Shown piece after piece: positions 1 to 64,000 of a stretch of DNA of 64,000 bases (position 1 is the first letter of the stretch; the number at the start of each line of letters is the position of its first letter). Both the position numbers and the translations under genes were made by a program. Source of the DNA: Kiloniella laminariae (GTDB lineage Bacteria; Pseudomonadota; Alphaproteobacteria; Kiloniellales; Kiloniellaceae); NCBI RefSeq assembly GCF_027214005.1, contig NZ_JAPWGY010000003.1, positions 62,001 to 126,000 on the forward strand, given 5' to 3'. The notes under the pieces were generated by a model. That model had not been told where the DNA came from. It searched no databases and was given only the letters and a program-made list of their open reading frames with translations.

Positions 1-845
1 TCAGTTGAGATGGTCGAAACACGATCCACTGCAGAAGAAAAGGTCTTGCAGTCCAGAACCAGGCTTTTGTCATTGCCGCTTGGAATCACCCGCTGATAGT
101 CCGGGAAGGTTCCGTCGATCAATTTCGAACTCAAGACAGTTGAATCAAACCGGAACATGATTTTCGTTTCCGACAACGAAACTTCGATCGGATTGCTGGT
201 TTCATCAATCAGTTTGCGGAGTTCGTTAACCGTTTTCCGCGGCACGATCACACCAGGCACGTTCTCGGCACCCTCAGGCAGCGGCATCTCGAAGCGCGCC
301 AGACGATGACCGTCCGTCGCAACAGCCCGCAATACAGCAGTACCATCAGCCTCGGTAGCGTGGATATAAATACCGTTCAGATAATAACGGGTTTCTTCGG
401 TCGAGATGGCAAAGCGGGTCCGATCAATCAGATTTTTCAGCTCACTGACCTGAACGCCAAAAACCTGTGGCAAGCTGGCCATGCCGGAAGCCGGAAAATC
501 CTCGCGCGGCAGGGTCTGCAACGTAAAGGTCGAGCGCCCGGCTTTGAGAGTCATCTGGGCCGTATCCGGATTGGCCGAGACTTCGACCTCGGAACCGTCC
601 GGAAGTTTGCGGACGATATCATAGAAAGTATGCGCGGGGGCTGTTGTCGCCCCGGCTTCCACAATGGTCGCCCCAACCTGATCCACAATGGTCAGATCCA
701 TATCTGTCGCGGTGAGGGAGAGTTTTCCGTCTTTGGCTTCCATCAATACGTTGGAAAGGATCGGAATGGTGTTTCTGCGTTCCACTACACTTTGAACATG
801 CGCCAGGGATTTCAACAATGCAGAGCGTTCAATTGTCAACTTCAT
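1..845 (-). CDS. dnaN: DNA polymerase III sliding clamp (beta subunit), 3' end cut by window
   Basis: The beta clamp encircles DNA and tethers the replicative polymerase. Reading the minus strand from an ATG at 845 gives MKLTIERSALLKSLAHVQSV, the typical N-terminus, followed by VVERRNTIPILSNVLMEA and the later DGHRLARFEMPLPEG segment that is highly conserved in DnaN. About 281 residues are visible of the roughly 370 usual for the family; the C-terminal part of domain 3 lies outside the window. The gene follows dnaA in the same direction after a 299-bp gap. The reading frame is open throughout. The identification is secure. Confidence 0.96.
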   Translation of the reverse strand, partial: MKLTIERSALLKSLAHVQSVVERRNTIPILSNVLMEAKDGKLSLTATDMDLTIVDQVGATIVEAGATTAPAHTFYDIVRKLPDGSEVEVSANPDTAQMTLKAGRSTFTLQTLPREDFPASGMASLPQVFGVQVSELKNLIDRTRFAISTEETRYYLNGIYIHATEADGTAVLRAVATDGHRLARFEMPLPEGAENVPGVIVPRKTVNELRKLIDETSNPIEVSLSETKIMFRFDSTVLSSKLIDGTFPDYQRVIPSGNDKSLVLDCKTFSSAVDRVSTIST

Positions 846-1144
846 GATGCTATGACTCAGTCCGTATCTCTCATCAAAACCTTATAACACTCTTCCTCCG
901 GCTGCCCGGAAAAAGAGGTCGTGAATGCCCCGTGTTACCAGTTGCGACCAGACCATAGGCCATCACCTCGACACGGGCGAAAAGTATAGCGGGTTCATAC
1001 ACAGAAGGAAAACAATTATAATACTTTATCAGCAAAGAAGCAGCGTAATCTGAAATTAGGGAATCGGCTCAAAAAGATAGCTCGATTTCAACCGCCTTCC
1101 TTAAGACAAAGAGTGCTAAAGCGAAAAGAAAACCGGAGAGGAAA
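846..1144. other. dnaA-dnaN intergenic region
   Basis: This 299-bp gap between the dnaA stop and the dnaN start carries no convincing gene. It should hold the dnaN promoter and any dnaA terminator, but I see no GC-rich hairpin with a T-run. One sequence at 995-1003 (TCATACACA) differs by one base from the DnaA-box consensus TTATNCACA; a single imperfect match is not evidence of an origin. Confidence 0.5.
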
Positions 1145-2575
1145 TCAGTTTTCCAGCATCCGCCGCAGAAGTTCGATATCTTCTGAAAACTCGACATCTC
1201 CCGACTTCAGCTCTTCCACTTTTTTAACCGCATGCATCACTGTCGTATGATCGCGACCCCCGAATTTTCTCCCGATTTCAGGAAGCGAGCGGGAGGTCAG
1301 ATGCTTGGAGAGATACATGGCGATTTGCCGGGGGCGCGCAACAGCCCGGGCACGGCGGGACGAATGCATGTCAGAAATACGCACATTGAAGTGCTCAGCT
1401 ACTTTTTTCTGGATTTCCTCGATGGTCACACGGCGGTCATTCGCGCGCAAAAGGTCGTGCAAGACTTCCTGCGTCGTTTCCAGAGACACCGCTCGCCCGA
1501 CCAGGGTTGCGTGTGCAACGATGCGGTTCAACGCTCCCTCGAGCTCCCGGATGTTCGAGGTAATCTTGTGGGCCAAGAACTCGATCACCTTCTGCGGAAT
1601 AACCACATCAAGCTGTTCGGCTTTTGATTCAAGAATTCCCAGGCGCAGCTCATAGGTTGTCGGATGAATATCCGCAACAAGCCCCCAGCCCAACCGTGAC
1701 TTCATCCTGTCTTCTACGCCAGCAAGATCAGAAGGGCTCTTGTCAGCAGAGATCACAACCTGACGATTTTGATCAACCAGAGCATTAAAGGTATGGAAAA
1801 ACTCTTCCTGGGTCGCTTCTCGCCCCCCGATAAACTGAACATCGTCAATCATCAGAACATCAACAGAGCGGAACTGCTCCTTGAAAGACATCGTGTCTTT
1901 TGTCCGCAGCGCCCGAACGAACTGGTACATAAATTTTTCCGCAGAAAGGTAGATAACCTTTTTTTGCGGATAGACATTGCGAATTTGGTGAGCAATAGCG
2001 TGCATAAGGTGGGTTTTACCCAGACCAACCCCGCCATAAAGAAACAGGGGATTGAACGGAACGTTTTCCGCCTCGGCCACACGTCGCGCAGCCGCATAGG
2101 CCAACTCGTTAGGTTTACCAACGACAAAGTTATCGAAGGTAAAGCGCGGGTCCAGAGAACCGGAAAGGCTCTGAAACTCGGCAACACGAGGAGATTCAAC
2201 AAGAGCAGGAAGCTCGGATTCTTCACGAGGAGATTCTGGCTTTTCAGACAGACGAACCTCTGCTTCAGCACCAACCTCAACAAGAGCTGGCTTAGGTACC
2301 GGCCGGGCAAGGGGCAACACCACGATTTCCACAGCAGAGGAAACCCCGGCCTCATCCTGCCAGAGAGCCTGAATACGATCCTGATAGTTTCCCGCAACCC
2401 AATCACGCATGAAGCGGGTCGGCACTGCCATACGAATACAGGAATCGTCACTGCTCAGGAGCGTCAATGGCTTCAGCCAACTACGATAAGCGGCCTCACC
2501 GACTTCAGCACGCAGCCGACCAAGAACACGGTCCCACTGCAACTGAATTGATGAAATCACCTCACTTTGAGCCAT
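1145..2575 (-). CDS. dnaA: Chromosomal replication initiator protein DnaA
   Basis: DnaA binds DnaA boxes and melts the origin to start replication. With the start at 2575 the protein is 476 residues: N-terminal domain I (SIQLQWDRVLGRLRAEVGE), a variable proline/glutamate-rich linker, an AAA+ domain with Walker A GGVGLGKTHL at about 181-190 and Walker B VDVLMIDDVQF at about 239-249, and a C-terminal DNA-binding domain with RSLPEIGRKFGGRDHTTVMH. An in-frame start 35 codons upstream (2680) exists, but the ATG at 2575 is preceded by GGGGAG at good spacing and gives the standard MAQSEV-type beginning. The adjacent, same-strand dnaN is the classical partner. Confidence 0.98.
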   Translation of the reverse strand: MAQSEVISSIQLQWDRVLGRLRAEVGEAAYRSWLKPLTLLSSDDSCIRMAVPTRFMRDWVAGNYQDRIQALWQDEAGVSSAVEIVVLPLARPVPKPALVEVGAEAEVRLSEKPESPREESELPALVESPRVAEFQSLSGSLDPRFTFDNFVVGKPNELAYAAARRVAEAENVPFNPLFLYGGVGLGKTHLMHAIAHQIRNVYPQKKVIYLSAEKFMYQFVRALRTKDTMSFKEQFRSVDVLMIDDVQFIGGREATQEEFFHTFNALVDQNRQVVISADKSPSDLAGVEDRMKSRLGWGLVADIHPTTYELRLGILESKAEQLDVVIPQKVIEFLAHKITSNIRELEGALNRIVAHATLVGRAVSLETTQEVLHDLLRANDRRVTIEEIQKKVAEHFNVRISDMHSSRRARAVARPRQIAMYLSKHLTSRSLPEIGRKFGGRDHTTVMHAVKKVEELKSGDVEFSEDIELLRRMLEN

Positions 2576-3021
2576 AAGTCTCCCCAACCCACATACAGTA
2601 TCATAATCAGGCTGCCCTCTCTTCAGGCAACCTGTTATCAAGTTATGGCCCGTTCGCATGGGCTCTTCACAATCAGCCAAAAGTAATTATTAGCTAAAAA
2701 CTTATATTGTTTTTAGCTTTTACTTCAAACCGCCAAATATTCAGGACGGAACAACTTAGAATTGCGAGGACAAGCAACGCTGAAACTTCCGTTCAACTGA
2801 CGAAAGCCCTTCCCAAGGCTGTTTAATGTACTAGCCTCTGGCGACGCATGCAATATGATCAGACCAAGAACATCATATTTTTTCCCGATCCATGCGTTCC
2901 TCTGCCGGGAGAAAATCCTGACCTACTAAATCTTGTGTAGGGACTCGGAGGCAGCACAGAGAGCATGTCACTTGAATAAGCGACCCTCTCGGATTCTCAG
3001 AATAACCAGACGAATCGACAC
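2576..3021. other. dnaA upstream region (no gene supported)
   Basis: About 446 bp separate the dnaA start from the rpsT terminator. It must contain the dnaA promoter. The clearest structure is the 10-bp inverted repeat at 2692-2718, listed separately. I found no exact DnaA boxes (TTATNCACA), so origin function is not supported. A 64-codon minus-strand frame at 2873-3067 runs through the rpsT terminator and lacks family-like features, so it is not called. Confidence 0.6.
2692..2718. promoter_or_regulatory. 10-bp perfect inverted repeat upstream of dnaA
   Basis: AGCTAAAAAC at 2692-2701 and GTTTTTAGCT at 2709-2718 are perfect reverse complements around a 7-base AT spacer (TTATATT). It lies 117-143 bp before the dnaA start codon. 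It could be a dimeric-repressor operator or a weak hairpin in the dnaA leader; no T-run follows on the minus strand, which argues against a simple terminator. Function is inferred only from position and symmetry. Confidence 0.5.
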
Positions 3022-3052
3022 AAAAAAAGTCGCGCCCATAAAGAGCGCGACT
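3022..3052 (-). terminator. Rho-independent terminator of rpsT
   Basis: On the minus strand AGTCGCGC (3052-3045) pairs with GCGCGACT (3035-3028) and is followed at once by seven T residues (complement of 3028-3022). It begins 32 bp after the rpsT stop codon, so it should end the rpsT transcript before dnaA. Confidence 0.9.
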
Positions 3053-3083
3053 CTTCTTATTCCCCATCCGAAGATGGAAAAAC

Positions 3084-3347
3084 TTAAGCCAGAGCTTTGA
3101 TGCGGCTGTTCATACGAGACAGTTTGCGAGCTACTGTGTTCTGATGAAGGATACCAGAACGAACACCACGATGCATTTCAGGCTGTGCTGCTTTCAATGC
3201 TTCCTGTGCCGCAGCTTTATCGCCACCGCTGATCGCTGCTTCAACCTGTTTAACGAAGGTGCGGATGCGACCCATACGAGACGAGTTCAGCTCGTAACGC
3301 TTGGCGTTACGACGGATCCGGGTTTTTGCAGAAAGATGATTAGCCAT
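3084..3347 (-). CDS. rpsT: 30S ribosomal protein S20
   Basis: S20 is a small basic protein that binds 16S rRNA early in 30S assembly. The 87-residue product begins [20 protein letters not shown] and ends [14 protein letters not shown], matching the family in length, charge and helix pattern. It is monocistronic by layout: a hairpin terminator follows, and a gap of about 145 bp separates it from the upstream enoyl-CoA hydratase gene. rpsT next to dnaA is a common arrangement in alphaproteobacteria. Confidence 0.98.
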
Positions 3348-3492
3348 CGATAGGCGCCTATTCTTCTATAAATAATGAATCTCGAAAGTTGCGGCGTTAT
3401 AACGGTGCCCGGAGAGTTCGTCAAGCACGATCAAACGGAAATGCGACTCCTACGCCGCATAAATCATGGCATTTGACAAAATTCCAGCAAAA

Positions 3493-4269
3493 TCAGCGAT
3501 GTTTCCAATCCGCTTTTCTCTTTTCAGCAAAGGCTGTCATGCCTTCGCGTCGATCATCCAGAGCAAACGTAGAGTGGAATACCCGGCGTTCGAAGCGGAG
3601 TCCCTCACTCAGAGTTGTTTCGTAAGAGCGGTCGACGGATTCCTTGGCAATCATCGTGACAGGCAAAGAATGTCCAGCAATCTTTGCCGCAGCAGCCATG
3701 GCTTCCTCCATCAGCTTATCCACAGGCACGACCCGACTGACCAGACCACAGCGTTCCGCCTCATCCGCATCCATCATCCGTCCAGTCAGACACATATCCA
3801 TTGCCTTGGATTTACCGACGATGCGGGTCAGACGCTGCGTTCCACCCGCCCCGGGAATCGTCCCGATGGTGATTTCAGGTTGGCCGAACTTGGCATTTTC
3901 AGCTGCAATGATAAAATCGCACATCATGGCCACTTCGCAACCTCCGCCAAGCGCATATCCCGCCACAGCAGCAATTACAGGCTTTCTGGTCTTGGCCAGA
4001 ACTTCCCAGTCATCGGTAATAAAATCCTCCCGATAAACCTGCTGAAAGTCCTTTCCGATCATTTCCTTGATATCAGCACCAGCGGCAAAAGCACGCTCAG
4101 AGCCCGTCACCACAAGACAGCCGATCTCGTCGTCAGCCTCAAACAAGGCGACAGCCTGACCAAGCTCATCAATCAGTCCAGCGCAGAGAGCATTCAGAGC
4201 CTCGGGACGATTAAGGGTAATCAGACCGACCCGGTCACGCTTTTCCACGAGGATATATTCATAAGCCAT
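3493..4269 (-). CDS. Enoyl-CoA hydratase (crotonase family)
   Basis: Adds water across the 2-enoyl-CoA double bond in beta-oxidation. The 258-residue protein has the crotonase fold signatures: [10 protein letters not shown] (oxyanion hole, first strand), [18 protein letters not shown] (CoA-binding and second oxyanion-hole glycine), then [20 protein letters not shown] carrying the two catalytic glutamates typical of true hydratases (ECH1/FadB type). AAGGAG lies 11 bases before the ATG. Enoyl-CoA hydratase genes next to mutM and rpsT recur in alphaproteobacteria. Substrate chain length cannot be read from the sequence. Confidence 0.93.
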
Positions 4270-4318
4270 AATCAGGGATGCTCCTTATAATCAGTATTTG
4301 GGGCAGAGTGCCGAATGT

Positions 4319-4747
4319 TCACTGCGAGGGCGCGAGAATAATTCGCAGAATAGATCTGCCATTTTCCACACCCTTTATAATCTCGATACTGAGAATTTCC
4401 CCTTCGCGCTGAAACAGCCCCTCTTCGAATACGTTCCAGCCCAACTGGGGCAAAGTGCGTCCGTAAAATTCCCGGATTTCCTTTTCATTCACCAGTCCTG
4501 ATGCAAAACCTTCGACAATACGTCCTTCGGGTTTGTCAAAGACCATGCCCATTTCAGGCATTTCTTCCATTCCCGGCATGACGGGAACACCATCACTCCC
4601 CGTAAAAAAACCCGCTGTGAATTCTTCCGCTGTCGCAGCAAGTACATCGCCGACACGAAAAGCACCCGAAGAAAGCACAACAGCCATCAGGAGAGCAGAG
4701 ATCAGAATGCGTAAAAGGATCAGACGGAACATGACTAACTTGTACAT
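4319..4747 (-). CDS. Small exported/membrane-anchored protein of unknown function
   Basis: I do not recognise a named family. From the ATG at 4747 the product is 142 residues, with a strongly hydrophobic N-terminal segment (RLILLRILISALLMAVVLSS) acting as signal peptide or anchor, then a Met/Pro-rich linker (VPVMPGMEEMPEMGMVF) and a compact C-terminal domain with an FYGRTLPQLGWNVFEEG segment. The start codon shares a base with the mutM stop (TGATG), so the gene is probably translationally coupled to mutM. A GTG 12 bases further upstream is the alternative start. An envelope location is likely; no enzymatic motif is visible. Confidence 0.75.
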   Translation of the reverse strand: MYKLVMFRLILLRILISALLMAVVLSSGAFRVGDVLAATAEEFTAGFFTGSDGVPVMPGMEEMPEMGMVFDKPEGRIVEGFASGLVNEKEIREFYGRTLPQLGWNVFEEGLFQREGEILSIEIIKGVENGRSILRIILAPSQ

Positions 4748-5601
4748 CAGCGTTGGCACCCAGGACAGAAGAAAGTTGACCGCCCGCTTTGCTGTACCCG
4801 CGTGATCACAGGAGCCTCAGCCCCCTCTCCGCACTGCCGACAGGGCTCACCCTCCCGGCCATATACCGCCCAGGAATGCTGAAAATACCCCAACTCCCCT
4901 GTTGCCTGGACATAGTCACGCAAACTTGAGCCCCCTGCCTCGATCGCCCGGGTTAATACACTCTTGATTGTTGTGGCCAAAAGGTCCGCCTCGCTCCCCT
5001 GAACAGAGCCAGCCGGGCGCTCTGGCGATATGTGGGAAAGGTAGAGAGCTTCACAGGCGTAAATATTTCCAATTCCTGCAACAACCCGCTGATCCAGCAA
5101 AGCGGCCTTGATTGAATTCTTTTTGTTTTTAAGCCTCTCGGATAATATCGGACCATTAAAACCATTACCCAAAGGTTCGGGACCAATATCCCGGAACGCC
5201 TTGTGTTGAAGAAGATCAGCCTCCGCAACAAGATCCATCATGCCAAAACGACGCGGGTCACAATAGCGGATCTCTTCCCCCTCATCGGTTTCAAAAATGA
5301 CATGGTCATGAGGGTCAAGAACCGGGCGTTGCTCCGCACCGGAGACACGCGGCAGGATCGTCATCCGCCCGGACATGCCGAGGTGGAAAAAGAGCACCAT
5401 ACCATCATCCAGGTGAACCAGCACATATTTGGCCCGCCGTGCCAGCTTCACGACACAGCGCCCGGTCAATCTCTGGGCAAAGTTTTCCGGCAAGGGAAAG
5501 CGCAGTTTGTCCCGGCGCTGGATCACCTTTTGGAAGCGACGTCCCTCCAGACTCGGGCGCAACCCCCGCATCACGGTTTCTACTTCGGGGAGCTCTGGCA
5601 T
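4747..5601 (-). CDS. mutM: Formamidopyrimidine-DNA glycosylase (Fpg/MutM)
   Basis: Removes 8-oxoguanine and formamidopyrimidines and nicks the abasic site. The 284-residue protein starts MPELPEVETVMRGL, giving the catalytic Pro2 and Glu3. It has the central helix-two-turn-helix LLDQRVVAGIGNIYACEAL and a C-terminal zinc finger with C254, C257, C279 and C282 (CRQC...FFCPGC). Length is normal. It is divergent from ubiE, with 118 bp between the two starts, and its stop overlaps the start of the following small exported protein. Confidence 0.97.
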   Translation of the reverse strand: MPELPEVETVMRGLRPSLEGRRFQKVIQRRDKLRFPLPENFAQRLTGRCVVKLARRAKYVLVHLDDGMVLFFHLGMSGRMTILPRVSGAEQRPVLDPHDHVIFETDEGEEIRYCDPRRFGMMDLVAEADLLQHKAFRDIGPEPLGNGFNGPILSERLKNKKNSIKAALLDQRVVAGIGNIYACEALYLSHISPERPAGSVQGSEADLLATTIKSVLTRAIEAGGSSLRDYVQATGELGYFQHSWAVYGREGEPCRQCGEGAEAPVITRVQQSGRSTFFCPGCQR

Positions 5602-5719
5602 AACCCTGTTTTCCTTTGCGTTCGACTGGCTGCGGTACTATATCATTCAACCAGACAGGCAAAAGGGCTTTGCACGGGTCACTGCAAGAAAATTGCGCCG
5701 AAAGCGGCTGGACATTCAA

Positions 5720-6547
5720 ATGGCAGACAAACAAAACACCAATCACTCCCCCAACAATACCCAGGATAATGCAGTGGAAAATGTTCCGGATAATTCCTCA
5801 TCAGGCACAACCCACTTTGGGTATAGTGAAGTTCCGATAAACGAAAAACGAAACCGGGTCAGGGGTGTTTTTGAAAGCGTCGCCCGCAACTATGACCTGA
5901 TGAATGATCTGATGAGTGGCGGCATTCATCGTCTCTGGAAAACATCGCTTATCGACTGGCTGAACCCCCGAGCGGGCGAAGCGCACCTGGACGTCGCAGG
6001 TGGCACAGGTGATATCGCACTGAGAATCATTGATCAGGTTGGTCGCGATCTGGCCGGGCCAGTCACAGTGTGTGACCTGACCCCTGACATGATGCTGGTA
6101 GGACGGGACCGGGCAATCGATCAGGGTATTGTCCAGGGCATCAGCTGGACTTGCGGCAATGCGGAAAGCCTTCCTTTTCCGGACCGGAGCATGAACTCCT
6201 ATACAATTGCATTTGGACTGCGCAACGTCACTCATATCGACAAGGCTCTGTCAGAAGCCCGCCGGGTACTCAAACCGGGTGGACGTTTCTTCTGTCTTGA
6301 ATTCAGCCAGGTTGTTCTTCCGGTACTGAGCGAAATTTACGATCAGTATTCTTTCAAAATCTTACCCGCCATGGGACAGCTCATCGCCAATGACCGGGAG
6401 TCATATCAATACCTGGCAGAATCCATTCGCCGCTTTCCACCACAGGATGATCTCATTCGGATGATGACGACGGCTGGTTTTGAGCAATGCAGCTATCGCA
6501 ACTATACCGGAGGCGTCGCCGCGATTCATTGTGGATGGCGTATCTAG
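5720..6547 (+). CDS. ubiE: Ubiquinone/menaquinone biosynthesis C-methyltransferase UbiE
   Basis: SAM-dependent C-methylation of the quinone ring at a late stage of ubiquinone synthesis. From the ATG at 5720 the product is 275 residues. Motif I is LDVAGGTGDIALRI, with the family segments VFESVARNYDLMNDLMSGG, FGLRNVTHIDKAL and RVLKPGGRFFCLEF; the protein ends with GGVAAIHCGWRI, the usual UbiE terminus. The open frame continues far upstream (to 5429), but that part overlaps mutM on the other strand. The N-terminal 30 residues are poorly conserved and Asn/Ser-rich. ubiB follows 58 bp downstream. Confidence 0.96.
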   Translation: MADKQNTNHSPNNTQDNAVENVPDNSSSGTTHFGYSEVPINEKRNRVRGVFESVARNYDLMNDLMSGGIHRLWKTSLIDWLNPRAGEAHLDVAGGTGDIALRIIDQVGRDLAGPVTVCDLTPDMMLVGRDRAIDQGIVQGISWTCGNAESLPFPDRSMNSYTIAFGLRNVTHIDKALSEARRVLKPGGRFFCLEFSQVVLPVLSEIYDQYSFKILPAMGQLIANDRESYQYLAESIRRFPPQDDLIRMMTTAGFEQCSYRNYTGGVAAIHCGWRI

Positions 6548-6605
6548 AACCAACCTCACAGTCTATTTTTCCATAACACACCCATTTGACATTTAAAGAG
6601 CAGTC

Positions 6606-8174
6606 ATGTTTGAAAAGATCGCAACCCTTCTCCGTTTGATGCGGATTGCACGGACGCTGGCGCGCCATGATGCTCTGGCTGCTTTTGAAGAAGAACGGCT
6701 TATCCCCGGAAAGCTCGCAGCAGTTGCCGTCTGGTGGGGGAGGAAACTGTCCCGGCGCAACACCCCTGGCCGCCCCGGTGAAAAACTCGCCCGCGCTTTG
6801 ACCGAGTTGGGACCAAGTTTTATCAAGCTGGGCCAGTTTCTCTCAACCCGCGCAGACCTTCTGGGAGAACAACTGGCAACCGATCTTGCCCAGCTACAGG
6901 ATCAACTCTCTCCCTTTGACGGCTCACTCGCCAAGAGCATTATCGAAAAAGAACTTGGCAGAGATCTTGAGCAACTGTTCCTGTCATTTGATATGGACGC
7001 GATCTCTGCCGCATCAATTGCACAGGTCCACTTTGCCGAAACCATCGAGGGCGAAGCCGTCGCCGTCAAGGTCTTGCGTCCCGGCGTTGAAGAGAGCTTC
7101 CGTAAAGACCTGAAACTTTTTTATAGCCTCGCGTCTCTGCTGGAAAAAAGCCGGCCTTCCTTTCGCCGCTTTCGCCTGACCGAGGTCGTGCAAACTTTTC
7201 ACGATACTGTCCGGCTCGAGATGGATTTGCGTATGGAAGCTGCCGGAGCATGCGAACTGGCAGAAAATTTCGCTGACGATTTTTCTTATGACACCCCGTC
7301 AATTGATTGGGACCGCACCAGTCGTCGCGTCCTGACCATGAGCCGTGTTGAAGGTATCCCTCTTGATGACCGCGAGGCTCTACTGGCTGCAGGACACAAT
7401 CTGGAAGAAGTCCTGACAAGTGCTGCTGCCATTTTCTTCAACCAGGTTTTCCGCGATGGCTTCTTCCATGGCGACCAGCATCCGGGCAATATGTTTGTCG
7501 GAGATGATGGCCGCCTCGTCGCTGTCGATTTCGGCATTATGGGGCGACTTGATAAAAACACCCGTTTTTTCCTTGCTGACATGCTGGTCGCCCTGTTGCG
7601 TGAGGATTATGTCAAACTGGCTGAAGCACATGTCACAGCTGGCCTCATTCCCGCGAACCAGTCTATCGAGACATTTGCCCAGGCCCTGCGCTCGGTCTGT
7701 CAACCGATCATGGGAAAAGATCTAAGCCACTTTTCCTTTGCCAAGATGTTGGGACAGATGCTCCATCTTGCAGAATCTTTTGATATGACGATTCAGCCAC
7801 ACCTGCTTTTACTGCAGAAAAATATGGTGATGGCTGAAGGCGTCAGCCGCAGTTTGGACGAGAATCTGAATCTCTGGTCTCTTGCCCAGCCACTGGTCGA
7901 AGATTGGATTCTCAAAAACCGTGGCCCGGAGGCGCGGGTACGTGAAGGGATCACAACGCTCTCGGGAAGTCTGGAGAAATTGCCCCGGCTCATCAGCAAT
8001 CTGGAAGCCGCAAGTGAGAAGTTTTCCCAAAGCGGATTACGGCTCCACAGCGAGACAATTCAGGACTTTCACAAGGAAAGTAGCGGCACAGCCCGGTGGG
8101 CTTTTATCCTTGCGATCGCCAGTTTGGCCTTCTCAATAGGATTTACCGTAAACTTTATATTGTTTTATGGTTAA
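6606..8174 (+). CDS. ubiB: UbiB/ABC1-ADCK family protein required for ubiquinone synthesis
   Basis: Atypical protein-kinase-like ATPase that supports the ubiquinone biosynthetic complex at the membrane. The 522-residue protein shows the KxGQ motif at about 74-77 (FIKLGQFLSTRADLL), the Ala-rich nucleotide loop ASIAQVHFAE, kinase-like GFFHGDQHPGNMFV and VAVDFGIMGRL, and a hydrophobic C-terminal segment (WAFILAIASLAFSIGFTVNF) as membrane anchor. It lies directly after ubiE, the usual alphaproteobacterial order, and probably shares its transcript. Confidence 0.95.
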   Translation: MFEKIATLLRLMRIARTLARHDALAAFEEERLIPGKLAAVAVWWGRKLSRRNTPGRPGEKLARALTELGPSFIKLGQFLSTRADLLGEQLATDLAQLQDQLSPFDGSLAKSIIEKELGRDLEQLFLSFDMDAISAASIAQVHFAETIEGEAVAVKVLRPGVEESFRKDLKLFYSLASLLEKSRPSFRRFRLTEVVQTFHDTVRLEMDLRMEAAGACELAENFADDFSYDTPSIDWDRTSRRVLTMSRVEGIPLDDREALLAAGHNLEEVLTSAAAIFFNQVFRDGFFHGDQHPGNMFVGDDGRLVAVDFGIMGRLDKNTRFFLADMLVALLREDYVKLAEAHVTAGLIPANQSIETFAQALRSVCQPIMGKDLSHFSFAKMLGQMLHLAESFDMTIQPHLLLLQKNMVMAEGVSRSLDENLNLWSLAQPLVEDWILKNRGPEARVREGITTLSGSLEKLPRLISNLEAASEKFSQSGLRLHSETIQDFHKESSGTARWAFILAIASLAFSIGFTVNFILFYG

Positions 8175-8270
8175 CCTTTATTAACAATCTTTTGTTGACA
8201 TTGACTCGTTTTATCCAAAAAATCGAATTCAGTATTTACGAAATCTCACCGTGAAATAAATCAGTCCATT

Positions 8271-9482
8271 ATGATATCAGGTAAACGAGTTCTGCTGGTC
8301 ATTACTGGTGGAATAGCTGCATACAAATCTCTGGAGCTTATTCGCCGTTTGCGAGAAGCAGGGGTTTTTGTTCGCGCTGTTCTGACCAAATCGGGAGCAG
8401 AGTTTGTCACGCCTCTCTCTGTCTCGGCCCTTACCGGCGAGAAAACCTATGGCGAGCTCTTCTCTCTGACCGATGAAACTGAAATCGGTCATATCCAGCT
8501 TTCCCGTCAGGCAGATCTGGTCGTCGTTGCCCCCGCGACAGCCGACTTTCTGGCGAAAATGGCCCAGGGAAGAGCAGATGACCTCGCCTCGACTATCCTG
8601 CTTGCCACAGACAAAGATACCCTTGTCGCCCCTTCTATGAACGTGCGTATGTGGAACCATCCGGCAACACAGGAAAATGTTGTGAAACTGGAGCAACGCG
8701 GCGTCAGAATGGTCGGCCCCAACGATGGGGATATGGCCTGTGGTGAGTTTGGTCCGGGGCGCATGGCTGAACCGGCAGAGATCCTGGCTGCCATTACTGA
8801 TTATTTTACACCATCGACAGCCCCTCTGCAGGGCATTCAGGCTCTGGTAACCGCCGGCCCGACACACGAGGCAATTGATCCTGTTCGCTATATCGCCAAC
8901 CATTCTTCTGGGAAACAGGGCTACGCGATTGCCGCCGCGCTGCAAAAACTGGGCGCCAACGTCACCCTGGTATCAGGCCCGACAAACCTTCCGTGTCCTG
9001 CCGGGGTAACCAGAATAGCCGTACAAAGTGCACTCGAGATGCTTGCGGCCTGTGAAAAAAGCCTTCCTGCGGACATCGCTGTCTGCGCCGCGGCCGTCGC
9101 CGACTGGCGGGTCGACAAGATTGCAAGCACAAAGCTTAAAAAAACGTCCGCAACAAGTCTGCCTAAACTCAACTTTGCCCTCAATCCCGATATTCTGGCC
9201 AGTATCTCCAGAGATGGTCCCAACCGCCCGGGACTGGTTATCGGATTTGCTGCAGAGACCGAGGCTGTTGAAGAAAATGCAAAATCCAAATTGGCCCGCA
9301 AAGGCTGTGACTGGATTATCGCCAATGATGTTTCTCCGCAAACCGGTACCTTTGGTGGGGATAACAACACGGTATTGCTGGTTGACCAGACCGGAAGTGA
9401 AAGCTGGGAAACCATGACCAAAAACGCTGTGGCAGAAAAACTGGCTCAGCGAATCGTAGAAAAACTGAAACTCAATACCTGA
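8271..9482 (+). CDS. coaBC: Bifunctional phosphopantothenoylcysteine decarboxylase / phosphopantothenate-cysteine ligase
   Basis: Catalyses two consecutive steps of coenzyme A synthesis. The 403-residue protein has an N-terminal FMN-dependent decarboxylase (CoaC), with GGIAAYKSLELIRRL, ADLVVVAPATADFLAKMA, the PSMNVRMWNHPATQ substrate clamp and the active-site Cys in DMACGEFGPGRMAE. The C-terminal ligase (CoaB) has VTAGPTHEAIDPVRYIANHS and AAVADWRVDK. A TTGACA hexamer at 8195-8200 lies in the 96-bp gap after ubiB, but I could not pair it with a good -10. dut follows after 33 bp. Confidence 0.97.
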   Translation: MISGKRVLLVITGGIAAYKSLELIRRLREAGVFVRAVLTKSGAEFVTPLSVSALTGEKTYGELFSLTDETEIGHIQLSRQADLVVVAPATADFLAKMAQGRADDLASTILLATDKDTLVAPSMNVRMWNHPATQENVVKLEQRGVRMVGPNDGDMACGEFGPGRMAEPAEILAAITDYFTPSTAPLQGIQALVTAGPTHEAIDPVRYIANHSSGKQGYAIAAALQKLGANVTLVSGPTNLPCPAGVTRIAVQSALEMLAACEKSLPADIAVCAAAVADWRVDKIASTKLKKTSATSLPKLNFALNPDILASISRDGPNRPGLVIGFAAETEAVEENAKSKLARKGCDWIIANDVSPQTGTFGGDNNTVLLVDQTGSESWETMTKNAVAEKLAQRIVEKLKLNT

Positions 9483-9515
9483 TAATAAATTTATCGGGGC
9501 CGCTGAAAGATCCGA

Positions 9516-9980
9516 ATGACCACCTTGAGCATAGCTGTAGTTCAACTCCCCCACGGAAAGGGCTTGCCGCTCCCCGGCTATGCGACACCACAATCTGCTG
9601 GTATGGATCTTCTTGCGGCTATTGAAGAACCGATGGTGCTGGCACCGGGTGATCGCTCTCTGATCCCCACGGCGCTTTCCATCGCTTTGCCTGCCGGTTA
9701 CGAGGCACAGATCAGACCCCGGTCTGGGCTGGCCCTGAAACACGGCATTACCCTGGTAAATACACCGGGGACAATTGACGCTGATTACCGCGGAGAAATC
9801 GGCGTCATCATGATTAATCTCGGGCACGAACCCTTCACCATACAAAGAGGCAACAAAATAGCCCAGATGGTGATCGCTCCCTGTCTTCAGGCAGGATGGC
9901 AGCCGGTAACCTCGCTGAATCAGACAATACGCGGGGATGGTGGTTTTGGCTCGACGGGTGCAATGGTCCAGGGAGACTAA
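9516..9980 (+). CDS. dut: Deoxyuridine 5'-triphosphate nucleotidohydrolase (dUTPase)
   Basis: Hydrolyses dUTP to dUMP, supplying dTMP precursor and keeping uracil out of DNA. The 154-residue protein contains the five trimeric dUTPase motifs in order: [49 protein letters not shown] and [10 protein letters not shown]. It lies between coaBC and the Rrf2 gene with short gaps (33 and 6 bp), so it is probably co-transcribed; the coaBC-dut pair is widely conserved. Confidence 0.97.
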
Positions 9981-9986
9981 AAAAAC

Positions 9987-10445
9987 ATGCTTCGGCTTTC
10001 AAAAAAGCTGCTCTTCGCCATAGAAGCAGTAGTGGATATCGCTTATCACGCGGGGTCACACCCCGTCCGGTCTACTGAAATTTCAAGGCGGGAAGGAATT
10101 CCCCGCCGATATCTTGAGCAGGTCCTGCAACAACTGGTGCATAACGGAATTCTTGCTGGACAGCGCGGCCCCAAAGGCGGCTATCGTCTCGCCAGAGAAC
10201 GCAGGCGCATTTCTGTGGGCGATATTATCCGTGTTGTCAGGGAACTCGAAGGCGCGAACGATCCGGCCAACGAAAACGATGGATCCGAAATCGGGGTTGG
10301 TGTCGTCAGGCCCATCTGGGTTGACATGCAACGGGAAATAATGGAGCGTTTCGACAATATTACTATTGAGCAGCTCTGTGATGACGCCCGTAAACAAAAC
10401 ATCCCCAGTGAGGCAACAGCTGCCATGCCCGATTTCAGCATTTGA
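9987..10445 (+). CDS. Rrf2-family transcriptional regulator
   Basis: A winged helix-turn-helix regulator of 152 residues. The N-terminal half is typical Rrf2: LSKKLLFAIEAVVDIAYHA, the recognition region ISRREGIPRRYLEQVLQQL, and wing GILAGQRGPKGGYRLARE. The three-cysteine cluster of IscR/NsrR is absent; the only cysteine is near residue 134 (QLCDDA). So it is probably not an Fe-S sensor and fits the CymR-like branch that controls sulfur/cysteine genes. The cysteine synthase gene 36 bp downstream supports that role. It starts 6 bp after dut. Confidence 0.88.
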   Translation: MLRLSKKLLFAIEAVVDIAYHAGSHPVRSTEISRREGIPRRYLEQVLQQLVHNGILAGQRGPKGGYRLARERRRISVGDIIRVVRELEGANDPANENDGSEIGVGVVRPIWVDMQREIMERFDNITIEQLCDDARKQNIPSEATAAMPDFSI

Positions 10446-10481
10446 TCGGGCAGGTCTCCTGGGTTGATTTAGTGAGCAACC

Positions 10482-11453
10482 ATGAAGACCGAAAGCAATA
10501 AACGCGCAGCCTCTTTCCGGGGCAAAATCTATGATTCGATTCTTGATACCATTGGTGCAACCCCATTGGTGCGTTTGAAGAAGCTTGCCAACAGTCACGA
10601 TTCAAAGGCAGAAATTCTAGGAAAATGCGAATTTTTCAATCCTCTGGCATCAATCAAGGACCGGATCGGCTTTGCGATGATTGAGGCGCTGGAGGAGGCT
10701 GGAGAGATTGATCAGGAAACGGTCATAATCGAGCCAACCAGTGGAAACACAGGTATTGCACTGGCATTTGTCTGTGCCGCAAAAGGCTACAAGCTGATTC
10801 TGACCATGCCCGAGACCATGTCATCGGAACGGCGCAAAATGTTGCGCCACCTCGGCGCTGAGCTGGTCCTGACCGAAGGATCACTTGGCATTGGCGGTGC
10901 TGTTGCCAGGGCTGAAGCACTGGTTAAGGAACTTCCCAAGGCCGTTATGCCCCAACAGTTTCTTAATCCGGCCAACCCCGCAATTCACCGGGTGACAACT
11001 GCAGAGGAAATCTGGCGCGATACCGACGGCAAGGTTGATATGGTGGTTTGCGGCATTGGAACCGGCGGAACCCTGACCGGGGTGGGTTCAGTCCTGAAAG
11101 AGCTAAACCCGGACATAAAAATGGTCGCAGTGGAGCCGGAAGACAGTCCCGTGCTTTCTGGTGGACAACCGGGTCCACACAAAATCCAGGGCATCGGGGC
11201 AGGTTTTATTCCCGCTATTCTCGAAACCGGCCTGATCGACGAAGTTGTTCGGATTGGCAATGACACAGCCTTCCGCATGGGACGGGAAGCAGCTGCCCTT
11301 GAGGGTCTCCCAGTAGGGATATCTTCAGGCGCTGCCCTTGCTGCCGCTTTGGAGATAGGGGCACGTCCGGAAATGGCCGGAAAACAGATCGTTGCGATTT
11401 TGCCTTCTTTTGCCGAACGTTATCTCAGTACTGATCTTTTCGAAAACAGCTAA
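10482..11453 (+). CDS. cysK: Cysteine synthase (O-acetylserine sulfhydrylase), PLP-dependent
   Basis: Makes cysteine from O-acetylserine and sulfide. The 323-residue protein has the PLP lysine in [12 protein letters not shown], the substrate loop [20 protein letters not shown], the phosphate-binding [12 protein letters not shown] and the CysK-type segment [18 protein letters not shown], with [10 protein letters not shown] near the C-terminus. The Rrf2 gene immediately upstream suggests regulation by cysteine status. CysK versus CysM is judged from overall resemblance to CysK. Confidence 0.92.
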
Positions 11454-11489
11454 GCTCCCCCCAGACCCCATTACAGGCCCCTAAAGACC

Positions 11490-12287
11490 GTGCCCGATAC
11501 AGATATAACAGATGATGAACTTTCAGATGAACAGATTGAACGCTATGCCCGTCATCTGGTGCTGCCGGAAATAGGAGAAGCGGGCCAACAAAAACTATTG
11601 AACTCAAAAGTGTTGGTCATCGGCGCAGGTGGCCTGGGATCTCCCCTGTTGCTGTATCTCGCGGCTGCAGGGATTGGCACGATCGGTTTTGTCGATGATG
11701 ACAGGGTCGATCTTTCCAATCTGCAGCGTCAGATCCTGCACGATGTTGCAGCGATTGATCAGTTTAAAGTCGATTCAGCTCTCTTACGTCTCAAAGCACT
11801 GAATCCCGAAATCACACTTCAGCCTCACGCCTTACGCCTTGACTCCAGCAATGTAGACCAGATCGTCAAAGCTTACGATCTGGTTGCTGATGGATGTGAC
11901 AACTTCAATACCCGCTATCTGGTCAACGATGCCTGTTATCGTCAAAAAAAGCCAGTGGTCTCAGCCGCCATCATGCGTTTTGAAGGGCAGCTGACAAGTT
12001 TCCGCGCCTTTGAAAAGGGCGATAAACCCTGTTATCGCTGCCTTTTTGGTGATGAGCAGGTTGCTGAAAAGGGCAGTTGCGCCGATGTTGGCGTGCTCGG
12101 TGCCCTGGCTGGCACCATGGGCAGCCTTCAGGCAATTGAGGTCATCAAGGAGGTACTCGGGATTGGCGAGAGCCTGAGCAACAGCCTTCTGCTTTATGAT
12201 GCCCTTGGCACAAGCTTCCACCGGATGAAAACCCGGCGGGACCCTGCCTGCAGCCTCTGCGGCAACCAGATGCCACACCAGAAATAA
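11490..12287 (+). CDS. moeB: MoeB/ThiF/HesA-type adenylyltransferase
   Basis: E1-like enzyme that adenylates the C-terminal Gly-Gly of a sulfur-carrier protein (MoaD or ThiS). The 265-residue protein starts at a GTG and contains RYARHLVLPEIGEAGQQKLL, the nucleotide loop VIGAGGLGSPLLLYLAAAG, VDLSNLQRQILH, DGCDNFNTRYLVND, and the structural zinc CxxC pairs CYRC and CSLC. There is no rhodanese extension. MoaD or ThiS is not in the window, so molybdopterin versus thiamine use is not resolved; the proximity of cysK would suit either sulfur-transfer role. Confidence 0.9.
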   Translation: MPDTDITDDELSDEQIERYARHLVLPEIGEAGQQKLLNSKVLVIGAGGLGSPLLLYLAAAGIGTIGFVDDDRVDLSNLQRQILHDVAAIDQFKVDSALLRLKALNPEITLQPHALRLDSSNVDQIVKAYDLVADGCDNFNTRYLVNDACYRQKKPVVSAAIMRFEGQLTSFRAFEKGDKPCYRCLFGDEQVAEKGSCADVGVLGALAGTMGSLQAIEVIKEVLGIGESLSNSLLLYDALGTSFHRMKTRRDPACSLCGNQMPHQK

Positions 12288-12305
12288 CGCTTCTCGCTGG
12301 GCGGA

Positions 12306-12794
12306 CTACAACAGGCGCTCAATAGGATAGCCAGAAAAGTGTTTCGAGGTGTTGAGAACAACATGAGAGCTGATGTTCATCACGCCCTGTGTTTCGGTTG
12401 CATCAAGCAGATAATCATTGATCTCGTTATACCGGGCCATATCCGGCGCGACGATCCGCAAGCAAAAATCAAATGATCCACTGACCATATAACATTCCAC
12501 CACCTCTGGAATGTCCTGAACGTAATCCTGGAAAGCCTTGAACTGTTCACGGCTGTGATCCTTGAGAGTCACCGTCGCAATTACCATAACCGAGCGACAG
12601 ACCCGCTCCAGATCGACCATACCAAAAAACGGACCGATAAAACCGCGCTCCTCAAGTTTCCTTACCCGGTTAAGGCAGGAACTCGGAGAAAGGTTCACCC
12701 GCTCGGACAGCTCCTGATTCGTGATCCGCGCTTCTTTCTGAAGAATGGATAGAATCTTCTGATCCATTTTATCTAGCTGCAGATTCTTCGTCAT
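12306..12794 (-). CDS. Lrp/AsnC-family transcriptional regulator
   Basis: A 162-residue feast/famine regulator: N-terminal helix-turn-helix (LDKMDQKILSILQKEARITN, ELSERVNLSPSSCLNRVRKL) and a C-terminal RAM effector-binding domain (VECYMVSGSFDFCLRIVAPD, GVMNISSHVVLNTSK). The ATG at 12794 is preferred over one 18 bases upstream because GGAG lies 6 bases before it, inside the longer frame. It is divergent from the AST operon, so regulation of arginine catabolism is the natural inference; a 9-bp inverted repeat sits between them. Confidence 0.92.
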   Translation of the reverse strand: MTKNLQLDKMDQKILSILQKEARITNQELSERVNLSPSSCLNRVRKLEERGFIGPFFGMVDLERVCRSVMVIATVTLKDHSREQFKAFQDYVQDIPEVVECYMVSGSFDFCLRIVAPDMARYNEINDYLLDATETQGVMNISSHVVLNTSKHFSGYPIERLL

Positions 12795-12893
12795 TTTATC
12801 TCCACAGGTCACAGAAAACCGTACATTCCAGGAAAGATCCGTAAAATCACCTTACCCTGTTTTTTTCACCAAAACCCGCATTATGAGTAATGT

Positions 12894-12932
12894 AAGGCAG
12901 AACACCCTAATAATATTACAATTTTCTGCCTT
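12894..12932. promoter_or_regulatory. Candidate Lrp-family operator: 9-bp inverted repeat around an AT-rich core
   Basis: AAGGCAGAA at 12894-12902 and TTCTGCCTT at 12924-12932 are perfect reverse complements separated by 21 bases with an AT-rich centre (TAATAATATTA). Half-site centres are about 30 bp apart, near three helical turns. The element lies about 100 bp upstream of the Lrp gene start and 247 bp before the aminotransferase start. Binding by the adjacent Lrp protein is inference. Confidence 0.5.
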
Positions 12933-12982
12933 TCAAGAAACAACTTTCACGAGGCCGCAGAAAGTTTCGTATAATAATTTTT

Positions 12983-13001
12983 AACCGCAGTATCTGCGGT
13001 T
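12983..13001. promoter_or_regulatory. Compact 8-bp inverted repeat in the AST operon leader
   Basis: AACCGCAG at 12983-12990 and CTGCGGTT at 12994-13001 pair perfectly around a 3-base loop (TAT). No T-run follows on either strand, so it is not an intrinsic terminator. It could be a stable leader hairpin of the AST transcript or a second operator. Confidence 0.45.
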
Positions 13002-13178
13002 GGGAACGATGAGAATGATAACACCTGCGGTAGCTTCTACGGTAGAATTGTTTCAATGCTGTTCGTCAGTCCCGGATTTACCTTCACAGATCCCGATTTG
13101 GCGGCCCGTACATAACAAACCACTAGCAAAACCGGAACCACTTCCCTGTGAAACGGGGTGCCCGGCAAGGAGCAAAAA

Positions 13179-14369
13179 ATGACAGACATTCTTCCCGGTC
13201 GCGAAGCCATGATGGCAACCTACAGCCCTCCTGACATCGCTTTTGAAAAAGGTGAAGGCTCCTGGCTTTACGCCAATGACGGAAGAAAATACCTCGACTT
13301 TTACAGCGGGATTGCAGTCTGCTCCTTCGGTCACGCCCACCCGCATCTGGTCAAGGCCCTGAAAGACCAGGCAGAAAAGTTCTGGCATTGCTCCAACATG
13401 TTCCGGATTACGGAAACCGAAAAACTGGCCCAGCGCCTCGTTGATAACAGCTTTGCCACCAAGGTTTTCTTCAGCAACTCTGGCGCCGAAGCCAACGAAT
13501 GTGGTCTCAAGATTCTGCGCAAATACCAAGAATCAAAAGGTCGCCCCGAGCGCAAGCGTATCATCGGTTTCCACAGTGCCTTCCACGGCCGGACCATTGG
13601 CACGATTTCTGCCGCGGGCAACCCCGGTCATACCGCTGGTTTTGTCATGGAAGATGAAGGCTATGATCATGTTCCCTATGGCGACCTCAAGGCCCTGGAA
13701 GCAGCCATCACGGACAAGACTGCCGGAATCATCTTTGAGCCTGTACAGGGTGAAGGCGGTATCCGCCCCGCAACAGTTGAATTTGTCAGGGGTATCCGGG
13801 CGCTTTGTGACAAACACGACATCCTGATGATGGTCGATGAAGTCCAATGCGGTATGGGCCGTACCGGTAAAATGTTCGGATATGAGTGGTCCGGCGTAGA
13901 GCCCGACGTCATGTCCCTTGCCAAAGGCATGGGTGGTGGCTTCCCGGTTGGCGCCTGCCTGGCCAATGACAAGGCCGCGGCCCCGATGATCTTCGGCACC
14001 CACGGCAGTACTTTTGGTGGCAACCCGCTGGCAGGTGCCGTTGGAAACGCGGTCCTCGATCTCATGCTGGAAAAGGGCTTCCTCCAGTCTGTTACTGACA
14101 AGGCAAACAAGGTACGGGCCGAGCTCGAAGGCCTGATTGCCAAGCACCCCAAAGCCCTGGTTTCTGTCCACGGCCTTGGTCTGATGATCGGTATCAAATG
14201 CGTGGTGCCAAATGGTGATATGCTGCTTGAGTTGCGCAAACAGGGTCTGCTGTGTGCCAAATCCGGTGACAACCAGATCCGGTTCCTGCCGCCGCTGAAC
14301 GTTTCTGATGCCGAACTGGATGCCGCGATCGAGATCTTTGATCGCGCCTGTACAGCTCTGACAGCATAA
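13179..14369 (+). CDS. astC: Succinylornithine / acetylornithine aminotransferase (class III PLP)
   Basis: Transaminates N-succinylornithine to succinylglutamate semialdehyde, step 3 of the AST pathway; homologues also act as ArgD. From the ATG at 13179 (AAGGAG 7 bases upstream; a GTG 21 bases earlier is less likely) it has 396 residues. Seen: YLDFYSGIAVCSFGHAHP, FFSNSGAEANECGLKI, FHSAFHGRTIGTISAAG, FEPVQGEGGIRPA, VDEVQCGMGRTGKM and the PLP lysine in SLAKGMGGGFPVGA. Its place at the head of the ast genes assigns it to arginine degradation rather than synthesis. Confidence 0.9.
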   Translation: MTDILPGREAMMATYSPPDIAFEKGEGSWLYANDGRKYLDFYSGIAVCSFGHAHPHLVKALKDQAEKFWHCSNMFRITETEKLAQRLVDNSFATKVFFSNSGAEANECGLKILRKYQESKGRPERKRIIGFHSAFHGRTIGTISAAGNPGHTAGFVMEDEGYDHVPYGDLKALEAAITDKTAGIIFEPVQGEGGIRPATVEFVRGIRALCDKHDILMMVDEVQCGMGRTGKMFGYEWSGVEPDVMSLAKGMGGGFPVGACLANDKAAAPMIFGTHGSTFGGNPLAGAVGNAVLDLMLEKGFLQSVTDKANKVRAELEGLIAKHPKALVSVHGLGLMIGIKCVVPNGDMLLELRKQGLLCAKSGDNQIRFLPPLNVSDAELDAAIEIFDRACTALTA

Positions 14370-14383
14370 GGAAACGCCGGTCG

Positions 14384-15622
14384 ATGACTTACCACCCTAT
14401 CCTCGAGTGGATTGAACAGCAGCAGGATAAAATGCTTGCTAACGTTCTTGCGCTCAGCAATCTCAATTCCGGCAGCGCCAACGTTGCCGGAATTGAGCAG
14501 GTCGTCGACCGGCTTTCTGATCTGGCAAGCTCTCTGGGGGCAACGGAAGAACGTATCTCCCTTGCCCCGCGCAGTGAAGTCCTCGATAACGGGCAGATTC
14601 TGGAAAAACAGAGCGGTCCTCTGCTCCGTTTGACCAAGCGCCCCAATGCCAACCGACGGATTCTGCTGGTCGGGCACAGCGATACTGTCTATCCGGTTGA
14701 TCATGCCTTTCAAACCTGTCGTCATCTCGATGACAACACGGTCAACGGTCCAGGCGTTGCCGACATGAAGGGTGGACTTGTTGTCATGCTGACAGCCTTG
14801 CAGGCCCTCGAACGCAGCCGCTTTGCAGAAAATATCGGCTGGCAGATTATTATCAATCCGGATGAGGAAATAGGCTCTTTTGCTTCGGCGCCCTATCTGG
14901 ATGAAGCCGCCCGTGCTGCCGACGTCGGCATGATCTTTGAACCAGCGCTTGCCGATGGGACTCTGGCTGGTGCCCGCAAGGGCAGTGGCAACTTTTCACT
15001 GATCGCCCGGGGCAAAGCCGCACATGCCGGGCGGGAACACCATCTCGGCCGTAATGCCATTGCAGCCCTTGCCCGCGCCATGACCCTGCTTGATGGCCTC
15101 AACGGCCAACACGAAGGCGTCACCATCAATCTGGCCAAGCTAACTGGCGGCGGCCCCAACAATGTTGTTCCGGATTTTGCCCTCTGTCGTTTCAATATCC
15201 GGGTACCGACACCTGAAGGGCAAAGCTGGGCTGAAGAACAACTGGCACAAATTGTCGCCCGGATTGGCACTGAAGAAGGCATCACCCTCGAACTGCACGG
15301 TGCTTTTGGCAGGCAACCCAAGGTAATGGACAAGGCGCATGAACAGCTCTTCGCCCTGCTGCGCAGTTGTGGCGCAGATCTGGGCCTGCCGCCGATTGAA
15401 GCCAAAGCGACGGGCGGGTGCTGTGACGGTAACAACCTCGCCGCAGCTGGTCTGGCCAATATCGATACTCTTGGCGTACGAGGCGGCGCCATCCACAGCA
15501 CAGACGAATTTCTGCTCGTGGACAGTCTGAGCGAACGCGCAAAACTGACGGCTTTATTGTTGATGAAACTTGCTGCCGGGGAAGCCAACTGGCCTGACCG
15601 GGCAACCTCCGTCAGCGAATGA
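14384..15622 (+). CDS. M20-family metallohydrolase (CPG2-like), candidate succinylglutamate desuccinylase
   Basis: A dizinc aminoacylase/carboxypeptidase of 412 residues. Visible metal and catalytic motifs are LVGHSDTVYP, GPGVADMKGGLV, the NPDEEIGSFAS glutamates, a central dimerisation domain (KAAHAGREHHLGRNAIAALA) and a C-terminal GGAIHSTDEFLLVDS histidine. The nearest recognisable relatives are glutamate carboxypeptidase/acetylornithine deacetylase-like hydrolases. It lies 14 bp after astC and before astA in an operon without astE. Since the last AST step hydrolyses N-succinylglutamate, this enzyme is the obvious candidate to do it. That function is inferred from position. Confidence 0.85.
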   Translation: MTYHPILEWIEQQQDKMLANVLALSNLNSGSANVAGIEQVVDRLSDLASSLGATEERISLAPRSEVLDNGQILEKQSGPLLRLTKRPNANRRILLVGHSDTVYPVDHAFQTCRHLDDNTVNGPGVADMKGGLVVMLTALQALERSRFAENIGWQIIINPDEEIGSFASAPYLDEAARAADVGMIFEPALADGTLAGARKGSGNFSLIARGKAAHAGREHHLGRNAIAALARAMTLLDGLNGQHEGVTINLAKLTGGGPNNVVPDFALCRFNIRVPTPEGQSWAEEQLAQIVARIGTEEGITLELHGAFGRQPKVMDKAHEQLFALLRSCGADLGLPPIEAKATGGCCDGNNLAAAGLANIDTLGVRGGAIHSTDEFLLVDSLSERAKLTALLLMKLAAGEANWPDRATSVSE

Positions 15623-15715
15623 TCCCTGACGAGGGCCTGATATAACATTTGTCTGACCCGGCACCCCAACAAAACAGGTTGCTGGATCGACCTCTTTCAA
15701 ACTGGAAATAACCTG

Positions 15716-16759
15716 ATGCTACTTATCCGACCTGCACGACAAAGCGACATGGGCGATCTTATGGGCCTGTCGCACGCTGTTGGAACCGGTATGACCTCCA
15801 TGCCCGCCAACGAAGGCGCCTGGCTGGAAAAACTGACCCGATCAGAAGCCAGCTTCAAGTCCCCGGCCAACGGGCCGACGGGTGAAATCTATTTCATGGT
15901 TCTGGAAGATACCGCCACACGCAAGGTGGTGGGGACAACCGCGATCTATGCGGGTGTTGGCCTTAAACATCCCTTCTATTCCTACAAGGTTTCCACCATT
16001 GTTTCCGCTTCCGGTGAACTGGATACCACCCGGAAAATGCGTATTCTCTATCTGGTTAACGACTACACCGGCTCAACCGAGATCGGCTCGCTTTATCTAT
16101 CAGCCGACTATCGCCAGCCGGGAGTCGGACAGTTTCTTTCCCGCTGCCGTTATCTCACTCTTGCAGATTTCCCCGATCGTTTTGGCGATACGGTGATCGC
16201 CGAGATGCGGGGCTGGCAGGACAAGGAAGGTCGTTCGCCCTTCTGGAATCACCTGGGTGGCAAGTTTTTCGGTATCGCCTTTGAAAGCGCCGACAAGATT
16301 TCCTCGGTCAAGGGCACCCAGATCATTTCCGATCTTATGCCAAAGTATCCGATCTATATCGACCTGCTGCCGGAAGAAGCACAAAATGTTATCGGCAAAC
16401 CCCATGATTCTTCCAGCCCTGCCCTGCGCCTGCTGGAAAAGGAAGGTTTTACCTTTAAGGGATATGTCGATGTCTTCGATGGTGGTCCCTCTGTCGAGGT
16501 TCCGGTCCAGAACATCAAGACCCTGCAGGCAAGCCGCATCGCCACCTTTGCCGGTGTCGAGGAACAGGAAACAGCCGAAGACCAGTCAAACCTCTATATG
16601 ATAAGCAACGGGAATATTACCGCCTATCGCATGTGTTTGCAGCCGGCAAGACTGGATGAAGAAGGTCAGATTTATCTGACCCAGGAAACTGTCGAGGCCA
16701 TGAGGCTGAACAAGGGCGATCAAATCCGCTGCGTAAAATTCCGGGAGAAAAAGGCATGA
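15716..16759 (+). CDS. astA: Arginine N-succinyltransferase
   Basis: First step of the AST pathway: arginine + succinyl-CoA to N2-succinylarginine. The 347-residue protein begins LLIRPARQSDMGDLMGLSHA, then has the GNAT-like VVGTTAIYAGVGLKHPFYSY, LVNDYTGSTEIGSLYLSADY and the family segment SRCRYLTLADFPDRFGDTVI; later FWNHLGGKFFGIAFESADK. Length is that of E. coli AstA. A 93-bp gap precedes it, and its stop overlaps the astD start (ATGA). Confidence 0.96.
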   Translation: MLLIRPARQSDMGDLMGLSHAVGTGMTSMPANEGAWLEKLTRSEASFKSPANGPTGEIYFMVLEDTATRKVVGTTAIYAGVGLKHPFYSYKVSTIVSASGELDTTRKMRILYLVNDYTGSTEIGSLYLSADYRQPGVGQFLSRCRYLTLADFPDRFGDTVIAEMRGWQDKEGRSPFWNHLGGKFFGIAFESADKISSVKGTQIISDLMPKYPIYIDLLPEEAQNVIGKPHDSSSPALRLLEKEGFTFKGYVDVFDGGPSVEVPVQNIKTLQASRIATFAGVEEQETAEDQSNLYMISNGNITAYRMCLQPARLDEEGQIYLTQETVEAMRLNKGDQIRCVKFREKKA

Positions 16760-18249
16760 GCCTCAAACAGAAACTTTTCATCAATGGCATCTGGAAAGAA
16801 GGCAAGGGCGAAGCGCTTGTTTCGATCAATCCCGCCAGTAACGAAACCATCTGGCAGGCCGCGTCGGCGACCAGAGCCGATGTTGATGAAGCCGTTGCCA
16901 GCGCCCGTGCTGCCCTGCGCAACTGGGCGCTCGCCCCTCTCGCCAGCCGAGTAGAGATCATCACCGGCTACCGCGACCTGCTGAAAGAACGTCAGGAAGA
17001 ACTCGCCGTTGCCATTGCGCAGGAAACCGGGAAACCCTTATGGGAAACCCGCACCGAAGCCGCCTCCATGGTGGGTAAGGTCAACCTGTCGCTGGATGCC
17101 TTTGAAAAGCGCACCGGACATTCCGAAAACCCCATGGGTGATGGCCTGAAAGCCAGCCTGCGGCACAAGCCCCACGGTGTGGTCGCGGTCTTCGGCCCCT
17201 ATAACTTCCCCGGCCATCTGCCCAACGGCCATATCGTGCCGTCTCTGATTGCGGGCAACACCATTGTCTTCAAACCCAGTGACCTGACCCCCATGGTCGC
17301 CGAGGTCATGGTCCAGGCCTGGGCTGATGCCGGACTCCCCGCCGGGGTGCTCAATCTGGTACAGGGCACCAAGGAAACCGGGATTGCTCTTGCTGGTCAT
17401 GACGGCATCGATGGTCTGTTCTTTACTGGCAGTTCCGCAACCGGGGAGCTGCTGCACCGCCAGTACGGTGGCCAGCCCGGCAAAATCCTTGCACTTGAGA
17501 TGGGCGGGAACAATCCGCTGATCGTTATGGAAGCCGCAGATCATCAGGCCGCAGCCTTTCACACCATCCAGTCCGCCTATGTGACTTCTGGTCAGCGCTG
17601 CACCTGTTCACGTCGCCTTATCCTACCAACGGGCGCAGAGGGTGATACCTTTCTCGATACTCTGCTGACCCAGATCGATGGCATCAAGGTTGGCCTGGAT
17701 GATCCGGAAAACCCGCCGTTTATGGGCTCTCTGGTCTCCAATGCCGCTGCCGATGGCATTCTCGCCGCGCAGGAAAAGCTCGAAGGACTTGGCGGCAAAG
17801 TCCTGCGTCGGGCCAAACGCCTGTTCGACGGCAAGCCTTTCCTTACTCCGGCGCTGATTGATGTCACCGCTGTCACCAACCTGCCAGACGAAGAATATTT
17901 TGGCCCCTTGCTGCAGATCATCCGGGTTGCCGATTTTGATGAAGCCGTCCGCGTTGCCAACAACACCCGTTTTGGCCTGTCAGCTGGTATTCTCACTGAC
18001 CGTAAGGACCTCTGGGAGAAATTCTGGGCTGAAAGCCGGGCCGGGATTGTCAACTGGAACCGGCCTTTGACCGGGGCCAGCGGTGCGGCTCCCTTTGGCG
18101 GTATCGGTGCCAGTGGCAACCACCGTCCCAGCGCGTTTTACGCCGCAGATTACGCCGCCTACCCCGTTGCCTCTCTCGAAGCAGAACATCTGGACGTTCC
18201 CGCCCAGCTGCCACCGGGCATCACTCTGAACACAGGGGCGAAAGCATGA
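16756..18249 (+). CDS. astD: N-succinylglutamate 5-semialdehyde dehydrogenase
   Basis: NAD-dependent oxidation of succinylglutamate semialdehyde to succinylglutamate, step 4 of the AST pathway. The 497-residue aldehyde dehydrogenase has [37 protein letters not shown], the general-base Glu in [13 protein letters not shown], the catalytic Cys in [15 protein letters not shown] and [10 protein letters not shown]. The [13 protein letters not shown] signature is the one seen in AstD. It overlaps both neighbours by four bases (ATGA), so the three genes are translationally coupled. Confidence 0.96.
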
Positions 18250-19601
18250 AATACTACGAGGTAAACTTCGACGGTCTGGTCGGCCCGACCCATAACTTTG
18301 CCGGTTTGTCCTATGGCAACATCGCCTCTGACAAGTCAGCCAAGGAAAACTCCAGCCCCAAGGGTGCCGCCCTGCAGGGGCTGGAGAAAATGAAGGCCCT
18401 GTCCGATCTCGGCATGAAACAGGGTGTGCTGCCCCCGCAGGAACGCCCGCACATGCCAACCCTGCGCAAGCTCGGTTTCACAGGCAGTGACAAGGAAGTC
18501 CTGAGTAAAGCGGCAAAGACCAATCCCGCCCTGCTTGCCGGAGCCTCTTCGGCCTCCTGCATGTGGGTTGCCAACGCCGCCACGGTTTCCCCTCACCCCG
18601 ATACCGCTGATGGCCGGACCCATTTCACCCCGGCCAATCTGGTCTCCATGTTCCATCGCTCGATCGAGCATCCGGCAACCGGACGGGCGCTGCAGACCAT
18701 CTTTGCCGATGAGAGCCGCTTTGCCCATCACCCCGCCCTGCATGGCAGCAGCCACTTCGGCGATGAAGGTGCCGCCAACCACACCCGCTTCTGCAGTGAT
18801 TACGGCGATCCCGGTGTCGAGTTTTTTGTCTATGGCATCGAGGCCTTGCGCAAGAGCGCTCCGGCGCCGAAACGCTTTCCCGCCCGTCAGACACTCGAAG
18901 CCTGTCAGGCCGTCGCCCGGCTGCATGGGCTGGCAGATGACCGCGTGGTCTTTGCCCAGCAGAACCCCGATGTGATTGATCAGGGCGTGTTCCACAACGA
19001 CGTGATCTCGGTCGGGAATGGCCGGATCCTGTTCCACCACGAAAAAGCCTTCCTCAACAGTGAAGAAGTAAAGGCAGAGCTGAACCGGAAACTGCCCGGT
19101 GCGGATATGATTTTTGTCGAAGTGCCCGATGCCCAGGTCCCGGTCGAGGACGCGGTCCAGAGCTATCTTTTCAACAGTCAGCTGGTCTCCTGTGGGGCCA
19201 ATGGTGGCGGCAGCAACAGCGCCACCCTGATCGCCCCGATCGAATGTGAAGAGAACCCCAAAGTCCGCGCCTATCTTGATCAACTGATCAAAAGCGGCAG
19301 CGCCATCAGCGATGTCCGTTTTTTCAACCTGCGTCAGTCCATGAAAAACGGCGGTGGCCCGGCTTGCCTGCGCTTGCGCGTGGTGCTCAATGACGGCGAT
19401 CTGGCGTCACTCGGAGCCAGAGTCCTGCTCGATGACCACCTTTACGCCGATCTGAAAGCCTGGATCGAGCGTCACTATCGCGACGAACTCGCCGCCGAAG
19501 ACCTGCGCGACCCGGCCCTGCTCTACGAAGTCCGCACCGCCCTGGAAGAGCTGACCCGCATTCTCAACCTCGGTAAACTCTACGACTTCCAACGCGGGTG
19601 A
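18246..19601 (+). CDS. astB: N-succinylarginine dihydrolase
   Basis: Second AST step: succinylarginine to succinylornithine, two ammonia and CO2. The 451-residue protein belongs to the amidinotransferase fold family. It begins [20 protein letters not shown], contains [59 protein letters not shown], and the catalytic Cys in [18 protein letters not shown]. It is the last gene of the operon, overlapping astD by four bases, and is followed by a strong terminator. No astE follows. Confidence 0.97.
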
Positions 19602-19643
19602 GGTCCGCCGCCTCACACAATCTAAATTGAAGAAACTCTCTGC

Positions 19644-19675
19644 CCCGGAAAGATCCGTCTTTCCGGGTTCTTTTT
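19644..19675 (+). terminator. Rho-independent terminator of the AST operon
   Basis: CCCGGAAAGA (19644-19653) and TCTTTCCGGG (19658-19667) form a perfect 10-bp stem with a TCCG tetraloop, followed by TTCTTTTT. It starts 43 bp after the astB stop. The opposite strand has no T-run after the stem, so it does not serve the convergent cfa gene. Confidence 0.95.
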
Positions 19676-19708
19676 ATCTAATTTAGACTGTCTCCCAAGC
19701 CACAAAAA

Positions 19709-21007
19709 TCACTCGTACAAATCTTCCCGTGTCGGCGGCAGGCCGGACAGGCCTTTACTGCGTTTAGAGGCAACGGTCTGGAAGATGTTCAGGGTGCCAC
19801 GCGAAAAAGCCAGCGAGACCCCGGTGAGGTAGAGCAGCCAGAGGCGGTAACGCTCCTCACCCGCTTCGGCGATCACGGCTTCGCGGTTTTGTTCCAGCCT
19901 TTTTGCCCAGTGCTCGGTGGTTTTGGCGTAGTGTTCGCGCCAGGCTTCGACGTCGTGGACTTCAAATCCATGGGCTTCGAGATTGCGTGCGGTCATGCCG
20001 ATATGATCGACCTCGGCACCGGGGAAGATATACCTGAGCATGGAATTGTATTCCGGGCGCTTGCGGTTGAACTTGGCCTCGCTGGTCTTGCCCCGGCGGG
20101 TAATGGCGTGGTGCAGGTAGAGCCCTCTCGGTTCCAGCAGACGCTTGACGGTCAGGTAGTATTCCCGGTGGTGTTCAATGCCGACGTGCTCGAACATGCC
20201 AATGGAGGAAATCTTGTCAAAGCTGCCGTCAAGCAGGCGAAAATCCTTGAGTTCAACAGTGACCTGTCCCTCCAGCCCGCGCTCTTTGATCCGGCTTTGC
20301 GTCAGCGCGTACTGCTCTTCGGACAGGGTCACACCCAGCGCGGTAACGCCGTAATGTTTTGCCGCATAACAGATCAACGCGCCCCAGCCACAGCCGATAT
20401 CCAGCAGTCGGTCTCCCGGTTTCAGCCGCAGTTTGCGACAGATCATCTCCAGCTTGTCCAGCTGGGCCGTGGCCAGATCGTTGGACCAGTCTTTGAAATA
20501 ACCGCAGGTATAGACCATCTCGGGATCAAGGAAGAGTTCGTAAAAGCGGTTGGAAACATCGTAGTGATAGGCAATATCTGCTTTTTTGCTGCCAGCTCCG
20601 GCGGTACTGCCCTCCCCGGCCAGTTTGCCCCCGGCTTTTCGACCGGACGCAAACAGCAGCGGCAGAAGCGATTTCAACAGCAACGGTTTGTTGAGCCGCC
20701 GGATCAGCTGCTTTGATTTCCCCTGCGGGCGCTGTGCCGCCAGATCAAACAGGGAGCCGCCCCGGATTTCAAGCCCGCCGGAAAGATAGAGATCAATTAC
20801 CGTCTTCAGATTGGGGCGGCGCAACAGGCGCGGTATCGCCGTCGCGTCCGTTATGGCCAGACGCAATCCCGGCTCCATAGCCGCCGTCGCCGGAATGGTC
20901 GAACCATCCCAGAGCTGGAAAGCGAAACCCGGCTCCAGCTTTTCATGCACATGTGTCAAAGCCCGCCTGACCCGGTCAAGCACCGGATTTTTACCTGATG
21001 ATATCAC
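19709..21007 (-). CDS. cfa: Cyclopropane-fatty-acyl-phospholipid synthase
   Basis: Transfers a methylene group from SAM to the double bond of membrane phospholipid acyl chains, a stationary-phase and stress modification. The 432-residue protein starts at a GTG with GGGGGAG upstream. It has an N-terminal lipid-binding domain (GGLEIRGGSLFDLAA), a DVSNRFYELFLDPEMVYTCG substrate region, SAM motif LLDIGCGWGALICYAAKHYG, and IGMFEHVGIEHHREY with IFPGAEVDHIGM. It is convergent with the AST operon. Confidence 0.95.
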   Translation of the reverse strand: MISSGKNPVLDRVRRALTHVHEKLEPGFAFQLWDGSTIPATAAMEPGLRLAITDATAIPRLLRRPNLKTVIDLYLSGGLEIRGGSLFDLAAQRPQGKSKQLIRRLNKPLLLKSLLPLLFASGRKAGGKLAGEGSTAGAGSKKADIAYHYDVSNRFYELFLDPEMVYTCGYFKDWSNDLATAQLDKLEMICRKLRLKPGDRLLDIGCGWGALICYAAKHYGVTALGVTLSEEQYALTQSRIKERGLEGQVTVELKDFRLLDGSFDKISSIGMFEHVGIEHHREYYLTVKRLLEPRGLYLHHAITRRGKTSEAKFNRKRPEYNSMLRYIFPGAEVDHIGMTARNLEAHGFEVHDVEAWREHYAKTTEHWAKRLEQNREAVIAEAGEERYRLWLLYLTGVSLAFSRGTLNIFQTVASKRSKGLSGLPPTREDLYE

Positions 21008-21202
21008 GCGTCTCCCCCCTCAAGAGTTTGCTTTGCACCAGCTTACCCATGCATAGGTAGCAGGGCAACAGCCACTCTCGCGCAGAGACATACAGGTGTA
21101 GCCAACAGATCTGGCTATTCCACAGAAAAACCGCACAGAAAAAACCGCCTTGTCTTTTTTCTTCAGGCACCCTATCTCCAGCCCAGAGACTAAAGGAACC
21201 AG

Positions 21203-21976
21203 ATGCCCCCACCCTTCGAAATCAGACAGCATGATCCCTGGCTCGATGTCGTCTTTCCTGCCCCCCAGCGAATGCTGAGCTGGGCACTGGTAAATGGCGG
21301 CTACACGCTGGCCAGAGAAGTCTGCTGGTTACAGGTCAGCAATGCCGATCTGCCACCAGACTGTGACCCGGTGGCTCTCTTGCAGGACAAACTGCAGGAA
21401 CGCGATCTTGGCGACGCTGTCGGCCTGATGACCTCACGTCAGGTCAGGTATCATCATATCGCCACTGAACCTGAAGGCGAAGTTCAGGTATCCGCAGTGA
21501 TGACCCTGGGGTTATCCAATGCCCTGAGCGTAAAGGGGGAAACCACAGCCCCCCTGATCGATCCCCCTGCTGCAGGCACGATAAATCTGCTGTGCCATGT
21601 CTCCCTGCCTTTGAATGATCAGGCGCTGCTGGAAGCCAGTTCCATCGCGACACAGGCCAGAACCGCTGCCTTGCTTGAGTTCAACTGGATTGCCCCCGGG
21701 CAGAAACACCCGACCACTGGTACAGGTACTGACTGTATCGTTATTTCTTGTCCGACTTTGTCCCCGGCAACCACCTCGTCCAGTTCTGCTGAAAGCTTTG
21801 CTGGCCTGCATACGGATTGTGGTAAAGCCATCGGCAAAGCCGTTTACAACGTGACCCGGGAAGCAGCACTGACCTGGTTTCGGCAAAAGAACATCCCGCT
21901 CAAGGGACAAAAGCTTCCTCCTGCCAAAACAGGCTCTTCCGTGCAAACGCTTGTCTCGAAACCACCTCCCCTGTAG
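21203..21976 (+). CDS. cbiZ: CbiZ-family adenosylcobinamide amidohydrolase
   Basis: CbiZ hydrolyses the aminopropanol side chain of adenosylcobinamide to adenosylcobyric acid, so incomplete corrinoids can be salvaged. The 257-residue protein shows the family pattern: LGLSNALSVKGE, GTINLLCHVSLPLNDQALLE, SIATQARTAALLEFNW, TTGTGTDCIVISCP and the C-terminal HTDCGKAIGKAVYNVTREA. AAAGGA precedes the ATG. It has no cobamide genes around it; it is divergent from cfa with a 195-bp gap. The final 25 residues are low-complexity and probably disordered. Confidence 0.88.
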   Translation: MPPPFEIRQHDPWLDVVFPAPQRMLSWALVNGGYTLAREVCWLQVSNADLPPDCDPVALLQDKLQERDLGDAVGLMTSRQVRYHHIATEPEGEVQVSAVMTLGLSNALSVKGETTAPLIDPPAAGTINLLCHVSLPLNDQALLEASSIATQARTAALLEFNWIAPGQKHPTTGTGTDCIVISCPTLSPATTSSSSAESFAGLHTDCGKAIGKAVYNVTREAALTWFRQKNIPLKGQKLPPAKTGSSVQTLVSKPPPL

Positions 21977-22065
21977 GCTGTGATTTCAAATACATCCCTG
22001 CTTTCTGGCTTGTTCCAGGCCCGGCCCACAACAACGACAAATACAAAGAATAGAGATACGATAAG

Positions 22066-22365
22066 ATGGATATTATTCTCGGCCCACTGATCACCGTTAC
22101 CCTGGTTGCCCTTGATCTTTTTAAATGGGCACTGATTATTTCCATCATTCTGAGCTGGCTGGTCAACTTCAATGTGGTCAATACCCAGAACCCTTTTGTC
22201 AATACAGTCGGCGAGTTTCTCTGGCGTCTGACCGAACCAGCCCTGCGACCAATCCGCAAAGTCGTTCCGACCATCAGCGGTATAGATCTCTCTCCGATTG
22301 TCCTGTTCCTGATCATTATGTTTATCCAGAACATGCTGGCGCGCCTTGCCTATTCGATCGGATAA
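22066..22365 (+). CDS. YggT-family integral membrane protein
   Basis: A 99-residue protein with two hydrophobic segments (LITVTLVALDLFKWALIISI and LSPIVLFLIIMFIQNMLARL) linked by the YggT signature FLWRLTEPALRPIRKVVPTI. YggT proteins are found in the inner membrane or thylakoid, where plant and cyanobacterial members affect membrane-complex assembly or division; the bacterial role is poorly defined. It lies 89 bp after cbiZ and before the nicotinamidase gene. Confidence 0.9.
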   Translation: MDIILGPLITVTLVALDLFKWALIISIILSWLVNFNVVNTQNPFVNTVGEFLWRLTEPALRPIRKVVPTISGIDLSPIVLFLIIMFIQNMLARLAYSIG

Positions 22366-22422
22366 CCCGGCTGATCAATTCTGTTTCGTTCTGTGACCAC
22401 CGCCCCTAAAAAAGAGCCGGAT

Positions 22423-23058
22423 ATGAGCAAGACATTTAGCCTGACTGATTCTGATGCCCTGCTGGTGATCGATGTGCAAAACGATTTTTGCAGCGGTGGT
22501 GCATTGGCCGTGCCGGAAGGCGAAGCTGTGGTGCCGCTGATCAATGGCCTGCTCCGGAAATTCCCGCACAGCCTCGCAACGCAGGACTGGCATCCCCGAC
22601 AGCATAAATCCTTTGCCAGCCAACATCCCGGCAAAGATGCCTTTGGCCTGACTGAAATGCCCTATGGCCCCCAGGTACTCTGGCCGGACCACTGTATTCA
22701 GGGCCAGAAAGGTTCTGCCTTCCACCCGGACCTGGAAACCAATTCCCTTGAGCTGGTCTTGCGCAAGGGTTTCCGGGCAGAAATTGATTCCTATTCCGCT
22801 TTTTTCGAAAATGATCGCACCACCTCAACCGGCCTGACCGGATATCTGCAACAGCGCAAAATCAAGCGGGTCTTCCTCTGCGGACTGGCAACGGATTTTT
22901 GCGTCTACTATTCGGCCATCGATGCCCTGCGTGAAGGTTTTGAGGTCTATGTGATCGAGGACGCCTGCCGCGCGATTGATCTGGAGGGTTCTCTCGACAA
23001 AGCCCTGAAGCATATGCGTGAATCAGGCGTAAGCCTGATCACCTCGACCAGTTTCTAG
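22423..23058 (+). CDS. pncA: Nicotinamidase (pyrazinamidase)
   Basis: Deamidates nicotinamide to nicotinate for NAD salvage. From the ATG at 22423 (AAAGAG upstream; a GTG 30 bases earlier is possible) the isochorismatase-fold protein has 211 residues. The catalytic Asp is in LLVIDVQNDFCSGGALAV, metal ligands are in TQDWHPRQHKSFA, the partner Lys is in LVLRKGFRAEIDSYSAF and the nucleophilic Cys is in CGLATDFCVYYSA. WPDHCIQGQKG is also typical. Confidence 0.94.
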   Translation: MSKTFSLTDSDALLVIDVQNDFCSGGALAVPEGEAVVPLINGLLRKFPHSLATQDWHPRQHKSFASQHPGKDAFGLTEMPYGPQVLWPDHCIQGQKGSAFHPDLETNSLELVLRKGFRAEIDSYSAFFENDRTTSTGLTGYLQQRKIKRVFLCGLATDFCVYYSAIDALREGFEVYVIEDACRAIDLEGSLDKALKHMRESGVSLITSTSF

Positions 23059-23217
23059 ACATATCCCGATCAGGTGATCCATAATTTGGAACAGAATGCC
23101 CGATCCCGATTGAGATAAGTCATTGCATCCCTAATCGGAAAGCCATAGAAAATCCGGATTGCGGTATCCCGGAAAAATCAGGGATATCTCCGACGATCAA
23201 ACCAAGGAGATCTGCAG

Positions 23218-24117
23218 ATGTCCACTGCGACAATTATTGATGGCAAAGAATTCGCTGCGGGACTGCGTAGCCGTATTGCTGAAGAAACTGCCCGTCTGAA
23301 AAAAGACCACAATCTGGTTCCCGGCCTGGCCGTGGTTCTCGTTGGCGAAGATCCTGCCAGTCAGGTCTATGTGCGCAGCAAAGGCAAGCAGACAGTAGAA
23401 GCTGGCATGAACTCTTTCGAGTACAAGATGTCTGCCGAAACCACACAGGAAGAGCTGCTGGCAAAAGTCCACGAGCTTAACAATGATCCTGCCGTGCACG
23501 GCATTCTGGTTCAGCTGCCGGTGCCTGCTCATATTGACGATCACGCCATTATCAATGCCATCGACCCGAACAAGGACGTTGACGGCTTTCACGTGATCAA
23601 CTCTGGCCGTCTGGCAACTGGGGCCAAGGGTGCCAGCGCCCCGATGATCCCCTGTACGCCGCTTGGCTCGTTGATGCTGTTGAAAGATCACCTCGGCGAT
23701 CTCTCCGGCAAGACAGCTGTGGTGGTTGGACGTTCCAACATCGTTGGTAAGCCAATGGCCCAGCTGCTGCTTCAGGAAAGCTGTACCGTGACCATCGCGC
23801 ACAGCCGCACCAAGGACCTGCCTGCCGTCGTCCGTCAGGCTGACATTGTTGTCGCCGCAGTTGGACGCGCTGAAATGGTCAAGGGCGACTGGATCAAGCC
23901 GGGAGCGACAGTGATCGACGTGGGTATCAACCGCATCGAGGTTGACGGCAAAAACAAGCTGGTTGGAGATGTCGCAACAGCAGAAGCAATGTCCGTGGCT
24001 GGCGCCATTACCCCGGTTCCCGGTGGTGTTGGTCCCATGACCATCGGCTGCCTGTTGGCCAATACCCTGACAGCGGCCTGCCGTCAGGCTGGCATAGCAG
24101 AACCAAAACTGCTCTGA
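23218..24117 (+). CDS. folD: Bifunctional methylenetetrahydrofolate dehydrogenase / cyclohydrolase
   Basis: Interconverts methylene-, methenyl- and 10-formyl-tetrahydrofolate with NADP. The 299-residue protein has the active-site region [15 protein letters not shown] (Tyr and Lys), [20 protein letters not shown], the cofactor loop [18 protein letters not shown] and the terminal [25 protein letters not shown] lies 8 bases before the ATG. A strong bidirectional terminator follows. Confidence 0.97.
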
Positions 24118-24140
24118 TCTCATCAGGAACACAAAAGAAA

Positions 24141-24176
24141 AGAGCCTTGGGGAAACATATTCCCAAGGCTCTTTTT
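24141..24176. terminator. Bidirectional terminator between folD and the DUF3253 gene
   Basis: AGAGCCTTGGG (24141-24151) pairs with CCCAAGGCTCT (24162-24172). TTTTT follows on the plus strand, and the preceding A-rich run (ACAAAAGAAA) gives a T-rich run on the minus strand. It lies between two converging genes and fits both. Confidence 0.92.
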
Positions 24177-24207
24177 ACATCAACTGTCCGCGAAACAGCA
24201 GACAGGC

Positions 24208-24498
24208 TTATTTTTCAGCAATCGCCAGTTTGAACAGCCCTTTGATCGGGGCTTTCGGATCAACAACTTCACCCTTGCGGATGATATTGATCCGGCCACT
24301 GCGTGCCAGATACAACGCCTGCTGACGAACAGCGGGCAAATACTTGCGCCAGCTGTCCGGACGGTCTTCTTTTTTGGCCCGTGGCTTGTAAAAGGCGCGC
24401 GCCAGATTATCCGGGCTCATGGGTGCTTCTGCACCGGAAAGCTCACCGAGGATAAAGACGGCTACCGGGTCGTCAGTTTTCTGCTTCTCTTCGCTCAT
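24208..24498 (-). CDS. DUF3253 domain protein
   Basis: A 96-residue protein matching the DUF3253 pattern: a short helical N-terminus, then SPDNLARAFYKP, WRKYLPAVRQQALYLARSGR and IIRKGEVVDPKAPIKGLFKL. The layout looks like a small winged-helix fold (helices followed by a basic beta-hairpin), but no function is established for the family. A Lys-rich insertion (KPRAKKEDRPD) lies in the middle. It is convergent with folD and about 120 bp downstream of tam. Confidence 0.78.
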   Translation of the reverse strand: MSEEKQKTDDPVAVFILGELSGAEAPMSPDNLARAFYKPRAKKEDRPDSWRKYLPAVRQQALYLARSGRINIIRKGEVVDPKAPIKGLFKLAIAEK

Positions 24499-24618
24499 GG
24501 CGGATCTCTCTTATCGAATGTTGCGCTTTCACTAACGCGAAAAGCAATCAGGAGCAATCATATTCTCTGATTTGCCCTGCATAGGCCCCCTGCAGAAACC
24601 AGGGATGTGGCCTCTATT

Positions 24619-25398
24619 TCAAACAAGTTTTTTGGTGGCGACAATAAAGAGACGTGGAAAACGCAAAAGAACCCGCCCGTCAGCCAATGGCGGATAGGCA
24701 TTGCTGATTGCCCGGCTATAGGCCTCCAGGAAAAGTTTCTGTTCTGCCGGGGACAGGGGATCAAGGTAAGGTCTCAGGCCACTGGATTTTAACCATTGAA
24801 CGATTGAGTCCGCTCCCGGCAATACATGGCCATAACAGCAGTTCCAGATATCCACATCGACACAGTTTGCGACCAGGGAACTGTAATAGCTTTCAAAGGT
24901 TCCGATCTTCGAACGCTGGCTCGCTGCCCCGGACAGAAGTTCCTGCCATCTCGGTCTTTTGGCAATCTCGTTCATAAGCTGGTGTGAGGGTTCGGACAGA
25001 TTATCCGGCATCTGAACCGCCAGCATTCCTCCCGGACGCAGATGATCGATCAGCCTCGGGAAGAGGTCCGCGTGATCCGGGCACCATTGTAACGAGGCAT
25101 TGGCAAAAATCAGGTCCACCGGCAGGTCTGGCACCCAGTCGGTGATATCACCGCGAACAAAACTCACACCCGACAAACGCTCTCTGGCCTGCTTCAGCAT
25201 AGCAGGAGAGGAGTCCAGTCCGGTAATCCCGGCAAGGGGAAAACGCTCGACCAGTAACTCTGTGGAATTACCGGGGCCACAGCCCAGATCAACAATCCGT
25301 TCGGGCTGTTTCAGCTTCACCCGCGCCAGTAACTCCTGAGCCGGGCGGGTACGCATCGTCTCAAAGTTCAGATAAAGCTCAGCATCCCAGTCCGTCAT
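24619..25398 (-). CDS. tam: Trans-aconitate 2-methyltransferase
   Basis: SAM-dependent methylation of trans-aconitate, which detoxifies this aconitase inhibitor. The 259-residue protein starts MTDWDAELYLNFETMRTRPA, and motif I is IVDLGCGPGNSTELLVERFP with GITGLDSSPAMLKQAR, closely following E. coli Tam. Later IFANASLQWCPDHADLFPRL and LRPGGMLAVQMPDN also match. AGGGA precedes the ATG. A terminator separates it from argG upstream. Confidence 0.9.
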   Translation of the reverse strand: MTDWDAELYLNFETMRTRPAQELLARVKLKQPERIVDLGCGPGNSTELLVERFPLAGITGLDSSPAMLKQARERLSGVSFVRGDITDWVPDLPVDLIFANASLQWCPDHADLFPRLIDHLRPGGMLAVQMPDNLSEPSHQLMNEIAKRPRWQELLSGAASQRSKIGTFESYYSSLVANCVDVDIWNCCYGHVLPGADSIVQWLKSSGLRPYLDPLSPAEQKLFLEAYSRAISNAYPPLADGRVLLRFPRLFIVATKKLV

Positions 25399-25456
25399 GA
25401 TCGTCCCTGAAGTCGTATCCGGTTAATACCCGGTCATTGCAGCTTGCCTGAAAAAC

Positions 25457-25490
25457 AAAAAGCCCCGCAAGCAGAGTTGCGGGGCTTTTT
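25457..25490 (-). terminator. Terminator of argG
   Basis: AGCCCCGCAA (25461-25470) and TTGCGGGGCT (25477-25486) form a 10-bp stem with a 6-base loop. On the minus strand it is followed by TTTTTG and then TTTTTC. It begins about 20 bp past the argG stop. The plus strand also has a T-run after the stem, so it can act in both directions. Confidence 0.93.
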
Positions 25491-25506
25491 GTTTATAACC
25501 GAAGAA

Positions 25507-26709
25507 TTAACGCTGTTTGCTCAGAAGCTTCAGACGCAGGGCATTGAGTTTGATAAAACCTGCAGCATCATGCTGGTCATAAACGCTGTCTTCTTCAAAG
25601 GTCACATGCGCCAGGCTGTAGAGCGACTTGGGTGACTCACGTCCGGTCACAATCACATTGCCCTTGTAGAGGCTGAGACGCACTGTTCCTTCGACATGTG
25701 TCTGTGACTTGTCGATCAGGGCCTGCAGCATTTCACGTTCAGGACTGAACCAGAAACCATTATAGATCAGCTCGGCGTAGCGTGGCATCAGCTCGTCTTT
25801 CAGGTGCATGGCACCCCGGTCGAGCGTAATGGATTCAATTGCGCGGTGTGCTGCCAGCAGGATAGTCCCGCCCGGGGTTTCGTAAATCCCGCGGGATTTC
25901 ATACCAACAAAGCGGTTCTCCACCAGATCGAGACGCCCTATACCATTGGCCCCACCCAGTTCGTTCAGCTTGGTCAGAACGTCAGCAGGTGACATCCGTA
26001 CGCCATTAATGCCAATGGCATCGCCCCGCTCGAACTCAACCGTGATTTCGGTGGCAACGTCCGGTGCATCCATCGGGGAAACCGTACGGGAATAGACATG
26101 TTCACCCGGCGCAACCCATGGATCTTCCATCTCCTTGCCCTCGGAAGAGGTATGGAGCAGGTTGGCGTCCACCGAGAAAGGAGCATCACCACGTTTGTCT
26201 TTCGCAATCGGAATCTGGTGCTTCTCGGCGAATTCGATCAGACGGTTCCGCGATGTCAGGTCCCACTCACGCCAGGGAGCAATCACACGAATACCGGGGT
26301 TCAGGGCGTAACAACTCAGTTCGAAGCGGACCTGATCATTCCCTTTGCCCGTCGCGCCATGCGCCACAGCATCGGCACCGGTTTCACGCGCAATCTCGAT
26401 CAGGCGTTTGGAAATCAGCGGGCGGGCAATCGAAGTCCCGAGCAGATAAACACCTTCGTACAGGGCATTGGCACGGAACATCGGGAAGACAAAATCGCGG
26501 ACGAACTCTTCGCGCACATCCTCGATAAAGATGTCCTTCACACCGAACATTTCTGCCTTTTTACGGGCTGGTTCCAGCTCTTCACCCTGACCGAGGTCAG
26601 CCGTAAAGGTTACAACCTCGCAGTTGTAGGTTTCCTGAAGCCATTTCAGGATGACCGAAGTATCAAGCCCACCCGAGTAGGCAAGAACGACTTTTTTGAT
26701 ATCGCCCAT
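25507..26709 (-). CDS. argG: Argininosuccinate synthase
   Basis: Condenses citrulline and aspartate with ATP, the penultimate step of arginine synthesis. The 400-residue protein begins [20 protein letters not shown], the PP-loop ATP-binding motif, and contains [36 protein letters not shown] and [19 protein letters not shown]. Length is typical. It is transcribed alone, with a likely promoter at 26782-26809 and a terminator downstream. Confidence 0.98.
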
Positions 26710-26781
26710 GAGAGTCTACGCCTCTGTGAAAGTGCCCGTATTTTTACAACACGGATGCCGGTTAACGGTAAATCTGCCGGG

Positions 26782-26809
26782 AGTATAGGTAAATCACAGC
26801 CCAGAGCAA
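26782..26809 (-). promoter_or_regulatory. Likely sigma-70-type promoter for argG
   Basis: On the minus strand TTGCTC (26809-26804) is followed after 16 bp by TATACT (26787-26782). It lies about 75-100 bp before the argG start codon. The call rests on hexamer match and spacing only. Confidence 0.45.
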
Positions 26810-26990
26810 GGGGTGGCAGCAGCTGTTTGCATGGATTCGGGAGAAAAACAGAAATTTCAGCGCCCCGAAACCTGTCTTGTCCTTTTGCAGGAATAGTTCT
26901 GGAAAAGAAGCCTGAACAGCACAATATTACTTACTTGGCCTTCGCAGGGCAGCAATGTAGACCAAACTATGAACCACAAAGCGGGTGTAT

Positions 26991-27887
26991 ATGGACAAGT
27001 TAACCAGCTTGAAGATCTTTCGGGCTGTCGCTGACGGCGGCAGCTTTGCCGGAGCTGCTCGCGAGCTCAACCTCTCCCCGGCCATGATCAGCAAACACAT
27101 CGCCCGCCTGGAAAACGAGCTGGGTACCCGTTTGTTCAATCGGACGACCCGACAGGTAAACCTGACCGAAGCCGGAACGCTTTACCACGAAAGATGTCGC
27201 CAACTTCTCGCTGACCTTGAAGAGATGGACGCCTCTGTCAGTGAGCTGGGGGGCAGTCCTTCCGGCATACTGCGGATTACGGCACCAATGGATTTTGGCC
27301 CCCAGTACCTGATCCCAGCCATTAAAAGTTATCAGGAACAACACCCCAAAGTCCGGGTCAGTCTCACACTGAGTGATCGTTTTGATGATATTCTCAAGGA
27401 TAACTTTGATCTCGCTATACGGGTCACCTCGGACCTTTTGGATTCAAGCCTTATGGTCCGTGCAATTGCAGACACGACGGTAGGGCTCTATGCGTCTCCT
27501 GCTTACCTGGAAAAATATGGAACACCCCGTACGGCGGATGAGCTGGTTGGGCACAGGGGCATACACTACTCTCTGTCCAGACATGGTCCCTGCTGGAATC
27601 TGCCGGAAGGAAGTGGCACGCGCAAAATTGCCATGGAGTGGTCACTGGATGTCAACAATGGCCGTGCCCAATGCGAGGCCGCAGCCCAAAGCATGGGAAT
27701 CAGCCAGATTCCTGACTTTATTGCTGGAAACGATCTGGCCAACGGCCGCCTGGTCGAAGTTCTTCCCGAGCTGGCCTGGCATAACAAGATCTATGCTATC
27801 TATCCCCATCGCCAGCTGCTTTCACCCAAGGTATCCAGTTTTATCGATCACCTCGGCAACTATTACCGTCAGCACAAAAACTGGTAA
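26991..27887 (+). CDS. LysR-family transcriptional regulator (paralogue of the one at 30868)
   Basis: A 298-residue LTTR with N-terminal helix-turn-helix (FRAVADGGSFAGAARELNLS, SKHIARLENELGTRLFNRTT) and a C-terminal periplasmic-binding-like effector domain (DFGPQYLIPAIKSYQEQHPK). A GTG six bases before the ATG is an alternative start. It converges on the PNPOx/FNR/ferredoxin gene with only 6 bp between the stops. Its C-terminal part (NDLANGRLVEVLPEL, YAIYPHRQLLSPKV) resembles that of the second LysR at 30868, so the two are probably paralogues. The target is unknown. Confidence 0.9.
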   Translation: MDKLTSLKIFRAVADGGSFAGAARELNLSPAMISKHIARLENELGTRLFNRTTRQVNLTEAGTLYHERCRQLLADLEEMDASVSELGGSPSGILRITAPMDFGPQYLIPAIKSYQEQHPKVRVSLTLSDRFDDILKDNFDLAIRVTSDLLDSSLMVRAIADTTVGLYASPAYLEKYGTPRTADELVGHRGIHYSLSRHGPCWNLPEGSGTRKIAMEWSLDVNNGRAQCEAAAQSMGISQIPDFIAGNDLANGRLVEVLPELAWHNKIYAIYPHRQLLSPKVSSFIDHLGNYYRQHKNW

Positions 27888-27893
27888 ATTACC

Positions 27894-30017
27894 CTAGAGG
27901 TCCAGCACGAGTACAGAATTGCTATCCGATACGGCAGCAGGAACCGCGCTACAGATCAGGGCTTCACCGTCTGCGGGTGCCGAAATCCCCTGTCGATGCT
28001 GGACTGATCCACAGCGCACTTTGGTAGCGCAGCTTCCGCATGTGCCACTGCGACAGGAAAAATCAGGTTCCAGTCCGGCTGCTTCAGCCAGATCAAGCAA
28101 TGTTCCCTGCTCCTGACTCCATTGCACCTCAATGTCTGCCCGGGCAAAACGCACCTTCAAGGTTTTCGCGACATGATCAGGCGAAAATTCCTGAAGACTG
28201 AAACTCCTGCCTGTTTCGAGAACAGCCGGGAAATCAAAAAACTCAGACCGTATCCTGTCTTGATGAACCCCGAGTTCCAGCAAAATCTTTTGTGTCTGCT
28301 GCATAAAATCTGCAGGGCCGCAGAGATAAAAATCGTACGCGCCCAGGGGCAGAAACCTTTGCAACGAAGCCTTGTCGATACGCCCGTGAAACGAAGTTTT
28401 ATCATCCATGACATCCCCGGGCTCAGGCCTGACATAACACAAGTGGAGATTAAGCTGTCCAAAGATTTGACCCAGTCCCGTAAGGTAATCCAGAAAAGGC
28501 TGCTGTCCGGGTTTTTCATTACCGTGGATAAAATAGAGCTGCCGATCATTCCTTGTGACAGTCTGCTCTTTGAGAAAAGCTTCAAGCATTGCAATCATTG
28601 GCGTAATACCAACCCCGACTGAAAGCAAAACAACCGGGCGCTGGCTCTCCTCATCGAGAACAAAATTACCCCGGGGGGCCTGCGCTTCAATTATGTCCCC
28701 CGGCTTAAGCTGATCATGGAGGAATTTTGAAACCCGCCCCGCTTTTTCACGTTTTACCGTCAAACGGTACTGTCGGCCATCATAAGCATTGGAGAGAGTA
28801 TAATTTCTGCGAACACCTGTTGCTTCTGGCCCATTCCTGCCAGAACCTTCTTTTTCCAAAGAAACCCGTATCGGCAGGTGCTGTCCGGCAGTGTAGAAAG
28901 GCAGTGACTGTCCTGGATTGTCTGGCACGAGGGAAAAGGAAGAAACCGTTTCACTTTCCGGCTCGATCTCGCTCACGCGATAAGGTCGCCAGCTGTCACG
29001 ATTATCAGAAGAACCATGATCCGCTCTGATAATCTGATCTGCAGTTTCCCAATCGCCTGTTGCCTCCAGATAGGGAGAATAGTTGTCTAGGCTCCAGCGC
29101 ATCGGCAGACTTTTCTCTGCCAGGACAGTCTCATCAATAGTAATCCGTACGAGCCTTTCAGCCCCCCTGAATGCTGCGACTTCCGGGCCTTCCCAGATTA
29201 TCTCTGCACTGCCAGTCAGATACAGCATGTCTCCCCTGTCGAAGGCAGGAACCAGGAGCCCGACTTTTGGGTAGAGTTCAATATTACCGATGGTGTTAAA
29301 ATGCCTGTTTCCCGGAAAATCAGGAAATAAAAGGGTTCTGTTATTCACAACTTTCAGAAAACCCGGTTTGCCCCCCCGGTGAGAAGCATCAACACCCTGT
29401 CGCTGATCTTCACCATCCTTGATATAGGCCGAAGCAATAAAAAATGTATCCGCTTGAGAAACAATTCTCCGAGCCTCAGCATCAAGCTCCCCTCGATGCC
29501 TGACTTTGCCAGCAACAGTGTTTTGCTCATCAGGATGATGCTCAAAATTGTTGTGGCGGGCCTGTATATACTGGGGACAATTGCCAAAAGCCTGATCCAC
29601 CCGAACTGAAAAAGCACCCGAAGCATCCCAAGCCGTGACTTTCCCGGCCAGGCGGTTACGTCGACGGGTATGGAATTCAATCCCGAGAAAACCCAGAGGA
29701 ATATCTGGTCCCAGATTCTCTGCAAGAGGGTCACCTGAAAGCAGTGTCGGGTTGATAGCAAGACTGTTACGATCAGGCGAGGAAACAAATCCAGGCTGGC
29801 CAACAACCATAGAAACCCAGGGTCTGCCCTGCCTGTCCAGAGAACCGATAACAAGCTGGGAGAGCTGGGCATAAAAAAGCCGATGCTGATCCGGAAGAAA
29901 ATCGCGGACCATCCTTGGCGCATAACTATGAACCGCTTCCAACACACCAACACGTTGCTGAACAGCAATTTCTCCCGCATGGAAGGGCGTGGTATCAGGA
30001 TCGAAAAATTCAGCCAT
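27894..30017 (-). CDS. Three-domain oxidoreductase: PNPOx-like / FNR-type FAD-NAD / 2Fe-2S ferredoxin
   Basis: A 707-residue fusion. The N-terminal 300 residues resemble the pyridoxamine-phosphate-oxidase-like split-barrel flavin fold (FYAQLSQLVIGSLDRQGRPW, ADTFFIASAYIKDG, IELYPKVGLLVPAFDRGDML). The middle is a ferredoxin-NADP reductase module: FAD motif RRNYTLSNAYDG, pyridine-nucleotide motif VLLSVGVGITPMIAMLEAF and FYLCGPADFM. The C-terminus is a plant-type 2Fe-2S domain with ligands in SCRSGTCGSC and a final ICSAVP. A self-contained electron-transfer enzyme is implied; the substrate is unknown. The ATG at 30017 is chosen (GGAG 10 bases upstream). The GST gene lies 84 bp upstream on the same strand. 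Confidence 0.88.
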   Translation of the reverse strand: MAEFFDPDTTPFHAGEIAVQQRVGVLEAVHSYAPRMVRDFLPDQHRLFYAQLSQLVIGSLDRQGRPWVSMVVGQPGFVSSPDRNSLAINPTLLSGDPLAENLGPDIPLGFLGIEFHTRRRNRLAGKVTAWDASGAFSVRVDQAFGNCPQYIQARHNNFEHHPDEQNTVAGKVRHRGELDAEARRIVSQADTFFIASAYIKDGEDQRQGVDASHRGGKPGFLKVVNNRTLLFPDFPGNRHFNTIGNIELYPKVGLLVPAFDRGDMLYLTGSAEIIWEGPEVAAFRGAERLVRITIDETVLAEKSLPMRWSLDNYSPYLEATGDWETADQIIRADHGSSDNRDSWRPYRVSEIEPESETVSSFSLVPDNPGQSLPFYTAGQHLPIRVSLEKEGSGRNGPEATGVRRNYTLSNAYDGRQYRLTVKREKAGRVSKFLHDQLKPGDIIEAQAPRGNFVLDEESQRPVVLLSVGVGITPMIAMLEAFLKEQTVTRNDRQLYFIHGNEKPGQQPFLDYLTGLGQIFGQLNLHLCYVRPEPGDVMDDKTSFHGRIDKASLQRFLPLGAYDFYLCGPADFMQQTQKILLELGVHQDRIRSEFFDFPAVLETGRSFSLQEFSPDHVAKTLKVRFARADIEVQWSQEQGTLLDLAEAAGLEPDFSCRSGTCGSCATKVRCGSVQHRQGISAPADGEALICSAVPAAVSDSNSVLVLDL

Positions 30018-30101
30018 ACTCCCTACTCTCCTTTTCCACGACAAATCTGCCGGGATCGATTGATTAGGGGTACTGATTTAACAGCACCCCCTTCAAGCCC
30101 C

Positions 30102-30716
30102 TTATGCAGCTTCAACCTGCGGGGTTTTCTGCATGCCGACAAAATTGGGCAGGCCTTCTATACGGCTGAGCCATTTTTGAACATTGCCATAGCTATCAAG
30201 CACGACATCTCCTTCGGGGGCATGTGCGATGTAGCTATAGGCTGCGACATCAGCAATTGTTACGGCTTTACCCGTTAAAAAGGCCCGCTCTGCGAGAACG
30301 CTATCAATGGTCGATAACAAAGCATGGGCCCTTGTTTTCGCTTCCTCATGATCAAGTTGCGCCCCGAACACCTTGACCAGACGCGCTGCTGCCGGACCAA
30401 AAGCAATCTGACCGGCTGCCACAGATAACCAGGCCTGAACTTCAGCCTCTTCCAGCAGATCTGTCGGCAACCAGCGTCCTGCACCATAGGTTCGGGCGAG
30501 ATAAACCAGAATGGCGTTGGAATCCCACAGTATTGTCCCGTTATCATCCAGCACCGGGATCTGCCCAAAGGGGTGCAACTTCAGAAATTCGGCTGTTTTG
30601 TGTGCCCCAGCCATCAGATCGACATCGAGCAACTCATAGTCCAGCTGGAGTAGAGAAAGAAAAAGTTCCACACGATGCGCATGTCCAGACAGCGGATGGC
30701 GATAAAGTTTGATCAT
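30102..30716 (-). CDS. Glutathione S-transferase family protein
   Basis: A 204-residue cytosolic GST: N-terminal thioredoxin-fold domain ([47 protein letters not shown]) and an all-helical C-terminal domain ([20 protein letters not shown]). The conserved SNAILVYLA replaces the usual ESxAI glutathione site. The frame extends 27 codons further upstream without family resemblance, so the ATG at 30716 is used. It is probably co-transcribed with the oxidoreductase downstream and is divergent from a LysR gene. Confidence 0.9.
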
Positions 30717-30840
30717 TGGAATAGTCCTATCAAAAAAATTCTGTGTATTCAGATGAAGAAACCTGTAAATCCCCTGTGCTTCCTCTCTGCATAACAACTT
30801 AATTTACTCGTCTTTAATCGGGTATTGGTATATTTTGGAC

Positions 30841-30869
30841 ATTATTATAAACGATATGGTTATAATAAT
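30841..30869. promoter_or_regulatory. 10-bp inverted repeat overlapping a LysR start codon
   Basis: ATTATTATAA at 30841-30850 and TTATAATAAT at 30860-30869 are perfect reverse complements with a 9-base spacer. The right arm covers the first two bases of the LysR ATG at 30868. The whole site sits in the 151-bp divergent region between GST and LysR. Its form fits a LysR-type autoregulatory operator; binding is inferred. Confidence 0.55.
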
Positions 30870-31770
30870 GGACACACTAGAAGCCATGCGGATCTTTACC
30901 CGCGTCGTGGAACAAGGGGGATTCACAGCCGCCGCCAGGCACCTTGGCATTTCCACAATGCTGGCCAGCAAATACGTCAGGCAACTGGAAGACCGGATTG
31001 ATGCCCGCCTGCTTAATCGCACGACACGACGGGTGAGTGTAACCGAGCTGGGACAGATCTATTATGACCGGGCGCTTACGATCCTCGAACAGATGGATGA
31101 GCTGCAAAGCCTGGTCAGCGAACAGACAGGAAGTATCCGTGGTCACCTTCGGGTGACAGCTCCACGGGTTCTGGGAGAAGGAATTGTGGTTGACTGTGCC
31201 AATGATTTCCTTAAGCAGCACCCAGAAATTACAATCGACCTCAGCCTGGAAGAACGCACGGTCGACATCGTTCAGGAAGGCATTGATGTTGCTATTCGTT
31301 TAGGAAATCTGAATGACAGCAGCCTGATTGCCCGGAAGATCGCCCGCTACAAATATCTGCTCTGTGCCAGCCCCTCCTACCTCGAAGCCCGGGGAACACC
31401 GACCCATCCCGATCAACTCAAAGCCCATGATTGTATTGTCGGCTCAACCATCAGCCAGACCAATCAATGGGAGTTTATTGTCTCAGGCCAGAAGGTACTC
31501 CAGACCATCAAACCCCGCGCAAGAGTCAATGCCGCGGAAGCTATCCGAAAAATGGCCCTGGAAAACCACGGGATTGGTATGTGTCTTATTTCTACTGTTC
31601 AGGACGATCTGGCCAACGGCCGCTTGGTAAGGGTGTTACAGGAATTCGAGGCCTATGACCGAAATGCCTATGTTATCTATCCTCACCGCCGGCATCTCGC
31701 CCCCCGGGTCAAAGCCTTTGCGGATCATGTGGCCCTGTATTTTAGAAATTCAGATCAGGTCGAACATTAA
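30868..31770 (+). CDS. LysR-family transcriptional regulator (divergent from GST/oxidoreductase)
   Basis: A 300-residue LTTR: helix-turn-helix in MRIFTRVVEQGGFTAAARHL and SKYVRQLEDRIDARLLNRTT, effector domain beginning GSIRGHLRVTAPRVLGEGIV. In-frame TTG/ATG codons lie further upstream (30835, 30856), but the family N-terminus MDTLEAMRIF starts at 30868. It is divergent from the GST gene, the classical layout for an LTTR and its target operon. A long inverted repeat overlaps its start codon, suggesting autoregulation. Confidence 0.9.
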   Translation: MDTLEAMRIFTRVVEQGGFTAAARHLGISTMLASKYVRQLEDRIDARLLNRTTRRVSVTELGQIYYDRALTILEQMDELQSLVSEQTGSIRGHLRVTAPRVLGEGIVVDCANDFLKQHPEITIDLSLEERTVDIVQEGIDVAIRLGNLNDSSLIARKIARYKYLLCASPSYLEARGTPTHPDQLKAHDCIVGSTISQTNQWEFIVSGQKVLQTIKPRARVNAAEAIRKMALENHGIGMCLISTVQDDLANGRLVRVLQEFEAYDRNAYVIYPHRRHLAPRVKAFADHVALYFRNSDQVEH

Positions 31771-32086
31771 TCCCAAAATAGTCCGGCAACCGGGATAGCC
31801 TTACCTGGTGTTTTCTGGTGTTCGAAGATCAACAGATACTTTTCAGGGCTGCACAGCTGCCTGTCGATACTCAAATTAGCCTCACCCTCCCGATCGGGGA
31901 TATCGAGACGTTCTTTTCTACCCATCAGCACCGGGTGCGATCAGAAAAGGAACACAGATAACAGGCTAAAGCCTTGTACAGGCAGAGGTGACCTTTCGTC
32001 TGAAGATCTTCGAACAGATCAAACGCTAGCTCCGGAATGGTCAAGCGTAAAAACACGTCGGGTCACAGTCTCGTGACAGAATATTT
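31771..32086. other. Intergenic stretch without recognised gene
   Basis: This 316-bp stretch lies between the converging LysR and MFS genes. I see no coding frame with family resemblance, no terminator with a T-run and no long repeat. A short GTCAC/GTGAC pair near 32065-32080 is too weak to call. Confidence 0.5.
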
Positions 32087-33463
32087 CTAGTTTCGGTCTG
32101 GCCAGATCTGGTGGTGGCTATCAATCACAAAACTGTGTGCGTGGCGATGTGGGGCATGGTAATGCGGATGCCGATGTGGCTCTGGTCCCTCCCACCCCTG
32201 ATGCTCATGATGATGATGTTCGTCATGCGTATGCAGGTGTAAATGAGAAACCTCCGGGTGCTCATGCATCAACACATCACTGTCCTCTCGCGGCCAGGTC
32301 AGTAGAGCTGTCACTCCACCGATCAGAACCCCGCCTGCCATGATCATAAAAGTGAGCTCAAGCCCCAGATACCGGCCCAGCCAACCCGCCGCCGGATAGG
32401 TAATCAGCCAGCAGGCATGTGACAGGGCAAAATGGGTCGCAAAAATGCCCGGCAAATCCTCTTTCCGGGCAGAGCGTTTGAGCAACAATCCCCCCGGTGT
32501 CTGTACCATCGAACCGCCTGCTCCGATCAATGCCCAGATCAGCAAAGCCTGAGCATAGCCTGGCTGAAAAGAGGCTGCGACAAGCGCAAGGAACAACACC
32601 AAGGCACCACAAAGCATCACCGATCGTGGTGGAAAACTCTCCAGCAAGCTTCGCAGGGTAAGGGCAACAAGCATTGATCCCAGTCCAGCAGCGGCCAGAA
32701 AAAGAGCCACATCCTGCTCGCTGCCAGAAAGGGTATTTCGGGCAAAAACCACCGTATTGACGATGACCATTACTCCTGCGGAAGAAACGGCAAAACTCAA
32801 GGCCAGCAACCCGCGCAACCGGGGAGTAGCCAGATAGATCCTGCTACCGCGCGATACTCGCCGGAAAAAAGAACTTTCCTCTTCTGTGGGCTGTGCTCTG
32901 GGTAAAACAACCGTAATAACAAGAAGAGCAGAAGCCAGAAAACCGAATACAGTTCCCAGAAACAGCCAGTGAAAACTTATGAATATGAGCAGAATACTTG
33001 CAAAAAGCGGACTGAGCAGCGCTTCCAGATCATACGCCAATCGGGAAAGCGAGAGGGCTTTTGTGTAATCTTCCTCCTCGGGAAGAATATCAGGAATCGT
33101 GGCCTGAAAGGTCGGCGTGAAAGCTGCCGAGAATGACTGAAACAGAAAAACCAGAAGATAGATCTGCCAGATCTCACTGACAAAAGGCAAAAATACAATC
33201 ATGCCGGCACGGCAAAGGTCCAGCCCGACAAGAAAGGCCTTCCGCGGGACACGATCCGCAAAGGCCCCGACCAGCGGCGCAACACCAACATAGGCAACCA
33301 TTTTCAATGCCAGCGCAGTTCCCAAAACTGCCCCAGCATCTGCCCCCGCCAGTTCATAGGCGAGCAATCCAAGAGCAACCGTTGTCAGGCCGCTTCCGAT
33401 CAAGGAAAGCAGTTGTGCAAGAAAAAGATGTCTGTATATGCGGTGACGCAGCACACTGAGCAT
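32087..33463 (-). CDS. MFS exporter with histidine-rich C-terminal tail (NreB-like metal efflux candidate)
   Basis: A 458-residue major facilitator protein with about 12 hydrophobic segments, beginning LRHRIYRHLFLAQLLSLIGS, with the loop motif GAFADRVPRKAFLVG between helices 2 and 3. The final 60 residues (about 399-458) hold 20 histidines, for example HLHLHTHDEHHHHEH. NreB of Achromobacter, a nickel exporter, has the same architecture: an MFS core plus a His-rich cytoplasmic tail. Nickel, cobalt or zinc export is therefore plausible but not shown. No metal regulator gene lies beside it. Confidence 0.85.
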   Translation of the reverse strand: MLSVLRHRIYRHLFLAQLLSLIGSGLTTVALGLLAYELAGADAGAVLGTALALKMVAYVGVAPLVGAFADRVPRKAFLVGLDLCRAGMIVFLPFVSEIWQIYLLVFLFQSFSAAFTPTFQATIPDILPEEEDYTKALSLSRLAYDLEALLSPLFASILLIFISFHWLFLGTVFGFLASALLVITVVLPRAQPTEEESSFFRRVSRGSRIYLATPRLRGLLALSFAVSSAGVMVIVNTVVFARNTLSGSEQDVALFLAAAGLGSMLVALTLRSLLESFPPRSVMLCGALVLFLALVAASFQPGYAQALLIWALIGAGGSMVQTPGGLLLKRSARKEDLPGIFATHFALSHACWLITYPAAGWLGRYLGLELTFMIMAGGVLIGGVTALLTWPREDSDVLMHEHPEVSHLHLHTHDEHHHHEHQGWEGPEPHRHPHYHAPHRHAHSFVIDSHHQIWPDRN

Positions 33464-33743
33464 TTATGCTTACTTTCCCATCACTGTTTTTCGGTCTGGT
33501 TCAGATCACTATTAATTTTTTGCCGATATCGGAAGCTATCTTCGCGCTGGAGCAGGGTCAAGAACAGGCCACACCCCCTTTGCATCACTTTTCGTAACAA
33601 GATCAGATTCCCCAGAAAAAAGGGCCCCCGCTCCCACCCGATAGCGCTGCAAACAAATTAATAGAAATATTATTTTGCTGACAAAATATTTACGATTACC
33701 TGCTTAAGCTTCAGCCAAAATAAATTAACCAAATGATCAAACC

Positions 33744-33787
33744 AACAATAAAATCAAAGAACAGACGTGGTTTTAACAATAAAATCA
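33744..33787. repeat. 13-bp direct repeat upstream of the chemoreceptor gene
   Basis: AACAATAAAATCA occurs at 33744-33756 and again at 33775-33787, a 31-bp period close to three helical turns. The second copy ends 43 bp before the start codon. It could be a pair of same-face protein-binding sites. Confidence 0.5.
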
Positions 33788-33813
33788 TAATGAATTCCCC
33801 GGTCGAAACCACG
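33766..33813 (+). promoter_or_regulatory. Possible leader hairpin before the chemoreceptor ribosome site
   Basis: CGTGGTTT (33766-33773) and AAACCACG (33806-33813) are perfect complements. The downstream arm ends just before AAGGAG at 33816-33821. If transcription starts upstream, the hairpin could present or hide the ribosome-binding site. The 32-base loop is AT-rich and makes the stem only moderately stable. Confidence 0.35.
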
Positions 33814-33830
33814 ACAAGGAGCAATTAAGA

Positions 33831-35978
33831 ATGGGTGATAAGACTTCAATGCTGACTGCCGAAAACCTCAAGATAAATGAGGAGGAAGCCCAGCCCGTTA
33901 TCAGGTTTGGGATCGGGAAGAGACTGATCCTTGCATTCAGTGTTGTTGCAGCGATGACCATCATCGGCAGCCTCATCAGCTGGTATAATCTTTCCCGTTT
34001 AAGCCAGGCACAGGCGCAGCTTACACTCGAAAGTGTCCCTTCAATTACTTCAGCATTGAAGCTCTCCGAAGAAATCTCCCGCCTTGCCGCTACTGCTCCA
34101 TTGCTCCGCTCGGCAACAGGTACAGAACAGCGAGATCGACGTTTTCAAACGCTACAGGATTCCATGTCCGCAGCTGAAGGATATCTTGCCAGTTTGAGTA
34201 CCCTCAATGTCAGCCAGGATACAATCCAGAATATCCGCGAGAGCCTTGCCGCTATTGCCCCTGAAATTACCCGACTCAATGACTTAGGCCAGGAAAGCCA
34301 AAACTTCGCAACCAGACGACAGGAACTTGAGACACAGCTGCCCCAGTTTCGGGAAACAGCCCAAAAAGAAATCGCTCCTCACCTGATCAAGATCAGGTTG
34401 GGGATTATTGATGGCGAAGGAGAACCCCTCCAGCACATGATTCTGCAGCAGGGTTTGCTGGAGTTCAAAGGTTCAACAAATCTGCTTGTCGGGCTTCTTG
34501 CTGAAGGAGGGCAGAGCAACTCAATTGCTGGGGTCGAAGCCATTGAACAAACGTTTCTAACCTCACTTGGTGCCATGGCAACACCCTTGTCCCAGTTGTC
34601 GCAAAACCAGGAAGTTCCAAAACTCAGTGAAATGTTTCAATCACTTCTGCAGCTTGGCAGCAAGGGTGACCTGCAAAACAACATACTCCTGCTTCGAAAG
34701 GAAGAACTGAAACTTCTGGAAGAGAGTGAGCAGATCATGCAGACAACACGAAAATTGGCTGAAGATTTGTCCGTGCAGATCAGCAATCTGGTCCAGACTT
34801 CAGAAACAGCTATTGCCCTGACAGCAGAAGCAAATAATGCCACTTCGAAGCAAACAGAAATCGTGATGCTTTCAATTTCTGTTATCTCGCTCGTCATTTC
34901 TGTACTCATCGGCTGGCTTTATGTTGCAAGAAACCTTCTCCGCCGGCTCATGGGGCTGGTTACCTCTATGGAAGAAATTGCCAATGGGGACCTGACAACC
35001 AGCATCAATAGAAACGGCAACGATGAAATCAGCAAGATGGGTTATGCTCTGGCAGCATTACGGAATGTTTCCCGGGAAGCCGAAGAGCTCAAGCAGCAAC
35101 AGGAGCTGAGCCAGACCAGACTGGAAGAAGAAAAGCGTGCCAGCGCCCAAAAACTCGCAAATAACTTTGATGCCTCCGTCGGTCAGTCAATCAGCATCCT
35201 CTCGAGTAATGTCAGTATCATGCGTGAACAGGCGCGGGAAATGCACGGCCTCGCCGAGAAATCACAGAAAGAAACCCAGGAAATCAGCAGCGCCAGTGAT
35301 GTCATGTCCAATGACATTTCCACAGTTGCTGCCGCAACAGAGGAGCTTTCGGCATCCATCGCGGCAATCTCCAATCTGGTATCGCAAAGTACCCGCATAT
35401 CAACCGATGCCGTTTCCCGGGCGACGACAATGAACGGCAACATTAACCGACTTAATGAAGGCTCCAAACAAATCGAAAACGTGATCAGCATGATCAGCAC
35501 CATCGCCGAACAAACCAATCTGCTTGCCCTGAATGCAACGATTGAGGCGGCACGGGCCGGAGATGCCGGGAAAGGTTTTGCTGTCGTTGCTTCCGAGGTC
35601 AAAAACCTCTCGAACCAGACAACAAACGCAACAGAAGGAATCAGCACGCTGATCAGCAGTATTCAAAGTGAAATTCACAGTGCTGTTGATGCCGCCGCAC
35701 AAATTGATGCTGTGATCAAGGAAATCGATGAAATCGCAGCTGGGATTGCCAATGCGGTACAGGAACAGGGAAGTGCCACCCGGGAGATCAGCCAGACGGT
35801 CAACCAGAGTGCCAGCAACTGTTCTGTCATTGCCGAAAGGGTGCAGGGCGTTACCTCGGCATTGACCAGAACCAACCAGTCGATGTCACAGGTCCTCGAC
35901 GGAGTGCAGAAAATCGATCAGGAAAGCAGTCTCCTGACCGGGAATGTAGAACAGTTCCTGGCCAGTATCCGCAAATAG
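33831..35978 (+). CDS. Methyl-accepting chemotaxis protein
   Basis: A 715-residue transmembrane chemoreceptor. It has a cytoplasmic N-terminus of about 30 residues, TM1 at about 32-51 ([20 protein letters not shown]), a roughly 290-residue helical periplasmic domain, TM2 near 345-367 ([18 protein letters not shown]), a HAMP linker ([20 protein letters not shown]), and a cytoplasmic signalling domain with the hairpin tip [20 protein letters not shown] at about 556-575. It lacks a C-terminal CheR-docking pentapeptide. AAGGAG precedes the ATG. No che genes are nearby, and the ligand is unknown. Confidence 0.95.
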
Positions 35979-36012
35979 CTTGATTTGACACTGTGGGCTA
36001 AAAGCGCTGTCT

Positions 36013-36636
36013 TCAGGATAGCGCCTTTAGCACCAGAGACCCCGCTATCAACCACATGACAATTCCGACGAAAATGTCGAGCACACGCCAAGCCACAGGA
36101 CGTCGGAAGAGTGGAGCGAGCCACTGAGCTCCAAGACTGAGTGAAAAAAACCACAGGAAAGAAGCAACCACAGCCCCGACACCGAACCAAATTCGAAGGT
36201 CCTCGGGATACTGCACTCCGACAGAGCCAAGGAGTACAACAGTATCTAAATAAACATGTGGGTTTAACAGGCTGACAGCCAGAGTCGTCAAAACTGCTTT
36301 TTTAACGCTCTCGGGTCCCGCTGATTGACGCGCCTCAAGAACTTCCGGTTTCAAAGCAGCCCGGAAAGAGGACAGGCCGTAGAAAAACAGAAAAGCCGCG
36401 CCAGCCCAAGCCGTGATCTGAAGCAGCACTGGATTTGTTGTCACCAATAATCCCATGCCAGCAACGCCGATCGTGATCAAAATGGCATCAACCAAGGCGC
36501 AAATTCCGGCAATGACGAACTGATTATTCCGTCGCAATCCCTGGGTCAGGACGTAAGCATTCTGTGCGCCTATTGCAATAATAAGTCCTGCGCCAATACC
36601 CATTCCCTTTATAAAAGGCGCAATAACACTCATCAT
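36013..36636 (-). CDS. LysE/ArgO-family amino acid exporter
   Basis: Inner-membrane exporter of basic amino acids (arginine/lysine). The 207-residue protein has about six hydrophobic helices and the family signatures GAGLIIAIGAQNAYVLTQGL and SLLNPHVYLDTVVLLGSVG. GGGAG precedes the ATG at 36636; a 20-codon upstream extension lacks conservation. The typical regulator, an ArgP/LysG-type LTTR, is not adjacent but about 2.9 kb away at 39494. A 15-bp palindrome lies 81 bp before the start codon. Confidence 0.93.
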   Translation of the reverse strand: MMSVIAPFIKGMGIGAGLIIAIGAQNAYVLTQGLRRNNQFVIAGICALVDAILITIGVAGMGLLVTTNPVLLQITAWAGAAFLFFYGLSSFRAALKPEVLEARQSAGPESVKKAVLTTLAVSLLNPHVYLDTVVLLGSVGVQYPEDLRIWFGVGAVVASFLWFFSLSLGAQWLAPLFRRPVAWRVLDIFVGIVMWLIAGSLVLKALS

Positions 36637-36716
36637 GTCTGTTCTCCCGGCAATCGCATTTCTTAAAACCGATTCCACTGTAAAACAACAGCACAAGATA
36701 AGTATTGCTTGGATTA

Positions 36717-36731
36717 ATAATGCTGCATTAT
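36717..36731. promoter_or_regulatory. Candidate ArgP/LysG-type operator in front of lysE
   Basis: ATAATGCTGCATTAT is a 7-bp perfect palindrome around one central base. It lies 81 bp upstream of the exporter start codon, in the 116-bp gap before it, where an LTTR would bind to activate transcription. It has the T-N11-A form expected of LTTR sites. Binding by the ArgP-like protein at 39494 is inference. Confidence 0.55.
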
Positions 36732-36752
36732 CTCAACTAATGATCCTGTAAC

Positions 36753-37499
36753 TCAATCCATTGTCGTTCCTATCGGCCTGACCACCTCCATTACCAGCCG
36801 AGGGTTGGAAATTGTCCCTACACACCAGACATTCTGGTCATCCTGCAAGATTTCGTCATCCTTGGGATTAAGAACAAAGCCACGATTGCTTCCCCTGACC
36901 ATCCGACGAACAAGATGGGTCACATCTGCATTGGGGGAAAACCCGCTGATACCAGCAGAACTAAAGATACCCGCCGGTTCTGTACGGGGGAAGTCAACCA
37001 TACCTGTTCGCCTGTAAGCCATAGAATATCCCGGAGACCAGTCACTTAGGGCGCGGGCAACCGGGGCCCGGCAGCGGGTATCAGGCAAGCCATCCTGATA
37101 CAGCTCCCGGTTAACATCAAAGGACAGGGTCGCCTGCATGATGTGTGTCGCCCCGATGCTCTCGATATCGAACAGCATCATGGTCTGGAAGGCATGGCTG
37201 GTCCAGTGATGGCAGGGGAAAGGATCAGCCCCGGGATCAAAATAATTTTCATAACCAACAATCATCAAGGATGGATCAGAAGTATCTGGAGGATCATCCC
37301 CAAGCAGAAAACTTGACCCCGAGCCGTGGCGATTAAGTCCGTAACAGACACCGTATCGCCCATTATCAAAGACATGGCGCGTCCCCACTTCCGTCGGTGT
37401 CAGGGTCACAGTCGCGATCTCAAGCCGACTACAGGCAGATAATCCGGCTAAAAGTGTAATTGAGATAAACAGCCGTTTTGAAAGACAAAAGAGATTCAT
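36753..37499 (-). CDS. Putative lipoprotein, tandem copy 2 of a duplicated pair
   Basis: I do not recognise the family. From the ATG at 37499 (AGAAGG 9 bases upstream) the protein has 248 residues with a lipobox LSAC at C23, so it should be a lipidated envelope protein. After the anchor comes EIATVTLTPTEVGTRHV, then LMIVGYENYFDPGADPFPCH, ATHIMQATLSFDVNRE, VTHLVRRMVRGSNRGFVLNP, KDDEILQDDQNVWC and a PIGTTMD end. The many beta-strand-like stretches suggest a carbohydrate-binding or DNRLRE-like jelly-roll fold, which is a guess. The neighbour at 37636 is the same length and clearly homologous. Confidence 0.8.
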   Translation of the reverse strand: MNLFCLSKRLFISITLLAGLSACSRLEIATVTLTPTEVGTRHVFDNGRYGVCYGLNRHGSGSSFLLGDDPPDTSDPSLMIVGYENYFDPGADPFPCHHWTSHAFQTMMLFDIESIGATHIMQATLSFDVNRELYQDGLPDTRCRAPVARALSDWSPGYSMAYRRTGMVDFPRTEPAGIFSSAGISGFSPNADVTHLVRRMVRGSNRGFVLNPKDDEILQDDQNVWCVGTISNPRLVMEVVRPIGTTMD

Positions 37500-37523
37500 C
37501 GGTAACATCCTTCTCTTGTGAAA

Positions 37524-37590
37524 AAGGAAACGTTCCGGAGACCAAACCTATTTTTCCAGAATAAAAAACTACTCACCTATCGCGAGTATA
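37524..37590 (-). promoter_or_regulatory. Conserved promoter/leader of lipoprotein copy 2
   Basis: On the minus strand the segment runs from a TATACTCGC -10-like element (37590 downward) to TTTCCTT near 37524. The segment upstream of the other lipoprotein gene (38408-38468) shares the TATACTCGC element, TTCTGGAAAA, a GGTTTGGT/GGGTTGGT core and CGTTTCCTT in the same order. The duplication therefore included regulatory DNA. Confidence 0.6.
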
Positions 37591-37635
37591 ACATACTTGG
37601 CGACATCTTATTTGAGACAAGGCTTTGACCAGATT

Positions 37636-38382
37636 CTAGGGCATAAAGCCAATCGGCCTGACGATTTCCAGCTCCAGCCTGGGGTTCTCTATCGTACTGA
37701 CACACCATACATTCTGGTCATTACGCAAGATCTCGTCATCTTTGGGGTTGAGAACCACACCACGATTAGCCCCGCGCAGCATCCAGCGAATGATATGTGT
37801 CACATCAAGATCAGGAGATGTGTCACCGATTCCAGCAGAACTGAATCTTCCCCCTGGTTCGGTGCGGGAAAAGGGAACCATCCCTTCGCGTCCTCTGGCA
37901 TTTGAATAACCTTCAGACCAGTCGTCCTGTATCCGCGCGACAGGTGCTTCACAGCGACTGCTTAACAAACCGTCCTTGTAATGCTCTCTGATAATATCAA
38001 AGGACAGGGTCGCCTTCATGATGTGGGTAGCTCCGGTACTCTCCACATCAAACAGCATCATGGTTTGAAAGGCATGACTGGCCCAGTGATGGCAAGGAAA
38101 GGGATCTGCCCCTTGCAGAAAATAGTTTTCGTAACCAACAATCATCAGCGAAGGATCTGTCAGGTCAGGGGGATCAACATCTCTCAACAGAAAGTTTGAT
38201 CCTCTGCCATGGCGGTCCAACCCATGGCAAACACCATACCTGCCGTTTGCCAGTACATGCCGTGTGCCGACCTCGGTCGGCGTCAGTGTTACCGTCGCAA
38301 TCTCCAACCGGCCGCAACCGAAAAGACCAAAGGACAGCAACAGCAAAACCAGACAGCCTTTAAAGAAGAACAAGATATGCAT
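37636..38382 (-). CDS. Putative lipoprotein, tandem copy 1 of a duplicated pair
   Basis: A 248-residue homologue of the product at 36753, the same length, with lipobox LFGC at C23. The segment just after the anchor, EIATVTLTPTEVGTRHV, is identical in both copies, and DPSLMIVGYENYF, DPFPCHHW, SHAFQTMMLFD and LNPKDDEIL are also shared. Four to six cysteines recur at matching places, so disulfides in an exported domain are likely. The function is unknown. A 136-bp gap containing the second promoter/leader copy separates the two genes, so each probably has its own promoter. Confidence 0.8.
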   Translation of the reverse strand: MHILFFFKGCLVLLLLSFGLFGCGRLEIATVTLTPTEVGTRHVLANGRYGVCHGLDRHGRGSNFLLRDVDPPDLTDPSLMIVGYENYFLQGADPFPCHHWASHAFQTMMLFDVESTGATHIMKATLSFDIIREHYKDGLLSSRCEAPVARIQDDWSEGYSNARGREGMVPFSRTEPGGRFSSAGIGDTSPDLDVTHIIRWMLRGANRGVVLNPKDDEILRNDQNVWCVSTIENPRLELEIVRPIGFMP

Positions 38383-38407
38383 CGCTTACTTCCTTTTCAA
38401 AAAAGAT

Positions 38408-38468
38408 AAGGAAACGCTTCTGATACCAACCCGATTTTCCAGAAAAACGCTCAATCTTTGCGAGTATA
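38408..38468 (-). promoter_or_regulatory. Conserved promoter/leader of lipoprotein copy 1
   Basis: The minus strand carries TATACTCGC (from 38468), then TTTTTCTGGAAAATCGGGTT and GCGTTTCCTTATC. It matches the segment at 37524-37590 in order and spacing. No good -35 hexamer could be fixed in either copy, so an alternative sigma factor or an activator may be needed. Confidence 0.55.
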
Positions 38469-38548
38469 TTCTGTTTTTTCTCACTGTAGCTGTGTCAAAC
38501 GCATCATTCTTTTTGACTGCGTCCCCCTACCCAGGCCAGATCCCTTCC

Positions 38549-39196
38549 TCAGACTTCCTCTTCCTCGACAGTCCAGGGCTCAGCTTTCCCCGCAGCCTCC
38601 CATTCCTGCCATGCCGGCAGCGCAGTCATCGCCTCAGAATAACGCAACACAACAGGATCATCACTAAGGGCATAAACGGAGATACGGTTCACAACTGGGG
38701 CAAACATGGCGTCTGCATTGGTAAAACTGCCGAAGAGGAAGGGGCCACCGGAATGTTCGAGACACTCGCGCCAGATATTCACGATACGCTTTACATCTCT
38801 GCCTGTCGCTTCTGAAATCGGGATCGCGCCGACCTCCCGCCGCATGTTCATAGGACATTGGGAACGCAGGGCTGAAAAACCACCATGCATTTCATGGGCA
38901 ATGGACCGTGCCCAGGCGCGGTCAGCCTGATCTTCGGGCCAGAGCCCCGCTGCCGGGAAGCGCTCGGCCAGATATTCCAGAATAGCCAGCGACTCCCACA
39001 CGGTAAGTTTGCCGTCTTGTAACACCGGAACCTTTTTGCTGGGGGAAAAACTGGCAAATTTTGGATTGCCTGCGGCAAAGTCAAACGGCGAAAGCTCTTC
39101 TGTAAAATCGACCCCCTTGACCTTCAGTGCGATCCAGGGACGTAAGGACCAGGACGAATAATTCTTGTTCCCGATGATAAGTTTCAGCTTGCTCAT
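38549..39196 (-). CDS. Glutathione S-transferase family protein
   Basis: A 215-residue GST with thioredoxin-like N-terminus (LIIGNKNYSSWSLRPWIALK, KKVPVLQDGKLTVWESLAIL) and helical C-terminal domain. The NYSSWSLRPW start is the one found in a bacterial GST subgroup close to the zeta/maleylacetoacetate-isomerase-like proteins. The C-terminus ends in a short acidic run (VEEEEV). It lies between the tandem lipoproteins and the ArgP-type regulator and has no partner gene that would suggest a substrate. Confidence 0.9.
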   Translation of the reverse strand: MSKLKLIIGNKNYSSWSLRPWIALKVKGVDFTEELSPFDFAAGNPKFASFSPSKKVPVLQDGKLTVWESLAILEYLAERFPAAGLWPEDQADRAWARSIAHEMHGGFSALRSQCPMNMRREVGAIPISEATGRDVKRIVNIWRECLEHSGGPFLFGSFTNADAMFAPVVNRISVYALSDDPVVLRYSEAMTALPAWQEWEAAGKAEPWTVEEEEV

Positions 39197-39493
39197 GCTC
39201 TTCTCAATTCCTCTGATCTAATAGAAATCATTCTGGGCGTTGCCATGAAATCTCATGCTCTTTGTCAGCTTGTTGATGCCAACTATGGCAAGCCGGTCAT
39301 ACTCTTTCCAGACCAACACTCTATAAAAGACGGGTTTGGCAAAGAATACCTGAACTTTGACAGGACTCCCCACGATTACCCTCACCAAGGGCTTTCTCTT
39401 TGGCTTTTTGCCGAAAGTAAAACCGCAATTGGGATGACAATCACAAATCAGGTATCTAATGTTTTTTTATAAAAATAAGAGACCTTTATAATC
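39197..39493. other. GST-argP divergent region
   Basis: This 297-bp stretch separates two divergent genes. A 75-codon plus-strand frame at 39245-39472 has no ribosome-binding site and no family resemblance, so I treat it as noncoding. The last 30 bases before argP are A/T-rich. Confidence 0.45.
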
Positions 39494-40390
39494 ATGCTTG
39501 ATTACCGTTTGCTGGCAACACTGACCGCCATTCTCGAAGAAGGCAGTTTTGAAAAAGCAGCACAGAGACTTTTCATTACCCAGTCAGCCGTTTCGCAACG
39601 TCTGCGCCAGCTGGAAGACAATCTGGGGCAAACCCTGGTTGTCCGCAGCACTCCTCTTGCTGCGACCACTGCCGGGCAACGCCTGCTCAAGCATTACAAA
39701 CAGGTATCTCTGTTGGAAAGTGAGCTGGATGACGATCTTAAAGATCGTGGCGAAGCGGGATTCAACACACTGACCATCGGGCTGAATGCAGACTCGATCG
39801 GCACCTGGTTTCTCCCTGCGATCCAGAACTTTGTCCAGGACAACAAAATCCTGCTTGATCTCAAGGTGGATGATCAGGAACAAACACATCATCTCTTGCG
39901 CACAGGTGAGGTCCTGGGATGTATCAGCGCCAGCTCTTCTGCTGTGCAGGGATGTCGCTGTATTCCGCTTGGGCAAATGATCTATCGCCCCCTGGCTTCA
40001 CCGGACTTTGTTGAGAAATACGCTCCCAATGGCCTGACCACGGAAAATGCATCTCATATCCCGGTTGCGGTCTTTAACCGTAAAGACCCTCTGCAGCACC
40101 GTTATCTCGAACAAAGATTCGGCGTCACCCGGTTCCCCCACCACCTTATACCTGCCTGTGATGGCTTTATTTCTGCACTGGTCAAAGGCTTTGCCTATGG
40201 GCTTGTTCCCGATCAACAAAGCAAGGAGCTTATGCAAAACAAGGAACTCGTCAGCATCGACCCTGAGTGCGAAATCCCTGTCCCGCTGTACTGGCATGTC
40301 TGGAACCTGCAAACCAGCCTGATGCAACAATTGACCCGTTCATTAACAACGACTGCTCGGAAATCCTTAACCCCAATTATATCAGCTTAA
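39494..40390 (+). CDS. argP: ArgP/LysG-type LysR-family regulator
   Basis: A 298-residue LTTR of the ArgP (IciA)/LysG group, which senses arginine or lysine and activates the cognate LysE/ArgO exporter. It begins MLDYRLLATLTAILEEGSFE, with the helix-turn-helix AAQRLFITQSAVSQRLRQLE and VVRSTPLAATTAGQRLLKHY, all close to ArgP. Later ADSIGTWFLPAIQNF and HLIPACDGFISALVKGFAYG match the effector domain. The family's usual divergent neighbour is lysE; here that gene is at 36013-36636, separated by about 2.9 kb. Confidence 0.9.
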   Translation: MLDYRLLATLTAILEEGSFEKAAQRLFITQSAVSQRLRQLEDNLGQTLVVRSTPLAATTAGQRLLKHYKQVSLLESELDDDLKDRGEAGFNTLTIGLNADSIGTWFLPAIQNFVQDNKILLDLKVDDQEQTHHLLRTGEVLGCISASSSAVQGCRCIPLGQMIYRPLASPDFVEKYAPNGLTTENASHIPVAVFNRKDPLQHRYLEQRFGVTRFPHHLIPACDGFISALVKGFAYGLVPDQQSKELMQNKELVSIDPECEIPVPLYWHVWNLQTSLMQQLTRSLTTTARKSLTPIISA

Positions 40391-40528
40391 ATTTTTAAAA
40401 CCTTTGCTGATTGATTCCTTCCTAAATCGGCTTTTTTATCATTCATGCGTATCCAGGGTTGTTTTATACACACTTTCAACTATCTTCCTGCGCAAATTAT
40501 AGAAATCAAAATTTTAGGGGTATCTTCT

Positions 40529-41188
40529 GTGTTAGTAAAACTTCGAAATTTGCTCTTAGTCCTCAGCCTTGGGGTATTGGCTTCTGGCTGCGCTACAGGA
40601 CGGGGAGAAGTTGATGTTAAAGTAGCCGAAACCGCTAATCCTGCAGCTGGGATCGCCGTCAAAATTCTTGAAATTTCGGATAAACGACTTTTCGAAATAT
40701 CCCCGAAGCAACCTTCAGTTCCGTCATTGAAAAACAAAGAAGATTACGAAAACCCAGAGGTTAAAGCCCGAGCGATTGCCAGAAAACGCAACAGCTATGG
40801 AATAGCCTTGGGTGACATTGTATTACCCGAAGGAAAGACTGTCTCTCAACTCGTACAGGCCGCATTAGAAAACGGGCTAAAAGAATCAGGATATCATATT
40901 GTTAACAGCGAACAGTCCGATTACGAAAACGTCCTTGTTTTAGAAGCTGATATCACAGAATATTGGGCATGGTTCAATCCAGGTTTCTGGTCTGTAACAG
41001 CTACTCATCGTGCGCGTGTTGAACTTATTGGTGACTGGCCCCTGATAAACGAAGAAAGAACCATAACAGGAGAAGGTCAGTCTTCAGGGATGGCGATCAC
41101 GACCAAGCAATGGCAGGAAGCTTTGGAGGAAGGGACCGAGAATTTGAGTAAAGATCTCCAGAAAAAATTAAAACAACCTGGCAGCTAA
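40529..41188 (+). CDS. Putative lipoprotein of unknown function
   Basis: From a GTG at 40529 (AGGGG 9 bases upstream) the protein has 219 residues. It begins with a lipoprotein signal peptide LRNLLLVLSLGVLASGC, lipid-modified Cys at 21. The mature part has a charged segment (SLKNKEDYENPEVKARAIAR) and alternating beta/alpha pattern with VSQLVQAALENGLKESGYHI, reminiscent of YajG-like lipoproteins, though I would not assign that family firmly. A frame extension to an ATG at 40445 would bury the signal peptide, so it was not chosen. Confidence 0.75.
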   Translation: MLVKLRNLLLVLSLGVLASGCATGRGEVDVKVAETANPAAGIAVKILEISDKRLFEISPKQPSVPSLKNKEDYENPEVKARAIARKRNSYGIALGDIVLPEGKTVSQLVQAALENGLKESGYHIVNSEQSDYENVLVLEADITEYWAWFNPGFWSVTATHRARVELIGDWPLINEERTITGEGQSSGMAITTKQWQEALEEGTENLSKDLQKKLKQPGS

Positions 41189-41266
41189 GTTGATCTAATC
41201 GATCTCATTCTCGTAACCATCTTTCTTGAATATTGCAGAACAGCTGCGACCATAGAGAGACGTCTA

Positions 41267-42067
41267 ATGGACAACAGGAAATTTTACACTGAAGCCAACC
41301 GCGAATCATGGGATGAAGCCGCCCCGAAACATCGCGCTGCCAACCAGGAACAGCTGCTGCAGGACGTGCAGCAGCGTGATTTCAATCCCCTGGCAGACTA
41401 TCTTCAGGAAAGCCTTGCTCTGGTTGGGGTAAAAAACAAGAAGATCATCCAGCTCTGCTGTAACAATGGCAAAGATGTGCTGGCTGTACAAAAGATGGGT
41501 GCCCGGAGTTCGGTTGGTGTAGACGCGGCCCCTGCCTTCATCGAGCAGGGCAGAGAACTGGTCGAGGCTGCGGGACTTCAGGATGTCATGCAACTGATCG
41601 CCAGCGATGTCTATGACCTGCCGAAAGAGCTGGCCGGGCAGTTTGATATCGTGCTCACCACCGTCGGCGTCATGAGCTGGATGCCTGATATTAAAGATTT
41701 CTTCCGGGTTGTTCACAGCCTGCTTAAACCCGGAGGCCACTACGTCGTCGAGGAAATGCACCCGGTTCTTTTAATGTACGAACCTGACGAAAATGGAACT
41801 TCCAGACCGCTTTATTCCTACTTCCGAACAGAACCCTGGAAAGAAACTGACGGGCTGGATTATTTCAACCATGAAAATTACGACGCCAAACCCTGTTACA
41901 GTTTTCAACACAAGATGGATGATATTCTGATGGCGGGAATCAATAACGGCATGTCCTTGAAACACATCAAGGAAATCGATCGGGATATTTCAAATTTCTG
42001 TCAGGACCTGCAACACCAGAAAGCCGTACCACCGCTTGGTTTTACCATGGTGATGCAAAAGTCCTGA
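41267..42067 (+). CDS. Class I SAM-dependent methyltransferase
   Basis: A 266-residue protein with SAM motif I IIQLCCNNGKDVLAVQKMGA (Cys-Cys-Asn in place of the usual Gly-rich loop), GVDAAPAFIEQGRELVEAAG, FDIVLTTVGVMSWMPDIKDF and LLKPGGHYVVEEMHPVLLMY. The CCNNGKD variant is seen in a group of small-molecule methyltransferases. The substrate is unknown. It converges on rlmN with 23 bp between the stops. Confidence 0.88.
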   Translation: MDNRKFYTEANRESWDEAAPKHRAANQEQLLQDVQQRDFNPLADYLQESLALVGVKNKKIIQLCCNNGKDVLAVQKMGARSSVGVDAAPAFIEQGRELVEAAGLQDVMQLIASDVYDLPKELAGQFDIVLTTVGVMSWMPDIKDFFRVVHSLLKPGGHYVVEEMHPVLLMYEPDENGTSRPLYSYFRTEPWKETDGLDYFNHENYDAKPCYSFQHKMDDILMAGINNGMSLKHIKEIDRDISNFCQDLQHQKAVPPLGFTMVMQKS

Positions 42068-42090
42068 AAAGGATTCAGGCCGTCAAAAGC

Positions 42091-43251
42091 TTACTCGGCG
42101 GCACAAGGTTTTTTGGTTTTGCGCTTGCGCTCTGATTCAGATTTAAGCTGACCACAGGCAGCAAGAATATCTTCGCCTCGTGTCGTGCGGACAGGTGCGG
42201 AAACTCCCTGCTCAAACAGGTAATCTGAAAAACGGCGAATCTGGTTCTTTGAGGAGCATTCAAAAAACGACCCCGGCCAGGGATTGAAAGGGATCAGGTT
42301 GATCTTGGCCGGAATCCCCTTGAGGATCCTGATCAGGTTTTTGGCGTCTTCCAGCGAATCATTTACATCCTTGAGCATCACATATTCAAAGGTAATGCGC
42401 CGGGCATTGCTGACACCGGGATACTCACGGCAGGCTTGTAACAGCTCGGCCAGGGGATACTTGTTATTGATCGGCATGATTTTGCTGCGCACTTCATCCG
42501 TGACCGCATGCAAAGACACCGCCAGATTGACATTCAGTTCTGCGCCACAGCGCCGGATTTCCGGCACAACACCAGATGTGGAGAGAGTAATCCTGCGACG
42601 GGAAATGGAAAGACCTTCACCGTCCATTACAATCTTCAGAGCCTGCGCTACATTCTCGTAGTTATACAGAGGCTCGCCCATCCCCATCATCACGATGTTG
42701 GTGACACGGCGACCTTCTGCCGAACTCGGCCATTCCTCCATCGCGTCCCGGGCCATGATAATCTGGGATACGATCTCGTTCGGAGAAAGGTTGCGCACCA
42801 GAGGCTGAGTACCAGTATGACAGAACTTGCAGGTCAGGGTGCAACCGACCTGAGAAGATACGCAAAGCGTGCCCCGGTCTTCCTCGGGAATAAAGACGGT
42901 CTCGACTTCATTACCGTCAGCAAAACGCAGCAACCATTTACGCGTGCCATCAACCGAAATCAGATCTTCAACAATTTCTGGCCGCCCGACCACATAGGCT
43001 TCTTCCAGCTTGGCCCGAAAGGGTTTGCCAAGCGAGGTCATCACATCGAATGAACTGGCACCATGATTATAAATCCATTGCCACAGCTGTTTCGCCCGGA
43101 ATTTTGGTTCGCCCAGCTCAAGAACTTCCGCTTCAAGCTGCTCTCGCGAAAGACCGACCAGAATTTTTCGTCCATCCGCAGCCAGTGCCAAAGGCGGGGC
43201 AAAGGCCTTTGCATGACCGCGTGTTGCGATATCCGGGGTTGCTGTGGTCAT
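42091..43251 (-). CDS. rlmN: Dual-specificity 23S rRNA/tRNA adenine-C2 methyltransferase RlmN
   Basis: Radical-SAM enzyme that makes 2-methyladenosine at A2503 of 23S rRNA and A37 of some tRNAs. The 386-residue protein has the Cx3Cx2C cluster motif in [15 protein letters not shown], a preceding substrate region ([20 protein letters not shown]), [32 protein letters not shown] and the catalytic C-terminal Cys in [12 protein letters not shown] short basic tail ([13 protein letters not shown]) follows. The IalB-family gene upstream is a frequent neighbour in alphaproteobacteria. Confidence 0.97.
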
Positions 43252-43415
43252 GACTCATCATCCTTCATGGCAGAATCTTGGTCTGCATTTGAGGTTTAGA
43301 TAAAGCGACTCACGCAAGGATTCAAGTGGATTCGCCCTGCAATCCCTGCATGGCTGTCCGTTACCAGCCCTTTTCCTGCCGACTCTGCCCCTGGCTGGAA
43401 CTGCCGAATATTGAG

Positions 43416-43958
43416 TTATTTTTTACCACAGGCCTGGTTAATGGATCGGTAAGCTGCTGAAAAACCACTGAGAGAATAGGTATCTTTTGTTTTGGTATCC
43501 CGGGAAGAAACCCCATGAACGATCAGTTCTGCACCCTTGATCATTGCATTGATAATTTTCTCATCATCGGCAATGTCATAAGCCCAAGCCCAGTCTTCCT
43601 CAGTAAAAAAGGTGAACCTGGATTTTCCGACATTCAGAACCGCATCACTTTTTGGCTTGAAGGTGTACCCAGTCTGAATGCTGACCTCATTCCAACGCTG
43701 ATCTGCAACCCTGTGAGATACCATCAGGTAGATATCGCCGCGTTTAGAATAGCTTCCCTCTGCTTTTTTGGGGGCTGAAAGCATATAACAAACCTTCTGC
43801 CCATCCTCATTATAGCTGTATGACGTCCAGTCCCTGTGCTGGGCAATCACCTTGACTCCCTGGGCCTGTACGCCAGTAGAAAAAGCAATTGCGGTAAAAG
43901 CAACAGCCGCCATAAAAGTAGTACGGATAGCAGAATACATAGTCACAAATCTTCTCAT
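43416..43958 (-). CDS. Invasion-associated locus B (IalB) family exported protein
   Basis: An exported protein of 180 residues with a signal peptide (MAAVAFTAIAFSTGVQAQG). The mature part has the IalB pattern: DWTSYSYNEDGQKVCYMLSA, GDIYLMVSHRVADQRWNEVS, FTEEDWAWAYDIADDEKIIN and GFSAAYRSINQACGKK with a conserved pair of cysteines. IalB was named in Bartonella, but homologues are widespread in free-living alphaproteobacteria and are envelope proteins of unclear function. The ATG at 43958 (GGGAAAAAG upstream) is preferred; one at 43940 is possible. It lies upstream of rlmN on the same strand. Confidence 0.88.
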   Translation of the reverse strand: MRRFVTMYSAIRTTFMAAVAFTAIAFSTGVQAQGVKVIAQHRDWTSYSYNEDGQKVCYMLSAPKKAEGSYSKRGDIYLMVSHRVADQRWNEVSIQTGYTFKPKSDAVLNVGKSRFTFFTEEDWAWAYDIADDEKIINAMIKGAELIVHGVSSRDTKTKDTYSLSGFSAAYRSINQACGKK

Positions 43959-44125
43959 CTTTTTCCCAATTACGCCCAAGCTACAATATTGTCAGGCCTT
44001 TGTCCGATTGTTCCGAGGCTAGGCTACAAAAAGGGAAATTCTGTGGCAGCCCCAAAAGATAACCATAAAGATTATCAGAACCATCTGCACCGAACTCAGC
44101 ACCGGCCTCAGTAAGGGCCAACAAA

Positions 44126-44680
44126 TCAGTTCTGGTCTTTACGGGTACGAAGCAACTGCCCTCCCTGGAAATGTTCCGGCAGGGGAACAATTTTTGCCCG
44201 GGGATTGACAGGTCTGGCAGGAAATTTCCCGGTCGAGATCAAACGATCATAGAGCACAATTGCACCAGCAACGCCAACATTGACGCAGAACTTCATAGGA
44301 ATTTTCACAATAAAGTCACAGCGGGCCTGCATTTCAGGCGAGAGACTTCCTTTTTCCGGACCAAGAACATAGGCAGCCTGAAGCGGATGACAAAAACTGG
44401 GCAATTCAATTGATTCATCCGTCAACTCGACGCCGACCAGCTTCACCCCCTTGGGCAAAACCATTTCGTCAACAGTTGCATAGTTATACAGCGGCAGGGT
44501 TTTGGGCGCATCAGATGTATCGGACTGTTTGACTTTCCGGCTGTCATAGTTCGGCGCAACGGTAAAAAAGAAGCTAGCGCCAAAACTATGGGCGGAGCGA
44601 AGCAGATTTCCCAGATTCATGGGCTTGCTGCCGCCTTCGACACCCATGCCGAAAAATCCCTTCATTGTTCTATCTGCCAT
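44126..44680 (-). CDS. SpoU/TrmH-family RNA 2'-O-methyltransferase
   Basis: A compact 184-residue SPOUT methyltransferase without an extra RNA-binding domain. Motif 1 is MNLGNLLRSAHSFGASFFFT, motif 2 is AYVLGPEKGSLSPEMQARCD and motif 3 is IKIPMKFCVNVGVAGAIVLYDR-like (IPMKFCVNVGVAGAIVLYDR), forming the SAM knot. The C-terminus is basic. The ATG at 44680 is chosen; the frame runs 46 codons further upstream without conservation. It is divergent from the asparaginase gene. The RNA target is not known. Confidence 0.88.
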   Translation of the reverse strand: MADRTMKGFFGMGVEGGSKPMNLGNLLRSAHSFGASFFFTVAPNYDSRKVKQSDTSDAPKTLPLYNYATVDEMVLPKGVKLVGVELTDESIELPSFCHPLQAAYVLGPEKGSLSPEMQARCDFIVKIPMKFCVNVGVAGAIVLYDRLISTGKFPARPVNPRAKIVPLPEHFQGGQLLRTRKDQN

Positions 44681-44831
44681 CGTCTTTACCAGGTCCTTCT
44701 TAACTCTGTTAATCTTTGTTGCTTTCCGCCTATAATGCGAGCGCCAAAGAATCAATACCAAAGAATCATCGGCTGAATCGGTTTTCCAACCAGAAAACAG
44801 GGTCAACTGTCTTAACAAAAAGAGTTTTCAC

Positions 44832-45884
44832 GTGTCTGATCAAAATAAAAATAACAAAATTATCTCCAGTGGGGAACAGAGCAACCCTGTCATGGTCGAA
44901 GTGACACGGGGAAATATGGTCGAGAGTATTCATCGCGCGGCTTACGCTGTGGTCGATAGCGATGGCAAGGTCGTTCTCTCGGGGGGCGATTATGAGAAAG
45001 TCACCTATGGACGTTCCGCAATCAAATGCCTCCAGGCCCTGCCGCTGATCGAAACCGGGGCGGCTGATGCCTTTAATCTGACAGATGCAGAAATTTCGAT
45101 TGCCTGCGCCAGTCATGATGGTCAACCCAGGCATGTCGACACCGTGGCTGCATGGCTGAAAAAAATTGGTTGCAGTGCCGATGATCTTGAATGTGGGTCT
45201 CATCTTCCTTATCACACACAGAGCATGATCGAGTTGCTCAGATCCGGTGGTTCTGAAACCGCCCTTCACAATAACTGTTCCGGAAAGCATGTCGGCTTCC
45301 TTACCGTTTGCAAGCAGATGGCTGTCAACAGCAAGGGCTATGTCAAGTACGAACACCCTCTGCAACAACGTATACTCGGCGCAATGGAAAGCATGTGTGG
45401 TCTGGATCTGGGCAATGCTCCCCAGGGGCATGACGGCTGCGGCATTCCGGTCATTGGGGTTCCCCTTGCCAACATCGCTCTGGCCATGGCACGTTTTGCT
45501 GACCCTTCGGATCAACCCGAAAGCAGACAGGAAGCCTGCGCGCGCATTACGAAAGCCATCGCGGCTGAACCTTTCATGATTGCCGGTTCAGACCGTTTCT
45601 GCACAAAAATCATCGAAGCAACCAAAGGCCGGGCCCTGATTAAGACAGGTGCAGAAGGCGTCTATACAGGCATCATCCCTGAACTTGGTCTGGGTATTGC
45701 CCTAAAGGCCGATGACGGTGTCACCCGTTCGGCAGAAACCCTTATCGGCATGATCCTGAAGAAATTACAGATTATTGACCCGGCTACAGCCGAAAATTTA
45801 AAGTCAGTTCTCGAGCCGCCTATTTTCAACCGCGCGGGCCTGCAGGTCGGCCAGATCAGAGCAGCACAAAACGCTCCTTTCTGA
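44832..45884 (+). CDS. Asparaginase II-type L-asparaginase
   Basis: Hydrolyses asparagine to aspartate and ammonia. The 350-residue protein starts at a GTG. It belongs to the asparaginase-II-like (rhizobial AnsA/ReAV) family: VEVTRGNMVESIHRAAYAVV, YGRSAIKCLQALPLIETGAA, SIACASHDGQPRHVDTVAAW, HNNCSGKHVGFLTVCKQM and GHDGCGIPVIGVPLANIALA. The SxxK and Ser/Lys/Cys motifs typical of this family are visible. It heads a three-gene cluster with an 18-bp gap to the next gene. Confidence 0.92.
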   Translation: MSDQNKNNKIISSGEQSNPVMVEVTRGNMVESIHRAAYAVVDSDGKVVLSGGDYEKVTYGRSAIKCLQALPLIETGAADAFNLTDAEISIACASHDGQPRHVDTVAAWLKKIGCSADDLECGSHLPYHTQSMIELLRSGGSETALHNNCSGKHVGFLTVCKQMAVNSKGYVKYEHPLQQRILGAMESMCGLDLGNAPQGHDGCGIPVIGVPLANIALAMARFADPSDQPESRQEACARITKAIAAEPFMIAGSDRFCTKIIEATKGRALIKTGAEGVYTGIIPELGLGIALKADDGVTRSAETLIGMILKKLQIIDPATAENLKSVLEPPIFNRAGLQVGQIRAAQNAPF

Positions 45885-45902
45885 CCGGGAACAGAGGCCA
45901 AG

Positions 45903-46910
45903 ATGCGCGCATTACTTTGCCAAGAGTATGGAGGCCCTGAATGCCTCGTGCTTTCCGGAGATCAGGAGCTTCCCTTACCCGGGGATGAGGAGATCAGGAT
46001 TGCGGTTCACGCAGCAGGGATGAATTTTTCAGACAATCTGATCATTCAAAACCGCTATCAGGAAAAACCGCCCCTGCCCTTTAGCCCGGGGTTCGAAGCA
46101 GCCGGTGTTGTTGATGCCGTCGGCAAGAATGTTTCAGACTTCAAGCCGGGAGACAGGGTACTGTCACAGACCAGTCACGGCGCCTTCGCCGAGTTTGTCC
46201 TCGCCGATCGAAAACATGTTTTCCCGTTGCCGGACAGCATGGATTTCGAGACGGCAGCAGCCTTCCCCATTGCCTATGGCTCGGCTTATGGGGCCCTGCG
46301 TTTGATGGGAGCTCTTCAAACTGGCGAAAACCTGGTCGTGCACGGCGCAACCGGGGGCGTTGGTCTGGCAGCGATAGAAGTCGGAAAAGCGATCGGTGCA
46401 AAAGTAATTGCAACGGCCAGCGGTGAAGAAAAACTCGCCCTGGCTCTTGCTACCGGGGCTGATGCGGTAATTGATTATAAACACGAAGACATCAAGGAGA
46501 GAATCCGGCAACTGACGGACGGGAAAGGTGCCGATGTCATTTTCGATCCGGTTGGCGGCGACACCTTTGATGCCAGCTTGCGATCAATCGCCTGGAACGG
46601 ACGGATCATCATCATTGGCTTTGCCGGGGGTCGGGTTCAACAGATCCCTGCCAATCACCTTCTGGTCAAGAATGTTTCCTGCCTTGGATTTTATTGGGGA
46701 TCTTTTCTCCAGCATGCCCCTGATCAGGTCGCCACGGCCTTTTCCAAGCTCTTTGACTGGCACAAAGAAGGTAAGTTAACACCACATATTTCTGCGCGCT
46801 TTCCCCTGGAACAGGCAATCGAAGGTTTTCAGATGCTCCAGGAACGACGCGTCACAGGAAAGATTGTCCTCACGATACAAACCGAGATACAGGGAAAGCC
46901 AAAGCCTTGA
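45903..46910 (+). CDS. NADPH:quinone oxidoreductase-like MDR protein
   Basis: A 335-residue zinc-independent medium-chain dehydrogenase/reductase. It has the GroES-like fold (VHAAGMNFSDNLIIQNRYQE, PLPFSPGFEAAGVVDAVGKN), the Rossmann segment VVHGATGGVGLAAIEVGKAI, and FDPVGGDTFDASLRSIAWNG with IIIIGFAGGRVQQIPANHLL. No zinc-ligand cysteines are seen at the usual places. It overlaps the following methyltransferase gene by four bases (TTGA). Confidence 0.92.
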   Translation: MRALLCQEYGGPECLVLSGDQELPLPGDEEIRIAVHAAGMNFSDNLIIQNRYQEKPPLPFSPGFEAAGVVDAVGKNVSDFKPGDRVLSQTSHGAFAEFVLADRKHVFPLPDSMDFETAAAFPIAYGSAYGALRLMGALQTGENLVVHGATGGVGLAAIEVGKAIGAKVIATASGEEKLALALATGADAVIDYKHEDIKERIRQLTDGKGADVIFDPVGGDTFDASLRSIAWNGRIIIIGFAGGRVQQIPANHLLVKNVSCLGFYWGSFLQHAPDQVATAFSKLFDWHKEGKLTPHISARFPLEQAIEGFQMLQERRVTGKIVLTIQTEIQGKPKP

Positions 46911-48184
46911 GCAAGAGTTCGTTCCAGCCTGCCGTACAGGATCAATACGAAGCCTATCCCTACCCTGCACGCAATCCGGCGGATGAAAAAAACCGCCTGA
47001 TCACAGGTTCTCCTAGTAATCTGGCTGAGCTTAACCACTACCTTTTCCTCGGGCAGCGGGATTTTTCACTTCCCTTTCGGGCTTTGGTCGCGGGTGGTGG
47101 TACAGGGGATGCAGCCATTATGCTGGCCCAGCAGCTGGCTGACGCCAGTCCGGATGGCAAGGGCTTCAAAAATCAGGTGACCTATCTGGATCTGTCTTCC
47201 GCCTCACGCAGAGTTGCCGAGGATCGGGCAAAAGTCCGTGGACTACAGAACATTCAGTTTCTGAACGGCTCCCTACTCGATTTACCTCATATGGAGCTTG
47301 ATCCTTTTGACTATATAGACTGCTGCGGTGTCCTCCACCACCTGGACAAACCTGAAGCTGGCCTGAAGTCCCTGTGCTCTGTCCTGAAGCAGGATGGAGG
47401 CATGGGCCTAATGGTTTACGGCCAATATGGCCGGGACGGGGTTTACCCTCTTCAAAGCCTGCTGCGGGAACTGACTCAAACGACAGAAAAACTTTCTGAC
47501 AAAGTAAAGCTGACCAGACGTCTTCTGGAAAAACTCCCCGCCAGCAACAACTTCCGCCGCAATCCTTTTCTTATCGACCACAAGGCAAGTGATGCCGAGT
47601 TGGTGGATCTGCTGCTTCACAGCTGTGATCGGGCTTATACCGTGCCACAGCTGGTTGAACTGGTTGCTTCAAGTGATCTCAATCTTGTCGGTTTGATCGA
47701 GCCCATTCGCTACCAGCTGGAAACCTACCTCAAGGATCCGGTTCTACTCCGCGCTGCAGAAAATCTTGATGGCATGACCCGGGCCGCCATGGCTGAAAAG
47801 ATCGCAAGCAATATCAAGATGCACGTTTTCTATGTAACCCGGCAGGAAGACACTGTCGCAAAGCTGGAAGAAACACAAACCTCAGCAGAATCTGTCATTC
47901 CGGTACTGAGAGAGATGAACGCGGTGCAGCTCGCCGCTAGCCTGAAAAAATCCCCTCAGCTCAAAACAAGTCTTGAGGGTGTTCCAATTACCCTGCAACT
48001 CCCGCGGCTTGCCGCCGCCATTGCCCAGCGTTGTGATGGTCATAAAAATCTGAAAGCGATTTTCGAAGAGCTCAAAATTCTCGATGAGCGGCTCGAGTGG
48101 AACGTTTTTGTGACCCAGTTCAAGCTGTTTTATCAGGCTTTCAATAGCCTTAATCATCTCTTCTTGAAACACACGACCCGGTAG
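46907..48184 (+). CDS. Class I SAM-dependent methyltransferase with C-terminal extension
   Basis: A 425-residue protein that starts at a TTG overlapping the previous stop codon, so it is probably translationally coupled. The N-terminus VQDQYEAYPYPARNPADEKN and motif I LVAGGGTGDAAIMLAQQLAD, then DYIDCCGVLHHLDKPEAGLK, are typical of a proteobacterial methyltransferase group. The last 150 residues form a helical extension with no family I recognise (RLAAAIAQRCDGHKNLKAIF, which resembles a PqqD/HTH-like fold). The substrate is unknown. A strong terminator follows. Confidence 0.85.
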   Translation: MSKSSFQPAVQDQYEAYPYPARNPADEKNRLITGSPSNLAELNHYLFLGQRDFSLPFRALVAGGGTGDAAIMLAQQLADASPDGKGFKNQVTYLDLSSASRRVAEDRAKVRGLQNIQFLNGSLLDLPHMELDPFDYIDCCGVLHHLDKPEAGLKSLCSVLKQDGGMGLMVYGQYGRDGVYPLQSLLRELTQTTEKLSDKVKLTRRLLEKLPASNNFRRNPFLIDHKASDAELVDLLLHSCDRAYTVPQLVELVASSDLNLVGLIEPIRYQLETYLKDPVLLRAAENLDGMTRAAMAEKIASNIKMHVFYVTRQEDTVAKLEETQTSAESVIPVLREMNAVQLAASLKKSPQLKTSLEGVPITLQLPRLAAAIAQRCDGHKNLKAIFEELKILDERLEWNVFVTQFKLFYQAFNSLNHLFLKHTTR

Positions 48185-48210
48185 TCAATCCTGGCGGAAG
48201 TCCAAAAGAA

Positions 48211-48238
48211 AAAGGCGACCCAAAGGTCGCCTTTTTCT
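48211..48238. terminator. Bidirectional terminator after the methyltransferase gene
   Basis: AAAGGCGACC (48211-48220) and GGTCGCCTTT (48225-48234) form a 10-bp stem with a CAAA loop, followed by TTCTTT on the plus strand. An A-rich run before the stem provides T residues on the minus strand for the DUF1127 gene. Confidence 0.92.
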
Positions 48239-48262
48239 TTATTCCAGGCTTCCCCGTCGCGC

Positions 48263-48451
48263 TTAGCGCTCAGGCATGATGTCCCGCAGTATGCGTGCAT
48301 CAAGGCTTGACAGTATTCTTGTAACAGCGCGCTGCCGACGTCTGGTTTTAAACCCAGCAATAAGTTCAGCTGCTGTGTTGGCGACAAGATAAAGAGCCTT
48401 TTCCATGTAGAAAGGAGAAGACCGGTCAACAAACAGAGACACATGTGCCAT
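48263..48451 (-). CDS. DUF1127 small basic protein
   Basis: A 62-residue protein: N-terminal MAHVSLFVDRSSPFYMEKAL, a hydrophobic linker, and a C-terminal DUF1127 motif RRRQRAVTRILSSLDARILR ending DIMPER. DUF1127 proteins are small arginine-rich proteins common in alphaproteobacteria; some bind RNA or affect phosphate, nitrogen or stress responses. GAGGA lies about 10 bases before the ATG at 48451. The frame continues upstream to 48631, but that part shows no family resemblance. Confidence 0.78.
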   Translation of the reverse strand: MAHVSLFVDRSSPFYMEKALYLVANTAAELIAGFKTRRRQRAVTRILSSLDARILRDIMPER

Positions 48452-48860
48452 AGTCGTTTTTCCTCTTACAGGCTCGGTCCAGTAGATCCCGTCAGCCAAG
48501 TTGTTGTGTACGATCTCCAGATACGTGCAGTGGTTCCGAACCACAAATGCCAGATTTTCATCTCCGTCATGCAATTCCGACATAGCAAAGCCTAAAATCC
48601 GGCCTTCGGGATCATTTTCTGTCGCAAACAAAAAAGTTCATGTCTGGTTCAGATTTTAAGGCAGAAAAATGGCAGGCTGCACAAGGGTTACAGCTTTTTT
48701 CCCCGAAGTCGCAGCACCTGAACTTGATGGCGTATTTACTACATTTCGCCCCTGGTTGGTTTTAATCACCGCCCTCTTGATTGAGTGAATCTGTAATCGA
48801 GTCGCGAGATGCAGAAGAAGCTTAAGGCATGACAAGTCCAACGACCTGATCTACTCTTGG

Positions 48861-49838
48861 ATGTATTCTGTTCCCGCCACATGGTTGCCTTCACCAATGC
48901 TCAGCACAAGATTACTGTCTGCACCTCTTCGTGGGGCACTCTTTGTCGTTATTGCCTCATTCGGCTTTTCGATAATGAACCTGCTTGTGCGTATGGCGAG
49001 CGAAGAATTACCTGTAATGGAAGTTACTTTCTTCCGGAATTTTTTTGCCTTTATTTTTATGCTGCCATGGCTCTTGCGGGTTGGTATTGGCGAGCTCAAA
49101 ACCAAGCGGATCAAGCTGCATTTCATCCGCTCCCTCAACGGCATCGCCGCCATGGCTGTCTGGTTTTTATCCATCAGTCTCCTGCCGATGGCCCAGGCAG
49201 TCGCATTGAATTTCACCGTCCCGCTATTTGCGACATTGGGCGCCGTGATCTTTTTGAAAGAAGTCGTCAAATTGCGTCGCTGGATTGCAACCGCGTTTGG
49301 TTTTGTCGGCGTATTGGTTATTCTCCGCCCCGGTACCCAGGACGTCAGTATCCTGATGTTGCTACCCGTTCTGGCTGCTGCGCTGATGGCCATATCCGTC
49401 TTGTTGATCAAAACGCTGACCCAAACGGAAAAGCCCAGCGTCACCGTTTTTTACACCACAATCTTTATGACACTCTTTTCTCTGGTCCCGGCAATTTTTG
49501 TCTGGGAATGGCCCAGCCAGAAAATCTGGTTCGCCGTGGCAGGTGTCGGGCTTTTAGGGGCAATAGCTAACCTGCTGGTTACCAAGGCCCTCGCGATTAC
49601 GGATGCCTCTTCGGTGATGCCCTTTGACTATACCCGCCTGCCCTTTATGGCTTTGATCGCTTTTTTTGCTGTCGGAGAAGTTCCAGATATCTGGACCTGG
49701 GTGGGGGGCGGTATCATTGCCGCTTCTGCAATCTACATTGCCCACCGCGAAGCCCGTATCCGCCGGAGAGCACAGGCAGAGCTCTCAACCCGAGACACAC
49801 TTCGTCCTGCCAGCCACGCTCCAAGAGGCACAGTCTGA
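48861..49838 (+). CDS. EamA/DMT-superfamily transporter
   Basis: A 325-residue inner-membrane protein with ten hydrophobic segments in two EamA repeats: LRGALFVVIASFGFSIMNLL ... QAVALNFTVPLFATLGAVIF and LLPVLAAALMAISVLLIKTL ... VMPFDYTRLPFMALIAFFAV. A charged tail follows the last helix. Related to RhaT/YdcZ-like drug/metabolite exporters; the substrate cannot be predicted. An ATG 36 bases in (48897) is an alternative start. It converges on the binding-protein gene with 5 bp between the stops. Confidence 0.88.
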   Translation: MYSVPATWLPSPMLSTRLLSAPLRGALFVVIASFGFSIMNLLVRMASEELPVMEVTFFRNFFAFIFMLPWLLRVGIGELKTKRIKLHFIRSLNGIAAMAVWFLSISLLPMAQAVALNFTVPLFATLGAVIFLKEVVKLRRWIATAFGFVGVLVILRPGTQDVSILMLLPVLAAALMAISVLLIKTLTQTEKPSVTVFYTTIFMTLFSLVPAIFVWEWPSQKIWFAVAGVGLLGAIANLLVTKALAITDASSVMPFDYTRLPFMALIAFFAVGEVPDIWTWVGGGIIAASAIYIAHREARIRRRAQAELSTRDTLRPASHAPRGTV

Positions 49839-49843
49839 AGTCA

Positions 49844-50587
49844 CTAGCTTAAATCGGGAGTTACCGCTCTTTTCCGAAGCCGGTCCAGAGCATCCTGCCA
49901 TTTTTGCACGACAGCAGCGGGTGTGCTGTTGGAAAAAGCCAGATACATATCATACTGACCAATCAATACCGCTTCCGACGCGGCCTCTACTGCCAGGCCT
50001 TCTTTTTCAATTGCATAGGCCATGAATACGTCGCTGGTTTCCAACAGGTCGTAACGCCCCTTCAGCAGAAGAAACAACGATTTTTCAACATTGAGAACCG
50101 GATTCAGGTTTTTAAAACCGAGAGACGTCAACAGTTCTTCCCCGGCCCCGCCCAACTGTACAGCTATATTGGCGGTTTTCTTTGCCTGGGCAAGATTGGC
50201 ATCATTATCATGGGAATAGAGCTGCCGATTTTCACCCGCAGCATAAAGTCCGACCCGCACCGTATAAAGCGGGCCAACCCACTGAAATTCTGATTCTCTG
50301 TTTGGTGTTCTTACAATAGAGAAAATTGCGCTATTGCTACGTTCCTGAGCATATTTATAAGCACGTACCCAGGGAAGAACGGTGATATTGGGACTCTCCC
50401 CAATCTCAGCCATCAAATCCCGGACGATTTTTGGTCCGATACCTTTCAGTTCGCCATCTTCAACATAGTTATAGGGAGGAAAGTCTTCGGTATAGAACTC
50501 CATCGCCGAAGCACTGAAAGCCGAACTGACAAGCCAGACCATAAAAACAATGCTGATTGTAAGGCTTTGAAAAGTACCCTTGATCAT
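49844..50587 (-). CDS. Periplasmic substrate-binding protein, family 3-like
   Basis: A 247-residue exported protein with a signal peptide (ISIVFMVWLVSSAFSASAME) and the SBP_bac_3 pattern: FYTEDFPPYNYVEDGELKGI, VRDLMAEIGESPNITVLPWV, FSIVRTPNRESEFQWVGPLY and LLKGRYDLLETSDVFMAYAI. It has no ABC permease or ATPase beside it. Such orphan proteins are often scavenging or sensory binders rather than transport components. No ligand can be named. Confidence 0.86.
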   Translation of the reverse strand: MIKGTFQSLTISIVFMVWLVSSAFSASAMEFYTEDFPPYNYVEDGELKGIGPKIVRDLMAEIGESPNITVLPWVRAYKYAQERSNSAIFSIVRTPNRESEFQWVGPLYTVRVGLYAAGENRQLYSHDNDANLAQAKKTANIAVQLGGAGEELLTSLGFKNLNPVLNVEKSLFLLLKGRYDLLETSDVFMAYAIEKEGLAVEAASEAVLIGQYDMYLAFSNSTPAAVVQKWQDALDRLRKRAVTPDLS

Positions 50588-50698
50588 TAGCCGCTCTCCA
50601 GATTTCTCTGTATACCAAAGATACTATAGCGCTTCCTTGGATAATTCGGTGAGAAATCCAGAAAAAACAGCATAAATCCGGGCATTATCTTTCAAAAT

Positions 50699-51091
50699 TC
50701 AGTTATCGGAAGAGGGATCACTTTCCTTTTCTAGCAAGGCCTGTGCTTTTTGGAAATGTTCAACCCGAACATGTTCGCGCACCGTAGAGATCGCAGCAAT
50801 CAATACCGATAGATCATCCGTAAAACCGAACCCAAGAAGAAAGTCAGGCACCAGGTCCGCCGGGACAACAAAATACGCCAGGGCGGCCATCAGAATTGCT
50901 TTGACCCGCAGGGGTGTTTTTGGATCGAACGCACAGTAATAAGCGGCAACAAGGTCTTCGGCAAAAGCGATCTTGCCGATTACCCGCCGCAGCTTTTTTA
51001 AAAAGCCTTGTTTGACCAGCTTTTCATCTGAAGAAAGCAGTTTCTGATCAGCCCGGACCGGGTCAGGTTTTCTGAATTGAAAAAGGCGCAT
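50699..51091 (-). CDS. YkvA-family (DUF1232) protein
   Basis: A 130-residue protein matching DUF1232: VAAYYCAFDPKTPLRVKAIL, the conserved LAYFVVPADLVPDFLLGFGF and DDLSVLIAAISTVREHV. A membrane-associated helical hairpin is typical of the family; the function is unknown. A 13-codon upstream extension was not used because the conserved N-terminus starts at MRLFQFRKPD. It is followed by the SBP gene on the same strand after about 110 bp. Confidence 0.86.
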   Translation of the reverse strand: MRLFQFRKPDPVRADQKLLSSDEKLVKQGFLKKLRRVIGKIAFAEDLVAAYYCAFDPKTPLRVKAILMAALAYFVVPADLVPDFLLGFGFTDDLSVLIAAISTVREHVRVEHFQKAQALLEKESDPSSDN

Positions 51092-51154
51092 GTTCCAGAT
51101 ATGTGTCCCCTGCCCAAAGTTACAAGTCATCGCAGCAGATGATACGCATCAAGC

Positions 51155-51460
51155 CTAACCAGCAAAGATATTCATCTTCCGGGCCAGCTCGACATCAAGC
51201 AGAGACAAACCGTCACAATCATGTGTCGTCAGAACAATATCCACCTTGTTATAAACATTGAACCATTCTGGATGATGTCCCATTTTTTCAGCAACAAGCG
51301 CAACCCGGTTCATAAACCCCCAAGCCTGATTAAAAGATTTGAACACAAACTCTTTGCGAAGGGCATCACGTCCGCTCACCAATTGCCATCCCTCAAGGGA
51401 TGGAAGCAGTTCCTGACGTTGCTGGGCGTCTAGTTTCACTGGCAACTCTCTTTTAGGCAT
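51155..51460 (-). CDS. phhB: Pterin-4-alpha-carbinolamine dehydratase
   Basis: Dehydrates 4a-hydroxytetrahydrobiopterin to recycle the pterin cofactor of aromatic amino acid hydroxylases. From the ATG at 51460 the product is about 101 residues with [20 protein letters not shown] and the active-site [20 protein letters not shown] (His-His and the later His). No phenylalanine hydroxylase gene is in the window, so it may serve another pterin-dependent process. Confidence 0.94.
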
Positions 51461-51634
51461 AATCACATTTACTCCACAGAAACAGTACAAGACCGATTTG
51501 TTCTTTTACAAACAATAGCATAGAATATCTATCAGATGGATATGTGATTCTTGCAAGGCTGGATCGGGTGTTTGGGATTGACACAGCTTTCGAATCTAGG
51601 CCTATTGCGACCCTCTGCAGTACGGAATGAGATA

Positions 51635-52066
51635 ATGGGCCAAGTTCACAATATAGGGCGATTTACCACTCCCCCAGAGATCAGCGACATCGAAGCTCTG
51701 GCACGGGAGGCCTACGCGCATATTCCCGATGAGCTTCGCGATGTTGCACGCCAGATCACCATTGAGGTCCACGAATTTCCATCAGAATACATGATGGAGG
51801 CAATGGATTGTGAAACGCCATTTGAAATGCTCGGCCTCTACCAAGGTATTGACCGCGAAACCGGCAGCGGCTTTCGGACAGACATGTCCGCCGAAGACGA
51901 TGTTGTCTTTCTCTTCCGCCGCCCCCTCCTGGATTACTGGTGCGAAAACGGCGAAGATCTTGGCCAAATTGTCATGCACGTCCTGATTCACGAAATCGGC
52001 CATCACTTTGGCATCAGCGAAGACGACATGGACAGAATGGAAAGCCGGACCGTCAGTCTATCCTGA
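51635..52066 (+). CDS. Zincin-like metallopeptidase (PF06262/DUF1025-type)
   Basis: A 143-residue minimal metalloprotease. The zinc motif HEIGHHFGISEDDMDRME (HExxH with a downstream Asp) is at about residues 121-138. Preceding it are DELRDVARQITIEVHEFPSE, a sequence of the PF06262 type, and VVFLFRRPLLDYW. The ATG at 51635 gives the conserved-domain length; the frame is open 28 codons further upstream. Cytoplasmic; the substrate is unknown. Confidence 0.9.
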   Translation: MGQVHNIGRFTTPPEISDIEALAREAYAHIPDELRDVARQITIEVHEFPSEYMMEAMDCETPFEMLGLYQGIDRETGSGFRTDMSAEDDVVFLFRRPLLDYWCENGEDLGQIVMHVLIHEIGHHFGISEDDMDRMESRTVSLS

Positions 52067-52083
52067 TTCTCCGCTCATTTCGT

Positions 52084-52671
52084 TTATTGACGAACCAATG
52101 ACCGCACCTGATCCTGAAGATAAGGCACAAGCTCTTCTTCAAACCATGGATTTTTTTTCAACCAGATCGCCGAACGCCAGCTTGGGTGTGGTGTAACCAG
52201 ATAATCCGGCAGATACTCTCGCCAGGACAGTACCGTTTTCGTCAGGGCTTTCTGTCGGCGTGCCCCCAGATAATATCCTTGGGCATATTGCCCCACCAAC
52301 AAAGTCAGGCGAATTTCCGGCAAAAATGATTTTACCTTTTCGTGCCAAAGGGGCGCACATTCCGGTCGTGGCGGGGCATCCCCGCCTTTCTCGAGACGGC
52401 CAGGATAACATAACCCCATCGGCATAATTGCGATAAGATTTTCGTCATAGAATGTTTCTGCCTCAAGTCCCATCCATTCTCTCAGGCGTTCCCCCGAAGG
52501 ATCATTCCAGGGGATACCTGTTTCGTGAACCTTTGTTCCGGGTGCTTGACCAATAATCAGAATCCGGGCTGACGAGCGGGCACGGATAACCGGTCGTGGC
52601 CCCAAAGGTAACGCTTTCTCACAAAGCCTGCAGTTACGGATTTCTTCAAGAAGTCCTTCCACAGTGGACAT
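52084..52671 (-). CDS. Uracil-DNA glycosylase superfamily protein
   Basis: A 195-residue protein with UDG-fold motifs: the water-activating loop IIGQAPGTKVHETG, GIPWNDPSGERLREWMGLEA and the C-terminal VTPHPSWRSA histidine loop. It differs from UDG families 4/5 in having only the N-terminal CRLC pair and no complete Fe-S cysteine set. Such single-domain proteins are annotated as UDG-family and may not remove uracil. It converges on the metallopeptidase gene. Confidence 0.85.
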   Translation of the reverse strand: MSTVEGLLEEIRNCRLCEKALPLGPRPVIRARSSARILIIGQAPGTKVHETGIPWNDPSGERLREWMGLEAETFYDENLIAIMPMGLCYPGRLEKGGDAPPRPECAPLWHEKVKSFLPEIRLTLLVGQYAQGYYLGARRQKALTKTVLSWREYLPDYLVTPHPSWRSAIWLKKNPWFEEELVPYLQDQVRSLVRQ

Positions 52672-52779
52672 GATTTCCTCTTCCAGGTGAACATCAAATC
52701 ACAGATATACTGAAGCGGAAAACCGGCACGAACAAGTCAAGCGTCTGTGAGTGAGATCCTGTAACCAACCGTGCAATCA

Positions 52780-53181
52780 TCAGCCAAGCTGTTGCATAAA
52801 CTCCAGTCGGTTTCCAACCGCATCCTCTGAGTAAAAACGCTTATACCCCGGTAAATTCCTGTCCCATTTCACCGGGTAGCCGGCAAGCTCAAGGCGTTTT
52901 GCCAGGACTGTAACCGGAGAAATCAGGAAAGCCGGATGTGCTTTTTGGGCAGGAATAAACGCTTTATCCACCCCAAGATGCAACGGAATGCCTGCTGCCT
53001 GAAACCACAGGCCTCCATTTTGGGCCAGAGCCGTCGGTTTTTTCAGCTCTTCCCAACCCAGTATTACTCCATAAAACTGACGACAGATATCTTCACTTCC
53101 GGGTGGAATAGCCAGCTGGATGTGATCAAGTCCCTGCCAAACAAACTTCCCGGATTCATCACCAGATTTATCAGGGGTCAT
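52780..53181 (-). CDS. VOC/glyoxalase-family protein
   Basis: A 133-residue vicinal-oxygen-chelate fold protein with two beta-alpha-beta-beta-beta modules: WQGLDHIQLAIPPGSEDICR and FYGVILGWEELKKP, then HLGVDKAFIPAQKAHPAFLI and RFYSEDAVGNRLEFMQ, carrying the metal-ligand positions (His, His, Glu). It overlaps the upstream dipeptidase gene by four bases (ATGA), so it is translationally coupled to it. The substrate is unknown; link to peptide catabolism is inferred from position. Confidence 0.86.
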   Translation of the reverse strand: MTPDKSGDESGKFVWQGLDHIQLAIPPGSEDICRQFYGVILGWEELKKPTALAQNGGLWFQAAGIPLHLGVDKAFIPAQKAHPAFLISPVTVLAKRLELAGYPVKWDRNLPGYKRFYSEDAVGNRLEFMQQLG

Positions 53182-54230
53182 ATGCCGGTTCTCTCCAGAA
53201 GATTGAGCCAGTTTTCAGAGGCAATTTTACGGATCACTGCCTCCCCAAAACCAGCCACACGGAATTGCTCCAGCAACTTCGGGAGCCCTGCCACATCGCC
53301 CAGGTCATCCGGAAGCAGACAGCCATCAAAGTCTGATCCGAGAGCGACACCATCCTCGCCCAGTTTTTCAAGCAAATAAGCTGTATGACGGACAATCTGA
53401 TCCAGTGGTGTCGCAGCATTGTGGTGACCATCATCACGCAGGAAAGCCACATGAAAGTTAACCCCGATCAGACCATTACTTTCCCGGATTGCATCAAGCT
53501 GCCGGTCTGTCAGGTTTCTTGCAGAAGGGCAAAGCCTGTGGGCATTGGAGTGGGAAGCTACCAAAGGACGGTCCGAAATTTTGGCGACATCCCAGAAACC
53601 CTTTTCGGTGATATGAGACAGATCGATCATTATCCCCAGATCATTACAGTTTCGAACCAAGGCCCGTCCCACATCCGTCAGGCCACCACCTGTATCCGGT
53701 GAGCTTGGAAAGGCCATTGGCACGCCATCGGCAAAAATATTCTTTCGGCTCCACACCGGACCAATAGAACGCAACCCGGCTGCATAGAGGACTTCCAGTG
53801 CATCAAACTCTGCATCAATTGCCTCAGCGCCTTCAATGTGCATCACCATGGCAAGTTGCCCTGCCGCCAGAGCTTCCCGTACTTTTCCTGATGAACGGGC
53901 AATCACAAGTTCCCCCTTGCTCTCCCGTTCCAGACGGCTGGCCAGAGCAAACATCCTGTTGGTGAAATTGAGGGCAAAAGCCTGATCAACAGGTTTAAAA
54001 TTCTCAGGGTCACTCGGGTCGAAAGAAATCCCTGCAGTGTTGAATTTCGAAGGCGTAAACATGGCAAAAAGCCCGCCAGAAAACCCTCCCTTCCTCGACC
54101 TTGGCAGGTCTATATGCCCCTTGTCAGTTTCATTAAAAAAGGAACATTCTTTCTCTGTTCCTGTATTCAGTAAAAACCGCAACAACATATCATTGTGCCC
54201 GTCAAAGACGGGGATAGCTGCCTGAGACAT
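53178..54230 (-). CDS. M19-family (membrane dipeptidase-like) dipeptidase
   Basis: A 350-residue zinc dipeptidase of the renal dipeptidase group. Metal-binding segments are seen: PVFDGHNDMLLRFL (HxD), VMHIEGAEAIDAEFDALEVL (Glu), DLSHITEKGFWDVAKISDRP and VASHSNAHRLCPSARNLTDR (His) plus LGSDFDGCLLPDDLGDVAGL. It lies 73 bp downstream of the peptide ABC transporter, which suits hydrolysis of imported dipeptides. No signal peptide is evident, so it probably works in the cytoplasm. Confidence 0.92.
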   Translation of the reverse strand: MSQAAIPVFDGHNDMLLRFLLNTGTEKECSFFNETDKGHIDLPRSRKGGFSGGLFAMFTPSKFNTAGISFDPSDPENFKPVDQAFALNFTNRMFALASRLERESKGELVIARSSGKVREALAAGQLAMVMHIEGAEAIDAEFDALEVLYAAGLRSIGPVWSRKNIFADGVPMAFPSSPDTGGGLTDVGRALVRNCNDLGIMIDLSHITEKGFWDVAKISDRPLVASHSNAHRLCPSARNLTDRQLDAIRESNGLIGVNFHVAFLRDDGHHNAATPLDQIVRHTAYLLEKLGEDGVALGSDFDGCLLPDDLGDVAGLPKLLEQFRVAGFGEAVIRKIASENWLNLLERTGI

Positions 54231-54303
54231 CTGGAATCCTGTTATTCGTTATTCATCAATAAAACATATACCACATCACACAATCACCAGAGCTGGCACC
54301 AGT

Positions 54304-55095
54304 TTACTCTGGCACATATCCCTCGCTCGCCATCAGCAGTTCCCGGGTATAGGGGTGCTCAGGTTCCGCATTGCGCATCTCTTCCACACTCATCACCTCG
54401 ACAATCTCTCCCCGGTTCATGACCGCGATATCGTCACACATATGCGCAACCACCGCGAGGTTGTGTGTTACCAGCAAATAGGTCAGATTTTTACGCTCTC
54501 TTAAATCGGCGAGAAGGTTCAGAATTTCGGCCTGAACAGAAACGTCGAGTGCCGAAGTCGGTTCATCCAGCAACAGAATTTCTGGCTCCAGCATCAGGGA
54601 TCTTGCAATCGCCACACGTTGGCGCTGCCCCCCCGACAGCTGATGGGGGTAACGGAACCGGAAAGAGGTGCCAAGACCAACATCAACCAACGCCTGATCA
54701 ACGCGAGCATCCCGATCTTTCAGACCATGGAGAATCAAAGGCTCACTCAATGTACGGTCAATTGTGTGTCTGGGATGCAAGGAAGCGTAAGGGTCTTGAA
54801 ACACCATCTGAATGGTTTTGTAAAAAGCCTTGTCCCGGCGATGATCAATGGCGTTGCCTTTGATATTGATCACCCCTTTCCAGTCTGAAATCAGGCCACT
54901 GACTGTCCGCAGAACTGTAGATTTTCCCGATCCGGATTCCCCGACCAGACCAAACGAACCTCCTTTTGGCACTGAAAAACTGACACCTTTAACAGCCTGT
55001 AACCGGTCCTGGCCCTGGCCAAAAAAAACATCAAGATTCTGAATTTCAAGCGCCGCAACAGCTTCTTGTTGCTGCACAATCTCAGATGAATGCAT
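54304..55095 (-). CDS. Peptide ABC transporter ATP-binding protein (DppF-like)
   Basis: A 263-residue ATPase: Walker A GLVGESGSGKSTVLRTVSGL, Q-loop VFQDPYASLHPRHTIDRTLS, signature HQLSGGQRQRVAIARSLMLE and Walker B EILLLDEPTSALDVSVQAEI. The ATG at 55095 is taken; a 54-codon upstream extension overlaps the preceding ATPase gene and has no homology. It overlaps the preceding gene by 14 bp. Together with the next gene it energises the transporter. Confidence 0.93.
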   Translation of the reverse strand: MHSSEIVQQQEAVAALEIQNLDVFFGQGQDRLQAVKGVSFSVPKGGSFGLVGESGSGKSTVLRTVSGLISDWKGVINIKGNAIDHRRDKAFYKTIQMVFQDPYASLHPRHTIDRTLSEPLILHGLKDRDARVDQALVDVGLGTSFRFRYPHQLSGGQRQRVAIARSLMLEPEILLLDEPTSALDVSVQAEILNLLADLRERKNLTYLLVTHNLAVVAHMCDDIAVMNRGEIVEVMSVEEMRNAEPEHPYTRELLMASEGYVPE

Positions 55096-55942
55096 CAACA
55101 CTTGCTTCCTCCTGCCACTTGGGGTCACGTTCCAGAACAGAAAGGCGCTCGCACGGCGATGAGATATGGGGCATAGCCGCAAGCAGACCACGGGTATAGG
55201 GATGTTTTGCCTGTTGCAGTTCGTCGGCTTTACAAGTCTCCACAATCCTTCCGCCATACATGATAATCACCCGGTCACAGAAAGAGGAAACCAGATTCAG
55301 ATCATGGCTGATAAAAATCAGCCCCATACCCCTGTCACGCACCAGCTTATCCATAATCTGCAGTACCCGCATCTGGACAGTCACATCCAGTGCCGAGGTC
55401 GGCTCGTCTGCAATCAAAAGATCCGGCTCGGGAATCAGCATCATTGCAATCATGATCCGCTGCCCCATCCCCCCCGATACCTCATGCGGGTAGCTGTCAT
55501 AAACCCGTTCTGGATTTCGGATCTGAACGGCTTCAAGCATCTCAAGTGCCCGCTTTTTCGCTTCAGCCTTCGAAGATCTGTTGTGCACCCGATAGGCTTC
55601 CCCGATCTGGTGGCCGACTTTCATCACCGGATTAAGTGAAAATTTGGGATCCTGCATCACCAGCGAAATACGGTGTCCGCGAATGGCCCGCATTTCCTTT
55701 TCGCTCAACGATTGCAGATCAATACCATCAAACAGAATTTTCCTTGCCTGGACTTCACCTGGCTCCCGAATCAGACGCAGGATTGCCCGCCCCGTCATTG
55801 ACTTGCCTGATCCGGACTCACCAACAATCCCGATCCGCTCTCGCCCCACCGAAAAAGAAATTCCCCGCACGGCCTCCACGGTTTTTCTTTTCGAGTGGAA
55901 CCGAACCCGGAGGTCCTCGACCTCCAGAAGAGGTTTATTCAT
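55082..55942 (-). CDS. Peptide ABC transporter ATP-binding protein (DppD-like)
   Basis: A 286-residue ATPase with Walker A IGIVGESGSGKSMTGRAILR, Q-loop LVMQDPKFSLNPVMKVGHQI, signature HEVSGGMGQRIMIAMMLIPE (note GGMGQR instead of GGQRQR) and Walker B LLIADEPTSALDVTVQMRVL. It overlaps the upstream permease gene by four bases. Oligopeptide transporters use two different ATPases, and this is the first. Confidence 0.93.
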   Translation of the reverse strand: MNKPLLEVEDLRVRFHSKRKTVEAVRGISFSVGRERIGIVGESGSGKSMTGRAILRLIREPGEVQARKILFDGIDLQSLSEKEMRAIRGHRISLVMQDPKFSLNPVMKVGHQIGEAYRVHNRSSKAEAKKRALEMLEAVQIRNPERVYDSYPHEVSGGMGQRIMIAMMLIPEPDLLIADEPTSALDVTVQMRVLQIMDKLVRDRGMGLIFISHDLNLVSSFCDRVIIMYGGRIVETCKADELQQAKHPYTRGLLAAMPHISSPCERLSVLERDPKWQEEASVDAFI

Positions 55943-56883
55943 GACTGTTCCCCCTTCGGATCAAGAATATCGCGCAATCCGTCGCCAAGAAGATTGAAGC
56001 CGAGAGAAACAATAAAAATTGCCAGCCCAGGCATGGTTGCCACCCACCAGTGATCCAGTAAAAATTTCCGGCCAGCTGAAATCATTGCCCCCCATTCTGG
56101 CATCGGCGGTTGTGCCCCAAGTCCCAGGAAACCTAGCCCCGCGGCCGTGAGAATAATCCCTGCCATATCCAGCGTTACCCGGACGATGATCGAGGACATA
56201 CACATCGGCCAGATATGCCCGGTAATAATCCTGAGACTGCCCGCGCCTTGCAGTTGGATCGCACTGATGTAGTCCGCATTCCGGATTGTCAGAGTTTCCG
56301 CCCGGGCGATACGGGCATAAGGGGGCCAGGCTGTCAGGGAAATGGCGAGAATGGCATTTTCGATCCCGGCCCCCAGTGCCGCCACAAAGGCAAGGGCCAG
56401 AACCAGTCTGGGAAAAGCCAGAAAGATATCGGTGATGCGCATTAAAACCATATCTGGCCAGCCACCGAGATATCCGGCGACAGTGCCGACCAGCAACCCG
56501 AACACAGGAGCAGTACAAGCCACCAATACAACAATCATCAGGGTGATTCGGGAACCAAAGACAATCCTGCTCCAGATATCCCGGCCGAACTCGTCGCTGC
56601 CCAGAAGATAACCTTCACTTCCCGGGGGAGCCAGCCGCATGGCCAGGTTCTGTTCACTTGGGCCATGGGTTGCGAGTAACGGCGCAAAGATCGCAACCAG
56701 TATCAGGGTTACCAGAATAAGAAACCCGACCAGTGCCAGCGGATTGGAACGCAGACTCTGCCAACCACGATAAAGCTGGGTCATCTTCGCCTGAAACCTT
56801 GATTGAGGGGTTTCAGTCGTCAACCAGGCTTGCAGGGAGGACAGGACTGTGACGGGAGGACTGTGATTGGTATTGTCTGTCAT
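55939..56883 (-). CDS. Peptide ABC transporter permease (DppC-like)
   Basis: A 314-residue inner-membrane permease. An N-terminal segment (LVGFLILVTLILVAIFAPLL) is followed by the DppC-type GSDEFGRDIWSRIVFGSRIT, and the EAA loop is in ARIARAETLTIRNADYISAI. About six hydrophobic helices are visible. It overlaps both neighbours by four bases, giving a coupled operon. Confidence 0.93.
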   Translation of the reverse strand: MTDNTNHSPPVTVLSSLQAWLTTETPQSRFQAKMTQLYRGWQSLRSNPLALVGFLILVTLILVAIFAPLLATHGPSEQNLAMRLAPPGSEGYLLGSDEFGRDIWSRIVFGSRITLMIVVLVACTAPVFGLLVGTVAGYLGGWPDMVLMRITDIFLAFPRLVLALAFVAALGAGIENAILAISLTAWPPYARIARAETLTIRNADYISAIQLQGAGSLRIITGHIWPMCMSSIIVRVTLDMAGIILTAAGLGFLGLGAQPPMPEWGAMISAGRKFLLDHWWVATMPGLAIFIVSLGFNLLGDGLRDILDPKGEQS

Positions 56884-57947
56884 CTGGCCCTCGGATCCAC
56901 AACCTTGTAAAGGAAATCAGAAAAGAGATTAAGGCCGATAAAAATCAGTCCGACCACAACGGTCCCCCCCATCACTGCATTCATATCTGCCGAAAGCAAC
57001 GCGGTGGTCAGATATTGTCCCAGTCCCGGCCAGGCAAAAATCACCTCGGTCAAAACCGATCCTTCCAGAAGGTTTGCATAGGAAAGCGCAATCACAGTTA
57101 TCAGAGGGATCATCACATTCCCCAAAGCATGCCGCCAGATCACAGCATGTTCGGACAGGCCTTTGACCCGGGCAGTGATGATGTATTCCTGCGTTAGCTG
57201 TTCCAGCATGAAAGAGCGGGTCATCCGGCTGATATAAGCCAGGGAATAATACCCAAGCAGCGAAGCCGGCAGAATAATATGTGATACAGCATTCCAGAAA
57301 ATATCAATCTCTCCGGCGATCAGACTGTCGACCAGAATCATACCGGTAATCACGGGCACTAGGTCATCATAGAAAACATCAAGCCGCCCCGGGCCGCCTA
57401 CCCACCCCAGGATGCCATAAAAAATCAGCAAGCCCATCAGACCAAGCCAGAAAATCGGCATGGAATAGCCAAAAAGCCCAAAAAGCCGGATCAGCTGATC
57501 CTGCCATTTTCCTTGGTGCACAGCTGCGATAACCCCCATTGGCACGCCAAAAAGCACGCCAAAAACAGTCGCAACGGATGCCAGTTCAAGTGTGGCAGGA
57601 AAAACCCTGATAATGTCATCAGAAACCGGACGGGCTGTGAGCCTTGAAATTCCAAAGTCGCCGGTAAAGACCTGCTGCAGAAAAACGCCAAACTGAACAA
57701 TTAACGGCTTGTCCAGCCCCAGAGAAAGATAAGCCGCGTCGTAAACCTCTTTTGACGCCCGTTCCCCGACAATTGCGAGAACCGGATCAATCGGCATCAC
57801 CCGGCCGATCAGGAAAGTAATAAACAAAAGCCCGACAAGTGTGGCGATGATTGATAAGAGAACTGTCGTCAGCCCGCGAAGACGCTTTAGAAGCGGCGAA
57901 GATCCTTCTCGCCGCTTCTGCGTCGCTGTACCAGCAGCGTTGTTCAT
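56880..57947 (-). CDS. Peptide ABC transporter permease (DppB-like)
   Basis: A 355-residue permease with an N-terminal cytoplasmic stretch, TM segment TVLLSIIATLVGLLFITFLI, then DFGISRLTARPVSDDIIRVF, the conserved loop YISRMTRSFMLEQLTQEYII and TEVIFAWPGLGQYLTTALLS. It begins 6 bp after the binding-protein stop and is the DppB/OppB-type partner. Confidence 0.93.
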   Translation of the reverse strand: MNNAAGTATQKRREGSSPLLKRLRGLTTVLLSIIATLVGLLFITFLIGRVMPIDPVLAIVGERASKEVYDAAYLSLGLDKPLIVQFGVFLQQVFTGDFGISRLTARPVSDDIIRVFPATLELASVATVFGVLFGVPMGVIAAVHQGKWQDQLIRLFGLFGYSMPIFWLGLMGLLIFYGILGWVGGPGRLDVFYDDLVPVITGMILVDSLIAGEIDIFWNAVSHIILPASLLGYYSLAYISRMTRSFMLEQLTQEYIITARVKGLSEHAVIWRHALGNVMIPLITVIALSYANLLEGSVLTEVIFAWPGLGQYLTTALLSADMNAVMGGTVVVGLIFIGLNLFSDFLYKVVDPRAR

Positions 57948-57953
57948 GCTGCT

Positions 57954-59561
57954 CTACTTGGTCACTGTCCAGTAATAGACAGCTGTCACAGCAGAACCGG
58001 TGACAAAACCACTGACATTTGCCCGTCGGCCTGTCTGCTCGTTCTTCTGGAACATCTCGGCGAAAGGAGAGACTTTCTGATGTTCCTTCTGAATATCCAC
58101 ATACATCTGGGCACGCTTCGCATTGTCTGTTTCCTGGACAGCCGCTTCAGTCATGGCTGTCAGCTCGGGGATAGCCCAGGCATTCCGCCAGGCCAACTTA
58201 CCGAGATGCTGTGCTTCATCCGCATTGTCAGGGTTGGAGGCAAAGGTATCTGCATTGGTATGAGGATCTGGATAATCCGGCCCCCAGGCACCCAGATAAA
58301 TCTGGAAATCCCGGGCCCGGTATTTGCCAAGAATCTGCTTGCCAGTACCCTGAATCAAAGAAACGTTGATCCCAGCCTGGGCAAAGGTGTTTTGCAGTGA
58401 CTGGGCAATCTCGACCCGTTCCTGTGCATCGCGCACGATAATCTCCACGTCGAAACCATCAGGATATCCCGCTTCGCTCAACAGTCCCTTCGCCTTTTCA
58501 ACATCAAAGCTGAAAGGCTGATCTTTCAGCTCCCCCATATAGGTCAAGGGCAGGAAAGCCTGGTGGACCTTCCACTGGCCTTTCAGAAAAGCACCTTCCA
58601 TACCTTTATAATCAACCAGGTACTTCAGGGCTTCAATGACCTGTGGCTTGGAAAGGATCGGATCTTTCTGGTTCATGGAAATATACATGATCCGGCCCCG
58701 CAGATCTTCATCTACAGCCAGATCGGAATTGCCTGAAATTCCAGCGATATCTTCCGGTGAAAGATTTCTGGCAACGTCGACATCACCTTTTTCCAGCAGC
58801 AGTCGCTGTGTCGCGGATTCCTGAATATGGCGTACAATCACGCGCTTCATCGCAGGTTTTGCCCGCCAGTAATCAGGGTTTGCATTCAGAGTATAGGATT
58901 CATTCGGCTTCCAGCTCACCAGAGAATAAGCCCCGGAACCGGCAGAGTTGGTACGCAGCCATTCATTGCCCCAGTCGCCATCTTTCTCATGGGACTTTAC
59001 TTCCTTTGAATCAACAATGTAGGAAATGGCACTGGTAAAACAGTTCAGCACAAAAGAAGGCGCATATTTTTTATCCGTTACGACCACCAGCGTCCTGTCA
59101 TCTGTCGCTTTAATGGTGCTTTCCATATTGTCCGGGGTAAAGCCGAACTGGGTCAGGATAAAGGAAGGCGTTTTGTTTAACCCCACTGCGCGTCTGAGTG
59201 AAAACTCTGCGTCATGGGCGGTCAGATCGTTTCCGGAATGGAACTTAACCCCTTCGCGTATGGTAAAGGTAAAGGTCTTGCCGTCTTCGCTGATCGTCCA
59301 GCTTTCAGCGAGGCTGGGTTCGTAACCCTTGGACAGATCCTTCGGGTCAAAGCTGACCAGTGAATCATAGACATTATTGGCATAATCCGTGCCAGCAAAT
59401 TCGAACATTTCCTGTGGATCAAGCGAAATAATATCATCGATCCTGTTGGCCACGACCAGAATATCATCCGGGGTTGCGGCAAAGCTCGGCGGTGCAGACC
59501 AAGCGGGGACGGAAATAGCCGTGGCGAGCACCAGGCCTTTCAACCAGTTTTGTATTTTCAC
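57954..59561 (-). CDS. Peptide ABC transporter substrate-binding protein (family 5)
   Basis: A 535-residue exported SBP_bac_5 protein. It starts at a GTG with GGGAG 8 bases upstream, and its signal peptide (LVLATAISVPAWSAPPSFAA) is cleaved after about residue 29. Family segments are SLAESWTISEDGKTFTFTIR, GVKFHSGNDLTAHDAEFSLR, NPDYWRAKPAMKRVIVRHIQ and GAWGPDYPDPHTNADTFASN. It heads the transporter operon. Peptides are the likely ligands, supported by the dipeptidase downstream, but opines or nickel are possible. Confidence 0.93.
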   Translation of the reverse strand: MKIQNWLKGLVLATAISVPAWSAPPSFAATPDDILVVANRIDDIISLDPQEMFEFAGTDYANNVYDSLVSFDPKDLSKGYEPSLAESWTISEDGKTFTFTIREGVKFHSGNDLTAHDAEFSLRRAVGLNKTPSFILTQFGFTPDNMESTIKATDDRTLVVVTDKKYAPSFVLNCFTSAISYIVDSKEVKSHEKDGDWGNEWLRTNSAGSGAYSLVSWKPNESYTLNANPDYWRAKPAMKRVIVRHIQESATQRLLLEKGDVDVARNLSPEDIAGISGNSDLAVDEDLRGRIMYISMNQKDPILSKPQVIEALKYLVDYKGMEGAFLKGQWKVHQAFLPLTYMGELKDQPFSFDVEKAKGLLSEAGYPDGFDVEIIVRDAQERVEIAQSLQNTFAQAGINVSLIQGTGKQILGKYRARDFQIYLGAWGPDYPDPHTNADTFASNPDNADEAQHLGKLAWRNAWAIPELTAMTEAAVQETDNAKRAQMYVDIQKEHQKVSPFAEMFQKNEQTGRRANVSGFVTGSAVTAVYYWTVTK

Positions 59562-60173
59562 TTTTAGACTCCCTGTTTAGAACGCGGCGCCTTTTAGGAA
59601 AATTCACCCTGTTTCTCAGTGGTTGTAATAGCGTCGCCTGTACAGCGTTGCGTTTCCAACACCTTTTGTCAACTTTCACAACCGCACAGAAAAGTCTTGC
59701 AATCAGAAGGATATGACAAATTTCATCATCTCAGACCAGACAACCCAAAATAGTAATTTTATACAATATCCCGAAATCATATCGTTCCTGTAAAAACATC
59801 AGAGATCCATAAGTAGCTGAAAATTATTTGTTTAGCTGCTTGATTATAATTTTTAAAAAATTACACGCGTAAAGGGTTATTCATTTTTTGCAGATAGATT
59901 AGAACCCATGACAATCACCTTGAGACACGCAAAAAATTATCCTCTAACAGTTTATTTTTCATCTATTTTACAAAATTCGATAAAAACAGCGAATTTGATA
60001 AATACAACTGTAACCCGGCTTCTGCCCTTGCCAGATTTATCTGTCTGATCCAGTGTGCAAACAAGCTGTTCGTGCCCAGGTTGCTCAGCTTCGCTACAAT
60101 CCGGCACTAAAATCCGGCTGAAACACGATTACCAAGAATGACCTGCAAAGAAATTTTCTCCCTGCAGAACGAA
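59562..60173. other. AT-rich intergenic region upstream of the peptide transporter and the phosphatase
   Basis: About 612 bp with no supported gene. From about 59700 to 60000 the sequence is clearly richer in A/T than its neighbours, with TAATTTTT/AAAAATTA symmetry near 59845-59865. It must contain the promoters of the ABC operon (minus) and the phosphatase-DMT pair (plus). No riboswitch or tRNA is apparent. Confidence 0.55.
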
Positions 60174-60665
60174 ATGAACATGATGATGAAAAACTATTCT
60201 GTGCTCTTTGTCTGTACCGGAAACATCTGCCGCTCCCCGGCTGGTGAAGGCATCCTTCGCCACCGCCTGAGAGAAAAAAACATGGATAAGCAAGTCAGAA
60301 CTGATTCAGCAGGCACCCACGACTATCATCTTGGTGATCCGCCCACAGCAACCGGTCTGAAACTCGCAAGAAAGCGGGGTTATGACTATGCGGATCTACG
60401 TGCCCGCAAAGTAACAGTCCGGGATTTTGAAGAGTTCGATCTTGTCCTGGCGATGGATATGGGACATCTGGCAATTCTGCAGCAGATCTGCCCAGCAGAA
60501 CGGTATCATAAACTCTCCCTTTTTCTTGACTATAGCGCGATCACTGACAAGAACGTTGCAGATCCCTATTACGGCGGAGCGGCAGATTACGAAGCCATGC
60601 TGGACGTTATCGAGCAGGGTGTAGATGCCCTCCTCCCTCATATCGAGAAACAGATTCATGACTAA
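60174..60665 (+). CDS. Low-molecular-weight protein tyrosine phosphatase
   Basis: A phosphatase of about 163 residues. The catalytic P-loop VLFVCTGNICRSPAGEG has the Cx5RS motif, and the general-acid Asp is in NVADPYYGGAADYEAMLDVI. The middle contains DSAGTHDYHLGDPPTATGLK. The start is uncertain: ATGs at 60174, 60180, 60183 and 60186 all lie close together, and one at 60138 is possible. It overlaps the next gene by eight bases, so the two are probably coupled. Confidence 0.92.
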   Translation: MNMMMKNYSVLFVCTGNICRSPAGEGILRHRLREKNMDKQVRTDSAGTHDYHLGDPPTATGLKLARKRGYDYADLRARKVTVRDFEEFDLVLAMDMGHLAILQQICPAERYHKLSLFLDYSAITDKNVADPYYGGAADYEAMLDVIEQGVDALLPHIEKQIHD

Positions 60666-61617
60666 ACAGCTTGCAAACAGTGTAAATACCAGCGGGGACA
60701 GAATATTTCTTGGCATTATTCTGGCCATCATCATGGTCTTCTGTATGTCCGTAATGGATGGCATTGCCAAATGGCTGACCGCCTCTTACAGCCTGATCAG
60801 CATCATCCTTATCCGCAATACCTTCAGTCTGCCATTGACTGTCGCACTGGTGGTCAAGTCCGGAGGCTGGCAAACCTTGCACTGTGATCGCCCCTGGCTG
60901 TTATTGCTCCGCTCTGCCCTGATCATCGTCACGGCCGGGAGCTTCTATGCGGCCTTACCCCTGATGCCGCTGGCAGAAGCCTTTGCCATCACCTTTGTCG
61001 GCCCTTTGTTTATTACAATTCTCTCGGTCATATTTCTGGGTGAAAAAGTTGGGCTGCATCGCTGGGCTGTTGTCTTTACTGGTTTTTGCGGTGTTCTGAT
61101 CATCTTCCAACCCGGCACAGATGCTTTCCAGCCTGCTGCACTCCTGCCGCTGACAGCCGCTTTTTTCTATGCTGTTTTGATGATTATCACCCGAGAACTG
61201 CGGCATCACAGCACCTCGGCAGGAATCACCTTCTGGGGCACCCTGACCACGGTCATCCTGGCTCTTGTTGCCCTGTTCCTGCCATGGAAGCCCTTCGCCT
61301 GGACCCTGCCAGACAACAATGACCTGCTCCTGATCCTTGTAATGGCGATTGTCGCAACCACAGCGCATTTTCTAACCAGCCAGGCTTATCGTTTTGCTCC
61401 AGCCGCTGTCATTGCTCCGCTGGAATATACTATTCTTCTGTGGGGTCTGTTATTCGGCTGGTTCTTCTGGAATGAGATTCCCGAACTCCACGTGCTTCTC
61501 GGGGCTTCGGTTATCGTCGCCAGCGGGCTCTATCTTATATATCGAGAGTCTCGGTCCATGAGAAAAACGGTTCTGGATAATCGGCTTCAAGAGCATAACA
61601 AGCACCCGATGGTGTAA
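60658..61617 (+). CDS. EamA/DMT-superfamily transporter
   Basis: A 319-residue inner-membrane protein with ten hydrophobic helices in two EamA halves (IFLGIILAIIMVFCMSVMDG ... EAFAITFVGPLFITILSVIF; LLPLTAAFFYAVLMIITREL ... VIAPLEYTILLWGLLFGWFF). The ATG at 60658 overlaps the phosphatase stop. The end runs 83 bp into the convergent thpR gene. The substrate is unknown. Confidence 0.88.
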   Translation: MTKQLANSVNTSGDRIFLGIILAIIMVFCMSVMDGIAKWLTASYSLISIILIRNTFSLPLTVALVVKSGGWQTLHCDRPWLLLLRSALIIVTAGSFYAALPLMPLAEAFAITFVGPLFITILSVIFLGEKVGLHRWAVVFTGFCGVLIIFQPGTDAFQPAALLPLTAAFFYAVLMIITRELRHHSTSAGITFWGTLTTVILALVALFLPWKPFAWTLPDNNDLLLILVMAIVATTAHFLTSQAYRFAPAAVIAPLEYTILLWGLLFGWFFWNEIPELHVLLGASVIVASGLYLIYRESRSMRKTVLDNRLQEHNKHPMV

Positions 61618-62098
61618 GGTGGCTTGAATAGAGTCCAAAGCACTCCGCAACAAAAGGTGGATGAGAGAAAAGACTATTTGCCTGCAGATAATTTCCAAAA
61701 GCGGGTCCAGGGGCAGATTTAAAGCGGCAGAGCGTGACATGGGGTGTAAATTTTTCACGCTCCAGATTCACCCCCACCGATTGGGCTGCGTGCTCGATCT
61801 TGCGTTTAAGGTCTGATATTTCAGGCGTCTTCTCGACACCTGCCCAAAGCATTCTTGGTTTGTTTTCCTTGCCGAATGCCCCTACGCCGCTCAGGCGAAC
61901 CTCAAAAGGTTTGAAGTGTATCCGGCTGAAAACCTCATCAAGATCGCGGGCAACCGCTCCATTGACCTCACCAAAAAATCGTAAGGTTATATGAAAATTT
62001 TCGGGAACGACCCAGCGCTGACCTGGCAAACCGTGACATAAACCCATCAAGCTCAAACGGGCTTCTTCGGGTAACGCAATCGCCGAAAATAGGCGCAT
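61535..62098 (-). CDS. thpR: RNA 2',3'-cyclic phosphodiesterase (ThpR/LigT)
   Basis: Opens 2',3'-cyclic phosphate ends of RNA and tRNA halves. From the ATG at 62098 (perfect AGGAGG 7 bases upstream) the protein has 187 residues. Two HxTx motifs are visible: FHITLRFFGEVNGA and PHVTLCRFKS, with RLSGVGAFGKENKPRMLWAG between them. A 24-codon upstream extension was rejected. It overlaps the end of the DMT transporter gene by 83 bp on the other strand. Confidence 0.95.
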   Translation of the reverse strand: MRLFSAIALPEEARLSLMGLCHGLPGQRWVVPENFHITLRFFGEVNGAVARDLDEVFSRIHFKPFEVRLSGVGAFGKENKPRMLWAGVEKTPEISDLKRKIEHAAQSVGVNLEREKFTPHVTLCRFKSAPGPAFGNYLQANSLFSHPPFVAECFGLYSSHLTPSGACYALEADYPEPFFSWTETLDI

Positions 62099-62221
62099 AA
62101 GGATGCCTCCTGTTAACAAACCACCCCAGACACTCGAACCTGCACGAAAACCTCTTACCATAGTCCTCAAAAACAGGCTTCAATGGCAAGGTAATTTCCA
62201 GTCGTCAAAGCTCATACATCA

Positions 62222-63262
62222 CTATGGACAGGGAATCGTATGCCGACGTCCCAGAGCTTCTATTTCAGCAAGAACCTCATCCGAAAGTGTGATCTCTGCA
62301 GAAGCTATATTTGTCTTTAATTGCGCCATCTTTGTGGCCCCGATAATCGGGGCCGTAACAAAAGGACGGCTCCGTACATAGGCAAGTGCCATCTGGGCTG
62401 GATCAAGACGATATTTATCCGCCAGGGAAACATAATCTTGCACTGCAGCTTCTGCGCGTTGGCCCATATAGCGTTTGTTATCCGGGAACAGGGAAATTCT
62501 GGCCCCTTCAGGACGTGCCCCACCAAGGTATTTTCCAGTCAGGACACCCGCAGCAAGCGGGGCATAAGCCAAAAGTCCTATATCCTCGCGAATGGCGATT
62601 TCCGCCAATCCCACCTCAAAGCTGCGATTGAGAAAACTGTAGGGGTTCTGGATCGAAACCATGCGAGGGCCCTTGCCTTCACCCGCCAGTCTCAAGAACT
62701 CCATTGTTCCCCAGGGCGTTTCATTGGAAATCCCGACATGACGGATTTTTCCGGCCTTCACCAGATCATCAAGCACGGCCAGGGTTTCTTCCGGCTGCGT
62801 GATCATCTCTTCATTTCGATGGTCAAAACCAAGTTGGCCAAAGATATTTACATTCCGGTCGGGCCAATGCAGCTGATACAGATCGATATAGTCCGTTTTC
62901 AAGCGCTTGAGGGAATTATCCAGCGCTGCTGTAATATGTTTGCGATTAAAGCGGGCAATTTCTCCCCGGATATAGGTCTGGGCCGGACTGGGCCCGGCAA
63001 CCTTGGATGCCAGCACAATCTGGTCCCGTTTTTTTCTATTCTGAAACCAGTTGCCGATGATCTCTTCTGTAGCTCCATAGGTTTCAGCCTTGGGCGGCAC
63101 AGCATAAATTTCAGCGGTATCAAAGAAATTGATCCCCTGATCCACAGCATAATCCATCTGTTCAAAGGCTTCAGCCTGACTGTTCTGTTCTCCCCAGGTC
63201 ATGGTTCCAAGACACAAGCAGCTCACTTTCAGGTCTGTACGGCCCAGCTTTCTGTAATCCAT
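62222..63262 (-). CDS. Aldo/keto reductase (Tas-like)
   Basis: A 346-residue NAD(P)H-dependent oxidoreductase with the catalytic tetrad visible: Asp and Tyr in NFFDTAEIYAVPPK, Lys in VLASKVAGPS, His in LYQLHWPDRNVN. The N-terminus MDYRKLGRTDLKVSCLCLGT and the PPKAETYGATEEIIGNWF segment resemble E. coli Tas. The ATG at 63262 is chosen; a TTG two codons earlier is possible. The substrate is unknown. Confidence 0.92.
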   Translation of the reverse strand: MDYRKLGRTDLKVSCLCLGTMTWGEQNSQAEAFEQMDYAVDQGINFFDTAEIYAVPPKAETYGATEEIIGNWFQNRKKRDQIVLASKVAGPSPAQTYIRGEIARFNRKHITAALDNSLKRLKTDYIDLYQLHWPDRNVNIFGQLGFDHRNEEMITQPEETLAVLDDLVKAGKIRHVGISNETPWGTMEFLRLAGEGKGPRMVSIQNPYSFLNRSFEVGLAEIAIREDIGLLAYAPLAAGVLTGKYLGGARPEGARISLFPDNKRYMGQRAEAAVQDYVSLADKYRLDPAQMALAYVRSRPFVTAPIIGATKMAQLKTNIASAEITLSDEVLAEIEALGRRHTIPCP

Positions 63263-63289
63263 GATCAAATTCCCTAAAGATTTCGCAAA

Positions 63290-64000
63290 TCAATAAAACA
63301 ATGTCAGTACACCGGTATAGCCATAAAGGCGATCGTGGGAGATCTCCCCGTTGGCATAGAACCCCACAAGCGGCATATCGCCAAATTCCTGGCGGATAAC
63401 ATTAAGTTCTTCCGAGTTGGGGCCAAACAATGCCTGTCCCCGCCCCAGACAGGAAAAATACAGCCCTGCTTTGGGCGAGCTTGGTAATCTTGCCCGCAAA
63501 TCATCCAGAAGCCGGTTAAGATCTTTACGCGCCGTGTCACTATCCCGCCGACAAAAGAAAATCGGCTGTCCGGGCTGCGTTTCTTCAGTAATCTCAAGAG
63601 AGCCATCACCTGTATCTATGCTCAATATGTTCCGGACCAGATAGTCTTCTGTCTCATTTCCCGCAATCGGGAAGCCAACAAAAATATACCCGCCGATCCG
63701 GCTCAGATCTCTGGAAAGCAGCTCCCCAATATCCTCCTTGAGAACATCAAGGGCAGGCCTGTTATCAATCGTAACGATCCTGCGCCCCTCTGAAACAGTC
63801 ACCATGCGCTGTTCCCCAATCGGGCTACAGCCTTGGGTCAGGCCAGTTATCGCAGGGGCATTGGCATTGAAAAGTACCCCTGAAACAGCGCTCTCGGCGA
63901 CATGGTCCGCCACCTGCAGCATTTCGGTACGCGAAGAGGTCAATCCGCCAACCAGATAGGTTTCAAGCCCTGCCGCAAGCGAAGAAAGCTGAAGTGGCAA
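63290..64000 (-). CDS. FIST-domain sensory protein, N-terminus cut by window
   Basis: The C-terminal 236 residues of a FIST (N and C domains) protein, a predicted small-ligand-binding sensor. The C-terminal half shows the FIST_C pattern: PKAGLYFSCLGRGQALFGPN, EELNVIRQEFGDMPLVGFYA and NGEISHDRLYGYTGVLTLFY, which is nearly diagnostic. The first visible residues continue beyond the window edge, so a start and any fused domain cannot be seen. It lies 27 bp downstream of the aldo/keto reductase start, on the same strand. Confidence 0.88.
   Translation of the reverse strand: MPLQLSSLAAGLETYLVGGLTSSRTEMLQVADHVAESAVSGVLFNANAPAITGLTQGCSPIGEQRMVTVSEGRRIVTIDNRPALDVLKEDIGELLSRDLSRIGGYIFVGFPIAGNETEDYLVRNILSIDTGDGSLEITEETQPGQPIFFCRRDSDTARKDLNRLLDDLRARLPSSPKAGLYFSCLGRGQALFGPNSEELNVIRQEFGDMPLVGFYANGEISHDRLYGYTGVLTLFY

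Follow-up and report, generated by a model that had tools for sequence, protein, structure and literature searches.

Succinylglutamate desuccinylase (EC 3.5.1.96) acts at the last step of the AST pathway of arginine catabolism. The described enzyme, AstE (TIGR03242; PF24827 and PF04952), is zinc-dependent. Carboxypeptidase G2 (CPG2), a periplasmic and folate-directed enzyme, releases L-glutamate from folates. The family NF005602 (PRK07338) is named just 'hydrolase', with no substrate in its model name. Among the matches listed in the open-access literature, titles and abstract openings assign no M20 enzyme to the succinylglutamate step, and the main text of PMC9007349 contains neither 'desuccinylase' nor 'M20'. 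Here, we propose with a probability of roughly 0.85 that an NF005602 protein of the marine bacterium Kiloniella laminariae (encoded at 14384-15622) serves as succinylglutamate desuccinylase in the AST pathway, as a non-orthologous replacement of AstE, a predicted substrate and chemistry which are well supported by comparison with related genes and proteins.

The ast operon and its M20 gene

The window, meaning the whole 64,000-nucleotide stretch of DNA that was analysed, contains an ast gene set on the plus strand at 13179-19601, in the order astC, M20 hydrolase, astA, astD and astB, followed by a terminator:

12306-12812, minus strand: Lrp/AsnC-family regulator, divergent to the ast operon (PF13412, PF01037)
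13179-14369, plus strand: astC, succinylornithine transaminase of the ArgD type (NF002325, 567 bits)
14384-15622, plus strand: M20 metallohydrolase of NF005602/PRK07338 (551 bits), proposed N-succinylglutamate desuccinylase
15716-16759, plus strand: astA, arginine N-succinyltransferase (PF04958, 416 bits; TIGR03243 above cut-off)
16756-18249, plus strand: astD, succinylglutamate-semialdehyde dehydrogenase (TIGR03240, 759 bits)
18246-19601, plus strand: astB, N-succinylarginine dihydrolase (PF04996; TIGR03241, 699 bits)
19644-19667, plus strand: intrinsic terminator-like stem-loop with a T-rich tail, a 10-pair stem followed by TTCTTTTTAT

The preliminary description had claimed this operon and its terminator, and both are borne out by the open reading frames, the Pfam and NCBIfam models and the 10-pair stem, although terminator-like sites are not enriched across the window (8, versus a mean of 8.6 in shuffled sequence). 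The listed astC reading frame spans 13158-14369 on the plus strand, but the start at 13179 that had been claimed is right because the ATG there comes after AGGAG. The genes are closely packed, with gaps of 14 bp between astC and the M20 gene and 93 bp between the M20 gene and astA, and 4-bp overlaps at both astA/astD and astD/astB. AstA scores slightly below the cut-off of a second model, TIGR03244 (373 bits versus 391). The divergent Lrp/AsnC-family gene is probably the local regulator of the operon; the loci of Sneathiella, Arenicella and other Kiloniella, together with one further genome (G176), have a similar Lrp-type gene placed divergently upstream of astC.

The product of astC is above the cut-off of NF002325 and below that of the AstC model TIGR03246 (395 bits; cut-off 610) and, by these scores, the transaminase is of the ArgD type. 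ArgE is itself an M20 enzyme, such that astC and the M20 gene might be read as encoding ArgD and an ArgE-like acetylornithine deacetylase, two arginine-biosynthesis enzymes whose genes lie by chance near astA, astD and astB. We consider this very improbable. The genome has ArgJ, as do all six of the alphaproteobacterial M20 genomes (6/6), and ArgE is therefore not needed there. A second, better-scoring ArgD (608 bits) adjoins ornithine carbamoyltransferase elsewhere in the genome, and it is on ArgJ and this second ArgD that ArgE-type biosynthesis was rejected. Moreover, the M20 protein falls below the cut-offs of the acetylornithine deacetylase models TIGR01892 (57.9 bits; cut-off 297.7) and NF003474 (42.2 bits; cut-off 460), as against 551.2 bits over residues 3-401 for NF005602 (cut-off 357), of which it is a member. 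Finally, the NF005602 gene adjoins astA in all 16 of the sampled genomes in which it is found above cut-off.

AstE, its distant relatives and the distribution of the M20 family

The genome (G000; 61 contigs, listed as 100% complete) contains nothing above the AstE cut-off of TIGR03242 (best 25.3 bits versus 305.65) and no match to PF04952, the AstE C-terminal domain. A hidden AstE was rejected on this model, and the genome-wide check that the preliminary description had suggested thus came out in its favour. PF24827, the AstE/AspA catalytic domain, does reveal two distant superfamily members (139 and 61 bits), both unlinked to ast and fitting other uses. One of these might perform the AstE reaction, leaving the M20 protein an accessory role such as clearing other N-acyl-glutamates, and 11 of the 16 genomes sampled with the M20 protein, this one included, have at least one PF24827 protein. 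We regard this explanation as improbable. The stronger protein adjoins RimB- and RimK-like genes and falls below the cut-offs of both the AstE model (26.6 bits; cut-off 305.65) and the DoeB model (80 bits; cut-off 402.7), while the weaker, which sits between a helicase gene and a chloride-channel-like gene, gives no match to the AstE model at E ≤ 0.001. The remaining five of the 16 genomes (G045, G087, G344, G324 and G244) give no PF24827 match at E ≤ 0.001. Three of five AstE-bearing genomes (G348, G352 and G452) hold extra PF24827 proteins, which therefore coexist with AstE. The strongest such protein of G176, the sole one classified outside this genome, is the DoeB of ectoine breakdown.

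The survey covered 424 genomes (192 Alphaproteobacteria and 232 Gammaproteobacteria) at thresholds of E ≤ 1e-60 for gammaproteobacterial AstB, 1e-80 for gammaproteobacterial NF005602, 1e-12 for gammaproteobacterial AstE, 1e-9 for the second set of loci and 0.001 for the rest; the gammaproteobacterial and locus genomes come without completeness values and several are small (e.g. G007, 1.5 Mb). NF005602 is above cut-off in 16 of the 424, always with ast genes and never with AstE. The preliminary description had framed such a pattern for alphaproteobacteria, where it holds, but it extends to Gammaproteobacteria as well. Of 80 loci kept from 411 confirmed relatives, 71 have at least one of astA, astB and astD on the same strand and no more than 5 kb away. 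AstE was above cut-off in none of 94 M20-bearing genomes (36 and 44, with 5 further alphaproteobacteria and 9 further gammaproteobacteria; the genome of L021 was left out), in a search which detected all five AstE controls for the 44-genome set, and in none of the 192 sampled Alphaproteobacteria. Caulobacter vibrioides, a control genome, has AstB and NF005602 above cut-offs and no detected AstE.

The two enzymes are complementary in their distribution. AstB matches were obtained in 21 genomes (leaving out G208, with a 19-bit fragment), of which 13 have the M20 protein, 5 have AstE, none has both and 3 have neither (Fisher p = 0.003, phylogeny ignored). The M20 protein is associated with AstB in Alphaproteobacteria (p = 4e-10) and in Gammaproteobacteria (p = 3e-8), phylogeny again being ignored. 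In two of the three genomes with neither enzyme (G129 and G249), the AstB match is below cut-off and the 20.0 and 19.5 kb that were read contain neither astA nor astD. G134, in contrast, carries astA-astD-astB with neither NF005602 nor AstE above cut-off, and therefore points to either a gap in the assembly or a third way of filling this step. In six Endozoicomonas loci the M20 gene comes after astC, and none of astA, astB and astD is found within 5 kb.

G352 and G452, which bear AstE, also give NF005602 matches of about 313 bits, just below the cut-off; these were rejected as ast enzymes, being neither ast-linked nor within the ast clade. By eye, these proteins have signal-peptide-like N-termini and RND-like and esterase-like neighbours.

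The position of the M20 gene among its neighbours also bears on the substrate. Acetylornithine deacetylases belong to the M20 enzymes, and the M20 protein might instead act directly after AstB, splitting N-succinylornithine into ornithine and succinate as a shortcut, with succinylglutamate handled otherwise; two genomes (G045 and G160) have an M20-astA-astB cluster with neither astC nor astD adjoining. This is unlikely, though somewhat less so than the two alternatives above, because AstD would be purposeless once succinylornithine had been removed. Yet astD is within 5 kb in 65 of the 80 kept loci and G045 still holds AstD about 100 kb from its M20 gene (none was found within the 58 kb read for G160). 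Furthermore, three genomes (G430, G324 and G244) keep M20-astA-astD but lack an AstB match at E ≤ 1e-60. Such a gene set is what an M20 protein acting after AstD would predict, and it argues for succinylglutamate rather than succinylornithine.

Predicted fold, conserved residues and proposed chemistry

The M20 protein has the two-domain arrangement of PF01546 and PF07687 (M20_dimer). Its Pfam matches are to M20 models and, below cut-off, to M28; none is to an AstE/AspA model, placing it outside the AstE family. It is also below the cut-off of the glutamate carboxypeptidase model NF004788 (PRK06133; 196.7 bits versus 349). The predicted fold (AlphaFold2, pLDDT 93.4) resembles that of carboxypeptidase G2, which ranks first with TM-scores of 0.79-0.85. 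In a multiple alignment, residues H98, D100, D127, E161, E162, E186, H371, H214, N260 and R310 pair with CPG2 equivalents, and these ten catalytic and lid residues are kept in 98/98 ast-clade rows (94 genes, four rows repeating a gene) and in 9/9 other rows (7 genes, two rows repeating a gene). A pairwise PDB alignment that set CPG2 R324 opposite a histidine was put aside, as the multiple alignment pairs R324 with R310. By contrast, R217, C347, N351 and I370 are absent from all the other rows but kept in 98-100% of those of the ast clade. When 45 rows are placed in a tree, the 38 ast-clade proteins separate from 7 others with support of 100/99, although exact placements around CPG2 and other long rows are unsure because the branches are very long. 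L055, truncated at a contig end, was left out of the residue count and the tree.

The M20 protein would be a dimeric, cytoplasmic, di-zinc amidohydrolase that binds N-succinyl-L-glutamate. By analogy with M20 enzymes, we take H98, D127, E162, E186 and H371 to be the zinc ligands and E161 the general base. R310, H214 and N260 of the lid domain may hold carboxylates and the oxyanion, while the clade-specific R217 and the GG(C/V)C(D/E)GNN loop (344-351) could fit the succinyl or gamma-carboxylate side. Attack of water on the amide would then yield succinate and L-glutamate.

The replacement of AstE by an M20 enzyme, as proposed in the preliminary description, is thus supported by the absence of AstE, linkage to ast, the complementary distribution, intact M20 catalytic residues and the CPG2-like predicted fold. 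Many other bacteria seem to use the same replacement, and so a family called 'hydrolase' can probably receive a function. NF005602 is likely to be a second succinylglutamate desuccinylase unrelated to AstE, usual in Alphaproteobacteria and many marine Gammaproteobacteria, in which case the last step of AST would have two interchangeable forms, and alphaproteobacterial AST would look incomplete mainly since this enzyme is unnamed. If so, a hole in arginine catabolism would be closed for Alphaproteobacteria including Caulobacter vibrioides, a curated family would gain a testable substrate, and the two unrelated, seemingly mutually exclusive enzymes would provide a clean case of one reaction with two solutions.

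Comparison with known enzymes

AstE has the same proposed reaction and pathway slot as the M20 protein, but is of the AstE/AspA family rather than M20 and is not detected above its cut-off in any of the 94 M20-bearing genomes. DapE (succinyl-diaminopimelate desuccinylase) shares the M20 fold and the removal of a succinyl group, with TM-scores of about 0.6-0.78, but the M20 protein reaches only 77 bits on a DapE model (cut-off 284). Carboxypeptidase G2 (1cg2, 6xj5) is the top fold match and, with a designed CPG2 variant, provides the best PDB sequence matches; the catalytic and lid residues are common to both proteins, whereas identity is 23-24% and CPG2 is without R217, C347, N351 and I370. 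The M20 protein is a member of NF005602/PRK07338, to which the present work adds the link with ast.

The ast operon and its M20 hydrolase

The M20 hydrolase proposed to act as N-succinylglutamate desuccinylase in place of AstE is the second gene of an arginine succinyltransferase (AST) operon. Open reading frames, curated models and a 10-pair stem bear out the gene order and terminator set down in the preliminary description:

12306-12812, divergent from the ast operon: Lrp/AsnC regulator
13179-19601, + strand: ast operon (astC, M20 hydrolase, astA, astD, astB; open reading frames and curated models)
19644-19667, 3' of the ast operon: 10-pair terminator

Gaps of 14 and 93 bp within the operon are followed by two 4-bp overlaps. 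The curated models identify AstA, AstB and AstD clearly and assign the transaminase (13179-14369) to the ArgD type. It is a duplicate of the ArgD type rather than an AstC like that of E. coli, so another branch of the family supplies this step too. The M20 protein, whose nearest loci are in Kiloniella (91% identity in K. laminariae), belongs to an NCBIfam family named only 'hydrolase' (NF005602; 551 bits).

The claimed absence of astE held when the whole genome was searched: profiles gave zero matches to the AstE C-terminal domain PF04952, and the best match to the AstE model scored 25.3 bits, where the cut-off is 305.65. This match is an AstE/AspA-superfamily protein adjoining RimB- and RimK-like genes. 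At G000:C22:587265-589745 (loci L087 and L141 of this genome), this protein, with 137 bits to the AstE/AspA catalytic domain PF24827, is encoded directly 3' of rimK and a RimB-like retropepsin gene; its substrate may be the glutamate tails added by RimK, not an intermediate of arginine breakdown. Another protein of the superfamily, which scores 61 bits on PF24827, is encoded between genes for a PcrA/UvrD-like helicase and for a ClC-like channel and gives no match to the AstE model at E <= 0.001.

Distribution of the M20 family and AstE

We surveyed 192 Alphaproteobacteria and 232 Gammaproteobacteria, drawn evenly from each class. Among the former, AstB was clear in 8 genomes and NF005602 exceeded its cut-off in 6, all of which carry AstB on the same contig with less than 3 kb between the genes; AstE exceeded its cut-off in none of the 192 (top match 61 bits). 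The 232 Gammaproteobacteria yielded AstB in 13, NF005602 over its cut-off in 10 and AstE in 5, with no genome holding both of the latter. AstB accompanies the M20 protein in 7/10 of these genomes and AstE in 5/5, and in the 3 M20 genomes with no AstB match the M20 gene, astA and astD are still adjacent. The 21 AstB genomes thus divide into 13 with M20, 5 with AstE, none with both and 3 with neither. With relatedness ignored, Fisher tests give p = 4e-10 (alpha) and 3e-8 (gamma) for M20 with AstB, and 0.003 for exclusion of M20 and AstE among the 21. The survey called for earlier, of this M20 subgroup with ast genes and without astE, therefore favours replacement: the gene adjoins astA in 16/16 M20 genomes of both classes, and AstE never shares a genome with it. 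AstE was likewise over its cut-off in 0/94 M20-bearing genomes (0/36, 0/44, 0/5 further alpha and 0/9 further gamma), the 44-genome search detecting all 5 AstE controls.

A PF24827 search of 24 genomes left 5/16 M20 genomes without a match, including two with a listed completeness of 100%, G045 (a single contig) and G087. The other 11 hold one or more PF24827 proteins, of which those of the Kiloniella genome and the strongest of G176 were classified; that of G176 is DoeB (557 bits), beside DoeA.

In a genome collection the M20 protein has 411 relatives, and the best 80 of these loci are mostly marine Gammaproteobacteria by title. The titles place 13 of the 80 in Alphaproteobacteria (naming the class itself or one of its orders or genera), while Deltaproteobacteria, Desulfobacterales and Pirellulaceae contribute one MAG each. 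On the same strand and within 5 kb of the M20 gene lie astA (68/80), astD (65/80), astC (61/80) and astB (59/80), with one or more of astA, astB and astD at 71/80. Of the remaining nine, three end about 600 bp or less from a contig edge and six are Endozoicomonas loci with astC only. An E. coli AstE query, which detects AstE in 5/5 AstE-bearing gamma genomes, matched nothing in these best 80 loci at E <= 1e-5. At L008-L020 and many other Oceanospirillales loci the M20 gene is followed by two astA-like genes, where Kiloniella has one; we take the pair to be, probably, the two-subunit arginine/ornithine succinyltransferase AruF/AruG.

An alphaproteobacterial astA-astD-astB operon occurs at locus L123 (contig C44 of genome G134). 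Neither NF005602 nor AstE exceeds its cut-off in G134; either the two families fail to cover every case or the gene is missing from the assembly.

Enzymes are often replaced by non-orthologous ones; the replacement proposed here extends to the AST genomes sampled from a class and would give an unnamed family a substrate. Our search of the open-access literature found no paper assigning an M20 enzyme to the AstE step, and an earlier annotation may exist.

Substrate and likeness to carboxypeptidase G2

The product of AstD is succinylglutamate. M20-astA-astD clusters at L126, L127 and L128 (genomes G430, G324 and G244) resemble a pathway variant that uses ornithine alone, these genomes giving no AstB match at E <= 1e-60. 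Since AstA and AstD are present there without an AstB match, the M20 protein would act with AstD; were it to desuccinylate succinylornithine, AstD would be idle. The cluster of G045 lacks AstD, but AstD is encoded about 100 kb away (49% identity, 430 bits); no AstD was seen in the 58 kb read from G160.

An AlphaFold2 model of the M20 protein shows a confident two-domain M20 fold (pLDDT 93.4), and in a tree the ast-linked proteins split from other M20 proteins with support of 100/99. Residues E143, G152, S201, R217, C347, N351, T362 and I370 are specific to this clade (at least 95% of its rows, none of 9 other rows from 7 genes), the role of each in the M20 protein being a matter of inference. 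H98, D100, D127, E161, E162, E186 and H371 are kept in 98/98 clade rows (94 genes), as are the lid residues H214, N260 and R310. A review (PMC6271292) gives the lid residues of carboxypeptidase G2 (CPG2) as His229, Asn275 and Arg324, which align with H214, N260 and R310 using the offset of 22 implied by those CPG2 numbers. In the simplest mechanism the M20 protein would, like CPG2, be an amidohydrolase of N-acyl-L-glutamates, its pocket being adapted to succinate. CPG2 is the nearest solved structure to the model (TM-scores 0.79-0.85) and shares all ten of the residues kept throughout the clade.
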